NCBI GenBank assembly: GCA_029006755.1
Contig: JAQXGO010000091.1
Location: forward strand, 1 to 50,862
DNA: 50,862 bases
From: Clostridia bacterium
GTDB taxonomy: Bacteria > Bacillota > Clostridia > UMGS1883 > UMGS1540
Reading direction: 5' to 3'
Shown here: in pieces, positions 1 to 50,862 of the stretch
Position numbering within the stretch: position 1 is the stretch's first letter
How the letters are laid out: every line of letters begins with the position of its first letter
Notes under the pieces: model-generated
Databases searched by the model: none
Seen by the model: the letters and a program-made list of their open reading frames with translations, nothing else
Told to the model about the DNA's origin: nothing
Made by a program: the position numbers and the translations under genes

Positions 1-122
1 TTAATTATAACAACTTATGTCTGTTCTGTATAGAAACAATTTTATACCCATTATATATGACCGGTTCTACACACGAATGGATTGCCAGGCATCCGATATG
101 ATCAAATATATTCAAAGCCATT
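1..122. other. Window edge, no gene seen
   Basis: AT-rich stretch downstream of the glycosidase gene that ends at 123. I see no credible coding region, no strong hairpin and no RNA gene. It is presumably intergenic. Confidence 0.5.
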
Positions 123-2375
123 CTATGCTTCTTCGTCCAGAAATTCTGCAATTTTTTCCAATGTTTTTACCAGTGTCTCCGTTGAACGCTCCGGCGTTTC
201 CATGGATGCAAAGGGTGCTGCAATAAACGCCTTTTGATTTTCCAGCGCCTTTTCCACGTACTCTGCCCGGATTGCATCCGGATGTACGCCTTCTCTTCGG
301 CTTCGGCGCAACATCTCAAAGCAAAGTTCCTCTTCATACCGGTACAGATACCGTACGTTTTCATAAATGTGCCCTCTGCAATACTGGTCAGATGCATTTT
401 CTTTCAGAGTGTTTTCAAATGCGGGATTCACCGGATGTACTTTTTCCAGCCGCCGGTAGGATTCTGCCAGGGAGAAATCCTCGCTTTGTCCAAGAAGATC
501 TGCAAAAAGATCCGTAAGCCGCAGGCAACGCTGACAAAAAGGCTCCGGGTCCGTCCCTTCCAGATATGCCCTTTCCACTTTCCGAAGTCCGTTCTGCTTA
601 TACCGCTTTACCACTGTGCGGACAATGTCGAAAAGATCCCGCCGTAAAAATGGATTTTGCGTATCTGCAAAGGGAATCAATCCGCGGACCACCGCCGCCG
701 CATCCTCGGCCCATGCCCTGCACTTTTCCGCTGTTTCCTCAATATACTGGGACTGTGGCTGAAACTTCAAATAAAAAAGTACGTCACCGCAAATGTCTTT
801 ATGGGCAAATATCCGAATCTTTTCCTCCGGATTCTCCAAATCCCAGGCCGCCATGGTTACAAAGGGCCAGAACTGTTTCCAGATACGGTGCATTTCCTCT
901 TTCTTATCTGCATACCGGTCTGCACAGAATTTCTCCAGTCTTTCCTCCACCGAAAGTTCCAGCGGGGACCAAGCGTTTGCTGCCATGTACTCCGTCATGA
1001 ATGTATCGCCGTGCGAATGCTCCGGCCAAAGAATGAAGCCACAGCATTTCTCATCCTCTGCCGCCATACGTAGCCGCGCTTCAATGGACGGGTAATGCCC
1101 CCGAATCTCTGTATCCGCCTGATACGCATGAAAAATACCGAAAATCCATGGAAATTTTCCCACCACATCCCATTTGGGGAACGTATTCTCCCTGAGGGAA
1201 TCCGAGGTATAATCGAGAAGAACCGTCCGGTGGGGATCGAAGGATTTCAAAAGCTGTGCTGCCTCTTCCGGCGCGTACTTCGCCCATAAATCCCAGCTAG
1301 CAATCAGGAGGGGCGCATTGGGATATTCGGCAGCAATCCGCTCCGCAATCCGATGGTATACATACCGTTTCATGCGGAAGTTTGCTTCCTTGTCATCAGA
1401 ATATGCTCTTTCGGCAAGGCCGATGGTATGAAAAAGCTCAGGCCTTCCAAACTCTCGGATATGGGTTTCGGTAAGATGAAAATAATTGTTTAGGTTTTCA
1501 TCCTCCCGCACGTCCCACACAAGTCCGCTTTGCTCGCTGTAGCCCCGTGTCGCCTGCGAAAGAAGCTTAGGCTTTTTGGCTTCCAGAAAAGATAAGGGAG
1601 TTCTAGAATACCAGTGAGTCATCGTACCGCAATCTTCCGGATGCATTAGGTCGAGAGAAAATGCATACTCCAGCACCTTCTTCCGTAGCTCGCCGCGATA
1701 CCGGAGGGGCCACGCCGTTGTACGGTCGTTATATCCGCCGGCATCACTGCGCTGTTTCCCCTCTTCCGGAGGATACTCCACCACATCGGGAAACGCTCTT
1801 TGAAAAAGGTCATCGTCCCCTATGCGGAGCATGAACATATTCAGCCGTTTTTTCATCAGCCAGTCCAGTTCCCTTTTCCAATCCTCTAAGCCCCAATGCT
1901 CTGCCTGAAAGCGGTGCAGGCTTCTATGTGCGAAGTACCGAGTGCCTCTGTAGAAAAACCGCGGGCTCTCTGAAACAGAGATGTTCTCCATGGGAACACT
2001 GTCGGCCTTCGGTATTATGTCCCCGTCCCAGAACCATCTGCACCCGCAGAAAAGTTCAAAATATCTATATACGGCATAGACGGTGGATCGGCCCCTCCCG
2101 CCGGCCAGAATCAGGAGCTTTCTGCCGCCGTCCATAACGGAGAAAATATCATAATCATCACTGCCCTGGCGGAGAGAAAAGCTTATTCTCCCTTCCAGAT
2201 AGATATCTGCCGCCAGCCGGTTGACCGCATCGCTTCCGATTACAACCACATCGTCTCCGTCATCCTCTGTTATAATTTCCAGTGTTATACCCGTAATTTC
2301 CGCATAGATTTCGCAAAAAATCTCTGCGGCACGCTGATATGCTGCATGACCGCCTGCCGGTCTCAAAATTTTCAT
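123..2375 (-). CDS. GH89-like (alpha-N-acetylglucosaminidase-type) glycosidase
   Basis: About 750 residues. The layout follows the NAGLU/GH89 family: an N-terminal alpha/beta domain (to about residue 125) ending in a glycine-rich stretch and WFWDGD, then a TIM-barrel opening with RYFAHRS and WKRELDWLMKKRLNMF, then an all-helical C-terminus. By position, candidate catalytic glutamates are E322 in IGLAER and E452 in ILWPEHSHGD, which correspond to the NEM and PEG glutamates of the family. No signal peptide is visible, so it probably acts in the cytoplasm on imported oligosaccharides. The start at 2375 is preferred over ATG 2384 because GGAG lies 9 nt upstream of it but directly abuts 2384. It lies 60 nt after the oxidoreductase gene with no terminator between, so it is probably the last gene of that operon. 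The substrate is inferred from fold only and may differ from GlcNAc. Confidence 0.7.
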   Translation of the reverse strand: MKILRPAGGHAAYQRAAEIFCEIYAEITGITLEIITEDDGDDVVVIGSDAVNRLAADIYLEGRISFSLRQGSDDYDIFSVMDGGRKLLILAGGRGRSTVYAVYRYFELFCGCRWFWDGDIIPKADSVPMENISVSESPRFFYRGTRYFAHRSLHRFQAEHWGLEDWKRELDWLMKKRLNMFMLRIGDDDLFQRAFPDVVEYPPEEGKQRSDAGGYNDRTTAWPLRYRGELRKKVLEYAFSLDLMHPEDCGTMTHWYSRTPLSFLEAKKPKLLSQATRGYSEQSGLVWDVREDENLNNYFHLTETHIREFGRPELFHTIGLAERAYSDDKEANFRMKRYVYHRIAERIAAEYPNAPLLIASWDLWAKYAPEEAAQLLKSFDPHRTVLLDYTSDSLRENTFPKWDVVGKFPWIFGIFHAYQADTEIRGHYPSIEARLRMAAEDEKCCGFILWPEHSHGDTFMTEYMAANAWSPLELSVEERLEKFCADRYADKKEEMHRIWKQFWPFVTMAAWDLENPEEKIRIFAHKDICGDVLFYLKFQPQSQYIEETAEKCRAWAEDAAAVVRGLIPFADTQNPFLRRDLFDIVRTVVKRYKQNGLRKVERAYLEGTDPEPFCQRCLRLTDLFADLLGQSEDFSLAESYRRLEKVHPVNPAFENTLKENASDQYCRGHIYENVRYLYRYEEELCFEMLRRSRREGVHPDAIRAEYVEKALENQKAFIAAPFASMETPERSTETLVKTLEKIAEFLDEEA

Positions 2376-2435
2376 CGCAAACATCTCCGTTTATGTTGAT
2401 TGTTCCTCGTCTTTTCCGATTTTCAATTGTAATTT

Positions 2436-3515
2436 TTACTTCAGCTGAACTGTCGCACCTGTCCGTATACTTTCATAGCAAGCATTCATGGCCTCTATTG
2501 TCTTTTTGTGCCACTTTAGATTGATCAGCGGTGTCTTTTTGTTTCTTATATTGTCAACAAATTCGTCAATAAGGCCAACCCATTCATCAAAATATGTGTA
2601 CTGAACCGTATAACGATCATTCGGGCATCCGTTATGGTATACGTTGGGCCCGAAGCAATCTGCCATCACACTTCCTTTTTCCCCGTTCAGTGTGATATTC
2701 ACTTCCATTCTCTTGGGAAAAACCTCCCAACCGGGGCCGGGTACGGGAATTCTCTCCTCCATCTTAGACCAAGAGGGGTCCAAAGAAAATACCGTGCCAT
2801 CCTTCATTCTGCCTATTACTGAAAGCATATCCTCTTCCTCAAGATCAGGGCGAATATTCGGTGCAACTTCTGCATAAATACTTTCAAATTCGCTTCCCGT
2901 CATATGTCTTATCATATCGAAAATATGAGGATGGTCACAAAGTGCACCACCTCTGAAACGGCTATCACCATCTTTGATCGGAACACGCTTGCCATAACTC
3001 TTTTCAGGAACTCCCTGCCATGGAAATGCCCATACGGGAGAAAGTGTAATATTGGTTGCATTAAAAGACTTGAGTTTGCCGATTTCACCGTTTTCAATAA
3101 GCTCCTTAAGTCTTACAATAACAGGGTTATAGTGCATTTCAAGCTCTATCTGGCAAACAAGTCCTGATTTTTCAACAAGCTCAATCATTTCGTCATATTC
3201 TTTCATATCAAAGGTGGGAATCTTCATAGAAAGCATATGAATACCTCTTTCTACGCAAAGCTTCATCTGACGAAGATGGTCACTATTTTCACTTGCCAAA
3301 ACAACTGCCTCGATTTCAGGATGTGCATTCAGCATCTCAAGTTCACTGTCATAGCAAGGAATTCCATCAACACTATTTAAAAAGATTTGCTTAACATCTT
3401 CATTTGCGGTTGAAACAGCAACCCAATCAAGTTTAGGATTTTCTTTTAAAACCTGATAATATTTTCTTGTATGACCGTGCGTCATACTCATCATAGCAAT
3501 TTTTATAGGCTTCAT
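2436..3515 (-). CDS. Gfo/Idh/MocA family NAD(P)-dependent oxidoreductase
   Basis: 359 residues, the usual length of the family. An N-terminal Rossmann region (1 to about 120) is followed by the beta-sheet substrate domain with DHPHIFDMIRHMTG, the equivalent of the usual GxHxxD(L/I)xxxxxG segment. The usual EKP motif after the Rossmann fold is replaced by MKIPTF. Such enzymes oxidise or reduce sugars, inositols or sugar acids. The start is close behind the stop of the upstream gene (2-nt gap), so the two are co-translated. Next to a glycosidase, a PfkB kinase and a SIS protein it probably processes a sugar released by this locus. The substrate cannot be read from sequence. Confidence 0.85.
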   Translation of the reverse strand: MKPIKIAMMSMTHGHTRKYYQVLKENPKLDWVAVSTANEDVKQIFLNSVDGIPCYDSELEMLNAHPEIEAVVLASENSDHLRQMKLCVERGIHMLSMKIPTFDMKEYDEMIELVEKSGLVCQIELEMHYNPVIVRLKELIENGEIGKLKSFNATNITLSPVWAFPWQGVPEKSYGKRVPIKDGDSRFRGGALCDHPHIFDMIRHMTGSEFESIYAEVAPNIRPDLEEEDMLSVIGRMKDGTVFSLDPSWSKMEERIPVPGPGWEVFPKRMEVNITLNGEKGSVMADCFGPNVYHNGCPNDRYTVQYTYFDEWVGLIDEFVDNIRNKKTPLINLKWHKKTIEAMNACYESIRTGATVQLK

Positions 3516-3517
3516 GA

Positions 3518-4210
3518 TTATAGTACCTCTCTTTCGCCACTTTTTGCAGATTTCTTCGCCATTTCAACAAGCTTGATAAGATTTTCATGTGCATGCGTCA
3601 TCTCATCGAAATTGTTTTTCTGCGCAACTGAAAATGCTGCTCTGATCATTGCAATCTCTTCAATCGAAAGACCGTAAAGTTCAAAATCAACATCCGTGTA
3701 TTTCTTATTTTCATTTCCAAAAACATAAATGGAATCCTGTTTTAGCTGGGCATCCACCACAATATCACATGCAATGCCGCGCTGCGAAATAATTTCGTGT
3801 TTGTCTTTTGCGATTTCGCCCTTTTTGAGGGTGGCGGAAATTTCGATCGTACATACAATACCATCTTCGGTTGTTGCAATGGCATTCAAAACATTGTCAT
3901 TTTCCATAACTGTTACTGATTTAATTTTTCTTTGTAATATGTACTGACAAATGTCAAATTCACGGTAAAGTTCTTCGTAAATATCCTTTTCTGCTTCAAC
4001 GATTCTTGCAACACGCATTACACTTATTCCAACAAGTGTTCCGTTGTTCACAATGTTTTTAAGTTCAACAAATCTTCTTTCGCTTCTATGGGAAAGTATC
4101 GGAATTTCTTTTCCGTCAATCATCACATATTTACTATTTTTTAATATAGCTTTGCTTTCTACAGAATATTTTTCAAGAAGAAAGTCAAGCTTTTCTTGCA
4201 ACTTATTCAT
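3518..4210 (-). CDS. Gfo/Idh C-terminal-domain-like protein without Rossmann domain
   Basis: 230 residues, no exact family recognised. Residues about 85-230 read like the C-terminal half of a Gfo/Idh/MocA oxidoreductase. EFDICQYIL resembles the HDIDLxRYL segment, TEDGIVCTIEIS resembles the FENGxxGTIExS strand, and the tail (HENLIKLVEMAKKSAKSGE) resembles the closing helix. No GxGxxG nucleotide-binding motif is present. It has a good AAAGGAG ribosome site and sits between a full-length Gfo/Idh gene and a SIS-domain gene, so it is a normal expressed operon member and not debris. It could be a partner subunit of the neighbouring oxidoreductase. That function is inference. Confidence 0.55.
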   Translation of the reverse strand: MNKLQEKLDFLLEKYSVESKAILKNSKYVMIDGKEIPILSHRSERRFVELKNIVNNGTLVGISVMRVARIVEAEKDIYEELYREFDICQYILQRKIKSVTVMENDNVLNAIATTEDGIVCTIEISATLKKGEIAKDKHEIISQRGIACDIVVDAQLKQDSIYVFGNENKKYTDVDFELYGLSIEEIAMIRAAFSVAQKNNFDEMTHAHENLIKLVEMAKKSAKSGEREVL

Positions 4211-4225
4211 TTTGATTTACTCCTT

Positions 4226-4975
4226 TTAAAGCATTTTGATTCTTGGTTTATATTTTTCAAGATATGCGGCATTCTTCTCGTCTCCACCGGGTGTATTGGC
4301 ACTTGACCATACAGGAGGAGTGATCCCTCTGTCGATACACTGCTTTACACATTCAATTTCCAAAAGGTGCGCAATATAAAAATCAATAATATTGGATACC
4401 GGCGCAATAGGTGTATCAAGTCCGGGGACATTCACCACCGCATCTCCTACGGGATTAAAGTCCTCAATACATACATCCGCATAGTCAAAAAGATTTGTTT
4501 TGTTGGGATGACGGATAAAGTGATCCTCGGGCATTTCTGTCTGCCACGCTTCGCTTGATACAGCAATAATTTTAACACCGTTCTTCTTTGCTTCCATAGC
4601 AGCGTCAATGGTTGCCGGATTAATACCGATGTTATGGAAAATAATAAGAACATCATCTTTCTTCAAGTCATAATATTTCATTATTGCACTACCATAATTG
4701 ACAGTTCTTTCAAGCTCAAGATATTTAAGCGCTTGATTGAATACTGAAAGCCCCGTTTCCATAATGGGGTTGATGCAGGAAAGACCACCTGCTCTGAAAA
4801 ACATTTCACCCATACAAAGCGTTGTATGTCCACCGCCTCCGTAGACATTGATCAAACGGTCATTCGCAATTGCATCGCACATAAGCTCTGCAGCTTTTTG
4901 GATGTTTTCGCTCTGCGTGTTATTTACTTGTTTGAAATTTTCCATTAGGTTGTCAAAATAACCAAAATCATTCAT
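4226..4975 (-). CDS. SIS-domain protein (UPF0309-like sugar isomerase fold)
   Basis: 249 residues. The early NVYGGGGHTTLCMGEMFFRAGG is the phosphosugar-binding loop region of a SIS domain. Next come a central LIIFHNIGINPATIDAA segment and GVKIIAVSSEAW, the standard second half of the fold. SIS proteins isomerise or bind phosphosugars. The start overlaps the end of the upstream kinase gene by 8 nt, indicating translational coupling. With a PfkB kinase just upstream, it may act on the sugar phosphate that enzyme makes, or sense it. No HTH is fused, so it is not an RpiR-type regulator. Confidence 0.75.
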   Translation of the reverse strand: MNDFGYFDNLMENFKQVNNTQSENIQKAAELMCDAIANDRLINVYGGGGHTTLCMGEMFFRAGGLSCINPIMETGLSVFNQALKYLELERTVNYGSAIMKYYDLKKDDVLIIFHNIGINPATIDAAMEAKKNGVKIIAVSSEAWQTEMPEDHFIRHPNKTNLFDYADVCIEDFNPVGDAVVNVPGLDTPIAPVSNIIDFYIAHLLEIECVKQCIDRGITPPVWSSANTPGGDEKNAAYLEKYKPRIKML

Positions 4976-5813
4976 TTTTAAGCTTCCTTTCTATTTCATT
5001 TCGATTGGGCATTGCGTTTAATACATATTTTCTGCCTACGCTTATGCCCGAAGCAGTCACAGCGTATGCACACGCTTCTTTCAAATTCATCCCTTCTGCA
5101 ATACAAACTGCAAGAGTTCCGTTAAAGGTATCACCTGCGCCCGTTGTATCAACTGCCTTCACTGAAATCCCCGAAACACTTTCATTGCCGTTAATGAGGC
5201 AACCTTTTTTTCCAAGCGTTGTAATGCAGTTTTTAAAACGCCTCCTGTCTATTGCCTGCATTTCCTGCTCATTCGGTGTTACCATAAACACTTTTTCTGC
5301 CATTTTATCAGGGATTTCTCTCATCGGTGCAGGATTTAAAATCACTTTTACACCGTATTGATCGGCAATTTCTACCGCTTTTTCATTAACGGCAGATGGG
5401 ACTTCCTGCTGAAGAAGAAGAATATCACTCTTTGAAATTTCTTCTTCAAAGGAAATCACATCATCCATTTCAAGCTCTGCGCTCTTATACTCTGTCACAC
5501 GGTTTTCTCCGTTTTTATCGGTCAGGATAAAAGCAAAAGGGGTAGCTTTGCCCTTTTTAATTTTAAAGTGCGCATCAATTTCGTTTTCCTTTGCCACCAC
5601 TATAGATTTTTCACCATTTGCATCATCACCGATTGCACACAGGAACGAAACCTCAGCCCCCATTTTTTTTGCTGCAATCGCTTGATTAATGCCTTTTCCT
5701 CCGATTTCTTCAAAAACCGAGTCTGCAACAAGTGTTTCACCGTTTTCGTGAAAATGGTCTGCATACATAAAGAAAGAATTTCCGCATATTCCTATAACTG
5801 AAATCTTTGGCAT
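4968..5813 (-). CDS. PfkB-family sugar kinase, ribokinase-like
   Basis: About 281 residues from the chosen start MPKISVIG. PfkB signature features are visible: an early GGKGINQAIAAKKMGAEV (signature 1, substrate side) and a late VDTTGAGDTFNGTLAV (signature 2, with the GAGD anion hole and catalytic Asp). NPAP in the middle is typical of ribokinases. Start 5813 was chosen because GAAGGGAG lies just upstream and the residues before it look unlike the family N-terminus. It phosphorylates a sugar or nucleoside with ATP in the cytoplasm. The substrate is probably the monosaccharide handled by this locus. Confidence 0.85.
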   Translation of the reverse strand: MPKISVIGICGNSFFMYADHFHENGETLVADSVFEEIGGKGINQAIAAKKMGAEVSFLCAIGDDANGEKSIVVAKENEIDAHFKIKKGKATPFAFILTDKNGENRVTEYKSAELEMDDVISFEEEISKSDILLLQQEVPSAVNEKAVEIADQYGVKVILNPAPMREIPDKMAEKVFMVTPNEQEMQAIDRRRFKNCITTLGKKGCLINGNESVSGISVKAVDTTGAGDTFNGTLAVCIAEGMNLKEACAYAVTASGISVGRKYVLNAMPNRNEIERKLKNE

Positions 5814-5826
5814 TACAACACTCCCT

Positions 5827-6486
5827 TCAACCGAATAATTCAGATGAATTGTACGCATTCTGCCCTTGTTCACTTACTACTTCTTTTCTGCAATTTAATA
5901 GCCATTTAAACGGCTCCGAATTCTTATATACATATGTCCATGCATTATGTGCATATTCATCAAGAATGGTAAGCTTCGCATGACCTCCAAATTTGTTTAT
6001 TCTTTCCACCATTTTTACACTCTCATCGCATAATACAGTGGGGTCTTTTTTTCCGTGAAACGCCCATATGTTTAAATCTTTTATTCTTGGTGCGTTCCAG
6101 TACATTCCGCCTCCGCAGATAGGGATTGCACCTGCATAAAGCTGTGGATCTGACATCAGCATCTGCCATACTGCATATCCGCCCATACTCGCCCCAACCA
6201 GATATAACCTTGATTGATCAGTATTTTTATGCTCGTAGACGAAACGTGCAAAGTGGCGAATACTTTCAAACATATCAAACCAGGTATTTTTGTCACATAA
6301 AGGAGCGTATATGATTGCCTTCTTCAACAAAATATGATTTTCTTCAAAAAAAGGATTGGCGGAAACTCTGTCTAAGTTGTCACCCCGTGTCCCTGCTCCG
6401 TGCATAAATATAACTGTTGGATAGTCCTGTTTCTCATTAAAATCAGACGGAGTGGAAACTATATATTGAACACCTTCAAAATTCAT
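5827..6486 (-). CDS. Alpha/beta-hydrolase esterase/peptidase-like protein
   Basis: 219 residues from MNFEGVQY, chosen because AAGGAG lies 9 nt upstream. The protein has the alpha/beta-hydrolase pattern seen in the predicted-peptidase / feruloyl-esterase-like group: oxyanion region MHGAGTRGDN near residue 28, nucleophile elbow GASMGG, acid in HGKKDPTV and histidine in YAHNAW. No secretion signal is seen. It is the first gene of the minus-strand sugar operon and could remove ester groups from imported sugars. The natural substrate is unknown. Confidence 0.75.
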   Translation of the reverse strand: MNFEGVQYIVSTPSDFNEKQDYPTVIFMHGAGTRGDNLDRVSANPFFEENHILLKKAIIYAPLCDKNTWFDMFESIRHFARFVYEHKNTDQSRLYLVGASMGGYAVWQMLMSDPQLYAGAIPICGGGMYWNAPRIKDLNIWAFHGKKDPTVLCDESVKMVERINKFGGHAKLTILDEYAHNAWTYVYKNSEPFKWLLNCRKEVVSEQGQNAYNSSELFG

Positions 6487-6664
6487 CTTATATCTCTCCT
6501 TCAAATGCTTTACTCTTCCCATATATTTTTTGATAAGTACTTTAGACAAAGTCCTTTAAAGTAATCACGGAAAGAATGTGTGAAATCGCCATTGGTTGAT
6601 TCCTGGTATAATGTAATGGACTCATCTAACCGTCATTTACAAATATACCTCCACTTTTATATTG

Positions 6665-6693
6665 AGTATAACATGTACCGCATAGAAACACAA
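6665..6693 (-). promoter_or_regulatory. Predicted promoter of the sugar operon
   Basis: On the minus strand, TTGTGT (6693-6688) and TATACT (6670-6665) are separated by 17 nt. The site lies 5 bp from the first operator repeat, and transcription would run into the esterase-kinase-SIS-oxidoreductase-glycosidase operon. Confidence 0.5.
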
Positions 6694-6698
6694 TATTG

Positions 6699-6730
6699 TT
6701 TTCGAAACATTTTTTATAATTTTCGAAACA
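6699..6730 (+). promoter_or_regulatory. Operator: 11-bp direct repeat, 21-bp period
   Basis: TTTTCGAAACA occurs at 6699-6709 and again at 6720-6730, exactly 21 bp apart, i.e. two helical turns on the same DNA face. The pair fills the gap between the -35 boxes of the two divergent promoters, with 5 bp free on the minus-promoter side and 4 bp on the other. AraC-family dimers classically bind direct half-sites at this spacing, so this is the probable site of the adjacent regulator (6781-7551). Confidence 0.65.
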
Positions 6731-6734
6731 ATTC

Positions 6735-6764
6735 TTGACATTTATGAATAAAACAGGATATAAT
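6735..6764 (+). promoter_or_regulatory. Promoter of the araC-type regulator
   Basis: TTGACA (6735-6740) and TATAAT (6759-6764), both perfect consensus hexamers, are separated by 18 nt. The start codon is at 6781, so the leader is only about 10 nt. Confidence 0.8.
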
Positions 6765-6780
6765 TATATTAGGTGATATT

Positions 6781-7551
6781 ATGTTTTTTGAATCGAGTGA
6801 TATTAACGTATCCATTGTTACCATGCTCGAATTAGAATGGAAAAATCAAAATAATATTTCAGACTTGCGTCCTTATCATGCACTATCATTCAGAGTCGTC
6901 GGTGATGCTGTTTTTGAGACTGAAGATCAACAAACCCCCGTATCCTCAGGCGATATTGTTTTTGTTCCGGCCTATCATTCATATAAACTTATTGCCGGGC
7001 ATGAACATTTATTTGTTCTGCACTTCACATCCGACAGTATTCTTCCAAGCACAATCAAAAAGCTCCCCTATTCACTTCAAAACAACGAATATTTAAAGAA
7101 AAAGTTCATGGAATTATATGAAATATGGCAAAAAAAGGAGACGAGTTACGAGCATGAATGCAAAATAATTTTTTATAAAATCGTAACTAAAATAGAAGAA
7201 TCGTATGCCATGAAAAAGAATACTACATATAGTGAAAAAATAAGCGAAGCCATTGATTATATACACGAGCGTTATCTATCCGAAAAAATAACTATTGAAT
7301 ATCTTGCCGGTTTATGTTATATGTCCAGTACATATTTTCGCAAACTGTTTTTCAAAACATATAATACCACTCCCCATGACTATATAAAAAATCTTAAACT
7401 CAAATATGCCATTGAGCTTTTAAAATCCGGTTATTATACCGTTACCGAAGTATCGGATATATGTAATTTTCAAAATGTCTATTACTTCAGCAGCTTTATT
7501 AAAAAAGAAACCGGTTTATCCCCATTAGAAATCATAAAAAGAAAACTGTAG
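6781..7551 (+). CDS. AraC-family transcriptional regulator
   Basis: 256 residues. The N-terminal cupin-like ligand-binding half (about 20-110) includes PVSSGDIVFVPAYHSY, the usual sugar-sensor barrel signature. The C-terminal half (about 150-256) carries the two HTH motifs: ITIEYLAGLCYMSSTYFRK, then the second around VTEVSDICNFQNVYYFSSF, ending in the family GLSPLE stretch. It is divergent from the sugar operon and shares with it a region holding two facing promoters and a direct-repeat operator. It probably activates that operon when a sugar is bound and may control itself. AGGTGAT is the ribosome site. The codons are notably AT-rich compared with genes further right. Confidence 0.9.
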   Translation: MFFESSDINVSIVTMLELEWKNQNNISDLRPYHALSFRVVGDAVFETEDQQTPVSSGDIVFVPAYHSYKLIAGHEHLFVLHFTSDSILPSTIKKLPYSLQNNEYLKKKFMELYEIWQKKETSYEHECKIIFYKIVTKIEESYAMKKNTTYSEKISEAIDYIHERYLSEKITIEYLAGLCYMSSTYFRKLFFKTYNTTPHDYIKNLKLKYAIELLKSGYYTVTEVSDICNFQNVYYFSSFIKKETGLSPLEIIKRKL

Positions 7552-7812
7552 TAAATGGAATGATTCAGTGATTCTACCGTTCCAAATTCCATGCAACATA
7601 CGTCTTCCGTAACACATTACCAATTGGGTTTTCCGGATTTCGATATGCATGCTCTTCGTATTACACATGCCACTATGTTAATAGAAAATGGAGTCCTTTG
7701 ATGATGGAGCAAGGAAAAATATTCTGTCATCAGTATTTTAATGGTCACTTGAACTTGTGACACCCACAAAAAATTTTGAATGACAAAACGGATGTTTTTT
7801 ATATTTCTTCAA
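7552..7812. other. Intergenic region, no gene seen
   Basis: About 260 bases between the AraC gene and the GGGtGRT terminator. A small inverted repeat GTCAC...GTGAC lies near 7745-7762, without a T-tract. I see no convincing gene or known RNA. Confidence 0.4.
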
Positions 7813-7851
7813 AAAAAGCACATCCTGCTCACATCGCAGAATGTGCTTTTT
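7813..7851 (-). terminator. Rho-independent terminator of the GGGtGRT operon
   Basis: AAAAAGCACAT (7813-7823) pairs with ATGTGCTTTTT (7841-7851), with an inner CTGC/GCAG pair. On the minus strand the stem is followed by a T-run. It is symmetric and could also stop transcription from the left. Confidence 0.8.
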
Positions 7852-7866
7852 GCGTTATTTCGCTAT

Positions 7867-8862
7867 TTACAGAAGCTCGGCAAGTGCCACAGCAACCGCA
7901 ACGGTCATACCAACCATTGGGTTGTTCCCTGCACCGATAAGTCCCATCATTTCAACGTGTGCCGGAACAGAAGAAGAACCTGCAAACTGTGCATCCGAAT
8001 GCATTCTGCCCATTGTATCTGTCATACCATAAGAAGCCGGGCCGGCTGCCATGTTATCCGGATGTAAGGTACGGCCTGTACCGCCGCCGGATGCAACAGA
8101 GAAGTACTTTTTGCCCTGTTCGATACATTCTTTCTTATATGTACCGGCAACAGGATGCTGGAAGCGTGTCGGGTTCGTGGAATTACCTGTGATAGAAACG
8201 TCCACTTTTTCATGATGCATAATCGCAACGCCTTCACGAACATCGTCTGCACCAAAGCAGCGAACCTTTGCACGTTCGCCGTTGGAATAGGCCTTCTCGT
8301 ATACAATCTTGAGTTCGCCTGTAAAATAGTCAAACTCTGTTTCTACAAAGGTAAAGCCGTTGATTCTGGAAATAATCTGTGCAGCATCTTTCCCAAGACC
8401 GTTTAAGATAACCTGCAGCGGCTCTTTTCTGACTTTATTTGCAGATCTTGCAATGCCGATTGCGCCTTCTGCTGCTGCGAAGGATTCGTGACCTGCTAAG
8501 AAAGCAAAGCACTTTGTTTCCTCACGGAGAAGCATGGCTGCCAGATTGCCATGGCCAAGACCAACCTTACGATCGTCTGCCACAGAACCGGGGATACAGA
8601 AAGACTGTAATCCTTCCCCAACAATTTCTGCTGCTTCGCTTGCGTTTTTATATCCCTTCTTAATTGCAATTGCAGCACCAACAATATATGCCCAACATGC
8701 ATTTTCAAAGCAAATGGGCTGAATAGATTTTACCAGATTATATACGTCAATTCCCTTTTCGTCGCAAATTGCCTTTGCTTCCTCAATAGAACCAATGCCA
8801 TATTCTGCAAGCTTTGCATTGATCTGGTTGATTCTTCTTTCATAGCTTTCAAATAATGCCAT
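7867..8862 (-). CDS. GGGtGRT protein (conserved, Fe-S scaffold associated)
   Basis: 331 residues. Contains the name-giving SGGGTGRT motif at about residues 258-265, followed by LHPDNMAAGPASYGMTDTMG, and a long conserved N-terminal helical part. The family is known to sit next to an IscU/NifU-like scaffold gene in anaerobic bacteria, as here (gap of 15 nt). Its biochemical role is not established. Glycine-rich loops suggest binding of a nucleotide or another phosphate ligand (inference). AAGGAG precedes the ATG. A terminator follows. Confidence 0.85.
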   Translation of the reverse strand: MALFESYERRINQINAKLAEYGIGSIEEAKAICDEKGIDVYNLVKSIQPICFENACWAYIVGAAIAIKKGYKNASEAAEIVGEGLQSFCIPGSVADDRKVGLGHGNLAAMLLREETKCFAFLAGHESFAAAEGAIGIARSANKVRKEPLQVILNGLGKDAAQIISRINGFTFVETEFDYFTGELKIVYEKAYSNGERAKVRCFGADDVREGVAIMHHEKVDVSITGNSTNPTRFQHPVAGTYKKECIEQGKKYFSVASGGGTGRTLHPDNMAAGPASYGMTDTMGRMHSDAQFAGSSSVPAHVEMMGLIGAGNNPMVGMTVAVAVALAELL

Positions 8863-8877
8863 GTTCTTACTCCTTTC

Positions 8878-9570
8878 TTACTGCTCACGCGGATTGATGA
8901 CTTTTGCTGCATCGTCAAATCTGCCATACTGACCGGAAGCCTTTTCCAAAGCTTCGTTGGCATCCATGCCCTTTGCAACCATTTCCATCATCTTACCAAG
9001 ATGTACGAACTTGTAGCCAATAATGTGATCCTCATCATCCAATGCAATCTTCGTAATATACCCTTCTGCCAGTTCCAGATAACGTGGGCCCTTTGCCTTT
9101 GTAGCAAAAACGGTACCCACCTGGCTGCGAAGGCCCTTGCCTAAATCCTCTAAACCAGCGCCGATCGGCAAGCCGCCTTCGGAGAAGGCTGTCTGCGTTC
9201 TGCCGTATACAATCTGTAAGAACAATTCACGCATTGCTGTATTAATCGCATCACAAACCAAATCGCTGTTTAAAGCTTCCAGGAGTGTTTTCCCTGTTAA
9301 AATCTCTGCTGCCATCGCTGCAGAATGCGTCATACCGGAGCAGCCGCAAGTTTCCACCAAAGCTTCCTCGATAATGCCTTCCTTAACATTCAACGTCAGC
9401 TTACATGTGCCCTGCTGCGGTGCACACCATCCGATACCATGTGTCAGGCCGGAAATGTCACTAATTTGTTTTGCTTTGACCCACTTGCCTTCTTCGGGAA
9501 TGGGAGCAGGCTCATGGCAAACACCTTTTGCCACGCACTGCATTTCTTGCACCTCGTGGGAAAATTTCAT
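8878..9570 (-). CDS. NifU/IscU-like iron-sulfur cluster assembly scaffold protein
   Basis: 230 residues from MKFSHEVQ (GGAAGG lies 12-13 nt upstream; upstream in-frame ATGs have no proper ribosome site). Cysteines at about 12, 18, 49, 56, 75 and 77, including a CGCSGMTHSAAMA segment typical of IscU-type scaffolds, would hold an assembling Fe-S cluster. The protein is longer than housekeeping IscU, which fits the variant paired with GGGtGRT proteins. The two genes form a two-gene operon and probably act together in an anaerobic Fe-S maturation path that is not yet defined. Confidence 0.8.
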   Translation of the reverse strand: MKFSHEVQEMQCVAKGVCHEPAPIPEEGKWVKAKQISDISGLTHGIGWCAPQQGTCKLTLNVKEGIIEEALVETCGCSGMTHSAAMAAEILTGKTLLEALNSDLVCDAINTAMRELFLQIVYGRTQTAFSEGGLPIGAGLEDLGKGLRSQVGTVFATKAKGPRYLELAEGYITKIALDDEDHIIGYKFVHLGKMMEMVAKGMDANEALEKASGQYGRFDDAAKVINPREQ

Positions 9571-9604
9571 ACTCGTAACCATCCTTCCAAATGAATTTGG
9601 GTAC

Positions 9605-9633
9605 ATTTTATCATTTCCCCGCCAATAAATCAA
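9605..9633 (-). promoter_or_regulatory. Promoter of the NifU-like / GGGtGRT operon
   Basis: On the minus strand, TTGATT (9633-9628) and TAAAAT (9610-9605) have 17-nt spacing, about 35 nt upstream of the chosen start. Confidence 0.6.
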
Positions 9634-9640
9634 GTGTTTT

Positions 9641-10279
9641 TTACAAAATCTGCGTAATAATTCCTTTTTTCACGGTCACAGTTTTGCCGTCCGATGATCG
9701 AAAACTCCCGGAGGCACCGCTGGCAACGGATACCGTGCCGTCGGACGCGCCAAGGGAGATATAATGACTTTGAATTTCAAGTCCGCCTGTATCCAAAAGA
9801 CGCATCACCGCCGTACGCGTGCCGCCATAGTAAAACCCTATCGTATCCTCTGTGCCATCGTTTTCGAGTGCAATATAGTCCCGAAACTGATTCGGTGCAA
9901 TACGCATATTGGTGCCTTCAATGTTTGCACCGCAAATATCTCCTGCAAAAACGGCATTTCCTTCTTCATTCAGATAAATTGCCTCCCGGCCATTGATATC
10001 ATAAAGTCGGAAGCTAAAAACACCGTCCTCCCCTTTTCCCAAAACCGCACGCAATCGGCCTTCCTCATCGCGCATGAGAATTTGTCCGCCATCTAATTTT
10101 GTTGCACCATCCTCGCTTTCCACGGCGGTCTGGTTGGTATTGATGGACTGCACGTTCTGACTATCCAAATGCTCCAGAATCCAAGAAAGATTCTTTTGCA
10201 TCTTGATCATTGCCGCCTCCAGTGCTTCCATATTGCCCGAAAACCCTTGTAAATCCTTTTCAATGACTACCTCTGCCAT
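9641..10279 (-). CDS. Phage tail/fibre-like protein
   Basis: 212 residues. An N-terminal helical, probably coiled-coil stretch (about 15-45) is followed by a beta-rich region of short repeated GxAxxxGxI-type strands. The C-terminus is GKTVTVKKGIITQIL, a tail that I associate with tail-fibre or tail-tip proteins of Firmicutes phages. It lies 12 nt after the terminase large-subunit gene with a strong AAAGGAG site, so it is part of the same transcript. No other tail or head genes are next to it. The exact structural role is unknown. Confidence 0.55.
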   Translation of the reverse strand: MAEVVIEKDLQGFSGNMEALEAAMIKMQKNLSWILEHLDSQNVQSINTNQTAVESEDGATKLDGGQILMRDEEGRLRAVLGKGEDGVFSFRLYDINGREAIYLNEEGNAVFAGDICGANIEGTNMRIAPNQFRDYIALENDGTEDTIGFYYGGTRTAVMRLLDTGGLEIQSHYISLGASDGTVSVASGASGSFRSSDGKTVTVKKGIITQIL

Positions 10280-10291
10280 ATATTCTCCTTT

Positions 10292-11617
10292 CTACTCTCT
10301 TCTTCTAATACTGTCTTTTTTTGCATCCGCTATGTCTGCAAGCTCTCCGGGGGTGAATTTCCCGCCAAGCTTTTTTTGTTCCACCACAAGCGGTGGCCGG
10401 GACATGACGCCGTACCGGATAGATTCCGGCGCATGCGTAATTTCGTGTGGACTGTCCTGCGCATCCTCCGGGCATCTTTTGTCATACAAAAGAGCCGGCA
10501 GGGTTCTGATAATATGCAGGCAATGTGAGAAAAAGCAAATTTTACCCTGCCGCAGATATTCTCGCAGCACGCGCCAACCGGCAACACGTCGGTTATCCGC
10601 GCGCACTAAACCGACAAGCCCTGCCGCTGCCATAATCTCTATACCGCTTTTGCCGGTATCCTGCCGTCGGTTCCATAAATCCGGTGATGCAACCGTATAG
10701 GCGATTGTTTCCTCCGGCGGTGACAGGCGTACAATTTCCTTGGCCGCCTCCGATAAAGTGAGGCCGCTTTGATAGAATTCCCGATAAACCGTAAGATTTC
10801 CCTCGCCATCGACCGCCCACCAGTGGCAGGCCGTCATATCCAGTCCGTAATCCATGCTGCGAAATCGCTTGTGATACGCCGGAATCTCAGAAGGGGCAAC
10901 CACATGCCGGCCGCGGTCAAACTCTCCGAAAAACTGTCCCTCAAAAATATCCCATTCGCCATATAGGAGCGCCTTTTTTTCGTTCTCCGGCAAGGCGCGC
11001 AGTCTTTTGATGTAATCCTTATCCTTTTCCATTAAAAATTTGTTATCTTGTATTTTGGCCGGAATAAATACCCTTGTTGTATCCTCCCCAAAGACTTCTC
11101 CGGGCGGTGCAGGGTCAATAAAGCGGCTTTTTACCCACGTATGTCCGCGGCTACCCGGGTTGGTTGTGCTTTTCATCTGTTTCGGGAACGTGTTCGCACC
11201 GCGCAGACGGCTCAGCATATAAATATACTGGTAAGCTGTAAAATGTGTCAGCTCGTCAAAACGAATCACATCATATTCTGCCGATTGGTAGATGGTGACG
11301 TCCGCATCGCTTGCCAGATAACCAAACTCCAACACAGAGCCGTTTTTCAGCTTAATGATATGCTTTGTACTGCTATACACATAAAACGCCTTTGGTAAAA
11401 TTGTCAGTGCAGTTAAAATGAGCGAACGTTCCAGTGCCGGGAAGGAACTTCGCAAAAGCAGTTGGCGAGAGCCTTTGTAGCGCAGTCCAAACAAAAAGGC
11501 ATCCACCACCTGCCCGTAGGACTTTCCGCCGCCTGCCGCACCACCGTATAACACCTCATCTGCAGATGCCTGCATAAACTCTGCCTGCTTTTTGGTCACC
11601 GATAGTGTCATCTGCAT
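10292..11617 (-). CDS. Phage terminase large subunit (TerL)
   Basis: 441 residues, full length for TerL. The ATPase domain carries Walker A (GGAAGGGKSYG, about 25-35) and Walker B (YDVIRFDELTHF, acidic pair DE), plus the coupling-motif region STTNPG. The nuclease half starts with the RNase-H-like aspartate in SMDYGLD, a second in ASPDLWN, and the closing HAPESIRYG, where the usual aspartate is a glutamate. It would drive DNA packaging in a phage. Here no portal, protease or capsid genes follow, so it is a remnant or has been co-opted. It starts at a TAATG overlap with the upstream small gene. No internal stop or frameshift is visible. Confidence 0.85.
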   Translation of the reverse strand: MQMTLSVTKKQAEFMQASADEVLYGGAAGGGKSYGQVVDAFLFGLRYKGSRQLLLRSSFPALERSLILTALTILPKAFYVYSSTKHIIKLKNGSVLEFGYLASDADVTIYQSAEYDVIRFDELTHFTAYQYIYMLSRLRGANTFPKQMKSTTNPGSRGHTWVKSRFIDPAPPGEVFGEDTTRVFIPAKIQDNKFLMEKDKDYIKRLRALPENEKKALLYGEWDIFEGQFFGEFDRGRHVVAPSEIPAYHKRFRSMDYGLDMTACHWWAVDGEGNLTVYREFYQSGLTLSEAAKEIVRLSPPEETIAYTVASPDLWNRRQDTGKSGIEIMAAAGLVGLVRADNRRVAGWRVLREYLRQGKICFFSHCLHIIRTLPALLYDKRCPEDAQDSPHEITHAPESIRYGVMSRPPLVVEQKKLGGKFTPGELADIADAKKDSIRRRE

Positions 11618-11796
11618 TATTCCACCACCTTCACTTCTACCGACAAAGTGTTGGCCGTCGCCTCATTTTCCCCGGCCATTTTCAGAAGATACTCTGAAAC
11701 TTTTAGTCTGTCCTTGACATCAGCTTCTTCATTTCTAAGCACTGTTGTCAAAAACCTTTGTACCTCTTTTTTGTCGGCAATCTTCTTTTTGGGCAA
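11617..11796 (-). CDS. Short terminase small-subunit-like protein, TTG start
   Basis: 59 residues from TTG 11796. It has a strong ribosome site, AAAGGAGGG, 7 nt upstream, and ends in TAATG overlapping the terL start. The middle reads LRNEEADVKDRLKVSEYL, like the C-terminal segment of Firmicutes TerS proteins; the DNA-binding N-terminal HTH of a normal TerS (usually 130 residues or more) is missing. It is therefore either a truncated small subunit or a stand-alone oligomerisation piece. It has no ATG and is easily missed. Confidence 0.6.
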   Translation of the reverse strand: MPKKKIADKKEVQRFLTTVLRNEEADVKDRLKVSEYLLKMAGENEATANTLSVEVKVVE

Positions 11797-11838
11797 AAAA
11801 AATCCCTCCTTTCCGGTATCATCTTACCACAAAGGAGG
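11797..11838 (-). terminator. Hairpin plus T-tract overlapping the terS ribosome site
   Basis: In the minus-strand transcript CCTCCTTT pairs with AAAGGAGG (11838-11831 with 11812-11805). An inner GGTA/TACC lies within the loop, and the stem is followed by GATTTTTTTT. It starts 20 nt after the DUF4364 stop, so it looks like the terminator of the dnaD operon. The 3' arm is also the Shine-Dalgarno sequence of the TTG-started gene, so folding would both stop transcription and hide that ribosome site. Confidence 0.65.
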
Positions 11839-11858
11839 ATACTGATCCAGCGCATCAT

Positions 11859-12422
11859 TTAGGCATGATTTTGCGTGGCGTCATTATTTTTTTCTGTTTC
11901 GCCGTCAATTAAAATCTGTAACAGTGCGGCATATACCTTCTGCGGCGCCTCACAAAACCGCTTGCAGGCCTCCCGCGCGGTTTCCTTCGAGCCGGTAAAC
12001 ATGCGAAGTTCCAAAAGCGGAAACCCGCCATCCTTAACCGCACAGTCAATGGCATATTCAAGTTCATTGATCGGCTTATAATCGGCCGTTACATCCATGG
12101 CATCTTGTAGCTTCTTTTTATATGCACGGATGGTTAAAAGAATCTTTTCGCGCACAGTGCGCGGAATTTGGTTGATAAAATGCCGGTACGCATCCTCCCC
12201 GATTTCGGAAAGAAAATAGTACCGCACCTCGTCCCTGCGCTCAATCTCTACCAAACGGCAATCTACCAGCTCATTCAAATATTGCTGCATGGAAAAATAA
12301 TCTACAAATGCATGGGACATAAACACATCCGTTATTTGCCCATTATGAATTGGCTCGTCATAATTTTTAATAATATAGAGAATAATCAGCTTGATTTCGG
12401 TCGGCTCTCTGAATTCATACAT
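11859..12422 (-). CDS. DUF4364 family protein
   Basis: 187 residues. The N-terminal half (about 5-75) has the winged-helix look of the family: EPTEIKLIILYIIKNYDEPI, then LNELVDCRLVEIERRDEVRYYFLSE. The C-terminal part is helical and then beta. Function is unknown, probably a DNA-binding regulator. Its start shares one base with the stop of the helicase-loader gene (TAATG), giving tight coupling in a dnaD - loader - DUF4364 operon that is common in Clostridia. Confidence 0.8.
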   Translation of the reverse strand: MYEFREPTEIKLIILYIIKNYDEPIHNGQITDVFMSHAFVDYFSMQQYLNELVDCRLVEIERRDEVRYYFLSEIGEDAYRHFINQIPRTVREKILLTIRAYKKKLQDAMDVTADYKPINELEYAIDCAVKDGGFPLLELRMFTGSKETAREACKRFCEAPQKVYAALLQILIDGETEKNNDATQNHA

Positions 12423-13396
12423 TATCCCAGACTCCTTATATCCGTTCCATAGAAATACAGCGGCGTATAATGCCCCAATATGCGGGAAAGTATGCGGTCG
12501 GAATACTGCCGGCTAATATCCGGCAAATGCATATTTGTGCTGATGATTGTGCATTTTTCCGCCAAAATACGGCCGTTGATCACATAAAATAAATCGGCCT
12601 CTGTCATCGAGTTAATAAACTCCGTGCCCAAATCGTCGATAATCAAAAGATCTGCTTGCATAAGCTGATGTTTCAAAAGATGATCGGCCGCTTCATCATT
12701 GCGACCAAAGCGCACAGACGCCAAAGTGTCAAAAACCTGCCCTGCGCTTTGGTAGAGCACAGAAAAGCCTTTTTCTAACAGCGTATTGGCAATTGCCGAG
12801 GATAAAAACGTCTTACCCAGTCCCGGATTTCCGTACAAAATCAGGCTGTCATGGTGCTTGCCGAATTGTTCTGCATAATTTTTACATACCGAAAAAATTG
12901 TTTTCATATTCTCCCGCGGTGAAATGGCCTTTCCGGGTACCGGCTCTGTATCATAAACGCGTAAATCAAATTTTTGAAAAGTCTGTGCCCGCAAAAGCTG
13001 CCCCATATTGGATTCCTGATACAATGCTTCCGTCAAGAGAGAAAGATAACAGCTACAGAGCTTATCCCCTACCTTGCCTGTATCCTTGCAATGGACACAC
13101 GTATACGGCGGTTCCAAATAGTCTGCCGGATAGCCGGCACGCACAAGAAGCGCACGCTTTTCTGAAACGCCGGCCTCTGTCCGCGCAGCATATTGCGCCA
13201 CAACGCTTTCCGGTGACTCCCCTGCCCAAACAGCGGACATCATTGCAAGACCGCCTGCCCAAATTGCATCGTCAATCTCCTTTATCCGCGGCAATTTTGC
13301 ATAGATTTCAGCCCGGCGTGCAACCACCTTTGCTTCTCTCTCTTTTTTTCTTGCATTAAAGCTGCGGTTTACCTCCGCAATGCGCTTATCATCCAT
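12422..13396 (-). CDS. DnaC/DnaI-like ATP-binding helicase loader
   Basis: 324 residues. The N-terminal helical region is followed by a zinc-binding knuckle (CVHCKDTGKV ... CSCY, about 108-126). The AAA+ domain has Walker A GNPGLGKT, Walker B LLIIDDLG, and sensor I region CTIISTNMHLPD. This matches bacterial loaders of the replicative helicase. It overlaps the dnaD-like gene by 8 nt, so both are made together, as expected for proteins acting at replication initiation or restart. Confidence 0.85.
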   Translation of the reverse strand: MDDKRIAEVNRSFNARKKEREAKVVARRAEIYAKLPRIKEIDDAIWAGGLAMMSAVWAGESPESVVAQYAARTEAGVSEKRALLVRAGYPADYLEPPYTCVHCKDTGKVGDKLCSCYLSLLTEALYQESNMGQLLRAQTFQKFDLRVYDTEPVPGKAISPRENMKTIFSVCKNYAEQFGKHHDSLILYGNPGLGKTFLSSAIANTLLEKGFSVLYQSAGQVFDTLASVRFGRNDEAADHLLKHQLMQADLLIIDDLGTEFINSMTEADLFYVINGRILAEKCTIISTNMHLPDISRQYSDRILSRILGHYTPLYFYGTDIRSLG

Positions 13397-14384
13397 ATTC
13401 TTTTATCCTTTTTTCCAGCGCACGGCGTTCAATGGCATCAAAATCATAGACCGCCGTCTGCTGATAATTCAAAAACTTATTGGTTTTGGCTTTGCGCGGC
13501 GCCGGTATCGCCGTCGGTGCGGTATCCTTCGCCACATCCGCAACGGTTTTAATGTTCTGGGTATGCCAGGACTTTAAAATCGCATTTATGTAAGGGAAGG
13601 ATGCATGCCCTGTCGCCAAAACAGCCTTTTCGTATGCCATCTTGATCAGTTCCGGCATAAATCCCATTTCCTCTGTCCATTGTAAGATATGCGCATACTC
13701 CGACTCAGACAAATCCCGTCCCGTAATGCCCAACATGCGCTTATACTTCCGCGAAAGCTTTGCCTTCTTATCTGCATTTTTCAAATGGCTTTCAGCCTTT
13801 TCAATGGTATCCACGCCTTGTTCTGCCCACGCAATTGCAATTTTCTCCGCATAGCTCATATGGCATTTTTCAAGCGTCGCGCAGTGCTCTAAAAGCATCA
13901 TAATGACTTCTACCGGCAATTTTAGCCAGTCATAAAATCCATATAGTTTAGATATGTCATTACGGCTTAGCGTTCTCCCAAAGATATTCTGTGCATAGTC
14001 AAGCAGTACCGCCATTTGGCTATCCTCCGAAACGGCTGCTGCAAGTTCCTCTGCGTTATACTGCGGTTTTGTCACAGTTTTCTTTTTGGAAGGCATTTCC
14101 ATAGTCAGGTCTGCAAATTCAATGCTCCCCTCCTCATCAATGAAAACAATTCCCTTGCTTTGCCAGTACTTCCATGCCCGCACCACATCCGTTTCTAAAA
14201 TATCCAGTGCCTCTGCAATCTCTGCATTTCCCGGCTTAGCCCCCACGGCATAACATAGCCTAAGCCCGTAAAGATACACTTTAACGTAGGTACCGTTTGC
14301 CTCTTTCATATATTTATCTATAAAAACACCGGCCACAGGAATTGCGGAAAGACCTGCCGCCTCTGACAGCTTATAGCTTGCCAC
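13389..14384 (-). CDS. DnaD-domain replication initiation/restart protein
   Basis: 331 residues from a GTG start (14384), preceded by GAAGGAAGG. The N-terminal winged-helix part (about 1-100) is followed by a linker. Two DnaD-type helical domains follow, ending in YINAILKSWHTQNIKTV, the typical YxxxIxxxW signature of the DnaD C-terminal domain. It is probably needed with the loader gene downstream for helicase recruitment. The presence of DUF4364 argues that this is the chromosomal copy and not part of the phage remnant. A TATAAT-like -10 (14416-14411, minus) lies about 30 nt upstream. Confidence 0.8.
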   Translation of the reverse strand: MASYKLSEAAGLSAIPVAGVFIDKYMKEANGTYVKVYLYGLRLCYAVGAKPGNAEIAEALDILETDVVRAWKYWQSKGIVFIDEEGSIEFADLTMEMPSKKKTVTKPQYNAEELAAAVSEDSQMAVLLDYAQNIFGRTLSRNDISKLYGFYDWLKLPVEVIMMLLEHCATLEKCHMSYAEKIAIAWAEQGVDTIEKAESHLKNADKKAKLSRKYKRMLGITGRDLSESEYAHILQWTEEMGFMPELIKMAYEKAVLATGHASFPYINAILKSWHTQNIKTVADVAKDTAPTAIPAPRKAKTNKFLNYQQTAVYDFDAIERRALEKRIKEYG

Positions 14385-14522
14385 GCCTTCACCTTCCTTC
14401 TCAACTTCTAATTATAGCATAGAATGTCTGTTTTGACTACTTGTTTTTTTCTGATTTCCGTGAAAAACACGAAAACGCACCACCGGTTGTGCCACTGTTC
14501 GACAAAAAAACAAAATATGGTT

Positions 14523-16244
14523 CTATACGTACAGGCTGTATAGACCGGCATAAATGCCGTTCTTTTTCATCAACGCCTCATGTGTGCCGGTTTCCTCAAT
14601 CCCCTTTTCTGTCAATACTAAAATCGTATCAGCATTTTTTATCGTGGTCAGCCGATGTGCAATGGTAAAGGTCGTGCGGCCCTTTGCCAGACGATCCAAA
14701 GAAGCCTGTATAATTCTTTCGCCCTCATTATCCAGGGCAGAGGTAGCTTCATCCAAAATCAAAATGGGCGGATTCTTTAAAAACAGCCTTGCAATGGCAA
14801 GCCGCTGCTTTTGCCCGCCGGATAAGCGCACACCTCGCTCGCCGATATGGGTATCGTACCCGTCCGGCAGCTCCATAATAAAATCATGTGCATTGGCAAG
14901 CTTTGCGGCCTTCTCAACGTCCTCTGTACCGGCTGTCGGTTTTCCGTATAAAATATTTTCCCGCACCGTGCCGTTAAACATATAAACATCCTGCTGCACA
15001 ATGCCGATATTCTGCCGCAGCGAATGCAAAGTAACATCCCGAATATCCTTGCCATCAATTTGTATACTGCCTTCCTGTACTTCATAAAACCGCGGCAAAA
15101 GACTGCAAAGTGTTGTTTTTCCACCGCCGGAAGGGCCGACAATGGCAATGCTTTCTCCGGGTGCAACATGTAAGTTAATATGTGAAAGTACAATCTTATC
15201 TTTTTCACTATAACGGAAGCTGACATTATGAAACCGCACATCGCCCCGTACCCCTGCAAGCGGAATCGCATCCGGCTTGTCCTGCATTTCCACGTCTTCT
15301 TCCATAATTTCCCTGAAGCGTTCAATGCCAGTCACACCTTTCTGAAACTGCTCGGTAAACTCTACCAATTTCCGTACCGAAGCAATCAGGGTTTGGTTAT
15401 ATAAAAGATACGCCACAAAGTCACCCGGCGTGATCTTGCCATGCACCATAAAAGCCGCACCGAGAACAATAACGGCAATATACATGATGCCGTCAAAAAG
15501 CCGCACGCCGCCATGGAATAAAGCCATAAACTTATAGGCGGTACGTTTGGCGTGGAAGAAACGCATATTTCCCTTTTCAAACTTTGCGCGTTCCATGTCC
15601 TCATTTGCAAAGCTTTTTACAACGCGAATTCCAAGGAGGTTATCCTCAATTGCCGCGTTCAGTTCCCCAACCTCTTCCCGCTGTTTTTTAAAGGCCATCT
15701 TCATTTTTTTACGGAAAAGCACCCGCGAAACCAACATAAGCGGCATGATAAGAAACAGGATAGAGGTTAACAGTATATTCACCTTAGCCAGTATGCAAAA
15801 CGAGCCGATGATTTTAATGCCTGCAATAAAGAACTCCTCCGGGCAATGATGGGCAAACTCTGTAATGTCAAACAGGTCATTGGTTATGCGGGACATAATC
15901 TGCCCCACCTTTGCATTGTCATAGAAGCGGAAGGACAGCTTTTCTAAATGGCTGAATAAATCTCGGCGCATATCGGTTTCCAGCCTTGTTCCCATCACAT
16001 GCCCGACGTAGGACATATAATAGTTTGCAAACGTATCGCAAATTCTTAGCAGCATGTATATCCCGCCAAACCGCAGGACATGTACTATGGCAAGTTCTCC
16101 GCCTATGGCAGCATCCGTAATCCGTTGCACAATTGCCGGGAAAACAAGCTCACAAACGGTGCAAAAGGCGGCGCATAATAAATCCGCCGCCAAGATCCAC
16201 CAGTAGGGTTTATAATATTTTAAAAAGGACCGAATGTTTTTCAT
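14523..16244 (-). CDS. ABC transporter, fused permease and ATPase (exporter type)
   Basis: About 573 residues: an N-terminal six-helix transmembrane region (to about 310) and a C-terminal ATPase with Walker A VGPSGGGKTT, Q-loop IGIVQQDVYMF, signature LSGGQKQR, Walker B ILILDEATSAL and the H-loop in IAHRLTT. This is the half-transporter layout of MsbA/LmrA-type exporters, which work as dimers in the membrane. The substrate is unknown. The start ATG 16244 lies 1 nt after the stop of the oxidoreductase gene. An in-frame GTG at 16274 inside that gene is possible, but neither has a clear ribosome site, so translation is probably coupled. Confidence 0.85.
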   Translation of the reverse strand: MKNIRSFLKYYKPYWWILAADLLCAAFCTVCELVFPAIVQRITDAAIGGELAIVHVLRFGGIYMLLRICDTFANYYMSYVGHVMGTRLETDMRRDLFSHLEKLSFRFYDNAKVGQIMSRITNDLFDITEFAHHCPEEFFIAGIKIIGSFCILAKVNILLTSILFLIMPLMLVSRVLFRKKMKMAFKKQREEVGELNAAIEDNLLGIRVVKSFANEDMERAKFEKGNMRFFHAKRTAYKFMALFHGGVRLFDGIMYIAVIVLGAAFMVHGKITPGDFVAYLLYNQTLIASVRKLVEFTEQFQKGVTGIERFREIMEEDVEMQDKPDAIPLAGVRGDVRFHNVSFRYSEKDKIVLSHINLHVAPGESIAIVGPSGGGKTTLCSLLPRFYEVQEGSIQIDGKDIRDVTLHSLRQNIGIVQQDVYMFNGTVRENILYGKPTAGTEDVEKAAKLANAHDFIMELPDGYDTHIGERGVRLSGGQKQRLAIARLFLKNPPILILDEATSALDNEGERIIQASLDRLAKGRTTFTIAHRLTTIKNADTILVLTEKGIEETGTHEALMKKNGIYAGLYSLYV

Positions 16245-16245
16245 T

Positions 16246-17283
16246 TTATAAAGTGATAAAGCGCTTTTCCGCACTGGAACGATATGCTGCTTCTACGACT
16301 TTCTGCGTAAAGATAGCTTCTTCTGCCGGTACGGGTACCTGACCACCGGTCAGGATTGCTGCGCCAAACCTTTCAACCTCTTTTGTGTACATATTGCCGG
16401 TAGGTACAGTAATGTTGCTGGCTTTTATACCGCTACGGGTCTGTGCCGCATCATAATCCGTCATATTACTCTTAAACATGCGCACTGTACCGACTTCTTC
16501 CTGCGCCAGCGTGCCGTCGGCCACAATGCTGCCACCTGTACCGTATATTTCAATCTTGCCGGTGACCGCATCATCGGGAATGTTAAAGTTTGACTCCACG
16601 TATGCCATCGCACCGTTTTCCATGCGCATCATCAGTGCTGTGGAATCGTCCACATTGTAGTGGAAGGTTTGGGTATCTGCAAAGGCCGCCACCTCTACCG
16701 GACGAAGCCCGGTTACATATTGAATTAAGTCAATGCAATGTACGCCCAGGTCAACCAACGCACCGCCGCCGGAGAGTGCTTTGTTCTGCCGCCATACGCC
16801 CTCCATATCGGGGTACCAGCATGCAAACTGTGCACGAATGGATACAATATCGCCTATGGCCTTTTCTGCCAAAAGACGCTTGATTTCTTCATGATAGGCG
16901 TGGAAACGCATCATAAGCCCAATACTAAGGCGTACCCCCGCCGTATCACAAGATGCTTTAATCTCTTCTGCCTCTGCGCTGGTAATGCCCATAGGCTTCT
17001 CCAAAAGCACGTGCTTGCCTGCCCTTGCGGCTGCCATTGCCTGTTCTTTATGACAAAAAACCGGCGTTGCAATATACACGGCATCAATCTCTTCCACCTG
17101 CAGAAGCGATTCCAAATCAGAAAAGGCATATTTTGCGCCAAATTCTGTTTTGACCTCCTCTGCAAAGGCTGCATTTGTATCCATAACCGCAATCAGTTCT
17201 GCGTTTTCTGCATGACAAAGACCGGGTATTGTTCTGCGACGTGCAATGCCTCCGCATCCGATCACGCCCCAACGAATTTTCAT
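16246..17283 (-). CDS. Gfo/Idh/MocA family oxidoreductase
   Basis: 345 residues from MKIRWGVIG (AAGGA 9 nt upstream). The Rossmann motif GVIGCGGIARRR, the conserved LEKPMG and the substrate-domain DLGVHCIDLIQYVTG are all present, so this is a complete enzyme. The lysine of EKP and the His/Asp of the GVHCID segment are the usual catalytic residues. It acts on an unknown sugar or cyclitol. It is co-transcribed with the downstream ABC exporter (1-nt gap); the functional link is not clear. Confidence 0.9.
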   Translation of the reverse strand: MKIRWGVIGCGGIARRRTIPGLCHAENAELIAVMDTNAAFAEEVKTEFGAKYAFSDLESLLQVEEIDAVYIATPVFCHKEQAMAAARAGKHVLLEKPMGITSAEAEEIKASCDTAGVRLSIGLMMRFHAYHEEIKRLLAEKAIGDIVSIRAQFACWYPDMEGVWRQNKALSGGGALVDLGVHCIDLIQYVTGLRPVEVAAFADTQTFHYNVDDSTALMMRMENGAMAYVESNFNIPDDAVTGKIEIYGTGGSIVADGTLAQEEVGTVRMFKSNMTDYDAAQTRSGIKASNITVPTGNMYTKEVERFGAAILTGGQVPVPAEEAIFTQKVVEAAYRSSAEKRFITL

Positions 17284-17314
17284 ATTCATCCATCCTTCCA
17301 ATTCTCTTTTCTCT

Positions 17315-17343
17315 ATTCTAACATAGGAAGAAAAAAAAGTCAA
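17315..17343 (-). promoter_or_regulatory. Promoter of the oxidoreductase-ABC operon
   Basis: Minus strand TTGACT (17343-17338) and TAGAAT (17320-17315), 17-nt spacer, about 30 nt ahead of the start codon. Confidence 0.65.
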
Positions 17344-17394
17344 TACACATGCGGAATTGTTTTATCTTATACTTATTGGTTTTGCTTGAAATAA

Positions 17395-17434
17395 AAGGAG
17401 CCGTAGCAAAATGATTTTTTTGCTACGGCTCCTT
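17395..17434 (-). terminator. Strong hairpin terminator after hppA
   Basis: AAGGAGCCGTAGCAAA pairs with TTTGCTACGGCTCCTT, an almost perfect 16-bp stem with an AT-rich loop. On the minus strand it is followed by TTTTAT. It belongs to a group of look-alike hairpins (see 28838, 39823 and 46090). Confidence 0.85.
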
Positions 17435-17447
17435 CAAAATGTACTGC

Positions 17448-19556
17448 TTATTTAATCAATGTAATATGGGAGAATACACTGCCCAGCGTGTTGGCCACTG
17501 TAGACATCATCTTAATAAAGATATCGAGCGCAACGCCGACAACATCCTTACGGGTATCACCGATTGTATCACCGGTAACCGCAGCCTTATGTGCTGCGCT
17601 ACCCTTGCCGTGACCCTGCAACGCGCCGCTTTCAATATATTTCTTTGCATTATCGAAAGCACCGCCGGAGTTACCCATAAAGAGTGCACGCGGAATTGCA
17701 CAGATGGTCGCACCTACCAGGATACCGCCAACAAATTCTACCCCAAAAATAATACCGCCGACAATCGGGATTAAAAGCGCCAATACAGAAGGCAGGAGCA
17801 TCTTCTTCAGTGCCTGCTTTGCTGCCATTTCAATCAGTGCATTGTAGTTCGGTTTCACTGTGCCTTCCAAAACGCCGGGAACAGAAAGCTGTTTGTCGCC
17901 TTCCTCTGCCATCCCTTGTGCAGCGTCAATGGTGTTGTCGGTAAGAAGTGCGGAGAAGTACTCAATTAAAGCACCGCCGATGATACCGCCGGCAACAACA
18001 ATGAAGGAAGCCATGTTCAATACAGGCTCAGCGCCTGCTGCTGTATAGTTCTGTACGTAAGCAACAATCAAGGCCACCGTCGCAAAAGCGGCAGAACCGA
18101 TTGCAAAACCCTTGCCGATAGCTGCTGTGGTATTTCCCACAGAGTCGAGCTTATCGGTAATGGTACGAACCTGTGCCGGGAGGTGGCAAGATTCTGCCAA
18201 CCCGCCTGCATTATCTGCAATAGGACCAAAAGCATCAATCGAAACGGTTGCGCCAACGAAAGCCAGCATGCCCAAAGCACTCAATGCAATACCGTATGTA
18301 CCGCAGAGTTTACCGGCAGCAAACAATGCAATACCGATAATTAAAATAGGCAGTAAGCAGGAACGAGAGCCAACTGCGTCACCCTTTGTGACGATAAAGG
18401 CCTCCCCTTCCGGTGCAATTTCAGCCAATTTTCTGGTCGGTTTAAAGTCAGCGCTTGTATAGTACTCTGTGATGGTACCGATTGCGATACCGCTGAGAAT
18501 ACCCAAAACACTGCAAAGCCAAGGAGAAATCCAGCCTACGTTAAAGCCTGTATTGGCTAAATCCTGGCCTGCAAAGAAGTAATAGGCAGCGCCAAGACCA
18601 ACCAAGATCGTAAGGCCTGCAGAAATCCAAGTTGCAAGGTTCAGTTCTCTGGAGGGATTATCTCCCATCTTGCGCACTGCTGCAAAGCCAAGGCCTAAAA
18701 TACAGCTGAGAAGGCCACAGCCTGCCAGCACAACCGGGAAGAGCCATGCAGAGTGGAAAATAGGCATGTCTTTAAATATGCTCATTGCAATCATGATCCC
18801 TGCTGCCATGGTAGCAACAAAGCTTTCCAAAAGGTCAGAACAGTTCCCTGCAATATCATTGACATTGTCGCCGATAAAGTCTGCAATTACGTTCGGTACA
18901 CGGCTGTCATCTTCCGGCATATCATGACGAACTTTTGCCAGAATGTCGGAAGAAATATCTGCTGCCTTTGTATAGTTACCGCCGGCAACACGGTTGAACA
19001 TTGCAACCAAGGAGCAGCCCAGTGAATAGGTTGTAATTCTCATAACAGAGGGATTGCAGCTCATATTGGCTAAGAAGCCGGTACTGCTTGCTTCCGGGTC
19101 AAGACCCCAAATCAGCAAAACAGCAATAAGGCCCAGCATACCAAACGCCTGTACGCTGATACCGCTAATGCTGCCACCGCAAAGTGCAACCTTTACGGTT
19201 TCTCCGATAGAAAGCGTTTCTCTTGCTTTATTTGCAGTACGAACATTTGCATAGGTTGCACTTCTCATACCAAGAACGCAAACTATGCTGCTCATGCAAG
19301 CACCAAAGATAAGCGTGATACCGCTTGTCTTTTCAACAAACAAGCTGAAAATTGCGGCAACTGCAATCACAACAATAAAAATAACTCGAAACTCTGTCTT
19401 CAAAAAGGTTGTGGCACCGCTGCGGATGATTCCTGCCATCTCTGCCATTTCGGCCGTTCCTTCCTTCATCTTGCGAATGCGTAAAAAGTTAAACAAAACA
19501 TACGCAAGCGCCAGAACGACAACAGCCAAAATGATTCCTAAAATACTACTACTCAT
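17448..19556 (-). CDS. hppA: Membrane-bound ion-translocating pyrophosphatase
   Basis: 702 residues of highly hydrophobic sequence, the usual length (family has 16 membrane helices). It couples PPi hydrolysis to pumping of H+ or Na+ across the membrane. Family motifs: AADISSDILAKV, the PEDDSRVPNVIADFIGDNV segment and the C-terminal GDTIGDTRKDVVGVALDIFIK, which hold the acidic residues for Mg-PPi. The position that separates subclasses reads GNTTAAIGKG: alanine instead of lysine, the state found in K+-dependent enzymes. Na+ versus H+ cannot be decided with confidence. Single gene with its own promoter and terminator. Confidence 0.92.
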   Translation of the reverse strand: MSSSILGIILAVVVLALAYVLFNFLRIRKMKEGTAEMAEMAGIIRSGATTFLKTEFRVIFIVVIAVAAIFSLFVEKTSGITLIFGACMSSIVCVLGMRSATYANVRTANKARETLSIGETVKVALCGGSISGISVQAFGMLGLIAVLLIWGLDPEASSTGFLANMSCNPSVMRITTYSLGCSLVAMFNRVAGGNYTKAADISSDILAKVRHDMPEDDSRVPNVIADFIGDNVNDIAGNCSDLLESFVATMAAGIMIAMSIFKDMPIFHSAWLFPVVLAGCGLLSCILGLGFAAVRKMGDNPSRELNLATWISAGLTILVGLGAAYYFFAGQDLANTGFNVGWISPWLCSVLGILSGIAIGTITEYYTSADFKPTRKLAEIAPEGEAFIVTKGDAVGSRSCLLPILIIGIALFAAGKLCGTYGIALSALGMLAFVGATVSIDAFGPIADNAGGLAESCHLPAQVRTITDKLDSVGNTTAAIGKGFAIGSAAFATVALIVAYVQNYTAAGAEPVLNMASFIVVAGGIIGGALIEYFSALLTDNTIDAAQGMAEEGDKQLSVPGVLEGTVKPNYNALIEMAAKQALKKMLLPSVLALLIPIVGGIIFGVEFVGGILVGATICAIPRALFMGNSGGAFDNAKKYIESGALQGHGKGSAAHKAAVTGDTIGDTRKDVVGVALDIFIKMMSTVANTLGSVFSHITLIK

Positions 19557-19698
19557 TTTGTCTTACCTCTCATTCCTTTGCAAAATATTTATGTTTTATG
19601 TCACAAAAGAAACGTACGCCTCACCGCGCCCCTCCTTTTTCGCTGATTACGAGTCCCCTGCAACGAATCATGAAAACATGCCAAACTTTCCTATTTAT
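19557..19698 (-). promoter_or_regulatory. Long hppA leader, no known RNA recognised
   Basis: From the predicted start point (about 19692) to the hppA ATG is about 135 nt, unusually long for this window. It has a GC-rich middle but I do not recognise a riboswitch class. Confidence 0.35.
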
Positions 19699-19727
19699 AT
19701 CATACTACATAATTTTCCAAAAATCAA
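19699..19727 (-). promoter_or_regulatory. Promoter of hppA
   Basis: Minus strand TTGATT (19727-19722) and TATGAT (19704-19699) with a 17-nt spacer. Confidence 0.6.
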
Positions 19728-19776
19728 GCTTTTTTGTAAAAAAAATCCTAATGCAAAAAAACAGTGCAGAAAGAGA

Positions 19777-19805
19777 TTGACAAAAGCTGTAAAAATGTAT
19801 ATAAT
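19777..19805 (+). promoter_or_regulatory. Promoter of cysE
   Basis: TTGACA (19777-19782) and TATAAT (19800-19805), both consensus, spacer 17 nt. Confidence 0.85.
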
Positions 19806-19850
19806 GTTGATAAAATCCGTTTTATTCTCTGATAGAAAATGAGGGCAATT

Positions 19851-20492
19851 ATGTTTAAAAATCTTCGGTATGATATTCATGCTATTATGGATCGAGATCC
19901 GGCAGCCAGAAGTCCCCTGCAGGTTTTTTTCCTGTATCCCGGCCTTTGGGCTGTCATCTATCATCGGCTTAGTCATTTTTTATATAAGCATCGCCACTTT
20001 TTTTTAGCGCGGATGATTTCCAATATCAGCCGCAGAGCTACCGGAATAGAAATTCATCCCGGTGCCACCATTGGGCGCGGACTTGTGATTGATCACGGTA
20101 TGGGTATTGTGATCGGTGAAACTGCCGAAATTGGCGATAATGTCACGCTTTACCAGTGTGTCACCTTAGGGGGTACCGGTAAAGATATCGGTAAGCGCCA
20201 TCCTACAATTGGCAACAATGTGCTGATTGGCGCCGGTGCAAAGGTGCTTGGTCCCTTTCGTGTGGGGGACAATTCGAAGATCGCCGCCAATGCGGTCGTT
20301 CTAAGCGAAGTGCCGCCAAACTGTACCTGTGTTGGCGTGCCGGCTCGCGTTGTAAAGCGCAATAATGCGCGCATAGAAAACCTGGATCAGGTGCATATCC
20401 CCGACCCGGTTGCGCAAGAGCTTTGCAAACTGCAAATTCGATTGGAAAAGCTGGAAAAAATGCTTGCCGAGAAGGAAACACAAACAGAATAG
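19851..20492 (+). CDS. cysE: Serine O-acetyltransferase
   Basis: 213 residues from [10 protein letters not shown] (GAGGG 5 nt upstream; the in-frame ATG at 19839 has no site). The enzyme acetylates L-serine with acetyl-CoA, the first step of cysteine synthesis. An N-terminal helical part is followed by left-handed beta-helix hexapeptide repeats starting at [20 protein letters not shown], with the catalytic His/Asp pair in [15 protein letters not shown] is the loop of the active-site region. The length fits the shorter, EpsC-type bacterial form. It stands alone, not in a cysteine operon, and is divergent from hppA. Confidence 0.93.
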
Positions 20493-20494
20493 AT

Positions 20495-20541
20495 GCGAAA
20501 TAAAGTGAAACAACGCCACTTTTTAAGGGTTTACGTTTCGC
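20495..20541 (+). terminator. Hairpin after cysE
   Basis: GCGAAA (20495-20500) pairs with TTTCGC (20536-20541), and inside it AAAGTG pairs with CACTTT. The hairpin is followed by five T. The stem is interrupted, so a moderate terminator. Confidence 0.5.
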
Positions 20542-20576
20542 TTTTTGCATTTTATCCATAAATATGACAAAAAGCA

Positions 20577-20613
20577 TTGACTTTATCGCTTTAGCGTGAT
20601 ATACTGATAAAGT
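20577..20613 (+). promoter_or_regulatory. his operon promoter with overlapping palindrome
   Basis: TTGACT (20577-20582) and TATACT (20600-20605), 17-nt spacer. A perfect 8-bp inverted repeat, ACTTTATC (20580-20587) and GATAAAGT (20606-20613), brackets the core: the left arm overlaps the -35 and the right arm follows the -10. This is where a repressor would block RNA polymerase, so I propose an operator for histidine control. No T-box or his leader peptide is seen. Confidence 0.6.
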
Positions 20614-20643
20614 AAACATTGGTTTAAGGAAGGAGTTATCAGG

Positions 20644-21738
20644 ATGCAAGTGGACACTACTGTCATCAAAAATGATGAAAAAGCGATTTTTGCTTTGCGT
20701 GCTTTATACGAGATGTACGGCTACGTGCAATACAAAATGAATAAATTTGAGGAATATGATTTATATGTGCGCAACAAGGATTTTCTTGTTTCTGAAAACA
20801 TCATAACCTTTACAGATGCGGACAGAAAACTGATGGCTTTAAAGCCGGATGTTACGCTTTCTATTATAAAAAACGGCAGTGACGAGAAAGGCGGCCTGCA
20901 AAAGGTCTATTACAACGAAAATATTTATCGTGTGCCGAAAGGTACGCATGCTTTCAAGGAAATTATGCAAACCGGTCTTGAATGTATCGGCGATATTGAT
21001 GCATATTGTGTCTTTGAAGTTCTTTCGCTTGCCGCGAAAAGCCTGGCCGGCATTGCCTCGGAGTATGTGTTGGATGTTTCTCACATGGGTGTCATTGCGG
21101 AGCTTTTAAATTCGCTTTCCATTACCGACAGCGAACGCGCTGAAATCATCAAATGCATCGGCGAAAAAAACACGCATGACATTGCTAAAATTGCAGGCGG
21201 CGAAAAACTGCAAAAGCTGATTTCCGCCTATGGTTCTACCGAAAAGGTACTGCCGGTTTTAGAAGAGCTTTACCCGGAGGGCCTGTCCCCCTCGGCCAAG
21301 CTTTTGATTTCCACCGTATCCGCGCTTGAAAAAGAAGGCTTTGCCGTACGGATTGATTTTTCAGTTTTAAATGATATGAGTTATTATAGCGGTATTGTGT
21401 TCAAGGGATTTGTCAGCGGTATTCCCTCGAGTATTCTTTCCGGCGGGCAGTATGATTACTTAATGCGTAAAATGAACAGAAAGGCCAACGCTATCGGATT
21501 TGCCGTGTATCTCGATATGCTGGAACAGTTAAACGAAACCAACCGAGCCTATGATGTGGATACCGTGATTTTGTATGATGCCGGTGCTTCGCTTTCCGAC
21601 ATTTATCACGCAACCCGGGTGTTTACGGAGAACGGAAAAAGCGTTTTGGTCCGAGAATCCATACATGATAAAATCAGATACAGACAGCTTGTGCATCTGA
21701 ATGAAAAGGGGGCTTTTACCATTGAAGAAAATGCTTAA
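20644..21738 (+). CDS. hisZ: ATP phosphoribosyltransferase regulatory subunit
   Basis: 364 residues. A histidyl-tRNA-synthetase-like catalytic core without the anticodon domain. The class-II aaRS-type motif 2 region is ALKPDVTLSI ... KVYYNENIYRV, and the motif 3-like SGGQYDYLMRKMNRKANAIGFAVYLD is near the end. HisZ does not charge tRNA; it makes the short HisG active and histidine-sensitive. As the first gene of the his operon and paired with a short-form hisG, the assignment is firm. Ribosome site AAGGAGTT. Confidence 0.9.
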   Translation: MQVDTTVIKNDEKAIFALRALYEMYGYVQYKMNKFEEYDLYVRNKDFLVSENIITFTDADRKLMALKPDVTLSIIKNGSDEKGGLQKVYYNENIYRVPKGTHAFKEIMQTGLECIGDIDAYCVFEVLSLAAKSLAGIASEYVLDVSHMGVIAELLNSLSITDSERAEIIKCIGEKNTHDIAKIAGGEKLQKLISAYGSTEKVLPVLEELYPEGLSPSAKLLISTVSALEKEGFAVRIDFSVLNDMSYYSGIVFKGFVSGIPSSILSGGQYDYLMRKMNRKANAIGFAVYLDMLEQLNETNRAYDVDTVILYDAGASLSDIYHATRVFTENGKSVLVRESIHDKIRYRQLVHLNEKGAFTIEENA

Positions 21739-22360
21739 TATTGCACTTCCCAAAGGCAGATTGGGAGAAAAGGTGTATGCAATGTTTGAAACAGCCGGAT
21801 TCCCTTGCCCGGAAATCCTGGAGGAAAGCCGTAAGCTGATTTTTGAAAACCATGCCCTCCTTCTTCGTTATTTTTGGGTAAAGCCATCTGATGTTGCAAT
21901 TTATGTAGAGCGCGGTGCGGCTGATATTGGCGTGTGCGGCAAAGATATTCTGTTGGAATACGAACCGGACGTGTATGAGCTTTTAGACCTTAAGATGGGG
22001 AAATGCATCATGGCGGTTGCGGCGAAGACAGGCTTTATTGATAATCCGCAGCGAACGCTGAAAATTGCGACAAAGTTTTCCCATATTGCCCAGCAGTATT
22101 ATAATGCTAAGGGGCGAGATATTGATATTATTCACTTAAATGGTTCCATTGAGATTGCGCCGATTCTGGGGCTTTCCGATGTTATTGTGGATATTGTGGA
22201 AACAGGCAAAACCTTGCAAGAAAATGATTTAGCGGTGATGGAAACAGTGGTACCTATCAGTGCAAGGCTGATTGCCAATAAATCCGCCTTTAAATTTAAA
22301 GGCGAACAGATTGAGTCCATCGCCGCAAAACTCGCGGCAATTACGGAGGCAGAAAAATGA
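21731..22360 (+). CDS. hisG: ATP phosphoribosyltransferase, short form
   Basis: 209 residues, the short HisG type that lacks the C-terminal regulatory domain and needs HisZ. Catalyses the first step of histidine synthesis (ATP + PRPP). Starts MLNIALPKGRLGEK; the PRPP-binding stretch is DVIVDIVETGKTL. The chosen ATG overlaps the last 8 nt of hisZ. An upstream in-frame ATG at 21701 lies well inside hisZ and is not supported by homology of the N-terminus. Confidence 0.92.
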   Translation: MLNIALPKGRLGEKVYAMFETAGFPCPEILEESRKLIFENHALLLRYFWVKPSDVAIYVERGAADIGVCGKDILLEYEPDVYELLDLKMGKCIMAVAAKTGFIDNPQRTLKIATKFSHIAQQYYNAKGRDIDIIHLNGSIEIAPILGLSDVIVDIVETGKTLQENDLAVMETVVPISARLIANKSAFKFKGEQIESIAAKLAAITEAEK

Positions 22361-23640
22361 TTCAGATTTTAAAATACGGCGAAGTAGACAATCAAGATAT
22401 TTTTGCCCGTACCATGCCGATGGCGAATGTGCAGGATGTTGTCGCCTCCATTCTTGCAGATGTGCGGGAAAATGGCGATAAAGCACTGTATCAATATGCT
22501 GCAAAGTTTGACGGTGCTATGCTTTCCTCTCTCCAGGTCTCCCCGGAAGAAATTGAAGAGGCGCTCACGCTGGTGGAAGCCGAATTTCTCGCCGTCCTGA
22601 AAAAAGCAGAAGCAAACATCCGTCGTTTTCATGAAAAGCAGAAAAGAGAAGGCTTTATCCTGCGCGAAGAAAACGGCGTTGTGATGGGGCAAAAAATCAC
22701 ACCGGTCGATCGTGCCGGTTTATATGTCCCTGGCGGTACAGCCGCGTATCCTTCCACGGTTTTGATGGATGCAATTCCGGCTAAAATCGCAGGATGCAAA
22801 GATGTTGTGATGACAACGCCGCCGAATAAAGAAGGAAAAATCAATCCTGCCATCCTTGCTGCGGCGCATATTGCCGGGGTGGACAGAATCTATAAGGTTG
22901 GCGGTGCGCAAGCCATTGCCGCGCTTGCCTACGGTACTGAAACCATTGCGAAGGTCGACAAAATTGTCGGCCCGGGCAATGCTTATGTTGCCGAAGCGAA
23001 AAGGCAGGTGTATGGGGCGGTATCGATTGACATGATTGCCGGGCCCAGCGAAATACTCATTGTTGCAGATGAAAAGGCAAACCCCGCGCATGTTGCGGCC
23101 GATCTTTTATCGCAAGCTGAGCACGACAAAATGGCAAGTGCCGTGCTTGTCACCGATTCCGAAGCGTTAGCATTGTCCGTACAGGCAGAGATTGAAAAGC
23201 AGATTGTCTGTCTGCCGCGGGAAGCGTTTGCCCGCGTTTCGATTGATACAAACGGCAAAATAATTGTAGCGGACAGCTTAGAGGTTGCAGTAGAAATTGC
23301 CAATGAAATCGCACCGGAGCATTTAGAGCTTTGCGTGCAGGACCCCTTTGCCTATTTAGGGCAGGTACGCCACGCAGGTTCTGTATTTATGGGCTATCAC
23401 TGTCCGGAGGCGTTGGGCGATTATCTGGCAGGCCCCAATCACACGTTGCCTACCAGCGGCAGTGCAAAATTCGCAAGTCCTCTGTCCGTAGATGATTTTA
23501 TTAAGAAAACACAGTTTACCTACTTTCCCAAAGAGGCACTTTGTGAAGCGGCAGAAGATGTGGCGCTATTCGCGGAAAAAGAAGGCCTTTCTGCACATGC
23601 GAAAAGTGCAACCATCCGAACGGAGGGAAAAAATGAGTAA
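22357..23640 (+). CDS. hisD: Histidinol dehydrogenase
   Basis: 427 residues, standard length. Oxidises L-histidinol to L-histidine in two NAD+ steps with Zn2+. Visible family blocks: DRAGLYVPGGTAAYPSTVLM, VDKIVGPGNAYVAEAKR, GPSEILIVADE, an SQAEHD segment (Zn and catalytic region), and NHTLPTSGSAKF. Overlaps hisG by ATGA and hisC by 8 nt. Confidence 0.96.
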   Translation: MIQILKYGEVDNQDIFARTMPMANVQDVVASILADVRENGDKALYQYAAKFDGAMLSSLQVSPEEIEEALTLVEAEFLAVLKKAEANIRRFHEKQKREGFILREENGVVMGQKITPVDRAGLYVPGGTAAYPSTVLMDAIPAKIAGCKDVVMTTPPNKEGKINPAILAAAHIAGVDRIYKVGGAQAIAALAYGTETIAKVDKIVGPGNAYVAEAKRQVYGAVSIDMIAGPSEILIVADEKANPAHVAADLLSQAEHDKMASAVLVTDSEALALSVQAEIEKQIVCLPREAFARVSIDTNGKIIVADSLEVAVEIANEIAPEHLELCVQDPFAYLGQVRHAGSVFMGYHCPEALGDYLAGPNHTLPTSGSAKFASPLSVDDFIKKTQFTYFPKEALCEAAEDVALFAEKEGLSAHAKSATIRTEGKNE

Positions 23641-24691
23641 ATTCTTAACGAACAAAAAGCTTGTGCCCTATACGCCGGGCGAGCAGCCACGCGGCAGGCA
23701 GTATATAAAGCTAAACACCAATGAATCACCTTTTCCGCCCTCCGAAAAAGCCAAGGCAGCGGCGAAAGAGGCACTCGATACATTGCATCTTTATCCCGAC
23801 CCGACATGCGCCGCGCTCTCGGCTTCGATGGCGGAGGCACTCGGCGTTTCGACCGATGAAGTGATTTTAGGAAACGGGTCGGACGAAATATTGTTTTTTG
23901 CCTTTTCGGCATTTTGCGACGCAAACTGCGGTGCTGTTTTTCCGAGCATTACATATAGCTTTTATTCCGTGTTTGCAGAGCTTTGCAAGGTGCCTTATAC
24001 AAAAATTCCTCTGCGGGAGGATTTTACCATCTGTCCGCAGAACTATATCGGCCTGGCAAAAACGATTTTTATTGCCAATCCCAACGCCCCGACCGGCATT
24101 GCGCTGCAAAGGGCAGAGATTGAAACCATTTTAAAGAATAATCCGGCGCATGTTGTGGTCATTGATGAAGCGTATGTCGATTTTGGCGGCGAAAGCTGTG
24201 TGCCGCTCATTCATCAATATGAAAACCTGCTTGTCGTGCAAACCTTTTCCAAGTCCCGTTCCATGGCAGGGGCACGGCTGGGCATGGGCATTGGTTCAAA
24301 GGCATTGATTCAGGATTTAAACACCATTAAATACTCCGTAAATCCATATAATATTAACCGCATGACGATGGCCGCTGGCATGGGCGCTCTTGCGGATGCG
24401 GATTATACAAAAAAGAATTGTGCAGAAATTATCCAAAACCGTCTCTATACAACGGAGGCACTGACAGCATTGGGCTTTGTCGTCACACCATCCTGCACAA
24501 ACTTTGTATTTGCAAAGCATCCGCAAATCAGCGGGCAAACCATCTATTCGCGTTTGAAAGAAAAAAACATCCTGGTGCGGCATTTTGATACACCGGAAAT
24601 TACGGCATATAACCGCATTACCATTGGAACTAAGGCACAAATGGATGCATTTTTGTCCGCAATCCAAGAGATATTGGAGGAAGAGATATGA
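23633..24691 (+). CDS. hisC: Histidinol-phosphate aminotransferase
   Basis: 352 residues from MSKFLTNKK at 23633; longer in-frame extensions lie inside hisD. PLP enzyme of fold type I. Substrate-side NTNESPFPPS, the NPNAPTG loop, IDEAYVDF, and the PLP lysine in TFSKSRSMAGARLG are all present. Transfers the amino group from glutamate to imidazole-acetol phosphate. Overlaps hisB at an ATGA. Confidence 0.95.
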   Translation: MSKFLTNKKLVPYTPGEQPRGRQYIKLNTNESPFPPSEKAKAAAKEALDTLHLYPDPTCAALSASMAEALGVSTDEVILGNGSDEILFFAFSAFCDANCGAVFPSITYSFYSVFAELCKVPYTKIPLREDFTICPQNYIGLAKTIFIANPNAPTGIALQRAEIETILKNNPAHVVVIDEAYVDFGGESCVPLIHQYENLLVVQTFSKSRSMAGARLGMGIGSKALIQDLNTIKYSVNPYNINRMTMAAGMGALADADYTKKNCAEIIQNRLYTTEALTALGFVVTPSCTNFVFAKHPQISGQTIYSRLKEKNILVRHFDTPEITAYNRITIGTKAQMDAFLSAIQEILEEEI

Positions 24692-25275
24692 GAAACGCAG
24701 TTATTACAAGAAACACCGCGGAAACGCAAATTCAGCTTTCCTTATGTTTAGATGGGAAAGGTGAAAACACAATCTCGACCGGCTGTGGATTTTTAAACCA
24801 CATGTTAGTGCTTTTTGCAAAGCACGGGCGGTTTGATTTATCGGTCACCTGCACGGGTGACACGGATGTTGACTATCATCACACTGCGGAAGATATCGGC
24901 ATCGCTTTAGGGCAGGCCTTTGCCGAAGCTTTAGGGGACAAACGAGGTGTCGTTCGATACGGTAGCATGACCTTACCGATGGATGAAGCTTTACTCCTCT
25001 CTGCTGTTGACCTTTCCGGCCGCGCCCATCTTTCCTTTGACGTGGCCATGCCCACAGAAAAAGTAGGAGATTTTGATACAGAACTGGTAGAAGAATTTTG
25101 GCTCGGCTTTACAAGAAACGCAAACTGCACGCTGCACATTCAGGCGCTTGCCGGAAGCAATACGCACCATATTATTGAAGGGGCGTTCAAATCCGTTGCC
25201 AGAAGCCTGAAGGAAGCCGTCGCGATCGATGCATGCTTTGCCGACGAAATTATGTCCACAAAAGGGGTGCTTTAA
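24688..25275 (+). CDS. hisB: Imidazoleglycerol-phosphate dehydratase
   Basis: 195 residues, the stand-alone dehydratase (not fused to a phosphatase). The two Mn-binding motif groups are DVDYHHTAEDIGIALGQA and, later, NTHHIIEGAFKSVARSL, plus the N-terminal GFLNHML. This explains why a separate histidinol-phosphatase gene closes the operon. Confidence 0.96.
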   Translation: MRNAVITRNTAETQIQLSLCLDGKGENTISTGCGFLNHMLVLFAKHGRFDLSVTCTGDTDVDYHHTAEDIGIALGQAFAEALGDKRGVVRYGSMTLPMDEALLLSAVDLSGRAHLSFDVAMPTEKVGDFDTELVEEFWLGFTRNANCTLHIQALAGSNTHHIIEGAFKSVARSLKEAVAIDACFADEIMSTKGVL

Positions 25276-25276
25276 G

Positions 25277-25903
25277 ATGCTGGCCATCATTGATTATGGT
25301 GTAGGAAACCTATTTTCCTTAAAAAGCTCCCTGGATGCGATTGGAGAATCATGCTTTGTGAGCCGTGATGCGGCGGAAATCCGCCGTGCAGACCGCATTA
25401 TTCTTCCCGGGGTAGGCGCGTTTGGCGATGCGGCAAAAAAACTGGAGGAAAGTGGCATGGCGGAACTTGTCAAAGAGCTTGCCGGAATCGGCAAGCCGAT
25501 TTTAGGGATATGCCTTGGCATGCAGCTTCTTTTTGATCGCAGCTATGAGGACGGCGTTTATGCAGGCTTAGGGCTTATACACGGCGAAATTCGTCCCATT
25601 GCCGATGTGATTCCCAAAGACTATAAAATTCCGCATATCGGATGGAATCAACTGCAGTTTCCGGGCGAAAAAAATCCGCTTTTTCAATCGATTCAATCCG
25701 GTGACTTTGTGTATTTCGTGCATTCCTACTATGGCGTGGATTGCGCAGAAAGCACCATCGCTGTTACGGAATATGGCGCACCGCTTACGGCGGCGGTTGC
25801 ACAGGGCAATATTTTGGGATGCCAATTTCATCCGGAAAAAAGCGGGAAAACCGGCTTAGCCATTTTAAAAGCCTTTTGCAAAATGGGAGGCGAAAGAGCA
25901 TGA
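25277..25903 (+). CDS. hisH: Imidazole glycerol phosphate synthase, glutaminase subunit
   Basis: 208 residues from MLAIIDYGVGN, one base after the hisB stop. Class-I glutamine amidotransferase: oxyanion strand PGVGAFGD, nucleophile in GICLGMQLLF, and His-Glu pair in FHPEKSGKTG. Provides ammonia to HisF. Ends in an ATGA overlap with hisA. Confidence 0.95.
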   Translation: MLAIIDYGVGNLFSLKSSLDAIGESCFVSRDAAEIRRADRIILPGVGAFGDAAKKLEESGMAELVKELAGIGKPILGICLGMQLLFDRSYEDGVYAGLGLIHGEIRPIADVIPKDYKIPHIGWNQLQFPGEKNPLFQSIQSGDFVYFVHSYYGVDCAESTIAVTEYGAPLTAAVAQGNILGCQFHPEKSGKTGLAILKAFCKMGGERA

Positions 25904-26613
25904 TTATTTATCCTGCGATTGATCTTTTTGCGCAGAAAGCGGTGCGGCTGTATAAAGGCGATTATGCCAATATGACCGTATACAGCGATAACCCCGCGGA
26001 GATTGCCGCAGACTTTAAAAAACAAGGCGCAACGCACATTCACCTTGTGGATTTAGAGGGTGCAAAAAGCGGGCTTACGCCTAACCTCTCCACCGTTGAA
26101 AAAATCATTCAAAGCACAGACTTGTTTGCAGAAGTCGGCGGCGGCATCCGCAGCCTTGCCACAATAGAAAAGTACATTGCCGCGGGTGCAAGCCGTGTGA
26201 TATTAGGCACTGCAGCGGTGCAAAACGAATCGCTGATTTTAGAAGCCGTTCGGAATTTTGGCGATAAAATTGCGGTAGGAATTGATTGTAAGGAAGGCTT
26301 TGTCGCCATACACGGCTGGACGGAAACCACAAAAATTCCGTGCCATACCTTCTGTGCACGCATGGAAGCGTACGGCGTTCAAACAATTATTTGTACGGAT
26401 ATTGCAAAGGACGGCGCCATGCAAGGCACCAACCTCGATTTATACCAAAGCCTTGCAGAAAGTTTTTCTCTTCAGATTATAGCTTCGGGCGGCGTTTCCT
26501 CCCTTTCCGATGTAGAGCGCCTTCGTGCCATGCAAATTCACGGTGCCATTATCGGCAAGGCATATTATACAGGTGCAATTGATTTGAAAAAGGCAATTGA
26601 GGTGGCAAAATGA
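25900..26613 (+). CDS. hisA: ProFAR isomerase
   Basis: 237 residues from MIIYPAIDLFAQKAV. (beta/alpha)8 barrel with the catalytic aspartate in AIDL near the N-terminus and the second in TDIAKDGAMQGTN. Phosphate loops GGGIRS and SGGVSS are visible. The isomerase step precedes the HisHF reaction. The start overlaps the hisH stop. Confidence 0.95.
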   Translation: MIIYPAIDLFAQKAVRLYKGDYANMTVYSDNPAEIAADFKKQGATHIHLVDLEGAKSGLTPNLSTVEKIIQSTDLFAEVGGGIRSLATIEKYIAAGASRVILGTAAVQNESLILEAVRNFGDKIAVGIDCKEGFVAIHGWTETTKIPCHTFCARMEAYGVQTIICTDIAKDGAMQGTNLDLYQSLAESFSLQIIASGGVSSLSDVERLRAMQIHGAIIGKAYYTGAIDLKKAIEVAK

Positions 26614-27368
26614 TTACAAAAAGAATTATTCCTTGTTTGGACGTACGGGACGGCCGCGTTGTAAAGGGCGTTAATTTTTCCGGCCTGTCCGACGTTTCCA
26701 GTCCCGTAGAGCTTGCTAAATACTATAGTGATAACGGCGCAGATGAGCTTGTTTTTTATGACATTACTGCCTCCAGTGAAGGGAGAGCTATCTTTACAGA
26801 TATTTTGAGGGAAGCGGCAAAATCCGTATTTATTCCGCTGACCGTAGGCGGCGGGATTCAAAGCGTTGCAGACTTTGACCGAGTATTAAAATGCGGCGCC
26901 GATAAAGTCAGTGTCAATTCCGGTGCAATTCAAAATCCACAGCTCATTGCCGAGGCGGCCAGGCGCTATGGCAGCCAGTGTGTTGTTATTTCTGCCGACG
27001 TAAAGCGTGTTGACGGCGTCTTTCGCGTTTTTGCTAAGGGCGGCAGAGAAAACACAGGCCTGGAAGCGATTTCATGGATTTGCCAATGTGTTGCACTTGG
27101 TGCCGGCGAGGTGGTGTTAAACTCTATTGACACGGACGGCGTAAAAAAAGGCTTTGATATGGAAATGCTCCGCGCGGTTTCGGAAGCCGTGCAGGTGCCG
27201 GTCATTGCCTCCGGCGGGGCAGGCAAAATAGAGGACTTTGTAGATTTATTCCGGACATTACCGAAGGTAGATGCCGGCCTTGCGGCCTCCATTTTTCATT
27301 TTGGAGAGGTCAAAATCCCGGATTTGAAAGCAAAACTCAAAGAAAATAATATCCCGGTGCGCATTTGA
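26610..27368 (+). CDS. hisF: Imidazole glycerol phosphate synthase, cyclase subunit
   Basis: 252 residues. Barrel enzyme related to HisA, with IPCLDVRDGRVVKGVNF (catalytic Asp near position 11), phosphate motif VGGGIQS, the second Asp in SADVKRVDG and SGGAGK near the end. Forms the complex with HisH that yields IGP and AICAR. Overlaps hisA at ATGA. Confidence 0.96.
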   Translation: MITKRIIPCLDVRDGRVVKGVNFSGLSDVSSPVELAKYYSDNGADELVFYDITASSEGRAIFTDILREAAKSVFIPLTVGGGIQSVADFDRVLKCGADKVSVNSGAIQNPQLIAEAARRYGSQCVVISADVKRVDGVFRVFAKGGRENTGLEAISWICQCVALGAGEVVLNSIDTDGVKKGFDMEMLRAVSEAVQVPVIASGGAGKIEDFVDLFRTLPKVDAGLAASIFHFGEVKIPDLKAKLKENNIPVRI

Positions 27369-27380
27369 AAGGAGAAAACC

Positions 27381-28028
27381 ATGTTGCAAATTGAAGAACT
27401 CAAATTTGACGAAAAAGGCTTAATTCCAGCCATTGTTACGGATGTAGACACCAACAAGGTATTAACCCTTGCCTACATGAATCGGGAAAGCCTTGCCATT
27501 TCTATGGAGAAGGGACTGACCTGCTTTTGGAGCCGTTCCAGGCAGACGCTTTGGTTGAAAGGCGAAACCAGCGGCAACTATCAGCACATCGTTTCCATCA
27601 CAGCGGACTGTGATAAGGATGCGCTTTGGATTCGCGTAAAAAAGGATGGCCCTGCCTGCCATACCGGTGAGGATTCCTGCTTCCATAATCTTGTGCTGGA
27701 TAAGGAGGAGGAAACCTTTTCCATTGAAGGCTTAATGCAGCTAATTGCCGGCAGAAAAGCTGAAAAGAAAGAGGGGTCTTACACCACCTATCTGTTTGAA
27801 AAGGGTATAGATAAAATTCTGAAAAAGGTCGGCGAGGAAAGCACCGAGGTGATTATTGCCGGCAAAGCCAATGACAAAAAGGAAACCATTTACGAAATAT
27901 CTGATCTTGTGTATCATGTCATGGTACTGATGATTGAAATGGGCATTTCGTTGGACGACATAAAGAACGAGCTTGCTTCCAGACATGTGATAGACCATAA
28001 GGTCAAGCAGGAGAAAATGACAAAATGA
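27381..28028 (+). CDS. hisIE: Bifunctional PRA-CH / PRA-PH
   Basis: 215 residues, a fusion. The N-terminal HisI (about 1-115) has [19 protein letters not shown], the metal-binding ADCDKDALW and [11 protein letters not shown]. The C-terminal HisE pyrophosphohydrolase (about 120-210) has [17 protein letters not shown] and [13 protein letters not shown]. Carries out steps 2 and 3. Only a 12-nt gap after hisF, with a GGAGAAA site. Confidence 0.95.
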
Positions 28029-28813
28029 TGCTGTCTGATTATCACGTTCATTCTACATATTGCGACGGCATAGATTCGCCGCGGGAGATTGTTCTGTCGG
28101 CCATACAAAAAGGGATGAAACGCATTGGCTTTTCCTCTCATTCCTATACCGCATTTGATGAAAGCTATTGTATGCCCAAGGCGCGCACCCATGCATACCG
28201 CGCAGAAATTGTTGCATTACAAAAAGAATTTGCTGATCAAATCACTATTTTCTGCGGCATTGAACAGGGCTATTATGCGGCGCCGCCGCAGGTGCCCTAT
28301 GACTATGCCATTGGCTCGGTGCATTATCTTTTGTTAGGAGGCAAGTACGAGCCGATAGATGAAAGCCGTGCCATTTTCTGCCGCATTGCCAAGCAGTATT
28401 TCGGCGGGGATTTTTACGCACTGGCAGAGGTCTATTTTGAAACTGTAAGTCATGTAATCGAAAAAACAAATGCCCAAATCATCGGACATTTGGATTTAAT
28501 TGCAAAATTCAATGCAGACAACGCGCTGTTTGATGAAGGGAATGCGCGGTATGTTGCAGCCTATCAGCGAGCCATAGATGCGCTTGTGCCATATCGGGTG
28601 CCTTTTGAACTGAATACCGGGGCCATCTCTCGCGGGCTGAGAAGCGTACCCTATCCAAACGAGGCGATGCAGGCATATATTCATCAAAAAGGCGGCAGTT
28701 TCATTTTGTCCAGCGACAGCCATAGCCGGGACACCTTGTGTTTTGGCTTTGCAGCATGTGCCGAAAAGGCCGCCTCCTATCGGCTGGTGGATTTGACAGA
28801 CGTGCTTGTATAG
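28025..28813 (+). CDS. hisK: Histidinol-phosphatase, PHP family
   Basis: 262 residues. PHP metal motif [11 protein letters not shown] at the N-terminus, SSHSYT, later GHLDLIAKF and a closing SSDSHS, all metal ligands. The HisK/HisJ-type enzyme dephosphorylates histidinol-phosphate, the step missing from the monofunctional HisB. Starts at an ATGATG over the hisIE stop. It is the last gene; a terminator follows. Confidence 0.9.
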
Positions 28814-28837
28814 TCCTATCAGGAAGATTTTGATATC

Positions 28838-28888
28838 AAAAGGGGCCATAGCAAAAAGATTTTATACGCATTTGCTATGGCCCCTTTT
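28838..28888. terminator. Bidirectional terminator between his operon and phosphomutase
   Basis: AAAAGGGGCCATAGCAAA (28838-28855) pairs perfectly with TTTGCTATGGCCCCTTTT (28871-28888), an 18-bp stem with a T-run on both strands. Same AGCAAAAAGATTTT core as the copy at 46090. Confidence 0.9.
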
Positions 28889-28902
28889 TTTGTAAACCGT
28901 TT

Positions 28903-30303
28903 TTATAACCCTAAGAACACGCGCATCTTATCACAAATTTCCGCTGCCTTCTCTTCTGTTTCCATTTCGCAGAAAATTCGAATCAGCGGCTCTGTACCGG
29001 AGAAACGAGCGATAATCCAACCGTCATTTTCAAAGTAAATCTTAAGGCCATCCATATAGCTGACCTTTGCCACAGGCACACCCAGCTCCGGCAATGCTTT
29101 CTCTTCAAACAGCTTTTTCTGTAATTCCTCTTTCTTTTTAGCAGAGAAGGAAAAGTCTGTTTCGTGCATTTCACGCTTGCCGTACAGTGCATATATTTCA
29201 TCCAGAACCTCACTCAGCTTTTTGCCGGTCTTGCAGATCAGTTCTACAAGCAATGCAGAAGCAAAGATCCCGTCCTTACCGCGAATATGACCGCGAATGG
29301 TCAGGCCGCCGCTGGATTCGCCGCCGATTAAGGCATCACTCTCCTCCATTTTCGCGCTGATATGCTTAAATCCAACCGGTACCTCGTAGCAGGTGCGGCC
29401 AAAGGAATCCGCAATCCGGTCTAATAAATGCGTCGTTGCAATGTTTCTGACTACATCGCCTTCCCAGCCTTTATACTTGACAAGATAATAGTAAAGAATG
29501 GACAAAATCTGGTTTGGATGAATAAAGTTTCCCTTATCATCAATAATACCGATACGGTCCGCATCTCCATCGGTTGCAATCCCAATATCATAACCGCCTT
29601 CAAGCACCATGTCACGCAGACGGGTTAAGGTTTTTGCGTTTGGAGAAGGCAGACGGCCGCCAAACAATGTGTCATGTCTGTCATGAATTGTATCTACATC
29701 ACAGCGTGCTGTCATTAAAATCGTCTGCAAGGAGGTTTTCGATACGCCAAACATCGGATCCAGCAGTACCTTCATGTGGCTCTTTTTAATCGCCTCTGTA
29801 TCCACCATTTGCAAAATGCTGTCAATATATTCATTGGAAAGGTTGTAGGGAATGATAAGCCCCTTTTCCTTTGCCTCTGCAAAATTCATGGTCTTTACCA
29901 AAACGCCTTTTTCAATGCGTGCCTCAAACGTTTTTGTAAACTCTACGGAGGCATCTCTTCCGCCCTCTGTAAAAACCTTAATACCGTTATAAGAAGCCGG
30001 GTTATGGCTGGCTGTTACTGCCATGCCATATTTCGCCCCCAGGGTTTTCACGCCATACATAATCATCGGCGTTGGTGCATAAAAGTCAATGAAATAGACC
30101 TTGATGCCGTTTCCGGCAAAGACTTCAGAAGCCCATATGGCCGCTGTATCGGAAAGGAAGCGGCGGTCATAGCCGATTACAATTTTGTCATACTTGTTTT
30201 CGTTCATATCGTCTGCAATTGCCTGAGCAAGCTGCACAATATTTGCCTTAATAAATTCATCCCCGATAATGGCACGCCAGCCACCTGTCCCAAATCGAAT
30301 CAT
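28903..30303 (-). CDS. Phosphoglucomutase/phosphomannomutase family protein
   Basis: 466 residues, full-length alpha-D-phosphohexomutase. RFGTGGWRAI at the N-terminus, catalytic phosphoserine in TASHNP (Ser about 99), Mg loop DGDADRIG, substrate loop GGESSGG and phosphate loop RFSGTEPLIRI. Converts between sugar-1-P and sugar-6-P; glucose versus mannose cannot be told. Overlaps the nucleotidyltransferase gene (ATGA), so it is the third gene of a sugar-nucleotide operon. Confidence 0.9.
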   Translation of the reverse strand: MIRFGTGGWRAIIGDEFIKANIVQLAQAIADDMNENKYDKIVIGYDRRFLSDTAAIWASEVFAGNGIKVYFIDFYAPTPMIMYGVKTLGAKYGMAVTASHNPASYNGIKVFTEGGRDASVEFTKTFEARIEKGVLVKTMNFAEAKEKGLIIPYNLSNEYIDSILQMVDTEAIKKSHMKVLLDPMFGVSKTSLQTILMTARCDVDTIHDRHDTLFGGRLPSPNAKTLTRLRDMVLEGGYDIGIATDGDADRIGIIDDKGNFIHPNQILSILYYYLVKYKGWEGDVVRNIATTHLLDRIADSFGRTCYEVPVGFKHISAKMEESDALIGGESSGGLTIRGHIRGKDGIFASALLVELICKTGKKLSEVLDEIYALYGKREMHETDFSFSAKKKEELQKKLFEEKALPELGVPVAKVSYMDGLKIYFENDGWIIARFSGTEPLIRIFCEMETEEKAAEICDKMRVFLGL

Positions 30304-31043
30304 TCTCTATTCCTTCTTTCTTTTAAATGCTTTTCACAGAAAGCCAAATCTTCCGGCGTGTTTACACCAACAATGGCAACATCATCATGAATGATATAGC
30401 TTTCTACCTTTTTCCCGTTTTGATATAAAATCTTCGGCACATCTGTCAAATAGTATTCACCCTGTGCATTGTTATTTCCGATTTGATGCAGTGCATCGTA
30501 GAGTGCACGACTCTTGGCTACACAGATACCAACATTGAGCTCCCGAATGGCAAGTTGCTCCGGTGTTGCATCCTTTTGCTCTACAATGCCGCAAATCTTG
30601 CCGTCTGCATCCCGCAGAATACGGCCATACGGCAAGGGAGATTCCGAAACCGCTGTTAATATGGTCTGATCGGCACCACTTTCCTGATGCTTTTGCATAA
30701 TGCCCCGGTAGATTTCTGCACAAAACATAGGCATATCCCCAAAGAGAATCATTACATCCCCGTCATAGTCTGCAAAAAGGGATTCTGCCGCTAACACCGC
30801 ATGCCCTGTCCCCTTTTGCTCGGTCTGCAAAGCATAGTGATATGCATCGCCTAAAAACTCTTTGACCATTTCTGCTTTATAACCTACTACGAGTGTAATA
30901 TCCTCCGGTGCAATAAAACCAATGTTGTCCAAAACGTGACGAATAATCGGCCGGCCGCCCAGTTCACGCAGCACCTTGGGTAGATTAAATTGTTCTGACA
31001 TAAGGCGGGTACCTTTTCCCGCTGCTAAGACAATTGCACGCAT
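30300..31043 (-). CDS. Sugar nucleotidyltransferase, GlmU N-domain-like
   Basis: 247 residues. N-terminal LAAGKGTRLMSEQFNLPKVL is the nucleotide-binding signature of NTP transferases; TEQKGTGHAVLAAE and FGDMPMF are the next conserved blocks. This is like the uridylyltransferase domain of GlmU, but no acyltransferase beta-helix follows, so it is a stand-alone transferase. Probably makes an NDP-sugar from the sugar-1-P produced by the kinase upstream (1-nt gap). Confidence 0.85.
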   Translation of the reverse strand: MRAIVLAAGKGTRLMSEQFNLPKVLRELGGRPIIRHVLDNIGFIAPEDITLVVGYKAEMVKEFLGDAYHYALQTEQKGTGHAVLAAESLFADYDGDVMILFGDMPMFCAEIYRGIMQKHQESGADQTILTAVSESPLPYGRILRDADGKICGIVEQKDATPEQLAIRELNVGICVAKSRALYDALHQIGNNNAQGEYYLTDVPKILYQNGKKVESYIIHDDVAIVGVNTPEDLAFCEKHLKERRNRE

Positions 31044-31044
31044 G

Positions 31045-32163
31045 TTAGTTCTCCTTTCTTACCCCTGTATCCTGACTTAATAATTTGGTTGGATAGCCAA
31101 GCTTTTCAATGGCTTCCATAATGCGCTTACAATCCTTTTCCATAGCATATACATAGCCGCAACCGCCACCACCGCTACCGTTGATTTTGCCGCCCAATGC
31201 GCCATTCTCGATTGCTGTGTTTAAAATTTCTTCTATGCGCGGTGTGGAAATATCCAGGCCGTCACGCAGATTGGCATGATGCTTTGTGATGAGACGACCT
31301 ATTGCCGCATCATCAATCACCGGCTGGTTTAAAAGTTCTTTCGCTTCTAATAAGATTCTATAATTATCTGCTGCTGCGGCCAGCACCTTGCGGTAGGGAT
31401 CTTCCAGTTTTTCAATCAGCGCAAGCTTTGCATCATCGGTAAAATCCTTTACGCTCCGAATGCCATAGGGTGCCAGCTTTTCAATGGCCATGAGTGCCGG
31501 CTTTTTGGCGTTTCCGAGAACGCGGGTGGTATCCTTTTGCTGCAAGGAATCAAACAGAATGAATTTGCCGCCCAGCTTTCCGTCCATGCGTTTTACATGG
31601 GTTTCTCCTTCGGAGAAGGACAAGTTGACAAGGCCGCCCAAAGCAGAGGCATACTGATCCATCATGCCGCCCGGCTCTCCAAACTCTGCCACCTCGGCTT
31701 GGAACGCAAGCAACGCTATTTTTTCAGGATTTTCTGCATCCGGATGCCCGATGCCCTCTAAAAGTGCACGGGTCAGCACCACAATCATGGTGCTGGAAGA
31801 ACACATGCCCTTACCAATTGGAATATCTGAATCCATCTGAATATCAAAGCCGCAAAGGGGATACCCGGCGCGCAGTAATACATTGACGGTACTCCGCAGA
31901 TAGTCGCGGTTATTCTCGTATGTAATCGGTTTAGTAATATCAAATTCATACAAGGAATATAATCCCCGGTCATTCGTTGCATTTAAGGTATCAATAGAGG
32001 AATCCCGTATACGGATACGAATGAAAGAATCATCCCGGCGCGATACTTTCGCGCTAAAACGCAGGTTTATGGCAACCGCAATCACCTCAAGTCCTAAATA
32101 ATCTAAATGCTCACCGAACAGGCATAGCCGGCTTGGTGTGGATACGCGAATTTCTGTCTGCAT
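31045..32163 (-). CDS. GHMP-family sugar kinase, galactokinase-like
   Basis: 372 residues. STPSRLCLFGEHLDYLGLEV resembles the galactokinase signature, with GEHLDY in place of GEHTDY. ATP loop IPIGKGMCSSSTMIVV is GHMP motif 2 and KINGSGGGGCGYVY motif 3. The aspartate of MMDQYAS could be the base. It should phosphorylate C1 of a hexose or amino sugar. First gene of kinase - nucleotidyltransferase - mutase, and divergent from an AraC regulator, so a sugar salvage path is likely. The exact sugar is open. Confidence 0.85.
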   Translation of the reverse strand: MQTEIRVSTPSRLCLFGEHLDYLGLEVIAVAINLRFSAKVSRRDDSFIRIRIRDSSIDTLNATNDRGLYSLYEFDITKPITYENNRDYLRSTVNVLLRAGYPLCGFDIQMDSDIPIGKGMCSSSTMIVVLTRALLEGIGHPDAENPEKIALLAFQAEVAEFGEPGGMMDQYASALGGLVNLSFSEGETHVKRMDGKLGGKFILFDSLQQKDTTRVLGNAKKPALMAIEKLAPYGIRSVKDFTDDAKLALIEKLEDPYRKVLAAAADNYRILLEAKELLNQPVIDDAAIGRLITKHHANLRDGLDISTPRIEEILNTAIENGALGGKINGSGGGGCGYVYAMEKDCKRIMEAIEKLGYPTKLLSQDTGVRKEN

Positions 32164-32179
32164 TTTTACATTCAGCCCC

Positions 32180-32216
32180 TTGCAATTATTTTATTTTTCG
32201 TTTATAATGAATTATA
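32180..32216. promoter_or_regulatory. Divergent promoters, araC and sugar kinase operon
   Basis: Plus strand: TTGCAA (32180-32185) - 17 nt - TATAAT (32203-32208) for the regulator. Minus strand: a TATAAT (32216-32211) only 2 bp further right, with a weak -35, for the kinase operon. The two cores overlap, so they probably interfere with each other. Confidence 0.5.
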
Positions 32217-32279
32217 ATAGTTTTCATTGAAAAAGTCTTTATATAGCAGGACATAAATTTTGCACAAAAGGACAGAGAT

Positions 32280-33167
32280 ATGAATTATCGAGCTTTCACC
32301 CCTAAAAATGTTTTATCTGTGGACAGCTTTTTCAGCATCCACTATTTTGCGTATGCCAAAAACTTTGTCTTTACCGGCGAAAGACACGATTTCTGGGAAA
32401 TGGCGTATGTGGATAATGGCGATGTTGGCGTGATGGCGGACACGACCGGTTACACACTGCGACAAGGAGAAGCTATTTTTCATAAGCCTATGGAGTACCA
32501 TAATATATGGGCAAATGGGCGGTACGCGCATGTTCTGATACTGTCCTTTTCCTCGAAAAGTCCGCTCATGGCCTTTTTTAAAAACAAGATTTTAACACTC
32601 GACCAAGAAGATAAGCGGCTTTTGCAGAAGATTATCGAGGAAGCCCGTCGTACATTTGTGGAACCGCTTGATATTGTAGATCTGCCCTGCGTAAGCGAAC
32701 GGACCGATGCCCCGGCAGGCGGCAGCCAGCTTGTGCGGATTTATACGGAGGCGCTTCTGATTGGTCTTGCGCGGAAAAACTCCGCTGTCCCCCATGCGGA
32801 AAGGATTTCCGAAGCGGCAGCAGATGAAAATGAGGATAAAATCGTACAGGCCATTCGTGACTATCTGGCTGCAGATTTAACACGTGAAGTGACGCTTGAT
32901 GACATTTGCGCAATGCTTTGCTTTAGCAAGACCTATTTGAAAGCATTGTTTAAAAAAAGAATGGGCATGGGCATTATCCAATATTTCATTCACATGAAGA
33001 TTAAAGCCGCAAAATGCATGATTGGCGACGGAGAGATGACCTGCAGCCAAATTGCAGAGGCTTGCGGTTTTTCCAGTGTGCATTATTTTTCCAGGACCTT
33101 CAAGGCTCATACAGGTATGACGCCCACAGCCTATGCCCGCTCCGTGCAAAATCGAAAATTATTGTAA
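32280..33167 (+). CDS. AraC-family transcriptional regulator
   Basis: 295 residues. N-terminal cupin sensor (about 15-110, with TLRQGEAIFHKPMEYHN). The C-terminal double HTH (about 180-290) has VTLDDICAMLCFSKTYLKALFK and CSQIAEACGFSSVHYFSRTF, ending in TGMTPTAYA. AAGGAC is the ribosome site. Divergent from the sugar kinase operon, so it most likely controls it in response to the same sugar. Confidence 0.9.
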   Translation: MNYRAFTPKNVLSVDSFFSIHYFAYAKNFVFTGERHDFWEMAYVDNGDVGVMADTTGYTLRQGEAIFHKPMEYHNIWANGRYAHVLILSFSSKSPLMAFFKNKILTLDQEDKRLLQKIIEEARRTFVEPLDIVDLPCVSERTDAPAGGSQLVRIYTEALLIGLARKNSAVPHAERISEAAADENEDKIVQAIRDYLAADLTREVTLDDICAMLCFSKTYLKALFKKRMGMGIIQYFIHMKIKAAKCMIGDGEMTCSQIAEACGFSSVHYFSRTFKAHTGMTPTAYARSVQNRKLL

Positions 33168-33181
33168 AAATAAAAAAAAGC

Positions 33182-33210
33182 TTGAAAATACTGGTATTTT
33201 ATGATATAAT
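33182..33210 (+). promoter_or_regulatory. Promoter of pheST leader
   Basis: TTGAAA (33182-33187) and TATAAT (33205-33210), spacer 17 nt. A short palindrome AAAATAC/GTATTTT lies inside the spacer. Confidence 0.75.
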
Positions 33211-33217
33211 GGCTACA

Positions 33218-33462
33218 CTATATAAATGAAAAGGCTATGAATGGGAGAGTAAGCACTGGCTTGTTTTTAAGAGAGAAGGCGTCATCGGCTGAAAGCGCCT
33301 TTATTACGGTCTTGCTGAAGTTCACCCGGGAGCCGCACCTTTGAAATAGCAGTAGGGGGTGCCGTTGGCGCACGTCACGCGTGAATGAGTGCTCGCCATT
33401 GGCGGGAAATAGGGTGGTACCGCGGAATGTTCGTCCCTTTTTGTAAGGGGCGTTTATTTTTT
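33218..33462 (+). ncRNA. T-box riboswitch (Phe) of pheST
   Basis: The T-box sequence AGGGTGGTACCGCGG is at 33411-33425 (binds the uncharged tRNA end). A GGGAGAGTAAGC Stem I start lies near 33243. The terminator is CGTCCCTT (33432-33439) with AAGGGGCG (33445-33452) and a T-rich tail. I propose TTC at 33321-33323 as the specifier codon (Phe). Uncharged tRNA-Phe would favour the antiterminator and switch on pheS-pheT. Confidence 0.9.
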
Positions 33463-33480
33463 GCAAGGAGGAAATGAAAT

Positions 33481-34500
33481 ATGCAGGAGCAACTGGAAAG
33501 AATTAAAGCCGCTGCCGTGCAGGCCTTAAAAGAATCGGAGGCTTTGCAGGCACTGGAAGATGTGCGCATTAAATATTTAGGCAAAAAAGGCGAATTGACC
33601 GCCGTTTTGCGAGGTATGGGTGCGCTCAGCGCGGAGGAGCGCCCGAAAATCGGGCAGCTTGCCAACAACGTACGTGCCTCTATTGAAGATTTAATTGAAG
33701 CAAAGAAAAAAGCACTTATGGAAAAGGAGCAGGCGGCTCGTCTTGCCGGCGAACGGCTGGATGTTACTGTGCCGGGCACAAGGCGTGCCCTCGCCTCGCG
33801 CCATCCGCTTAAGCAGTTAGAGCGTGAGGTTTGCGATATCTTTATCGGCATGGGCTTTTCCATCGCAGAAGGGCCGGATATTGAAAGTGAATATTATAAT
33901 TTCGAAGCATTGAATCTCCCACCGGATCACCCGGCAAGAGACACACAGGACACCTTTTATATTACAGAGAATGTACTGCTTCGTACGCAAACATCTTCGG
34001 TGCAGATTCACGTTATGGAAAATCAAAAACCGCCATTTAAAATGGTTTCTCCCGGCCGTGTTTATCGTTCGGATGCGCTGGATGCAACCCACTCCCCTGT
34101 TTTTCACCAGATGGAAGGGTTGGTTGTCGATAAGGGAATCACCATGGGCGACTTAAAAGGTACGCTCGAAGCCTTTTTGAAAAAGCTCTATGGCGAAGAT
34201 GTGCGGGTCCGGTTCCGTCCCCACCACTTCCCGTTTACGGAACCGAGCGCAGAAGTCGATATTTCCTGCTTCGTCTGTGGCGGCGAGGGTTGCCGCATTT
34301 GCAAAGGCGAAGGCTGGATTGAAATTTTAGGCGCCGGCATGGTACACCCCAAGGTGCTGCGTGGCTGCGGCATTGACCCTGAGATATACAGCGGCTTTGC
34401 CTTTGGTGTGGGTCTTGAACGTATTGCCATGCGCCGCTATGGTATTGATGATATTCGGTTGTTCTTAGAAAACGACGTCCGTTTTCTAAAACAGTTTTAG
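33481..34500 (+). CDS. pheS: Phenylalanyl-tRNA synthetase alpha subunit
   Basis: 339 residues. N-terminal coiled coil (about 1-90) for tRNA binding, then the class-II core with motif 2 [17 protein letters not shown], the adjacent [17 protein letters not shown] loop, and motif 3 [18 protein letters not shown]. Charges tRNA-Phe as part of the alpha2-beta2 enzyme. AAGGAGG site and T-box control upstream. Confidence 0.96.
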
Positions 34501-34511
34501 GAGGGTGTAAA

Positions 34512-36875
34512 GTGAAGATATCATTAAATTGGATACAAGAATATGCAGATATTGCAGGCATCTCCCCAAAGGACTATGCGGAAGCTATGACATTGTCCGG
34601 GTCTAAGGTAGAGGGCTTTGCCGAAGTCGGTGAAGCCGTGCAGAACGTAGTGATAGGCAAAATTCTCGAAAAGGAAAAACACCCGGATGCAGATAGACTC
34701 TGGATATGTAAGGTCGATGTCGGTACGAGTGAAACGTTGCAAATTGTGACAGCCGCGCAAAATATGGAAGCCGGCGATACGGTTGCCGTTGCCCTGCATG
34801 GTGCCACTTTACCGGGCGGTATCACTATTAAAACCGGCAAGCTTCGCGGTGTGGTATCGCAAGGAATGTTCTGCTCCCACGAAGAGCTGGGGCTTTCCCT
34901 CTCTGATATTCCCGGTGCAGCAGAAGATGGCATTATTGTTTTTCCCAAGGCATATGCCCCCGGCACGAATGTGAAAAAGGTTGTAGGGCTCGATGATGTC
35001 GTGGTGGATTTTGAAATCACTTCCAACCGCCCGGATTGCCTCAGTGCCATTGGTCTTGGCCGTGAAACTGCCGCCACCTTTGGCAAGCCGTTTGTTACCC
35101 ACACTCCGAAAATGACCGGCAATGATGAAAATATAAATGACTTTATTAAAGTGCAAGTGCAGGCACCGGAAAAGTGTACCCGTTATATTGCGCGCGGAGT
35201 AAAGAATATCCGCATTGCGCCTTCTCCCCGTTGGATGCGTGACAGGCTCACTGCCAGCGGCATCCGGCCGATTAACAATATTGTCGATATTACAAACTAT
35301 GTGATGTTGGAATATGGTCAGCCCATGCACGCCTTTGACAGACGCTATTTAAAGGGCGGCGAGATTATCGTGCGCTGTGCCGCAGCAGACGAAACCATTA
35401 CTACCTTAGACGGTGTTTCGCGTAAGCTGGATTCAGATATGCTTGTGATTGCAGATGCCACGCGTGCAGTGGCCGTTGCCGGTGTTATGGGCGGCGAAAA
35501 CTCGGAAATTCAGTCGGATACTACGGAAGTTATTTTTGAATCGGCGATGTTCCATGGTCCTTCCGTGCGCCGTGCTGCAAAACGCTTAGGCTTACGGACA
35601 GAGTCCTCTGCTCGTTTTGAGAAGGGGCTGGACAGCACACTTTCTCTTGCCGCTGTCAACCGTGCTTGCGAGCTCGTAGAGCTTTTGGATGCCGGTACCG
35701 TAATCGGCGGTATGGTAGATATTTATCCCACGCCTTCTTGCGAGCGCGTCCTGCCTCTTGATGCGGATAAAATCAATCATTTCTTAGGCACCTCTATTCC
35801 CCGCGAGCGTATGGAAGAAATTCTGACAGCAATCGGATTCACCGTAAAGGGTGATCAAATATCTGTTCCCACCTTCCGCGCCGATGTGGAAGAATTTGCA
35901 GATGTAGCTGAGGAGATTGCCCGTTTTTACGGATATACAGAAATACCTGCAACTGCTCTCAGCAGCAGCGCGGGTATTGGCGGCCGTTCAAAAAGTCAGG
36001 CCATGGAGGAAAGAATTGCTGACATGCTTTCTGTGATGGGTTATTATGAGGTAATGACCTCCTCCTTCACAGAGCGCGGCGCGGCAGAGAAGTTAGGCAG
36101 AAGCAGTGAAGGCTGTATCTTCATCAAAAACCCCTTAGGAGAAGAAAATGCTGCCATGCGTAACACTTTGCTCCATACAAACCTGGAAGTTTTGGCGCAT
36201 AACGCAAACCAGCGCATTGCCAATGTGCGCACCTTCGAAATCGGCAAGATTTATAAGGATTTAGACGAAAAAACCTTGGCAAAGGAACCCAAGATGCTCT
36301 TTATCGGTGGCTATCACACGGATTTTTATGCCGTCAAGGGCGATTTGGAAGCACTTTTTGCTTCCTTGGGTGTATCGTCCGTCCGTTTTGAAACAGCGCC
36401 GGAAAATGCAACCTTCCATCCCGGTAAAACTGCAGCCATCTTTATCGGCGAGGAGGAAGCCGGTATCTTTGGTGCAATTCATCCGGAAATTGCAGGTCGC
36501 TATGGCCTTGAAACAGAAGTATTTGCTGCGGAAATTGCATTGGATGCAATCCTTGCCAATGCAGCGGAAAACAAAACCTATAAAACCCTGGCACGCTTCC
36601 CGGCTGTCACGCGTGACCTTGCGTTTCTAATTGACGATACTGTACAGGCAGGCAAAGTATATGAAGTGATTAAAAAGTACGCAGGCGGCCGTGCAGAGGA
36701 GATTGTTCTCTTTGATATATACAAAGGGAAACAGGTGCCGATGGGTAAAAAAAGCATGGCCTATAAAATCACTTTCCGTGCACAGGATAAGACACTGAGC
36801 GAACAGGATGTCAGCCGTGCATTAGATAAAATTGTACGGATGCTGGAAAAGGAATTAGGCGCATCATTACGATAG
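34512..36875 (+). CDS. pheT: Phenylalanyl-tRNA synthetase beta subunit
   Basis: 787 residues from a GTG start (34512) with AGGAGGG over the pheS stop. Order: tRNA-binding OB-fold (about 40-150), B3/B4 editing region (about 210-390), B5, catalytic-like core, and a C-terminal FDX-ACB domain (about 695-787, ARFPAVTRDLAFLID). Full length, no damage. Confidence 0.95.
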   Translation: MKISLNWIQEYADIAGISPKDYAEAMTLSGSKVEGFAEVGEAVQNVVIGKILEKEKHPDADRLWICKVDVGTSETLQIVTAAQNMEAGDTVAVALHGATLPGGITIKTGKLRGVVSQGMFCSHEELGLSLSDIPGAAEDGIIVFPKAYAPGTNVKKVVGLDDVVVDFEITSNRPDCLSAIGLGRETAATFGKPFVTHTPKMTGNDENINDFIKVQVQAPEKCTRYIARGVKNIRIAPSPRWMRDRLTASGIRPINNIVDITNYVMLEYGQPMHAFDRRYLKGGEIIVRCAAADETITTLDGVSRKLDSDMLVIADATRAVAVAGVMGGENSEIQSDTTEVIFESAMFHGPSVRRAAKRLGLRTESSARFEKGLDSTLSLAAVNRACELVELLDAGTVIGGMVDIYPTPSCERVLPLDADKINHFLGTSIPRERMEEILTAIGFTVKGDQISVPTFRADVEEFADVAEEIARFYGYTEIPATALSSSAGIGGRSKSQAMEERIADMLSVMGYYEVMTSSFTERGAAEKLGRSSEGCIFIKNPLGEENAAMRNTLLHTNLEVLAHNANQRIANVRTFEIGKIYKDLDEKTLAKEPKMLFIGGYHTDFYAVKGDLEALFASLGVSSVRFETAPENATFHPGKTAAIFIGEEEAGIFGAIHPEIAGRYGLETEVFAAEIALDAILANAAENKTYKTLARFPAVTRDLAFLIDDTVQAGKVYEVIKKYAGGRAEEIVLFDIYKGKQVPMGKKSMAYKITFRAQDKTLSEQDVSRALDKIVRMLEKELGASLR

Positions 36876-36901
36876 AAGGATAAAAGGAGTGCAGATTCAC
36901 T

Positions 36902-37450
36902 ATGGAATATACAATGAAAATTGCAGGATTGACAAGGGCTCTCCCCCTTTGTCCAATCGGTGAAGATTTATATATTGGCGCGTTTGTCATGTTTGGGGAC
37001 ACGGAACTTACCATTGCAGCAGCGGCAGAGCTTCTTAAAAAAGCCCCCGCTTTTGATGTCATTGTAACTGCAGAGTCAAAGGGGATTCCGTTGGCATACG
37101 AAATGGCACGGCAATCCGGCAAACCCTATATTGTTGCAAGAAAGGGCGAAAAGCTCTACATGCGTGACTGTATTTCGATCGATGTACAATCTATTACTAC
37201 GCAGAAGTTGCAAACGTTGTGCCTAGGCAGTGACGAGGTTTCTGTTATGCAAGGGAAGCGCATTTTGATTGTAGACGATGTTATCAGCACCGGTGCCTCT
37301 TTGCTTGCTGTTGAAACCTTACTGCAAAAGATCAATGCGAACATTGTCGGTAAAATGGCAGTGCTCGCAGAAGGGGATGCTGCAAGGCGTCATGATATTC
37401 AGTATTTGGAGGAATTGCCGCTGTTTCACAAAGACGGAACAAAAGTATGA
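36902..37450 (+). CDS. Phosphoribosyltransferase-family protein (Apt-like)
   Basis: 182 residues. Type-I PRTase with PRPP motif ILIVDDVISTGAS (about 121-133) and the N-terminal hydrophobic core. VTAESKGIPLAYEMARQSG and YIVARKGEKLYM resemble adenine phosphoribosyltransferase. The ribosome site AAAAGGAG is 12 nt or more upstream, so weakly spaced. It overlaps the next gene (ATGA). The purine preference is not certain, and housekeeping apt genes usually do not sit here. Confidence 0.75.
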   Translation: MEYTMKIAGLTRALPLCPIGEDLYIGAFVMFGDTELTIAAAAELLKKAPAFDVIVTAESKGIPLAYEMARQSGKPYIVARKGEKLYMRDCISIDVQSITTQKLQTLCLGSDEVSVMQGKRILIVDDVISTGASLLAVETLLQKINANIVGKMAVLAEGDAARRHDIQYLEELPLFHKDGTKV

Positions 37451-38913
37451 TAAATAACGAAAAAGATCCTATGTTGGGACGTGCCCTGCACGCATTCCTA
37501 CATAGGCTAATGTATCGAGTGGATTTACCCAAAAAAGAGAAGAACCAAATGAAGGAAGATTTATTGCGCCTTTTCTCTTATTATGAGGCACAAGGGCTTT
37601 CTCCGGCAGAGATTGAAAATCGCGTGGGGGGCGATATTTTCGGCAGCTTCTATACGCGGCCAAGTCCTGCACTTTGGTATCCTTTAGACAGTGCTGCAAA
37701 AATATATCCGCTGGCACTGACAAGTAGACGGATGACCAAGTTTCGAGTATCTGCCTATCTAAAGGATCCGGTAGAACCTTGTGTTTTGCAGGTGGCGTTA
37801 CTGTCAACTATCAAACGATTCCCGGTTTTCGCGACCAATTTGCGGCGCGGTTTTTTCTGGCATTATTTAGATGCCCTGCGCTGTCGCTTTGAGGTCCATG
37901 AAGAATCCAGGCCGCCTTGCAGTTACTTGTCGCAAAGCAGAAGGCGGACGCCTTGTTTTGAGGTACTTTATTATAAAAAGCGCATTGCACTGGAAGTGTT
38001 TCATGTTCTGACGGACGGTGGCGGTGCCATGGTCTTTCTCAAAACACTGATTGCCGAGTATTTACGGCTTTTAGGCGTTTCGCCTCAGTACGGAGCGGGC
38101 ATTTTGGATGTACAATCTTCTCCTTCTTTGGAAGAGCAGGAGGACAGCTTTCTGCATGTAATATCTTCAAAAGGCAAGGGAGGCTTTATGCAACCGTTTG
38201 CGGTGCAGCCGGGCGAAAAACGCCGAAAGGACCGTACCGGACGGATTTTGCAGTTTATTATGCCTGCAGATGCGCTTATCCGTGCTGCCCATAAAAGAGA
38301 TATTTCCGTAACGGGTTTTCTCACCGCATGTATGTTTGCAGCACTTTATCCGGCCGTTGCTTATGCAAAGCCGAACGAACCTTTGCAAATTCAAGTGCCG
38401 ATAAATCTTAGATCACGCTATGGAAGAAAGACATTGCGCAACTTCTCTCTGTATGCTGTCCTGCGCCTGCCGTATGAAAAAGCCGTATGTATGGATGATA
38501 TTTTTACTGCCGTACGTGAGCAGCTTGCAACCTATACGGAAAAGACTTTTTTAGACGGTATGCTTGCCAGCGCCGTTTCCATGGCACACAACCCGATTCT
38601 GCGTTTTGTCCCCTTAGGACTCAAGAACATGATTTGCCGTAAAATATACGGCATTTTAGGTGAAAAAACCCTTTCGGCTACGTTATCAAACATTGGCGTT
38701 GTACATGAGGATTTCGGTGGGAAGGTGGAAATGTTTGATGCCATCATTGGGACCTCGTGGCCTACAAATTTTAAATGCGGATTGATTTCCTACCAGGGAA
38801 CAGCTGTCCTCAGTATTGCCTCATCACTTCGAAATGTCTGCTTCGAGGATAGTTTATATCGTATTTTAGAAAAAGAGGGTATCAAAGCCCTTGTGGAGGG
38901 GACTGCAATATGA
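37447..38913 (+). CDS. Condensation-domain/alcohol-acetyltransferase-like protein
   Basis: 488 residues. An N-terminal extension of about 80 residues is followed by an acyltransferase of the condensation superfamily: EVFHVLTDGGGAMVF carries an HxxxDG motif (His plus Asp-Gly) typical of such enzymes, and the C-terminal half has the VPINLRSRYG stretch usual for the second lobe. No carrier-protein or adenylation domain, so not a peptide synthetase. Probably an acyl- or alcohol-transfer enzyme. Substrate unknown. Overlaps both neighbours (ATGA and ATGA). Confidence 0.65.
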   Translation: MINNEKDPMLGRALHAFLHRLMYRVDLPKKEKNQMKEDLLRLFSYYEAQGLSPAEIENRVGGDIFGSFYTRPSPALWYPLDSAAKIYPLALTSRRMTKFRVSAYLKDPVEPCVLQVALLSTIKRFPVFATNLRRGFFWHYLDALRCRFEVHEESRPPCSYLSQSRRRTPCFEVLYYKKRIALEVFHVLTDGGGAMVFLKTLIAEYLRLLGVSPQYGAGILDVQSSPSLEEQEDSFLHVISSKGKGGFMQPFAVQPGEKRRKDRTGRILQFIMPADALIRAAHKRDISVTGFLTACMFAALYPAVAYAKPNEPLQIQVPINLRSRYGRKTLRNFSLYAVLRLPYEKAVCMDDIFTAVREQLATYTEKTFLDGMLASAVSMAHNPILRFVPLGLKNMICRKIYGILGEKTLSATLSNIGVVHEDFGGKVEMFDAIIGTSWPTNFKCGLISYQGTAVLSIASSLRNVCFEDSLYRILEKEGIKALVEGTAI

Positions 38914-39560
38914 AAACATGCGATGCCTGTCAGGCAATAATCAGTGATAGCTTTTCGCACTGTCCACTATGTGGCATAGAACATACTGCAGACAGGACAA
39001 ACGCACTTTATCCCATCACAAAAAAACAACGAAGCGGCAGCCTGTATCGCATTAGCGTATGCGCACTTTGGCTTGGATGCATAGCTTCAGTAATCTGTAA
39101 TCTTTGCGTTGGGGGTGTACCCTGGTGCTTATATGTTCTCTGCGGCGCTTTTGTCTGTTATACAGCTTTTTTATCGTCTCGCCTTGTGGATACCGGTTTT
39201 ATCCAACCAATGACTTCCACCGGAATTTCTATTTCCATTCTTTTATTTGTGGTTGAACGTGTGACGGATTCCGGTAGATGGGCAACGCATATTGTGATTC
39301 CTTGTCTTTTATTTGGTGTCCTTCTTAGCGGCTCGGTAATTTATCTTTTTTGGTTTGATACGCAACGCAATCATTTCGCCGCACCCCTGCAAATCATTGC
39401 ATGTGCAATCTGTGCTATGCTCTTTGCTTGGTTAGGCTTTATGGAGATTCATTGGCCGATAATTGTTTTGTTCGCTTACTCTCTCGCAGTCGTCATTGTT
39501 ACTGCAATTCTTTATAGAAAGCCCTTTGCCGCAGAGTTTAAGAAGAAACTACATCGCTAA
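38910..39560 (+). CDS. DUF6320-like zinc-ribbon membrane protein
   Basis: 216 residues. N-terminal zinc ribbon CDACQ ... CPLCG (about 4-22), then a basic linker and about six hydrophobic segments in the rest, i.e. an integral membrane protein. Resembles DUF6320 proteins, which I know beside acyltransferase-like genes, as here. Function not known; possibly an anchor or partner of the preceding protein. Starts at an ATGA over its stop. Confidence 0.7.
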   Translation: MKTCDACQAIISDSFSHCPLCGIEHTADRTNALYPITKKQRSGSLYRISVCALWLGCIASVICNLCVGGVPWCLYVLCGAFVCYTAFLSSRLVDTGFIQPMTSTGISISILLFVVERVTDSGRWATHIVIPCLLFGVLLSGSVIYLFWFDTQRNHFAAPLQIIACAICAMLFAWLGFMEIHWPIIVLFAYSLAVVIVTAILYRKPFAAEFKKKLHR

Positions 39561-39727
39561 CGCAAGTTCATTACAGTAAATATTGCAAAATGTGTATACC
39601 ACATGAAGCATGAAAACCTCGTGTCTATATGAATATACACTATAGCATATATATGGAAGAAGGAAGGGCGGTATTTCGTTATACAATGAATTGCTGACAT
39701 TATGAGGATTTGAAAACACTGTTCCTG
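39561..39727. other. Intergenic, no gene seen
   Basis: AT-rich stretch after the DUF6320 gene. A weak 61-codon open frame on the minus strand has no ribosome site and is not credible. Nothing else found. Confidence 0.4.
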
Positions 39728-39866
39728 TCGACATATATGCTTTACGCGTCGATTAACCCAAAGCCTATGGCTTTAGCCAGTTTCTCCATATTCTTTGTAC
39801 CTTTTCTTCAGATCAAAAAGGCGCCTCAGCAAATGATTTATATCAATCTTTTGCTGAGGCTTTTTT
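39728..39866 (+). repeat. Intergenic repeat element, copy A
   Basis: About 140 bp matching copy B (46002-46139) block by block: TCGAC, the TACGC region, the CCCAAAGCC...GGCTTT mini-hairpin, AGTTT.TCCAT, TTTTC, then a terminal hairpin with core GCAAA.GATTT. Here the terminal hairpin is GCCTCAGCAAA (39823-39833) with TTTGCTGAGGC (39850-39860) plus six T and can serve as a terminator. Arms differ from copy B by compensatory changes. Confidence 0.6.
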
Positions 39867-39995
39867 ACTATCTCTATATATAAGAAATGTCTGCTTCATA
39901 TCCTACTATTTGAAATTTAAGCAACCTTTATTATATTCATGTGTATGGTCATTCTTAGATTGTTGTATATACGCCCTTTATTTTGTTCATGAAAA
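39867..39995. other. Intergenic, nothing recognised
   Basis: AT-rich stretch between repeat copy A and the terminator of the SLH gene. No coding region, promoter or structured RNA that I can support. Confidence 0.4.
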
Positions 39996-40021
39996 AGCGC
40001 CGACATTACTGTCGGCGCTTG
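39996..40021 (-). terminator. Terminator of the SLH gene
   Basis: AAGCGCCGACA (39996-40006) pairs perfectly with TGTCGGCGCTT (40011-40021) with a TTAC loop. In the minus strand it is followed by TTTTTC. It is 14 nt after the stop codon. Confidence 0.9.
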
Positions 40022-40035
40022 TAAAGAACGAACAA

Positions 40036-42000
40036 TTACATTGCATTTACTGCGTCATAGAACAGGCCCACAATCTTAGCAACCTGTGCTCTTGTTACAG
40101 GAGCACCAGGAGCAAATGTGCCATCGCCCATGCCATTCAGAATACCAACTTTTGTCAGTTCAGAAACTGCTTCCTTAGCATAATCGCTAATGCTTGCAGC
40201 ATCTGTGAATGTGATTTCTTCGCCCTGTGTCATTTTCTCGAATAAGCCAATTTCTTTGCCCATGTTGTAGAATACTGTAGCAACTTCTTCACGTGTGATG
40301 TCTCTATCAGCATCAAATTTCTCACCAAGGAACTTCAATGCGCCGAGCTTTTCTGCTGCTGCAATTTCTGCTGCTGCCCAGTGCTTTGCATCTGTTCCCA
40401 CAACATCCTTAGCATCGCCTTCTACCTTCAGAACACGAGAAGCTAATGCAACGAGCTGTGCAATGGTTGTCTTGCCTTCCGGAGCAAAGGAATCATCGGA
40501 CATACCCTTAATTACGCCGGCCTTAGTAAGCTTATCGATGGAGTCGGCCGCCCATGCATATGCAACCTTGTCAACATCATTAAACTTTTCGATACCCTTA
40601 TCGGAAGCTTCACCGGCAATGTCGCCTTTAGTCGGATCTTCTACAACAGGCTTATTATCTTCCTTCGGATCTTCCTTCGGATCTTCTTTCTTGTCGTCTT
40701 CAACAGGCTTATCTGTCAGGTTTGCACCAGTAGAAATAGACGGAGCGCTGGTAGAAGCTTTCTTAATTTCAACTGCATCGAATGCTTTTGCATCGCCAAC
40801 ATATGCAGGATGACCTTCAACTGTGTATGTTGCAGTTACTTTCACATAACCGAACTTACCGATATTCTCTTTGTCAAATTTATAAGTAGCTGTTGTTGCA
40901 CCTTCAATTGCTTGTTCATTTGTGCCTTCAGCATCATCTGCTACATACCACTGATATGCAAATGTGTATTCGCCAGCCTTGTAATCGTTCACTTCAACGA
41001 CAGCTTCTACGTCTTTGCCAGCAGTAATCTTTTTAATCTCTTCGCCTTCCGGAATTACAGGTACAGGCTTGTAGTCTTCTGCCGGATATACAAAGATTGC
41101 ACTCTCATCAGCTAAAGCTACAGCGCTTGCTGCAACGTTCGGCTCAACACTTCTGTCTGCCTTTGCTAATACATCAAAGGAAATCTTCTTTTCAACCAAA
41201 TCTTTAGTAATCGGAAGCTCTTTGGTTGTTGCACCTTCGATCACAGCACCGTCTGCATACCAAGTGATAACAGATACGTCACCTGTTGTCTTGTCTAATA
41301 CTTCAGGATCTGTATTACCGTTATTAAATGCATAACCTGCTACCAGTTTGCCATTGGGAACAGCATAGGTTGCCTCGTCAGCAATTGTCAATGTCAGGTC
41401 AGATGCTACAGGTGCAACAGGCATTGCGGAAATCTTAATTGTGCCTGTTTTATCTGTGACGGTTGCATTTGCTTTTTGTGCATCATCGCCGCCTTCTACT
41501 GCCTGATAAATGAAGTTGGTTACTGCAAGACCAGTTGCGCCAACTTCGAGTGCCTTAAATTTAAAGCTGAAGAGTGCTTCGGTTTCCAACGGAGCCGGAA
41601 CATCCGTTACACCATTCTGAAAATCTGCAACTGCAGCGTAGTTAATGGAACCTGCGCTCCAACTACGTCCACCCTGTACAAATGTGTTTGCTTCATCTAC
41701 AACGTACTTTTCATTTGTTGTGACTACAAGTTCAGATGCCTTAGTAACGGCTGTTGTGCCATCCTTCTTTACCGGCTGAATTTTTGCTGCATCATATGCA
41801 AAGGTAATTTCAGCTGCACGCATTGTTGTTTCTGTGGTACCAACGTGTACCTCAACCTCGAACACATCGTCCTTGTAGGCATCCTTAGAGAGCTTCAGCT
41901 CTACAGTTACGTTCGCAGGAACTGCAGCATATACTGAAATGCTTACAACAGAAAGAAGCATTACAAGTGCTGCAAGCACCGCTATTAATTTCTTTGTCAT
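40036..42000 (-). CDS. SLH-anchored surface protein with N-terminal cohesin-like domain
   Basis: 654 residues from MTKKLIAVLAA (GGAGG 7 nt upstream). Signal peptide about 1-26. Residues about 30-192 read like a cohesin-type beta-sandwich: a first strand VTVELKLSKDAYKDDVFEVE, then AAEITFAYDAAKIQPV, and a late LFSFKFKAL. Then two Ig-like stretches (about 200-300, 310-415), a charged linker with DPKEDPKED, and three S-layer homology domains (about 473-525, 530-590, 597-654). SLH domains bind secondary cell-wall polymers. The whole protein would display the cohesin-like domain on the cell surface. The next gene upstream ends in a dockerin. The cohesin call is from pattern alone. Confidence 0.75.
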   Translation of the reverse strand: MTKKLIAVLAALVMLLSVVSISVYAAVPANVTVELKLSKDAYKDDVFEVEVHVGTTETTMRAAEITFAYDAAKIQPVKKDGTTAVTKASELVVTTNEKYVVDEANTFVQGGRSWSAGSINYAAVADFQNGVTDVPAPLETEALFSFKFKALEVGATGLAVTNFIYQAVEGGDDAQKANATVTDKTGTIKISAMPVAPVASDLTLTIADEATYAVPNGKLVAGYAFNNGNTDPEVLDKTTGDVSVITWYADGAVIEGATTKELPITKDLVEKKISFDVLAKADRSVEPNVAASAVALADESAIFVYPAEDYKPVPVIPEGEEIKKITAGKDVEAVVEVNDYKAGEYTFAYQWYVADDAEGTNEQAIEGATTATYKFDKENIGKFGYVKVTATYTVEGHPAYVGDAKAFDAVEIKKASTSAPSISTGANLTDKPVEDDKKEDPKEDPKEDNKPVVEDPTKGDIAGEASDKGIEKFNDVDKVAYAWAADSIDKLTKAGVIKGMSDDSFAPEGKTTIAQLVALASRVLKVEGDAKDVVGTDAKHWAAAEIAAAEKLGALKFLGEKFDADRDITREEVATVFYNMGKEIGLFEKMTQGEEITFTDAASISDYAKEAVSELTKVGILNGMGDGTFAPGAPVTRAQVAKIVGLFYDAVNAM

Positions 42001-42031
42001 GCTAAAAACCTCCATTTTTTTTATCTTCCAA

Positions 42032-42066
42032 CGAGGGTGATAATGTGACAAGCAATATCACCCTCG
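42032..42066 (-). other. Hairpin between dockerin and SLH genes
   Basis: CGAGGGTGATA (42032-42042) pairs perfectly with TATCACCCTCG (42056-42066). No T-tract follows on the minus strand, so this is more likely a processing or stability hairpin (or leaky attenuator) than a full terminator between the two co-directional genes. Confidence 0.65.
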
Positions 42067-42079
42067 AATGGTACAAACA

Positions 42080-44011
42080 TTATTTGCTTGCGTTCCAGTT
42101 AGATCCTAATGTAGAATAGTCAAGTACGTTTACTATGCCATCTCCATTCAGGTCTGCTGCTACATTGTATTTTGCATTGCCGGGAACTGCATTCCATGCA
42201 CTTCCCAATGCAGAAATATCCAGAATGTTAACTGTATCATTAGCGTCTATGTCACCTGCACGCATGGCGGGCATTGCCAATGCAGAACCATCTCTCATTG
42301 TAACGCCTTCTTTGGTCACTGTCACTTCTACAGTTTCTGTGAAGTAACCGGGTCTTGCAATTTCAATGATATAATCGCCTAATGCAATTTTCTTCGTGCT
42401 CTTAAATGCAACGCCATTTTCTGCAACCTGTGCAAAAGCATCTATCTCTTCGCTTTCTTTATAAAGCTTCACTGTAGCCACATTTGCTGCCTTAGCAAGA
42501 GAACTAATGAATCCTGCATTTACTTCTACATCAACGCCGGCTAAGCCAATCTTATTCACAACAAAATCAAAGGTTTTTACAGAATCTGCGTAGCCATCTT
42601 TTTTGAATGTAGCGGTTGCACTATATGTTGCGGTATCTTCTTCCGCATCCACAGCCGGACGAGCCAACTCAACCTTACCTACAGCTGAGGCCCCTTCCAT
42701 GCTCGGGCTGGTCCATGCCCAAACAATTGAAACGCCGTCTTCTCCCCATGTATCTTTCAAATCAACAACTGCTTTACCATACTGTGCATCTTTCTCATCC
42801 GCATTTTCCGGGTAACCTTCAGCCGGTGCATCATAGTAACCGGCTTCGCCACCATACACAACATCAAAGACGGCCGCATCTGCTGCAATCTTTGTAGGTG
42901 CAGTCAGCTTAAAGCTCTTCACTTCTGTTGCCGTATAGTATTCATCCGGCTGAATTGTAATCGTAAAGGTTCTTTCTTCAACTGCATTGCCAAAGAGATA
43001 TGCAAACTTGTAGTTATTCCCTTCTACCAATGCAGCAGTTGCGGTTTCTTCAACCGGTGTTTCGCCATCCATGTACGAAATCTTAATTGCATTGGGAAGC
43101 GCTATATCCGTTGCCCAATCCGCATAAGCACCTTCAGCATTAATGGAGAACTCAACTTCACCATCAGCAACCTGATCTGCAATTGTAACTGTACCGGATG
43201 CCTTCATGCTTGCGGAGAAAGCTTCGCCAAGCATTTTACCGTTTGCATAAGTTGCTTTCATTTCAACATCAACGGAAGAAATGGTTTCTATTCCGCTAAC
43301 TACAGTCCATGCAATTGTCGCTGTCTTGTTTTCTGCATCTACTACAAACTTGTCAGCTGTAAGTTCTACCTGAGATGCACCTTTATTGATGATAATCTTA
43401 TCAATATCACTTGTGTAATCTGCAGGAATTTCAGGGAATGCATTGGTTGCATCTTTTACAAGATCAAAGACTAAATCTTCGCCTTTGTACCATGTGCCTT
43501 GCAGCTTAAGGTGCGGACTGGCCGGAGCAGCCTCAACAGGTCTATACTTTTGCACTTCTGTTACATCAGTACCACCGGCGAAAACAGTAATAAACTGACC
43601 GCCCTTTGCATCTACCTTCGGCTTGAAGTTAAAAGTAAAGGTACCAACGCCTTCATTAAAAACAATGTTGCCATCTTCTTGACCTACTTGGTCAATGTAA
43701 ACAACACGATCTTGTAATGTTTTGCCTTCAACTTCGCTGTTCACAAAGTCTGCTAAAGCAGTCTCAGATTCGCCTTCAGCCTGTGTCCCACGAACAGCCA
43801 AAATTGTAACATTCAAATCCTCAACTACTGCATCTGCGCCCGCAGTAATTGTACCTGTAACCGTCATTACTTCGGTTTCATCATTGTAGTCTACACTTGT
43901 CAGTGCGACAGTATTTGCACTGCCCTCTCCAAGTGCGACCATGGGAAGCATAGACAGTGCCAATACAGAAGCAACAACTATCTTCCACACTTTCTTCTTT
44001 CCTTTCATCAT
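42080..44011 (-). CDS. Secreted dockerin-containing protein
   Basis: 643 residues. Signal peptide about 1-28. The bulk is several beta-sandwich-like stretches without a recognised catalytic domain. The last about 59 residues form a type-I dockerin: two Ca-binding loops, DIDANDTVNILD and DLNGDGIVNVLD, each followed by the helix with LGSAWNA / LGSNWNA. Dockerins bind cohesins, and a cohesin-like SLH protein is encoded directly downstream. No carbohydrate-active domain is seen, so it may be structural. Start at ATGATG with AAAGGGG upstream; long structured leader. Confidence 0.85.
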   Translation of the reverse strand: MMKGKKKVWKIVVASVLALSMLPMVALGEGSANTVALTSVDYNDETEVMTVTGTITAGADAVVEDLNVTILAVRGTQAEGESETALADFVNSEVEGKTLQDRVVYIDQVGQEDGNIVFNEGVGTFTFNFKPKVDAKGGQFITVFAGGTDVTEVQKYRPVEAAPASPHLKLQGTWYKGEDLVFDLVKDATNAFPEIPADYTSDIDKIIINKGASQVELTADKFVVDAENKTATIAWTVVSGIETISSVDVEMKATYANGKMLGEAFSASMKASGTVTIADQVADGEVEFSINAEGAYADWATDIALPNAIKISYMDGETPVEETATAALVEGNNYKFAYLFGNAVEERTFTITIQPDEYYTATEVKSFKLTAPTKIAADAAVFDVVYGGEAGYYDAPAEGYPENADEKDAQYGKAVVDLKDTWGEDGVSIVWAWTSPSMEGASAVGKVELARPAVDAEEDTATYSATATFKKDGYADSVKTFDFVVNKIGLAGVDVEVNAGFISSLAKAANVATVKLYKESEEIDAFAQVAENGVAFKSTKKIALGDYIIEIARPGYFTETVEVTVTKEGVTMRDGSALAMPAMRAGDIDANDTVNILDISALGSAWNAVPGNAKYNVAADLNGDGIVNVLDYSTLGSNWNASK

Positions 44012-44050
44012 TTTCTTACCCCTTTCCTTAATATGAAATGTTTGTTATGG

Positions 44051-44131
44051 TTTGCGAATTACCGCAGATTTTAACGTTATAGCTCTTGCTATAACCCACC
44101 GAAAATAAAACCTACACTCTCCTTTCGCAAA
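44051..44131 (-). promoter_or_regulatory. Structured leader of the dockerin gene
   Basis: In the minus-strand transcript TTTGCGAA (44131-44124) can pair with TTCGCAAA (44058-44051), enclosing a perfect GTTATAGC/GCTATAAC hairpin (44095-44076). I cannot match it to a known riboswitch class. It begins about 40 nt before the start codon. Confidence 0.5.
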
Positions 44132-44188
44132 TCATATTGTGGCCACGTCGCCTAAAGTCAATTACGGCCTTTACATCTATACGATATT

Positions 44189-44217
44189 ATTATAACGCCA
44201 TATAGGGAGTTTTGCAA
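44189..44217 (-). promoter_or_regulatory. Promoter of the dockerin gene
   Basis: Minus strand TTGCAA (44217-44212) and TATAAT (44194-44189), spacer 17 nt. The leader would be about 170 nt. Confidence 0.65.
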
Positions 44218-44517
44218 GCTTTTTTTAATTTTTTTTTTACTTTTGTGTATCATGCACAAATTCTGCCTTTTTGCCACACGAAAGGCTGTTCTTGCACCGG
44301 CTGCTTCTGGTTTGTATTTTGGGAGAAGGTACAAAGTTTATTCCGTTTTTCTCCCTATTCCATGTTTCTTGTTTTGCAAAACTTTGCGTTCCTTTTTATT
44401 CTATCCAATTGTTGATCAGATTCTTTTCCATCGGTAGTATGCAGAAAAACTTAAGCCTTTTGAATTCCCCCTCATCCCCGAAACGTATCTTATTTTCCTC
44501 GTCCTCCTGGAAAAGGC
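44218..44517. other. Intergenic, no gene seen
   Basis: 300 bases, T-rich on the left, between divergent promoters of the dockerin gene and the YwlG gene. Open frames here lack ribosome sites. Nothing else recognised. Confidence 0.4.
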
Positions 44518-44546
44518 TTGACAATTTTTCGCGAACAATATATAAT
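44518..44546 (+). promoter_or_regulatory. Promoter of the ywlG-type gene
   Basis: TTGACA (44518-44523) and TATAAT (44541-44546), both consensus, spacer 17 nt. Confidence 0.85.
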
Positions 44547-44583
44547 GAAGAAAAGACTATTTTTTAGGAAAGGCCGAGATACA

Positions 44584-45123
44584 ATGGAAGAAATCAGAAA
44601 AGCAGTATGTGAGGCTGTTGAAGCGTTAGTGGATGCTGCTGCACTAACAGAAAAGCAGATTATGATATTGGGTTGCAGTACCAGTGAGGTGGCCGGTTCT
44701 AAAATCGGAAAAGGCTCTGTTTATGAAATCGGTGAAACTATTATCCGTGCCGCATTATCCGTCCTCTCTCCACGCGGAATTTATTTGGCTGTCGGGTGTT
44801 GTGAACATTTAAACCGCGCTGTATGCATGCCGCGTGAGGCTGCAGAAAAATATGGTTTTGAAATTGTTTCCGTCCTGCCCGCGATTCACGCCGGGGGCAG
44901 TGCCGCCACAGCCGCATATAAATACATGGATAACCCTTGTATGGTTGAATTTGCACGTTGCCATGCCGGCATGGATATTGGTGACACCTTTATCGGCATG
45001 CATCTGCGCCATGTGGCCGTGCCCGTCCGTCTGCCGATTCACGAAATCGGCTGTGCCCATGTAACCTATGCAAAAACGCGCCCCAAATATATTGGCGGCT
45101 GCCGTGCTATATACGAGGTGTAA
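44584..45123 (+). CDS. YwlG/UPF0340 (TIGR01440) family protein
   Basis: 179 residues from MEEIRKAVCE (AGGAAAGG upstream). Contains GCSTSEVAGSKIGKGS and CCEHLNRA, hallmarks of the family, with GDTFIGMHLRHVAVPVR towards the end. The fold is thought to be a nucleoside-phosphate or related transferase-like alpha/beta protein; function not established. Followed after 13 nt by an NlpC/P60 gene, so probably a two-gene operon. Confidence 0.85.
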   Translation: MEEIRKAVCEAVEALVDAAALTEKQIMILGCSTSEVAGSKIGKGSVYEIGETIIRAALSVLSPRGIYLAVGCCEHLNRAVCMPREAAEKYGFEIVSVLPAIHAGGSAATAAYKYMDNPCMVEFARCHAGMDIGDTFIGMHLRHVAVPVRLPIHEIGCAHVTYAKTRPKYIGGCRAIYEV

Positions 45124-45136
45124 AGGAGCGATACCA

Positions 45137-45838
45137 ATGAAAAGACTGCCAATTCTTCTCTGTGGCCTGCTTTTATGCATTTCCACTGTCGCATCAGCGG
45201 ATACCAATGCCGTTGGCGTTGTGGATGCAACCTCCTTGAATGTACGCAGTGCCCCCTCCATGGATGCTTCTGTGGTTGCTATGCTCTCCAACGGACAAAA
45301 CATAAATATCATCACGAAAACCGGCGGTACCTGGTTTAAGGTTGACCTTGGGGACAAGGTCGGCTATGTGCATGCCAGTTATGTCGCCGCCAGCCGAAAC
45401 GGCACTCCCGTTGTCTATGACAAGACGGCCGACATGTCGATTCAATCTGCCACCGGCAGTGAAAAAGGCCAGCTTGTTGTTGCCACCGCCAAAAAGTATT
45501 TAGGCATTCCGTATGTCTACGGCGGCTCTTCCCCTGCCGGGTTTGATTGCAGCGGTCTTGTACAATATGTTTTCCGCGAGTTAGGCGTTTCCATCAACCG
45601 TGTTGCTGCTGACCAAACTGCGCACGGGACCCCGGTTGGTCGCGAAAATCTTCTGCCCGGCGACATTGTCTTTTTCCACAACACCAGCCGCTACACCCGC
45701 ATTAACCATGTAGGTATTTATGTAGGAAACGGTCAGTTTATTCATGCGCCGCAAACCGGGGATGTTGTGAAAATTTCTTCCCTGGACAGTGGCTATTATG
45801 CCACCACGTTTGTAACCGCAAGGCGCATATTCAATTAA
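45137..45838 (+). CDS. Secreted SH3b - NlpC/P60 cell-wall hydrolase
   Basis: 233 residues from MKRLPILLCG (AAAGGAG at the preceding stop). Signal peptide about 1-21, bacterial SH3 domain about 25-85 (LNVRSAPSMDASVVAML is typical), NlpC/P60 papain-like domain about 110-233. Catalytic Cys 138 in GFDCSGLVQYV, His 191 in NHVGIYVG, third polar residue His 203 in FIHAP. Cleaves peptidoglycan stem peptides outside the cell. Confidence 0.93.
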   Translation: MKRLPILLCGLLLCISTVASADTNAVGVVDATSLNVRSAPSMDASVVAMLSNGQNINIITKTGGTWFKVDLGDKVGYVHASYVAASRNGTPVVYDKTADMSIQSATGSEKGQLVVATAKKYLGIPYVYGGSSPAGFDCSGLVQYVFRELGVSINRVAADQTAHGTPVGRENLLPGDIVFFHNTSRYTRINHVGIYVGNGQFIHAPQTGDVVKISSLDSGYYATTFVTARRIFN

Positions 45839-45873
45839 ACTTTTAAAAGGTGCCGTAGCAAACTGCACAGACC

Positions 45874-45982
45874 GCATAAAGCATACGTTTTGGAGAGGAT
45901 GCGGATCAGCCTTATAAGAGTCAAAAAGTTAGGGTGGAAATTCGCTAAACCATGCATTTCTTAAAATAAAAATGCTTTATGC
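45874..45982. repeat. Perfect 11-bp inverted repeat, MITE-like layout
   Basis: GCATAAAGCAT (45874-45884) and ATGCTTTATGC (45972-45982) are perfect reverse complements about 87 bp apart. An outer pair CAAACTGC (45859-45866) / GCAGTTTG (46053-46060) encloses them and part of copy B. The piece after the NlpC gene (GGTGCCGTAGCAAA) resembles the left arm of the hairpin family. No transposase. Confidence 0.45.
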
Positions 45983-46001
45983 TATGAACAAACTTCGCCT
46001 C

Positions 46002-46139
46002 TCGACGTACCTGTGTACGCCTTCGGGGGGACCCAAAGCCTGCGGCTTTGGCGCAGTTTGTCCATTCTGCACTATTTTTCTCCAGCCCCAAGGAGCCGTA
46101 GCAAAAAGATTTTGAATCATCATTTTGCTCCGGCTCCTT
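46002..46139 (+). repeat. Intergenic repeat element, copy B
   Basis: Homologue of copy A (39728-39866). Shared: TCGACRTA, TACGC, ACCCAAAGCC..GGCTTT, AGTTT.TCCAT, TTTTCT.CAG. The terminal hairpin here is AAGGAGCCGTAGCAAAA (46090-46106) with TTTTGCTCCGGCTCCTT (46123-46139), with one mismatch and no T-tract. Lies between the convergent NlpC/P60 and cwlD genes. Confidence 0.6.
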
Positions 46140-46164
46140 GCTATCTGCATATGCCCATTTCCCT

Positions 46165-46863
46165 CTATCGGTTGGATTGAAACTGTAGAATCCCTGCACA
46201 GATCGCTTCCGCAATCTGTGCTTGGTATTCCGGGGTTTGTAAGAGGGCTTCCTCTTTTGGATTCGATAAAAATCCGCACTCCACCAAGACAGATGGTACA
46301 TTGACCTGCCGCAATAAGTACAATGAATCCGTGACCGGTTTTATCTCCCGCGTGCAGTGCTCTCCTATTTTTTCAATGAAAGCCTGCCGGATTGTCTCGG
46401 CAAGTTCTTGACTGCCCGGCGTTTTCGCTGCATAAAAAATCTGTGGCCCTGCACAGGAGGCATCCTTAAAATGATTCATATGGATACTGACAAGAAGACT
46501 ATTTCCTTCCTGATTCACGATGGATACGCGCGCCTTCATATCCGCAATCTTTTTCTCTCGAATGGTCCTTTCCTTTTCTCCAAATAACCCTTCGTCCGCA
46601 CTTCTTGTCAAAACAGTTTCTTTTCCCTGTTCTGTAAGCTTTTCTGCAAGTAACTTAGCAATGGCAAGATTGATGTCCTTTTCCAAAACGCCGCTTTTAT
46701 TTCCTACTGTGCCTCCGTCCGGCGTCCCATGCCCTGCATCGATTACGATCCCGTTTGTCGCTACTGCATCGGCGTTCTCTCTTCCCCGCAACGTAAATAC
46801 CAGAAATGTTACAACAAGCATGATTGTTATAAACAGAATTGCCCCACGCTTTAAAATAATCAT
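46165..46863 (-). CDS. cwlD: N-acetylmuramoyl-L-alanine amidase, CwlD-like
   Basis: 232 residues from ATG 46863 (or TTG 46866; CGGAGG is 12 or 9 nt away). The GTG at 46890 lies upstream of that site and is less likely. One N-terminal membrane anchor (about 5-27), then Amidase_3 with the zinc histidine in IDAGHGTPDGG, a glutamate in GVLEKDINLAI, a second His in SIHMNHF and a closing Glu in VECGFLSN. CwlD makes the muramic-lactam of spore cortex in known spore formers. In this window a sporulation sigma gene is broken, so a general cell-wall role is also possible. Confidence 0.8.
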   Translation of the reverse strand: MIILKRGAILFITIMLVVTFLVFTLRGRENADAVATNGIVIDAGHGTPDGGTVGNKSGVLEKDINLAIAKLLAEKLTEQGKETVLTRSADEGLFGEKERTIREKKIADMKARVSIVNQEGNSLLVSIHMNHFKDASCAGPQIFYAAKTPGSQELAETIRQAFIEKIGEHCTREIKPVTDSLYLLRQVNVPSVLVECGFLSNPKEEALLQTPEYQAQIAEAICAGILQFQSNR

Positions 46864-46909
46864 CAATGAAAAACACCTCCGCTTTTTCACTGTATGTGGG
46901 TCTTTCAGA

Positions 46910-46954
46910 AAATATTCCTATGGGATATCCAGGAATTTTTGAAAAAAATATTCC
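46910..46954 (+). promoter_or_regulatory. Direct repeat AAATATTCC upstream of the deacetylase gene
   Basis: AAATATTCC at 46910-46918 and again at 46946-46954 (36-bp period), with an inverted GGAAT between. It lies just upstream of a TATAAT (46974-46979). Possible operator; weak support. Confidence 0.3.
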
Positions 46955-46973
46955 AATTTCCTATTTGTTGTGC

Positions 46974-46979
46974 TATAAT
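46974..46979 (+). promoter_or_regulatory. -10 element of the PIG-L/NagB-like operon
   Basis: Consensus TATAAT about 40 nt before the start. The -35 (TTCCAA, 17 nt upstream) is poor, suggesting activator dependence. Confidence 0.5.
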
Positions 46980-47019
46980 AGATGCATAATCGTATCCATA
47001 TATAGAAAGGGATGAAAAA

Positions 47020-47724
47020 ATGAAGGTACTTGCAATCGGTTGTCATCCGGACGATATTGAAGTGGCCTGCGCCGGTACAATGGCAAAATATGTGAAGGAA
47101 GGACATTCCGTTACAGTATGCCATGTCGCGAACGGAAATCTCGGCCATGCCATTATCCCGCCGGATGAGCTGCGGGATATGCGCCGCGAAGAAGCAAGAC
47201 GGGCCGGTTCTTTGGCCGGTATTAAGGTAATCACCTGTGATATTGGTGATGTTCTGCTTTATGCAGAGGATAAGGCACAGCGTGATAAGGTGGTAGATGT
47301 CATTCGTGCGGAACAGCCGGATGTTATTTTTACACATTCACCGAATGACTACATGCCTGACCATACAGCGGTAAGCAAACTGGTTTTTGATGCTTCCTTT
47401 GCCGCCAGCGTTCCACACTATCAAACCGGTGTTGCGGGAGCAGCAGAGTTAACGCCGATTTACTATATGGACACACTCGCAGGCGTAAACTTTATGCCCA
47501 CGGAATATGTGGACATTTCTGATACGTTTGAATTAAAGCTGGAAATGCTCGAATGTCACGAAAGTCAGATGAAGTGGATGCGCGACCATGATCACATTGA
47601 TTTTGCAGACTTTGTCAGAACCTGTGCAAAATTCCGTGGTCTGCAGTCCGGCGTTCCTTATGCGGAAGCATTCTGCAAATGCTACGCATGGCCGAAAATT
47701 ACCACAAAAAATCTATTACCATAA
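47020..47724 (+). CDS. PIG-L family N-deacetylase
   Basis: 234 residues. Zn motif GCHPDDIE near the N-terminus (the AHPDD motif of the family) and the partner NDYMPDHTAVSKLV later, giving the His-Asp-Asp/His metal site. PIG-L enzymes remove acetyl groups from N-acetylglucosamine in various molecules. Followed after 15 nt by a NagB-like isomerase gene, so an amino-sugar degradation step is likely. No signal peptide. GAAAGGGA ribosome site. Confidence 0.88.
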   Translation: MKVLAIGCHPDDIEVACAGTMAKYVKEGHSVTVCHVANGNLGHAIIPPDELRDMRREEARRAGSLAGIKVITCDIGDVLLYAEDKAQRDKVVDVIRAEQPDVIFTHSPNDYMPDHTAVSKLVFDASFAASVPHYQTGVAGAAELTPIYYMDTLAGVNFMPTEYVDISDTFELKLEMLECHESQMKWMRDHDHIDFADFVRTCAKFRGLQSGVPYAEAFCKCYAWPKITTKNLLP

Positions 47725-47739
47725 GAAAGGAAGAAAATC

Positions 47740-48690
47740 ATGAATTTTATTGACACCGTGAAAGGTTCCCTTTTAGAAGGCTTCTATCCTGCAGGCTGGG
47801 ATATGGCAAAAATTGATGCCTGCTGCCAGCATAAACCGGAGGAAATTACGGAACGACAGTCTTTCTGGCATCCGGATTTCACACCGGTACAATGTGACTC
47901 CTTGGCGGAGTTTGACACCTATATGGGTCATGAAATTGCACTGCAAATTAAAAAAGCACGCGATGCAGGCGAAAAATTAATCTTTATCCTGCCGGTAGGC
48001 CCGATGGGTATGTATAAGTGGGCTGTGTATTTCCTGAAGGAATGGCAGGTAAAATGTGACCATATCCATTGCTTCAATATGGATGAATGGGCAGATGCCA
48101 ATGGCAACACCCTGTCTGCCAATGACCCGGCAGCTTTCACAAACGCAATGAAAGAAGCCTTCTACAATCCTCTTGGCGAATTGACTGTGCCGGAAAGCCA
48201 GCGCAACTTTGCAACACCGGACAATCTGCCGCAATATGCAGAAAAGATTGCTGCCTTAAAGGCAGAAGGAGCAAAACTCGTTTTGGTATACGGCGTTGGC
48301 AGAATGTGCCATATCGCTTTCTGGGAACCGCACTTTGCTGCAGAATTTGACAGCGTAGAAGATTGGAAAAAGCAGACACACCGCATCGGTGCAAAGCTGC
48401 ATCCGTTAACCATTGAGCAGAACGCCATTACAAGCTTTAAATCCAGAACAACTTTGGTGCCCTGCCGTGCAAACACCATTGGCCCCGGCCTCTTTTTGCA
48501 GGCAGATTACAGCATCGGCGGCTGCGACGGTGCACTTTCCCGCGGGATGCAGTGGCAAGGCATGAGCCTTTGGATGACACTGCGGTACACCCCGGATAAA
48601 TGGGTGCCCTCCTCCTTCGTACCGACCCTGGCAGGTAAGCTTTTCTTCCTGAAAGAATTAGCCGGTCCGTTGGAAGCAGAATGTAACTAA
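47740..48690 (+). CDS. Glucosamine-6-phosphate deaminase/isomerase-like protein
   Basis: 316 residues, longer than NagB (about 240). FNMDEWAD matches the NMDE(Y/W) active site, and [13 protein letters not shown] matches the G(x)nGHIAFNEP motif with its conserved histidine. A closing [19 protein letters not shown] mirrors the T.G phosphate side. So it has the NagB fold, but the extra residues make the exact reaction uncertain. Paired with a deacetylase, so it may convert a freed amino sugar. Confidence 0.75.
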
Positions 48691-48731
48691 AAGTTTTCTC
48701 GGAATGTTAAAAAATTCCGGGAACACGTTAT

Positions 48732-48784
48732 AAAAAACACCTTTTGGAGTGATACTATTTGTAGGACTCCAAAGGGTGTTTTTT
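48732..48784 (+). terminator. Terminator of the deacetylase operon
   Basis: AAAAAACACCTTTTGGAGT (48732-48750) pairs with ACTCCAAAGGGTGTTTTTT (48766-48784), one G-T wobble, followed by T. Works on both strands. Confidence 0.85.
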
Positions 48785-48846
48785 CATCTCCATTTTTCGT
48801 GTGAATGGAGCCCTTTGAATTAAAACTGGAAAGGAATGTCAAAACA

Positions 48847-49152
48847 ATGTCTATAAATAAGGTTGAAATCTGCGGCGTAAACACAGCAAAACTGCCGGTT
48901 TTAAAAGAAGAAGAAAAGAATGCTCTTTTCCTTCGCATTCAAAATGGCGATAAGGAAGCTCGCCGTCTTTTTATAGAGGGAAATCTTCGGCTTGTTCTCA
49001 GCGTAATCCAGCGTTTTTCCAACCGTGGCGAACATGTAGACGATCTTTTTCAAGTTGGCTGTATTGGACTTATGAAAGCCATTGATAATTTTGACACTTC
49101 GCATGGTGTGAAATTTTCAACCTACGCCGTGCCAATGAATGTTGCTATGTGA
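48847..49152 (+). pseudogene. sigG: Truncated sporulation sigma factor SigG (region 2 only)
   Basis: 101 residues from ATG 48847, with GGAAAGGA upstream. It starts with INKVEICGVNTAKLPVL, the characteristic SigG opening. Region 2 follows, with NLRLVLSVIQRFSNRGEHVDDLFQVGCIGLMKAIDNFD and KFSTYAVPM. Sequence stops at NVAM, right where SigG normally continues to the rest of region 2.4, region 3 and region 4 (usually about 255 residues in all). Only 31 bases then separate it from uvrB, so the missing part is not in another frame here. It probably cannot bind the -35. Pseudogene or an anti/decoy piece. Confidence 0.85.
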
Positions 49153-49173
49153 AAATGCATATGATCTGCATTT
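49153..49173. terminator. Small hairpin between sigG fragment and uvrB
   Basis: AAATGCA (49153-49159) pairs with TGCATTT (49167-49173), 7-bp perfect stem, with TTTT on the minus side. Weak terminator of uvrB. Confidence 0.4.
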
Positions 49174-49183
49174 GGCCAAAACG

Positions 49184-50862
49184 CTATTCCATTCTTTTTA
49201 GTTTATCTCGGATTTTAGCTGCGTCTTCAAACCGCAGTTCTTTTGCTGCACGGTTCATTTCCTCTGTGAGCCGTTTTTTGAGTGCCTCTGTATCTTCCGC
49301 AGGCTCCTCTGTTTCTCGAACGCCGGCCTCGATCACTTCATGTACCGCCTTTTTAATTGTTTTCGGTACAATGCCATGCGCTTTATTGTACGCATCCTGC
49401 AACGCGCGGCGACGATTGGTTTCCCCGATCGCACGCTCCATAGACCCGGTCATATGATCGGCGTACATAATGACCATTCCCTCCGCATTTCTTGCCGCGC
49501 GGCCAATGGTCTGGATTAAAGAGGTTTCGCTTCGCAAAAAGCCTTCTTTATCTGCATCCAGAATGGCAACTAAAGATACCTCGGGCAGATCCAATCCTTC
49601 CCGCAGCAAGTTGATGCCGACCAAAACATCAAACACGCCCATGCGTAAATCACGAATAATCTCCATTCTCTCAATGGTTTCCACACCATGATGCATATAT
49701 TTTACCGATACACCCATTTCTCGCAGATAATCCGTCAGATCCTCTGCCATCTTTTTGGTGAGTGTAGTGACTAAAACACGTTCTTTTTTATCTGCACGCG
49801 TATAAATTTCGCCTAAAAGATCATCGATCTGTCCGGTCACCGGCCGTACTTCTACCTTTGGATCTAAAAGCCCTGTGGGGCGAATGACCTGCTCTACCAC
49901 TGCGCCGGATTTTTCTCTTTCATATTCGGCCGGCGTCGCGCTCACGTATATCGCCTGATGGATTCTCTCCTCAAACTCCTGAAAATTCAAAGGGCGGTTA
50001 TCATACGCCGACGGTAAGCGGAAGCCGTATTCTACCAACGAATCCTTTCTTGCACGGTCGCCGGCGTACATCGCACGTACCTGCGGAATCGTAACGTGGC
50101 TTTCATCCACCACCAAAAGATAGTCCTCCGGAAAATAATCCATCAGTGTAAACGGCGCACTGCCGGGCGCTCTTCCGCTGATATAGCGGGAGTAGTTCTC
50201 AATACCCTGACAAAAGCCGATTTCCTGCATCATTTCAATATCATAGTTGGTTCTCTGCAATATGCGCTGCGCCTCTAAAAGCTTCCCATTGGCATGGAAG
50301 AAGGCTGCCCGCTCTTCGGCCTCTTTCCGAATTTGCACAATCGCCTCCTCGAGCCGTTCTCGGGTGGTTACATAGTGAGACGCCGGATAGATCGCCACAT
50401 GGTTACGGCGCATGAGAATCTCTCCGGTTAAAACGTCGATTTCCGTAATCCTCTCAATTTCATCTCCAAAAAACTCAACCCGCACTGCCTTATCTCCTGC
50501 GCCGGCCGGAAAAATCTCTAAAACATCACCGCGCACGCGAAACTTCCCACGAGTAAAGTTCATATCATTTCTTGTATACTGAATATCCACCAGTTTCCGG
50601 ATGACCTCGTCCCGATCTCGGCGCATACCGGGGCGCAGGGATACAATCATTTTTGCATAATCCACGGGGTCCCCCAAGCTATAAATGCACGATACACTCG
50701 AAACAATGATAACATCCTTGCGTTCAAAAAGAGCTGCAGTTGCGCTATGCCGCAGCTTATCAATTTCATCGTTGATCTGCGCATCTTTTTCAATATAAGT
50801 GTCCGATTGCGGAATGTATGCCTCCGGCTGATAATAGTCATAGTAGGACACAAAAAACTCCA
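49184..50862 (-). CDS. uvrB: Excinuclease ABC subunit B, C-terminal part (runs off window)
   Basis: About 559 residues visible; the frame continues to the window edge without a start, so the N-terminal Walker A part is outside. The visible start [14 protein letters not shown] is the UvrB region just past the first helicase motifs. Later come [61 protein letters not shown] and the C-terminal UvrC-binding UVR domain (last about 40). Nucleotide-excision repair helicase acting with UvrA and UvrC. Intact at the 3' end. Confidence 0.95.

Follow-up and report, generated by a model that had tools for sequence, protein, structure and literature searches.

An adjacent cohesin-SLH protein and X-dockerin protein as a putative dedicated surface pair in gut Clostridia

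Two adjacent genes on the reverse strand of the window (the whole stretch of 50,862 nucleotides analysed here), gene 1 (42080–44011, 643 aa) and gene 2 (40036–42000, 654 aa), are both intact open reading frames and very probably encode a dedicated, non-enzymatic two-part surface system, composed of a single-cohesin SLH anchor and an X-dockerin client in a one-to-one arrangement, as judged from sequence comparison. The parts are of known kinds, namely type II anchoring and a CipB-like X-dockerin protein; what is new is the stripped-down, monogamous pair, which is found order-wide. The gene 2 product would be secreted, grip the cell wall by its SLH repeats and use an Ig-like stalk to offer a single type II-like cohesin. 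The gene 1 product would be secreted as a row of Ig-like domains, closed by an X-module and a dockerin of two-fold symmetry; this dockerin would clip to the cohesin of its neighbour in a calcium-dependent manner and could probably do so in two alternative orientations. The outcome would be a one-to-one surface structure in which the connector of the cellulosome acts as a structural joint, with no enzymes involved.

The N-terminal, type II-like cohesin domain of gene 2 (41419–41928; all features given here lie on the reverse strand) is supported by profile, fold model and Pfam, the last with a sub-threshold match (41431–41904, 18.8 bits, E 0.0016) that is the sole cohesin match in the genome. 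Single-sequence searches of Pfam, NCBIfam and the PDB miss or under-score this domain, and a profile of relatives is required; built from eight sequences (the window and seven relatives), it matches solved type II cohesins with a best E of 1.5e-14. The first 38 PDB matches of the predicted fold (Foldseek) were all cohesins, the best reaching a TM of 0.67 to 4u3s_A, and the model of the window copy, of moderate confidence (pLDDT 66.7), confirmed a jelly-roll cohesin fold. The crowning helix and β-flaps typical of type II cohesins were sought in a model whose residues 62–85 and 99–107 score below 50. The first-pass annotation, made from the letters of the DNA, had proposed a cohesin-like domain here and had itself pointed to the possibility of another fold; profile and fold search both identified it as a cohesin, and a CBM or other jelly roll was ruled out by the top fold matches being exclusively cohesins. 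The three SLH repeats it had read at the other end of the protein (40069–40578) were recovered as well, in three stretches of PF00395 with 97.6 bits, and the same region matches the solved SLH domain of Sap (6bt4/3pyw). Between the two ends lie Ig-like spacer modules and an acidic, lysine-rich linker (40579–41418), the distal part of which is shared with a fusion protein of a relative described below. Gene 2 thus combines an SLH triplet and a cohesin in one secreted protein, the architecture of an SLH anchoring scaffoldin. By composition, the mature protein has a pI of ≈ 4.5 and contains zero cysteine; the corresponding values for gene 1 are ≈ 4.2 and zero, and the N-termini of both proteins read by eye as Sec-type signal peptides.

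The C-terminus of gene 1 carries a dockerin (42107–42259) with two duplicated EF-hand calcium loops and their F-helices, evident from a Pfam match above the cut-off (Dockerin_1, PF00404, 33.9 bits, E 7e-8), from the loop sequences DIDANDTVNILD and DLNGDGIVNVLD, in which the EF-hand calcium positions are occupied, and from the profile match to solved dockerins. The dockerin is preceded by an X-module (42260–42556), a β-sandwich resembling PEGA and CarboxypepD_reg domains with a weak PEGA match in Pfam, which aligns with the scaffoldin X-dockerins 4wi0, 4u3s, 2b59 and 3kcp by phmmer and profile. The profile alignment to these structures spans X-module and dockerin together (E 4e-20 to 5e-13), and by these alignments the C-terminus falls among the X-dockerins known from type II anchoring. 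Accordingly, the two-loop dockerin that had been noted at the end of this gene stands, and its designation as type I is incomplete, since an X-module precedes the dockerin and X-dockerin partners are matched with E 4e-20. The profiles of gene 1 and gene 2 match X-dockerin and cohesin partners that were solved together in one complex (chains A and B of 4u3s and of 4wi0).

The remainder of gene 1 consists of an N-terminal Ig-like domain (43529–43924; TILAVR...YIDQ...GGTD), which alignment shows to be conserved in all relatives within the order that possess the gene, and a body (42557–43528) of probably further Ig-like modules, which is common to the gene 1 of relative G004 and the fusion protein of G002 and is missing in relatives of 270–300 aa. 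The AF2 model of the N-terminal domain has a pLDDT of 85.3 and a pTM of 0.81; a fold search of the PDB gives nothing at E ≤ 0.001, the domain has no sequence relative there either, and the window copy has no Pfam match. Pfam and NCBIfam detect no enzyme domain in gene 1 or gene 2, in line with the earlier description of a dockerin protein lacking a recognisable enzyme domain, and Pfam recognises in gene 1 neither an SLH domain nor any other wall anchor.

Within the genome of 1.78 Mb, the two genes carry the only dockerin and the only cohesin detectable by Pfam, the search for further dockerins that the first-pass annotation had suggested returning no second one. A multi-cohesin scaffoldin is absent, with a single cohesin in the genome, the same search finding many in genomes of family f54, and dockerin-bearing enzymes are lacking as well, the sole dockerin residing on a protein without an enzyme domain.

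The pairing, which had been seen in gene order, now extends beyond it, with conservation inside and outside the order, replacement by a fusion in one relative, and selected dockerin symmetry. Among the 28 genomes of the order, a cohesin-like gene follows gene 1 on the same strand in all 15 that carry gene 1, the cohesin-like calls being mostly profile-supported and in a few cases made by eye; the partners in G008, G012, G025 and the second pair of G019 were first called by comparison reading, without an independent profile match. The pairs of G010, G021 and G013 were detected with a profile built without them, and the same holds outside the order for the identical juxtaposition in G034, G176 and G078. 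In G034, one dockerin gene lies beside two cohesin-SLH genes; the pair there is naturally in frame when stops are read through. Display by SLH repeats, as originally proposed, applies to gene 2 of the present genome and is not universal, as the SLH domain is missing from the scanned copies of the cohesin partner in the related family f3. Distances between dockerins and between cohesins are correlated (r 0.70), the partial correlation being 0.54 once the N-terminal domain is accounted for.

A further case is provided by G002, a relative of the same family, in which both proteins form a single polypeptide of 903 aa, as seen in one metagenome-assembled genome. Residues 1–447 of the fusion match residues 1–489 of gene 1, the match stopping at the start of the X-module, and residues 570–897 match residues 324–646 of gene 2. 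The fusion contains neither cohesin nor X-dockerin and gains SLH repeats precisely where the X-dockerin disappears; read from its sequence, it has replaced the cohesin-dockerin link.

The recognition helices of the dockerin, NILDISALGSAWN and NVLDYSTLGSNWN, are near-identical and thus display in sequence the two-fold symmetry associated with a dual binding mode. Across the relatives, the two repeats share 73% identity within a protein compared to 35–41% between genomes, and at loop positions 10–11 the contrast increases to 78% within a protein versus 11% between species (permutation p 5e-5). Codons at identical repeat residues match in 54% of cases, against 42% by chance. Repeats near-identical within the protein, encoded by synonymous codons that are near randomised, indicate that selection keeps the dockerin symmetric. 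This codon divergence largely rules out recent gene conversion as its source; conversion may have had a share in G018, G012 and G016, whose repeats agree at most codons.

From these data we infer that the two proteins would bind each other, that binding would depend on calcium, and that the pair would be abundant and have a coat-like role. The cohesin of gene 2 might instead be an open socket, accepting other dockerin proteins such as enzymes or proteins of neighbouring bacteria, with gene 1 as one client or none. SLH anchors do serve many clients in other bacteria (PMC11557425), and some relatives possess further dockerins on large proteins (seven matches in G009, six in G016). These extra dockerins, however, where readable, have recognition helices of unrelated types, e.g. 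RYLAGW or QYLAKW, and the lone dockerin of the present genome together with the conserved one-to-one adjacency makes a general socket unlikely. Decay from an ancestral cellulosome would account for parts of cellulosomal type, and the search for cellulosomal enzymes came up empty, GH48 being matched in 0/28 order genomes by a search that had no positive control, the control genomes being likewise silent. Yet decay is hardly credible for a pair that is kept order-wide with high codon adaptation, and in which calcium positions and symmetry are retained while the recognition code turns over and synonymous sites are near chance.

It is also conceivable that both are ordinary, abundant surface-layer proteins residing independently on the wall, their neighbourhood reflecting co-regulation and not binding. 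Both are acidic, cysteine-free, Ala/Val/Thr-rich Ig-like chains, the genome yields more than 20 SLH protein matches, and codon adaptation is at ribosomal level (0.72 and 0.76 for the two genes; window mean 0.62, sd 0.05); the system is probably abundant, codon bias being only a proxy for abundance. Composition and codon bias are compatible with S-layer proteins that would form a regular lattice over the cell. The known role of an X-dockerin is cohesin binding, and gene 1 keeps one while lacking an SLH domain or other wall anchor recognised by Pfam; the G002 fusion adds SLH repeats exactly at the loss of the X-dockerin. Independent residence on the wall is therefore very unlikely, and the one-to-one anchor and client is preferred. 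A bolder extension, possible but tentative, envisages a two-layer, non-enzymatic coat of uncultured gut Clostridia, in which a private cohesin-dockerin clip would hold the outer protein, the species-own, symmetric and drifting code of the clip would provide a self-specific joint, and dual-mode binding would be selected in a strictly one-to-one structure.

A close precedent is the type II anchoring of Clostridium thermocellum (2b59, 5k39, 5g5d, 5m0y; CipA/ScaA and CipB X-dockerins), where the SLH anchor likewise bears a type II-like cohesin and the client an X-module plus dockerin. There, the client chiefly carries a multi-enzyme scaffoldin to the wall, whereas here one cohesin and one dockerin are encoded by adjacent genes without a scaffoldin. 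The ScaB cohesin and ScaA X-dockerin of Acetivibrio cellulolyticus (4u3s, 4wi0, 3l8q) give the best profile match to each half and rank among the best cohesin fold matches, but belong to a true cellulosome with an adaptor scaffoldin. SLH S-layer proteins such as Sap (3pyw, 6bt4) share the SLH triplet and the acidic, cysteine-free, probably abundant character; in the present system the outer component would hang on cohesin-dockerin instead of its own SLH domain. Cohesins and dockerins unrelated to cellulose breakdown also occur in non-cellulosomal proteins of archaea and bacteria, which Peer and co-workers reportedly reviewed in 2009. Their function, e.g. in Archaeoglobus fulgidus and ANME archaea, is unknown, and archaeal versions bind specifically (PMC9012536). 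Among the ANME proteins are scaffoldin-like chains of multiple cohesins as well as ABC-binding-protein clients, in contrast to the monogamous, SLH-anchored pair with X-module found order-wide in gut Clostridia.

CipB consists of modules of unknown function with an X-dockerin at its end (PMC5141474); the symmetry of its type II dockerin is structural and does not extend to the sequence (PMC8063739), unlike the near-identical halves of the gene 1 dockerin. The purpose of dockerin symmetry is open, one hypothesis regarding it as a functionally irrelevant by-product of duplication (PMC8063739). Its survival through near-complete turnover of recognition residues in single-cohesin/single-dockerin pairs argues that symmetry is under selection even where no crowded multi-enzyme scaffold exists. 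The pairs offer simple natural material for testing this symmetry, their diverged series is usable for orthogonal protein assembly, and they suggest a role for cohesin-dockerin joints in the surface architecture of gut bacteria without a cellulosome.

Between the genes, a hairpin (42032–42066) with an 11-bp stem (CGAGGGTGATA/TATCACCCTCG, z −3.8) is not conserved in the relatives examined, which rules out a conserved hairpin as the determinant of the protein ratio of the pair. Rfam detects no element in leader or spacer. A candidate σ70 promoter of the two-gene unit (44189–44217, TTGCAA-17-TATAAT, 10/12) would give a 5′ leader of ≈ 170 nt and is weak, as the number of such sites is not above that in shuffles. 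Ribosome sites rated good precede both start codons, AAGGAAAGGGG before the ATG of gene 1 at 44011 and GGAGG before that of gene 2 at 42000.

The X-dockerin protein gene (gene 1; 42080-44011, minus strand, 643 aa) and its neighbour, the cohesin-SLH protein gene (gene 2; 40036-42000, minus strand, 654 aa), are arranged head to tail with a spacing of 79 nt, each preceded by a ribosome site and each encoding a protein with a signal peptide, as judged by eye. In gene 1 the signal peptide is followed by an Ig-like N-domain (43529-43924, minus strand), an Ig-like body, an X-module (42260-42556, minus strand), a β-sandwich module ahead of the dockerin, and the dockerin itself (42107-42259, minus strand), while in gene 2 it is followed by a cohesin (41419-41928, minus strand), an Ig-like stalk and a triplet of SLH repeats (40069-40578, minus strand). 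Both proteins are acidic, devoid of cysteine and rich in Ala, Val and Thr, no enzyme domain was found in either, and the codon adaptation of the two genes (0.72 and 0.76; window mean 0.62) is at the ribosomal level. The N-domain, predicted with confidence as an Ig-like fold (pLDDT 85) for which solved structures provided no close match, is the conserved cargo of gene 1 proteins, with relatives of 270-300 aa consisting of N-domain and X-dockerin and nothing else. The same domain is carried by a second secreted protein of the window genome (525 aa, contig C81, locus L130 2239-3816), in which neither dockerin nor SLH was seen, and by other secreted proteins of relatives (loci L131, L132, L126, L128, L129). 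Between the two genes lies a strong 11-bp hairpin (42032-42066, z -3.8) lacking a T-run and absent from relatives, which could adjust how much of one protein is made relative to the other. A perfect sigma-70 consensus promoter (12/12, TTGACA-17-TATAAT; 44518-44546, plus strand) is located immediately upstream of a divergent DUF436 gene.

The first-pass annotation had proposed a dockerin at the end of gene 1 and a cohesin-like fold at the N-terminus of gene 2, and both assignments could be confirmed. The window genome (1.78 Mb in 118 contigs, the window being one entire contig) contains a single Dockerin_1 match, within gene 1, and a single Pfam Cohesin match, within gene 2, the search for further dockerins suggested early on having revealed no second one. 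The Pfam cohesin score by itself is below the cut-off (18.8 vs 24.1 bits); a profile of this domain and seven relatives matched solved type II cohesins with E 1.5e-14, and the first 38 PDB fold matches of its AlphaFold2 model, of moderate quality (pLDDT 66.7, pTM 0.64), were all cohesins, including 4u3s_A (TM 0.67). A dockerin-half profile built across relatives matched the opposite chains of the solved Acetivibrio cellulolyticus complexes, 4wi0_B (E 4e-20) and 4u3s_B (E 6e-20), in alignments spanning X-module and dockerin together. Thus, the two halves lead to opposite sides of one set of solved complexes, and these matches show family membership for both genes.

Those relatives that carry a name are metagenome-assembled Clostridia, most of them originating from the gut of rabbits and ruminants. 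Of the 28 available genomes of the order, 15 have the X-dockerin gene (G000, G004, G007-G013, G016, G018, G019, G021, G023, G025), other low-scoring matches (G002, G003, G017) residing on different, longer frames, and in 15/15 it is directly followed on the same strand by a cohesin-like gene, with evidence of uneven strength. Eight partners entered the cohesin profile; those of G010, G021 and G013 lay outside it yet were matched (E 1.9e-54, 1.4e-30 and 3.2e-6), the first pair of G019 was matched by an enlarged profile (4.2e-7) and its second assigned by eye only, those of G008, G012 and G025 were called cohesin-like through reading and alignment, and the G023 pair is broken across two contig ends. 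Pfam found no SLH domain in the scanned partners of the related family f3 (L046, L048, L076), which have Big_4 repeats, noted in the partners from genus g6, and a C-terminal region in common. Outside the order, profiles built without these genomes detected the pair in G034, G176 and G078. In G034 (L121 1712-6487), an N-domain-dockerin gene precedes two consecutive cohesin-Ig-SLH genes, one client with two anchors; its minimal dockerin lacks the X-module, and the two recognition helices are identical letter for letter, DIEDYNLVVNNFN. In G176 the cohesin gene follows the X-dockerin gene, in G078 the order is reversed, and no such juxtaposition was found next to the G131 and G175 homologues.

The two proteins likely form an abundant surface structure, in which SLH anchors would hold cohesin stalks and X-dockerin proteins would clip onto these as the outer part. 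The strongest computational hint that they normally work joined comes from G002, a single assembled genome of the same family, where one 903-aa protein covers both. Residues 1-447 align with residues 1-489 of gene 1 (30% identity, E 2e-23), stopping at the start of the X-module, and residues 570-897 with the stalk and SLH region of gene 2 (residues 324-646; 41%, E 1e-48). X-dockerin and cohesin are both missing, such that the clip is, on this reading of the alignments, replaced by a covalent bond.

The two halves of each dockerin share 73% identity over 13 recognition residues within proteins vs 35-41% between genomes, and 78% vs 11% at loop positions 10-11, a value reached 0 times in 20,000 trials with shuffled pairings. 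Recent gene conversion as the main cause was rejected, as codons at identical residues match in 54% of cases vs 42% expected (3/8 in the window dockerin); with the match so near expectation, the halves are old copies held alike at the protein level. Conversion may contribute in G018, G012 and G016. Dockerin distances also track cohesin distances once the N-domain is accounted for (partial r 0.54), in a permutation that leaves some phylogeny in. Symmetry is present in the sequence of type I dockerins and of B. cellulosolvens type II dockerins, but is confined to structure in the type II dockerin of CipB from C. thermocellum (PMC8063739).

The probable functional counterpart of the pair is the cell-surface attachment step of the type II cellulosome, and gene 1 resembles CipB, which carries modules of unknown function with an X-dockerin at the end (PMC5141474). 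The system is not a cellulosome, because scaffoldin and dockerin enzymes are absent; GH48 was found in 0/28 order genomes, in a search run without positive control. Cohesins and dockerins outside cellulosomes are known from many organisms (PMC9012536). As far as the literature searched extends, the novelty lies in an SLH pair that is private and one-to-one and spans an order of gut Clostridia, with a fusion counterpart and measurable selected symmetry. Some relatives contain further dockerins (seven matches in G009, six in G016), and those that could be read have recognition sequences unrelated to those of the pair. Those at L170-L191 reside on large proteins and have helices of the RYLAGW/QYLAKW type; no matching cohesin was found, and they are read as orphans. 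In G030, a minus-strand frame (L009 109-1794) encodes a 562-aa protein that reads as a pair of cohesin-like domains ahead of an X-dockerin, and one more cohesin-like ORF lies nearby. G045, G062, G251 and G317 contain similar frames of 556-562 aa in which a dockerin match lies at the C-terminus. These proteins look like a separate, non-cellulosomal cohesin-dockerin system.
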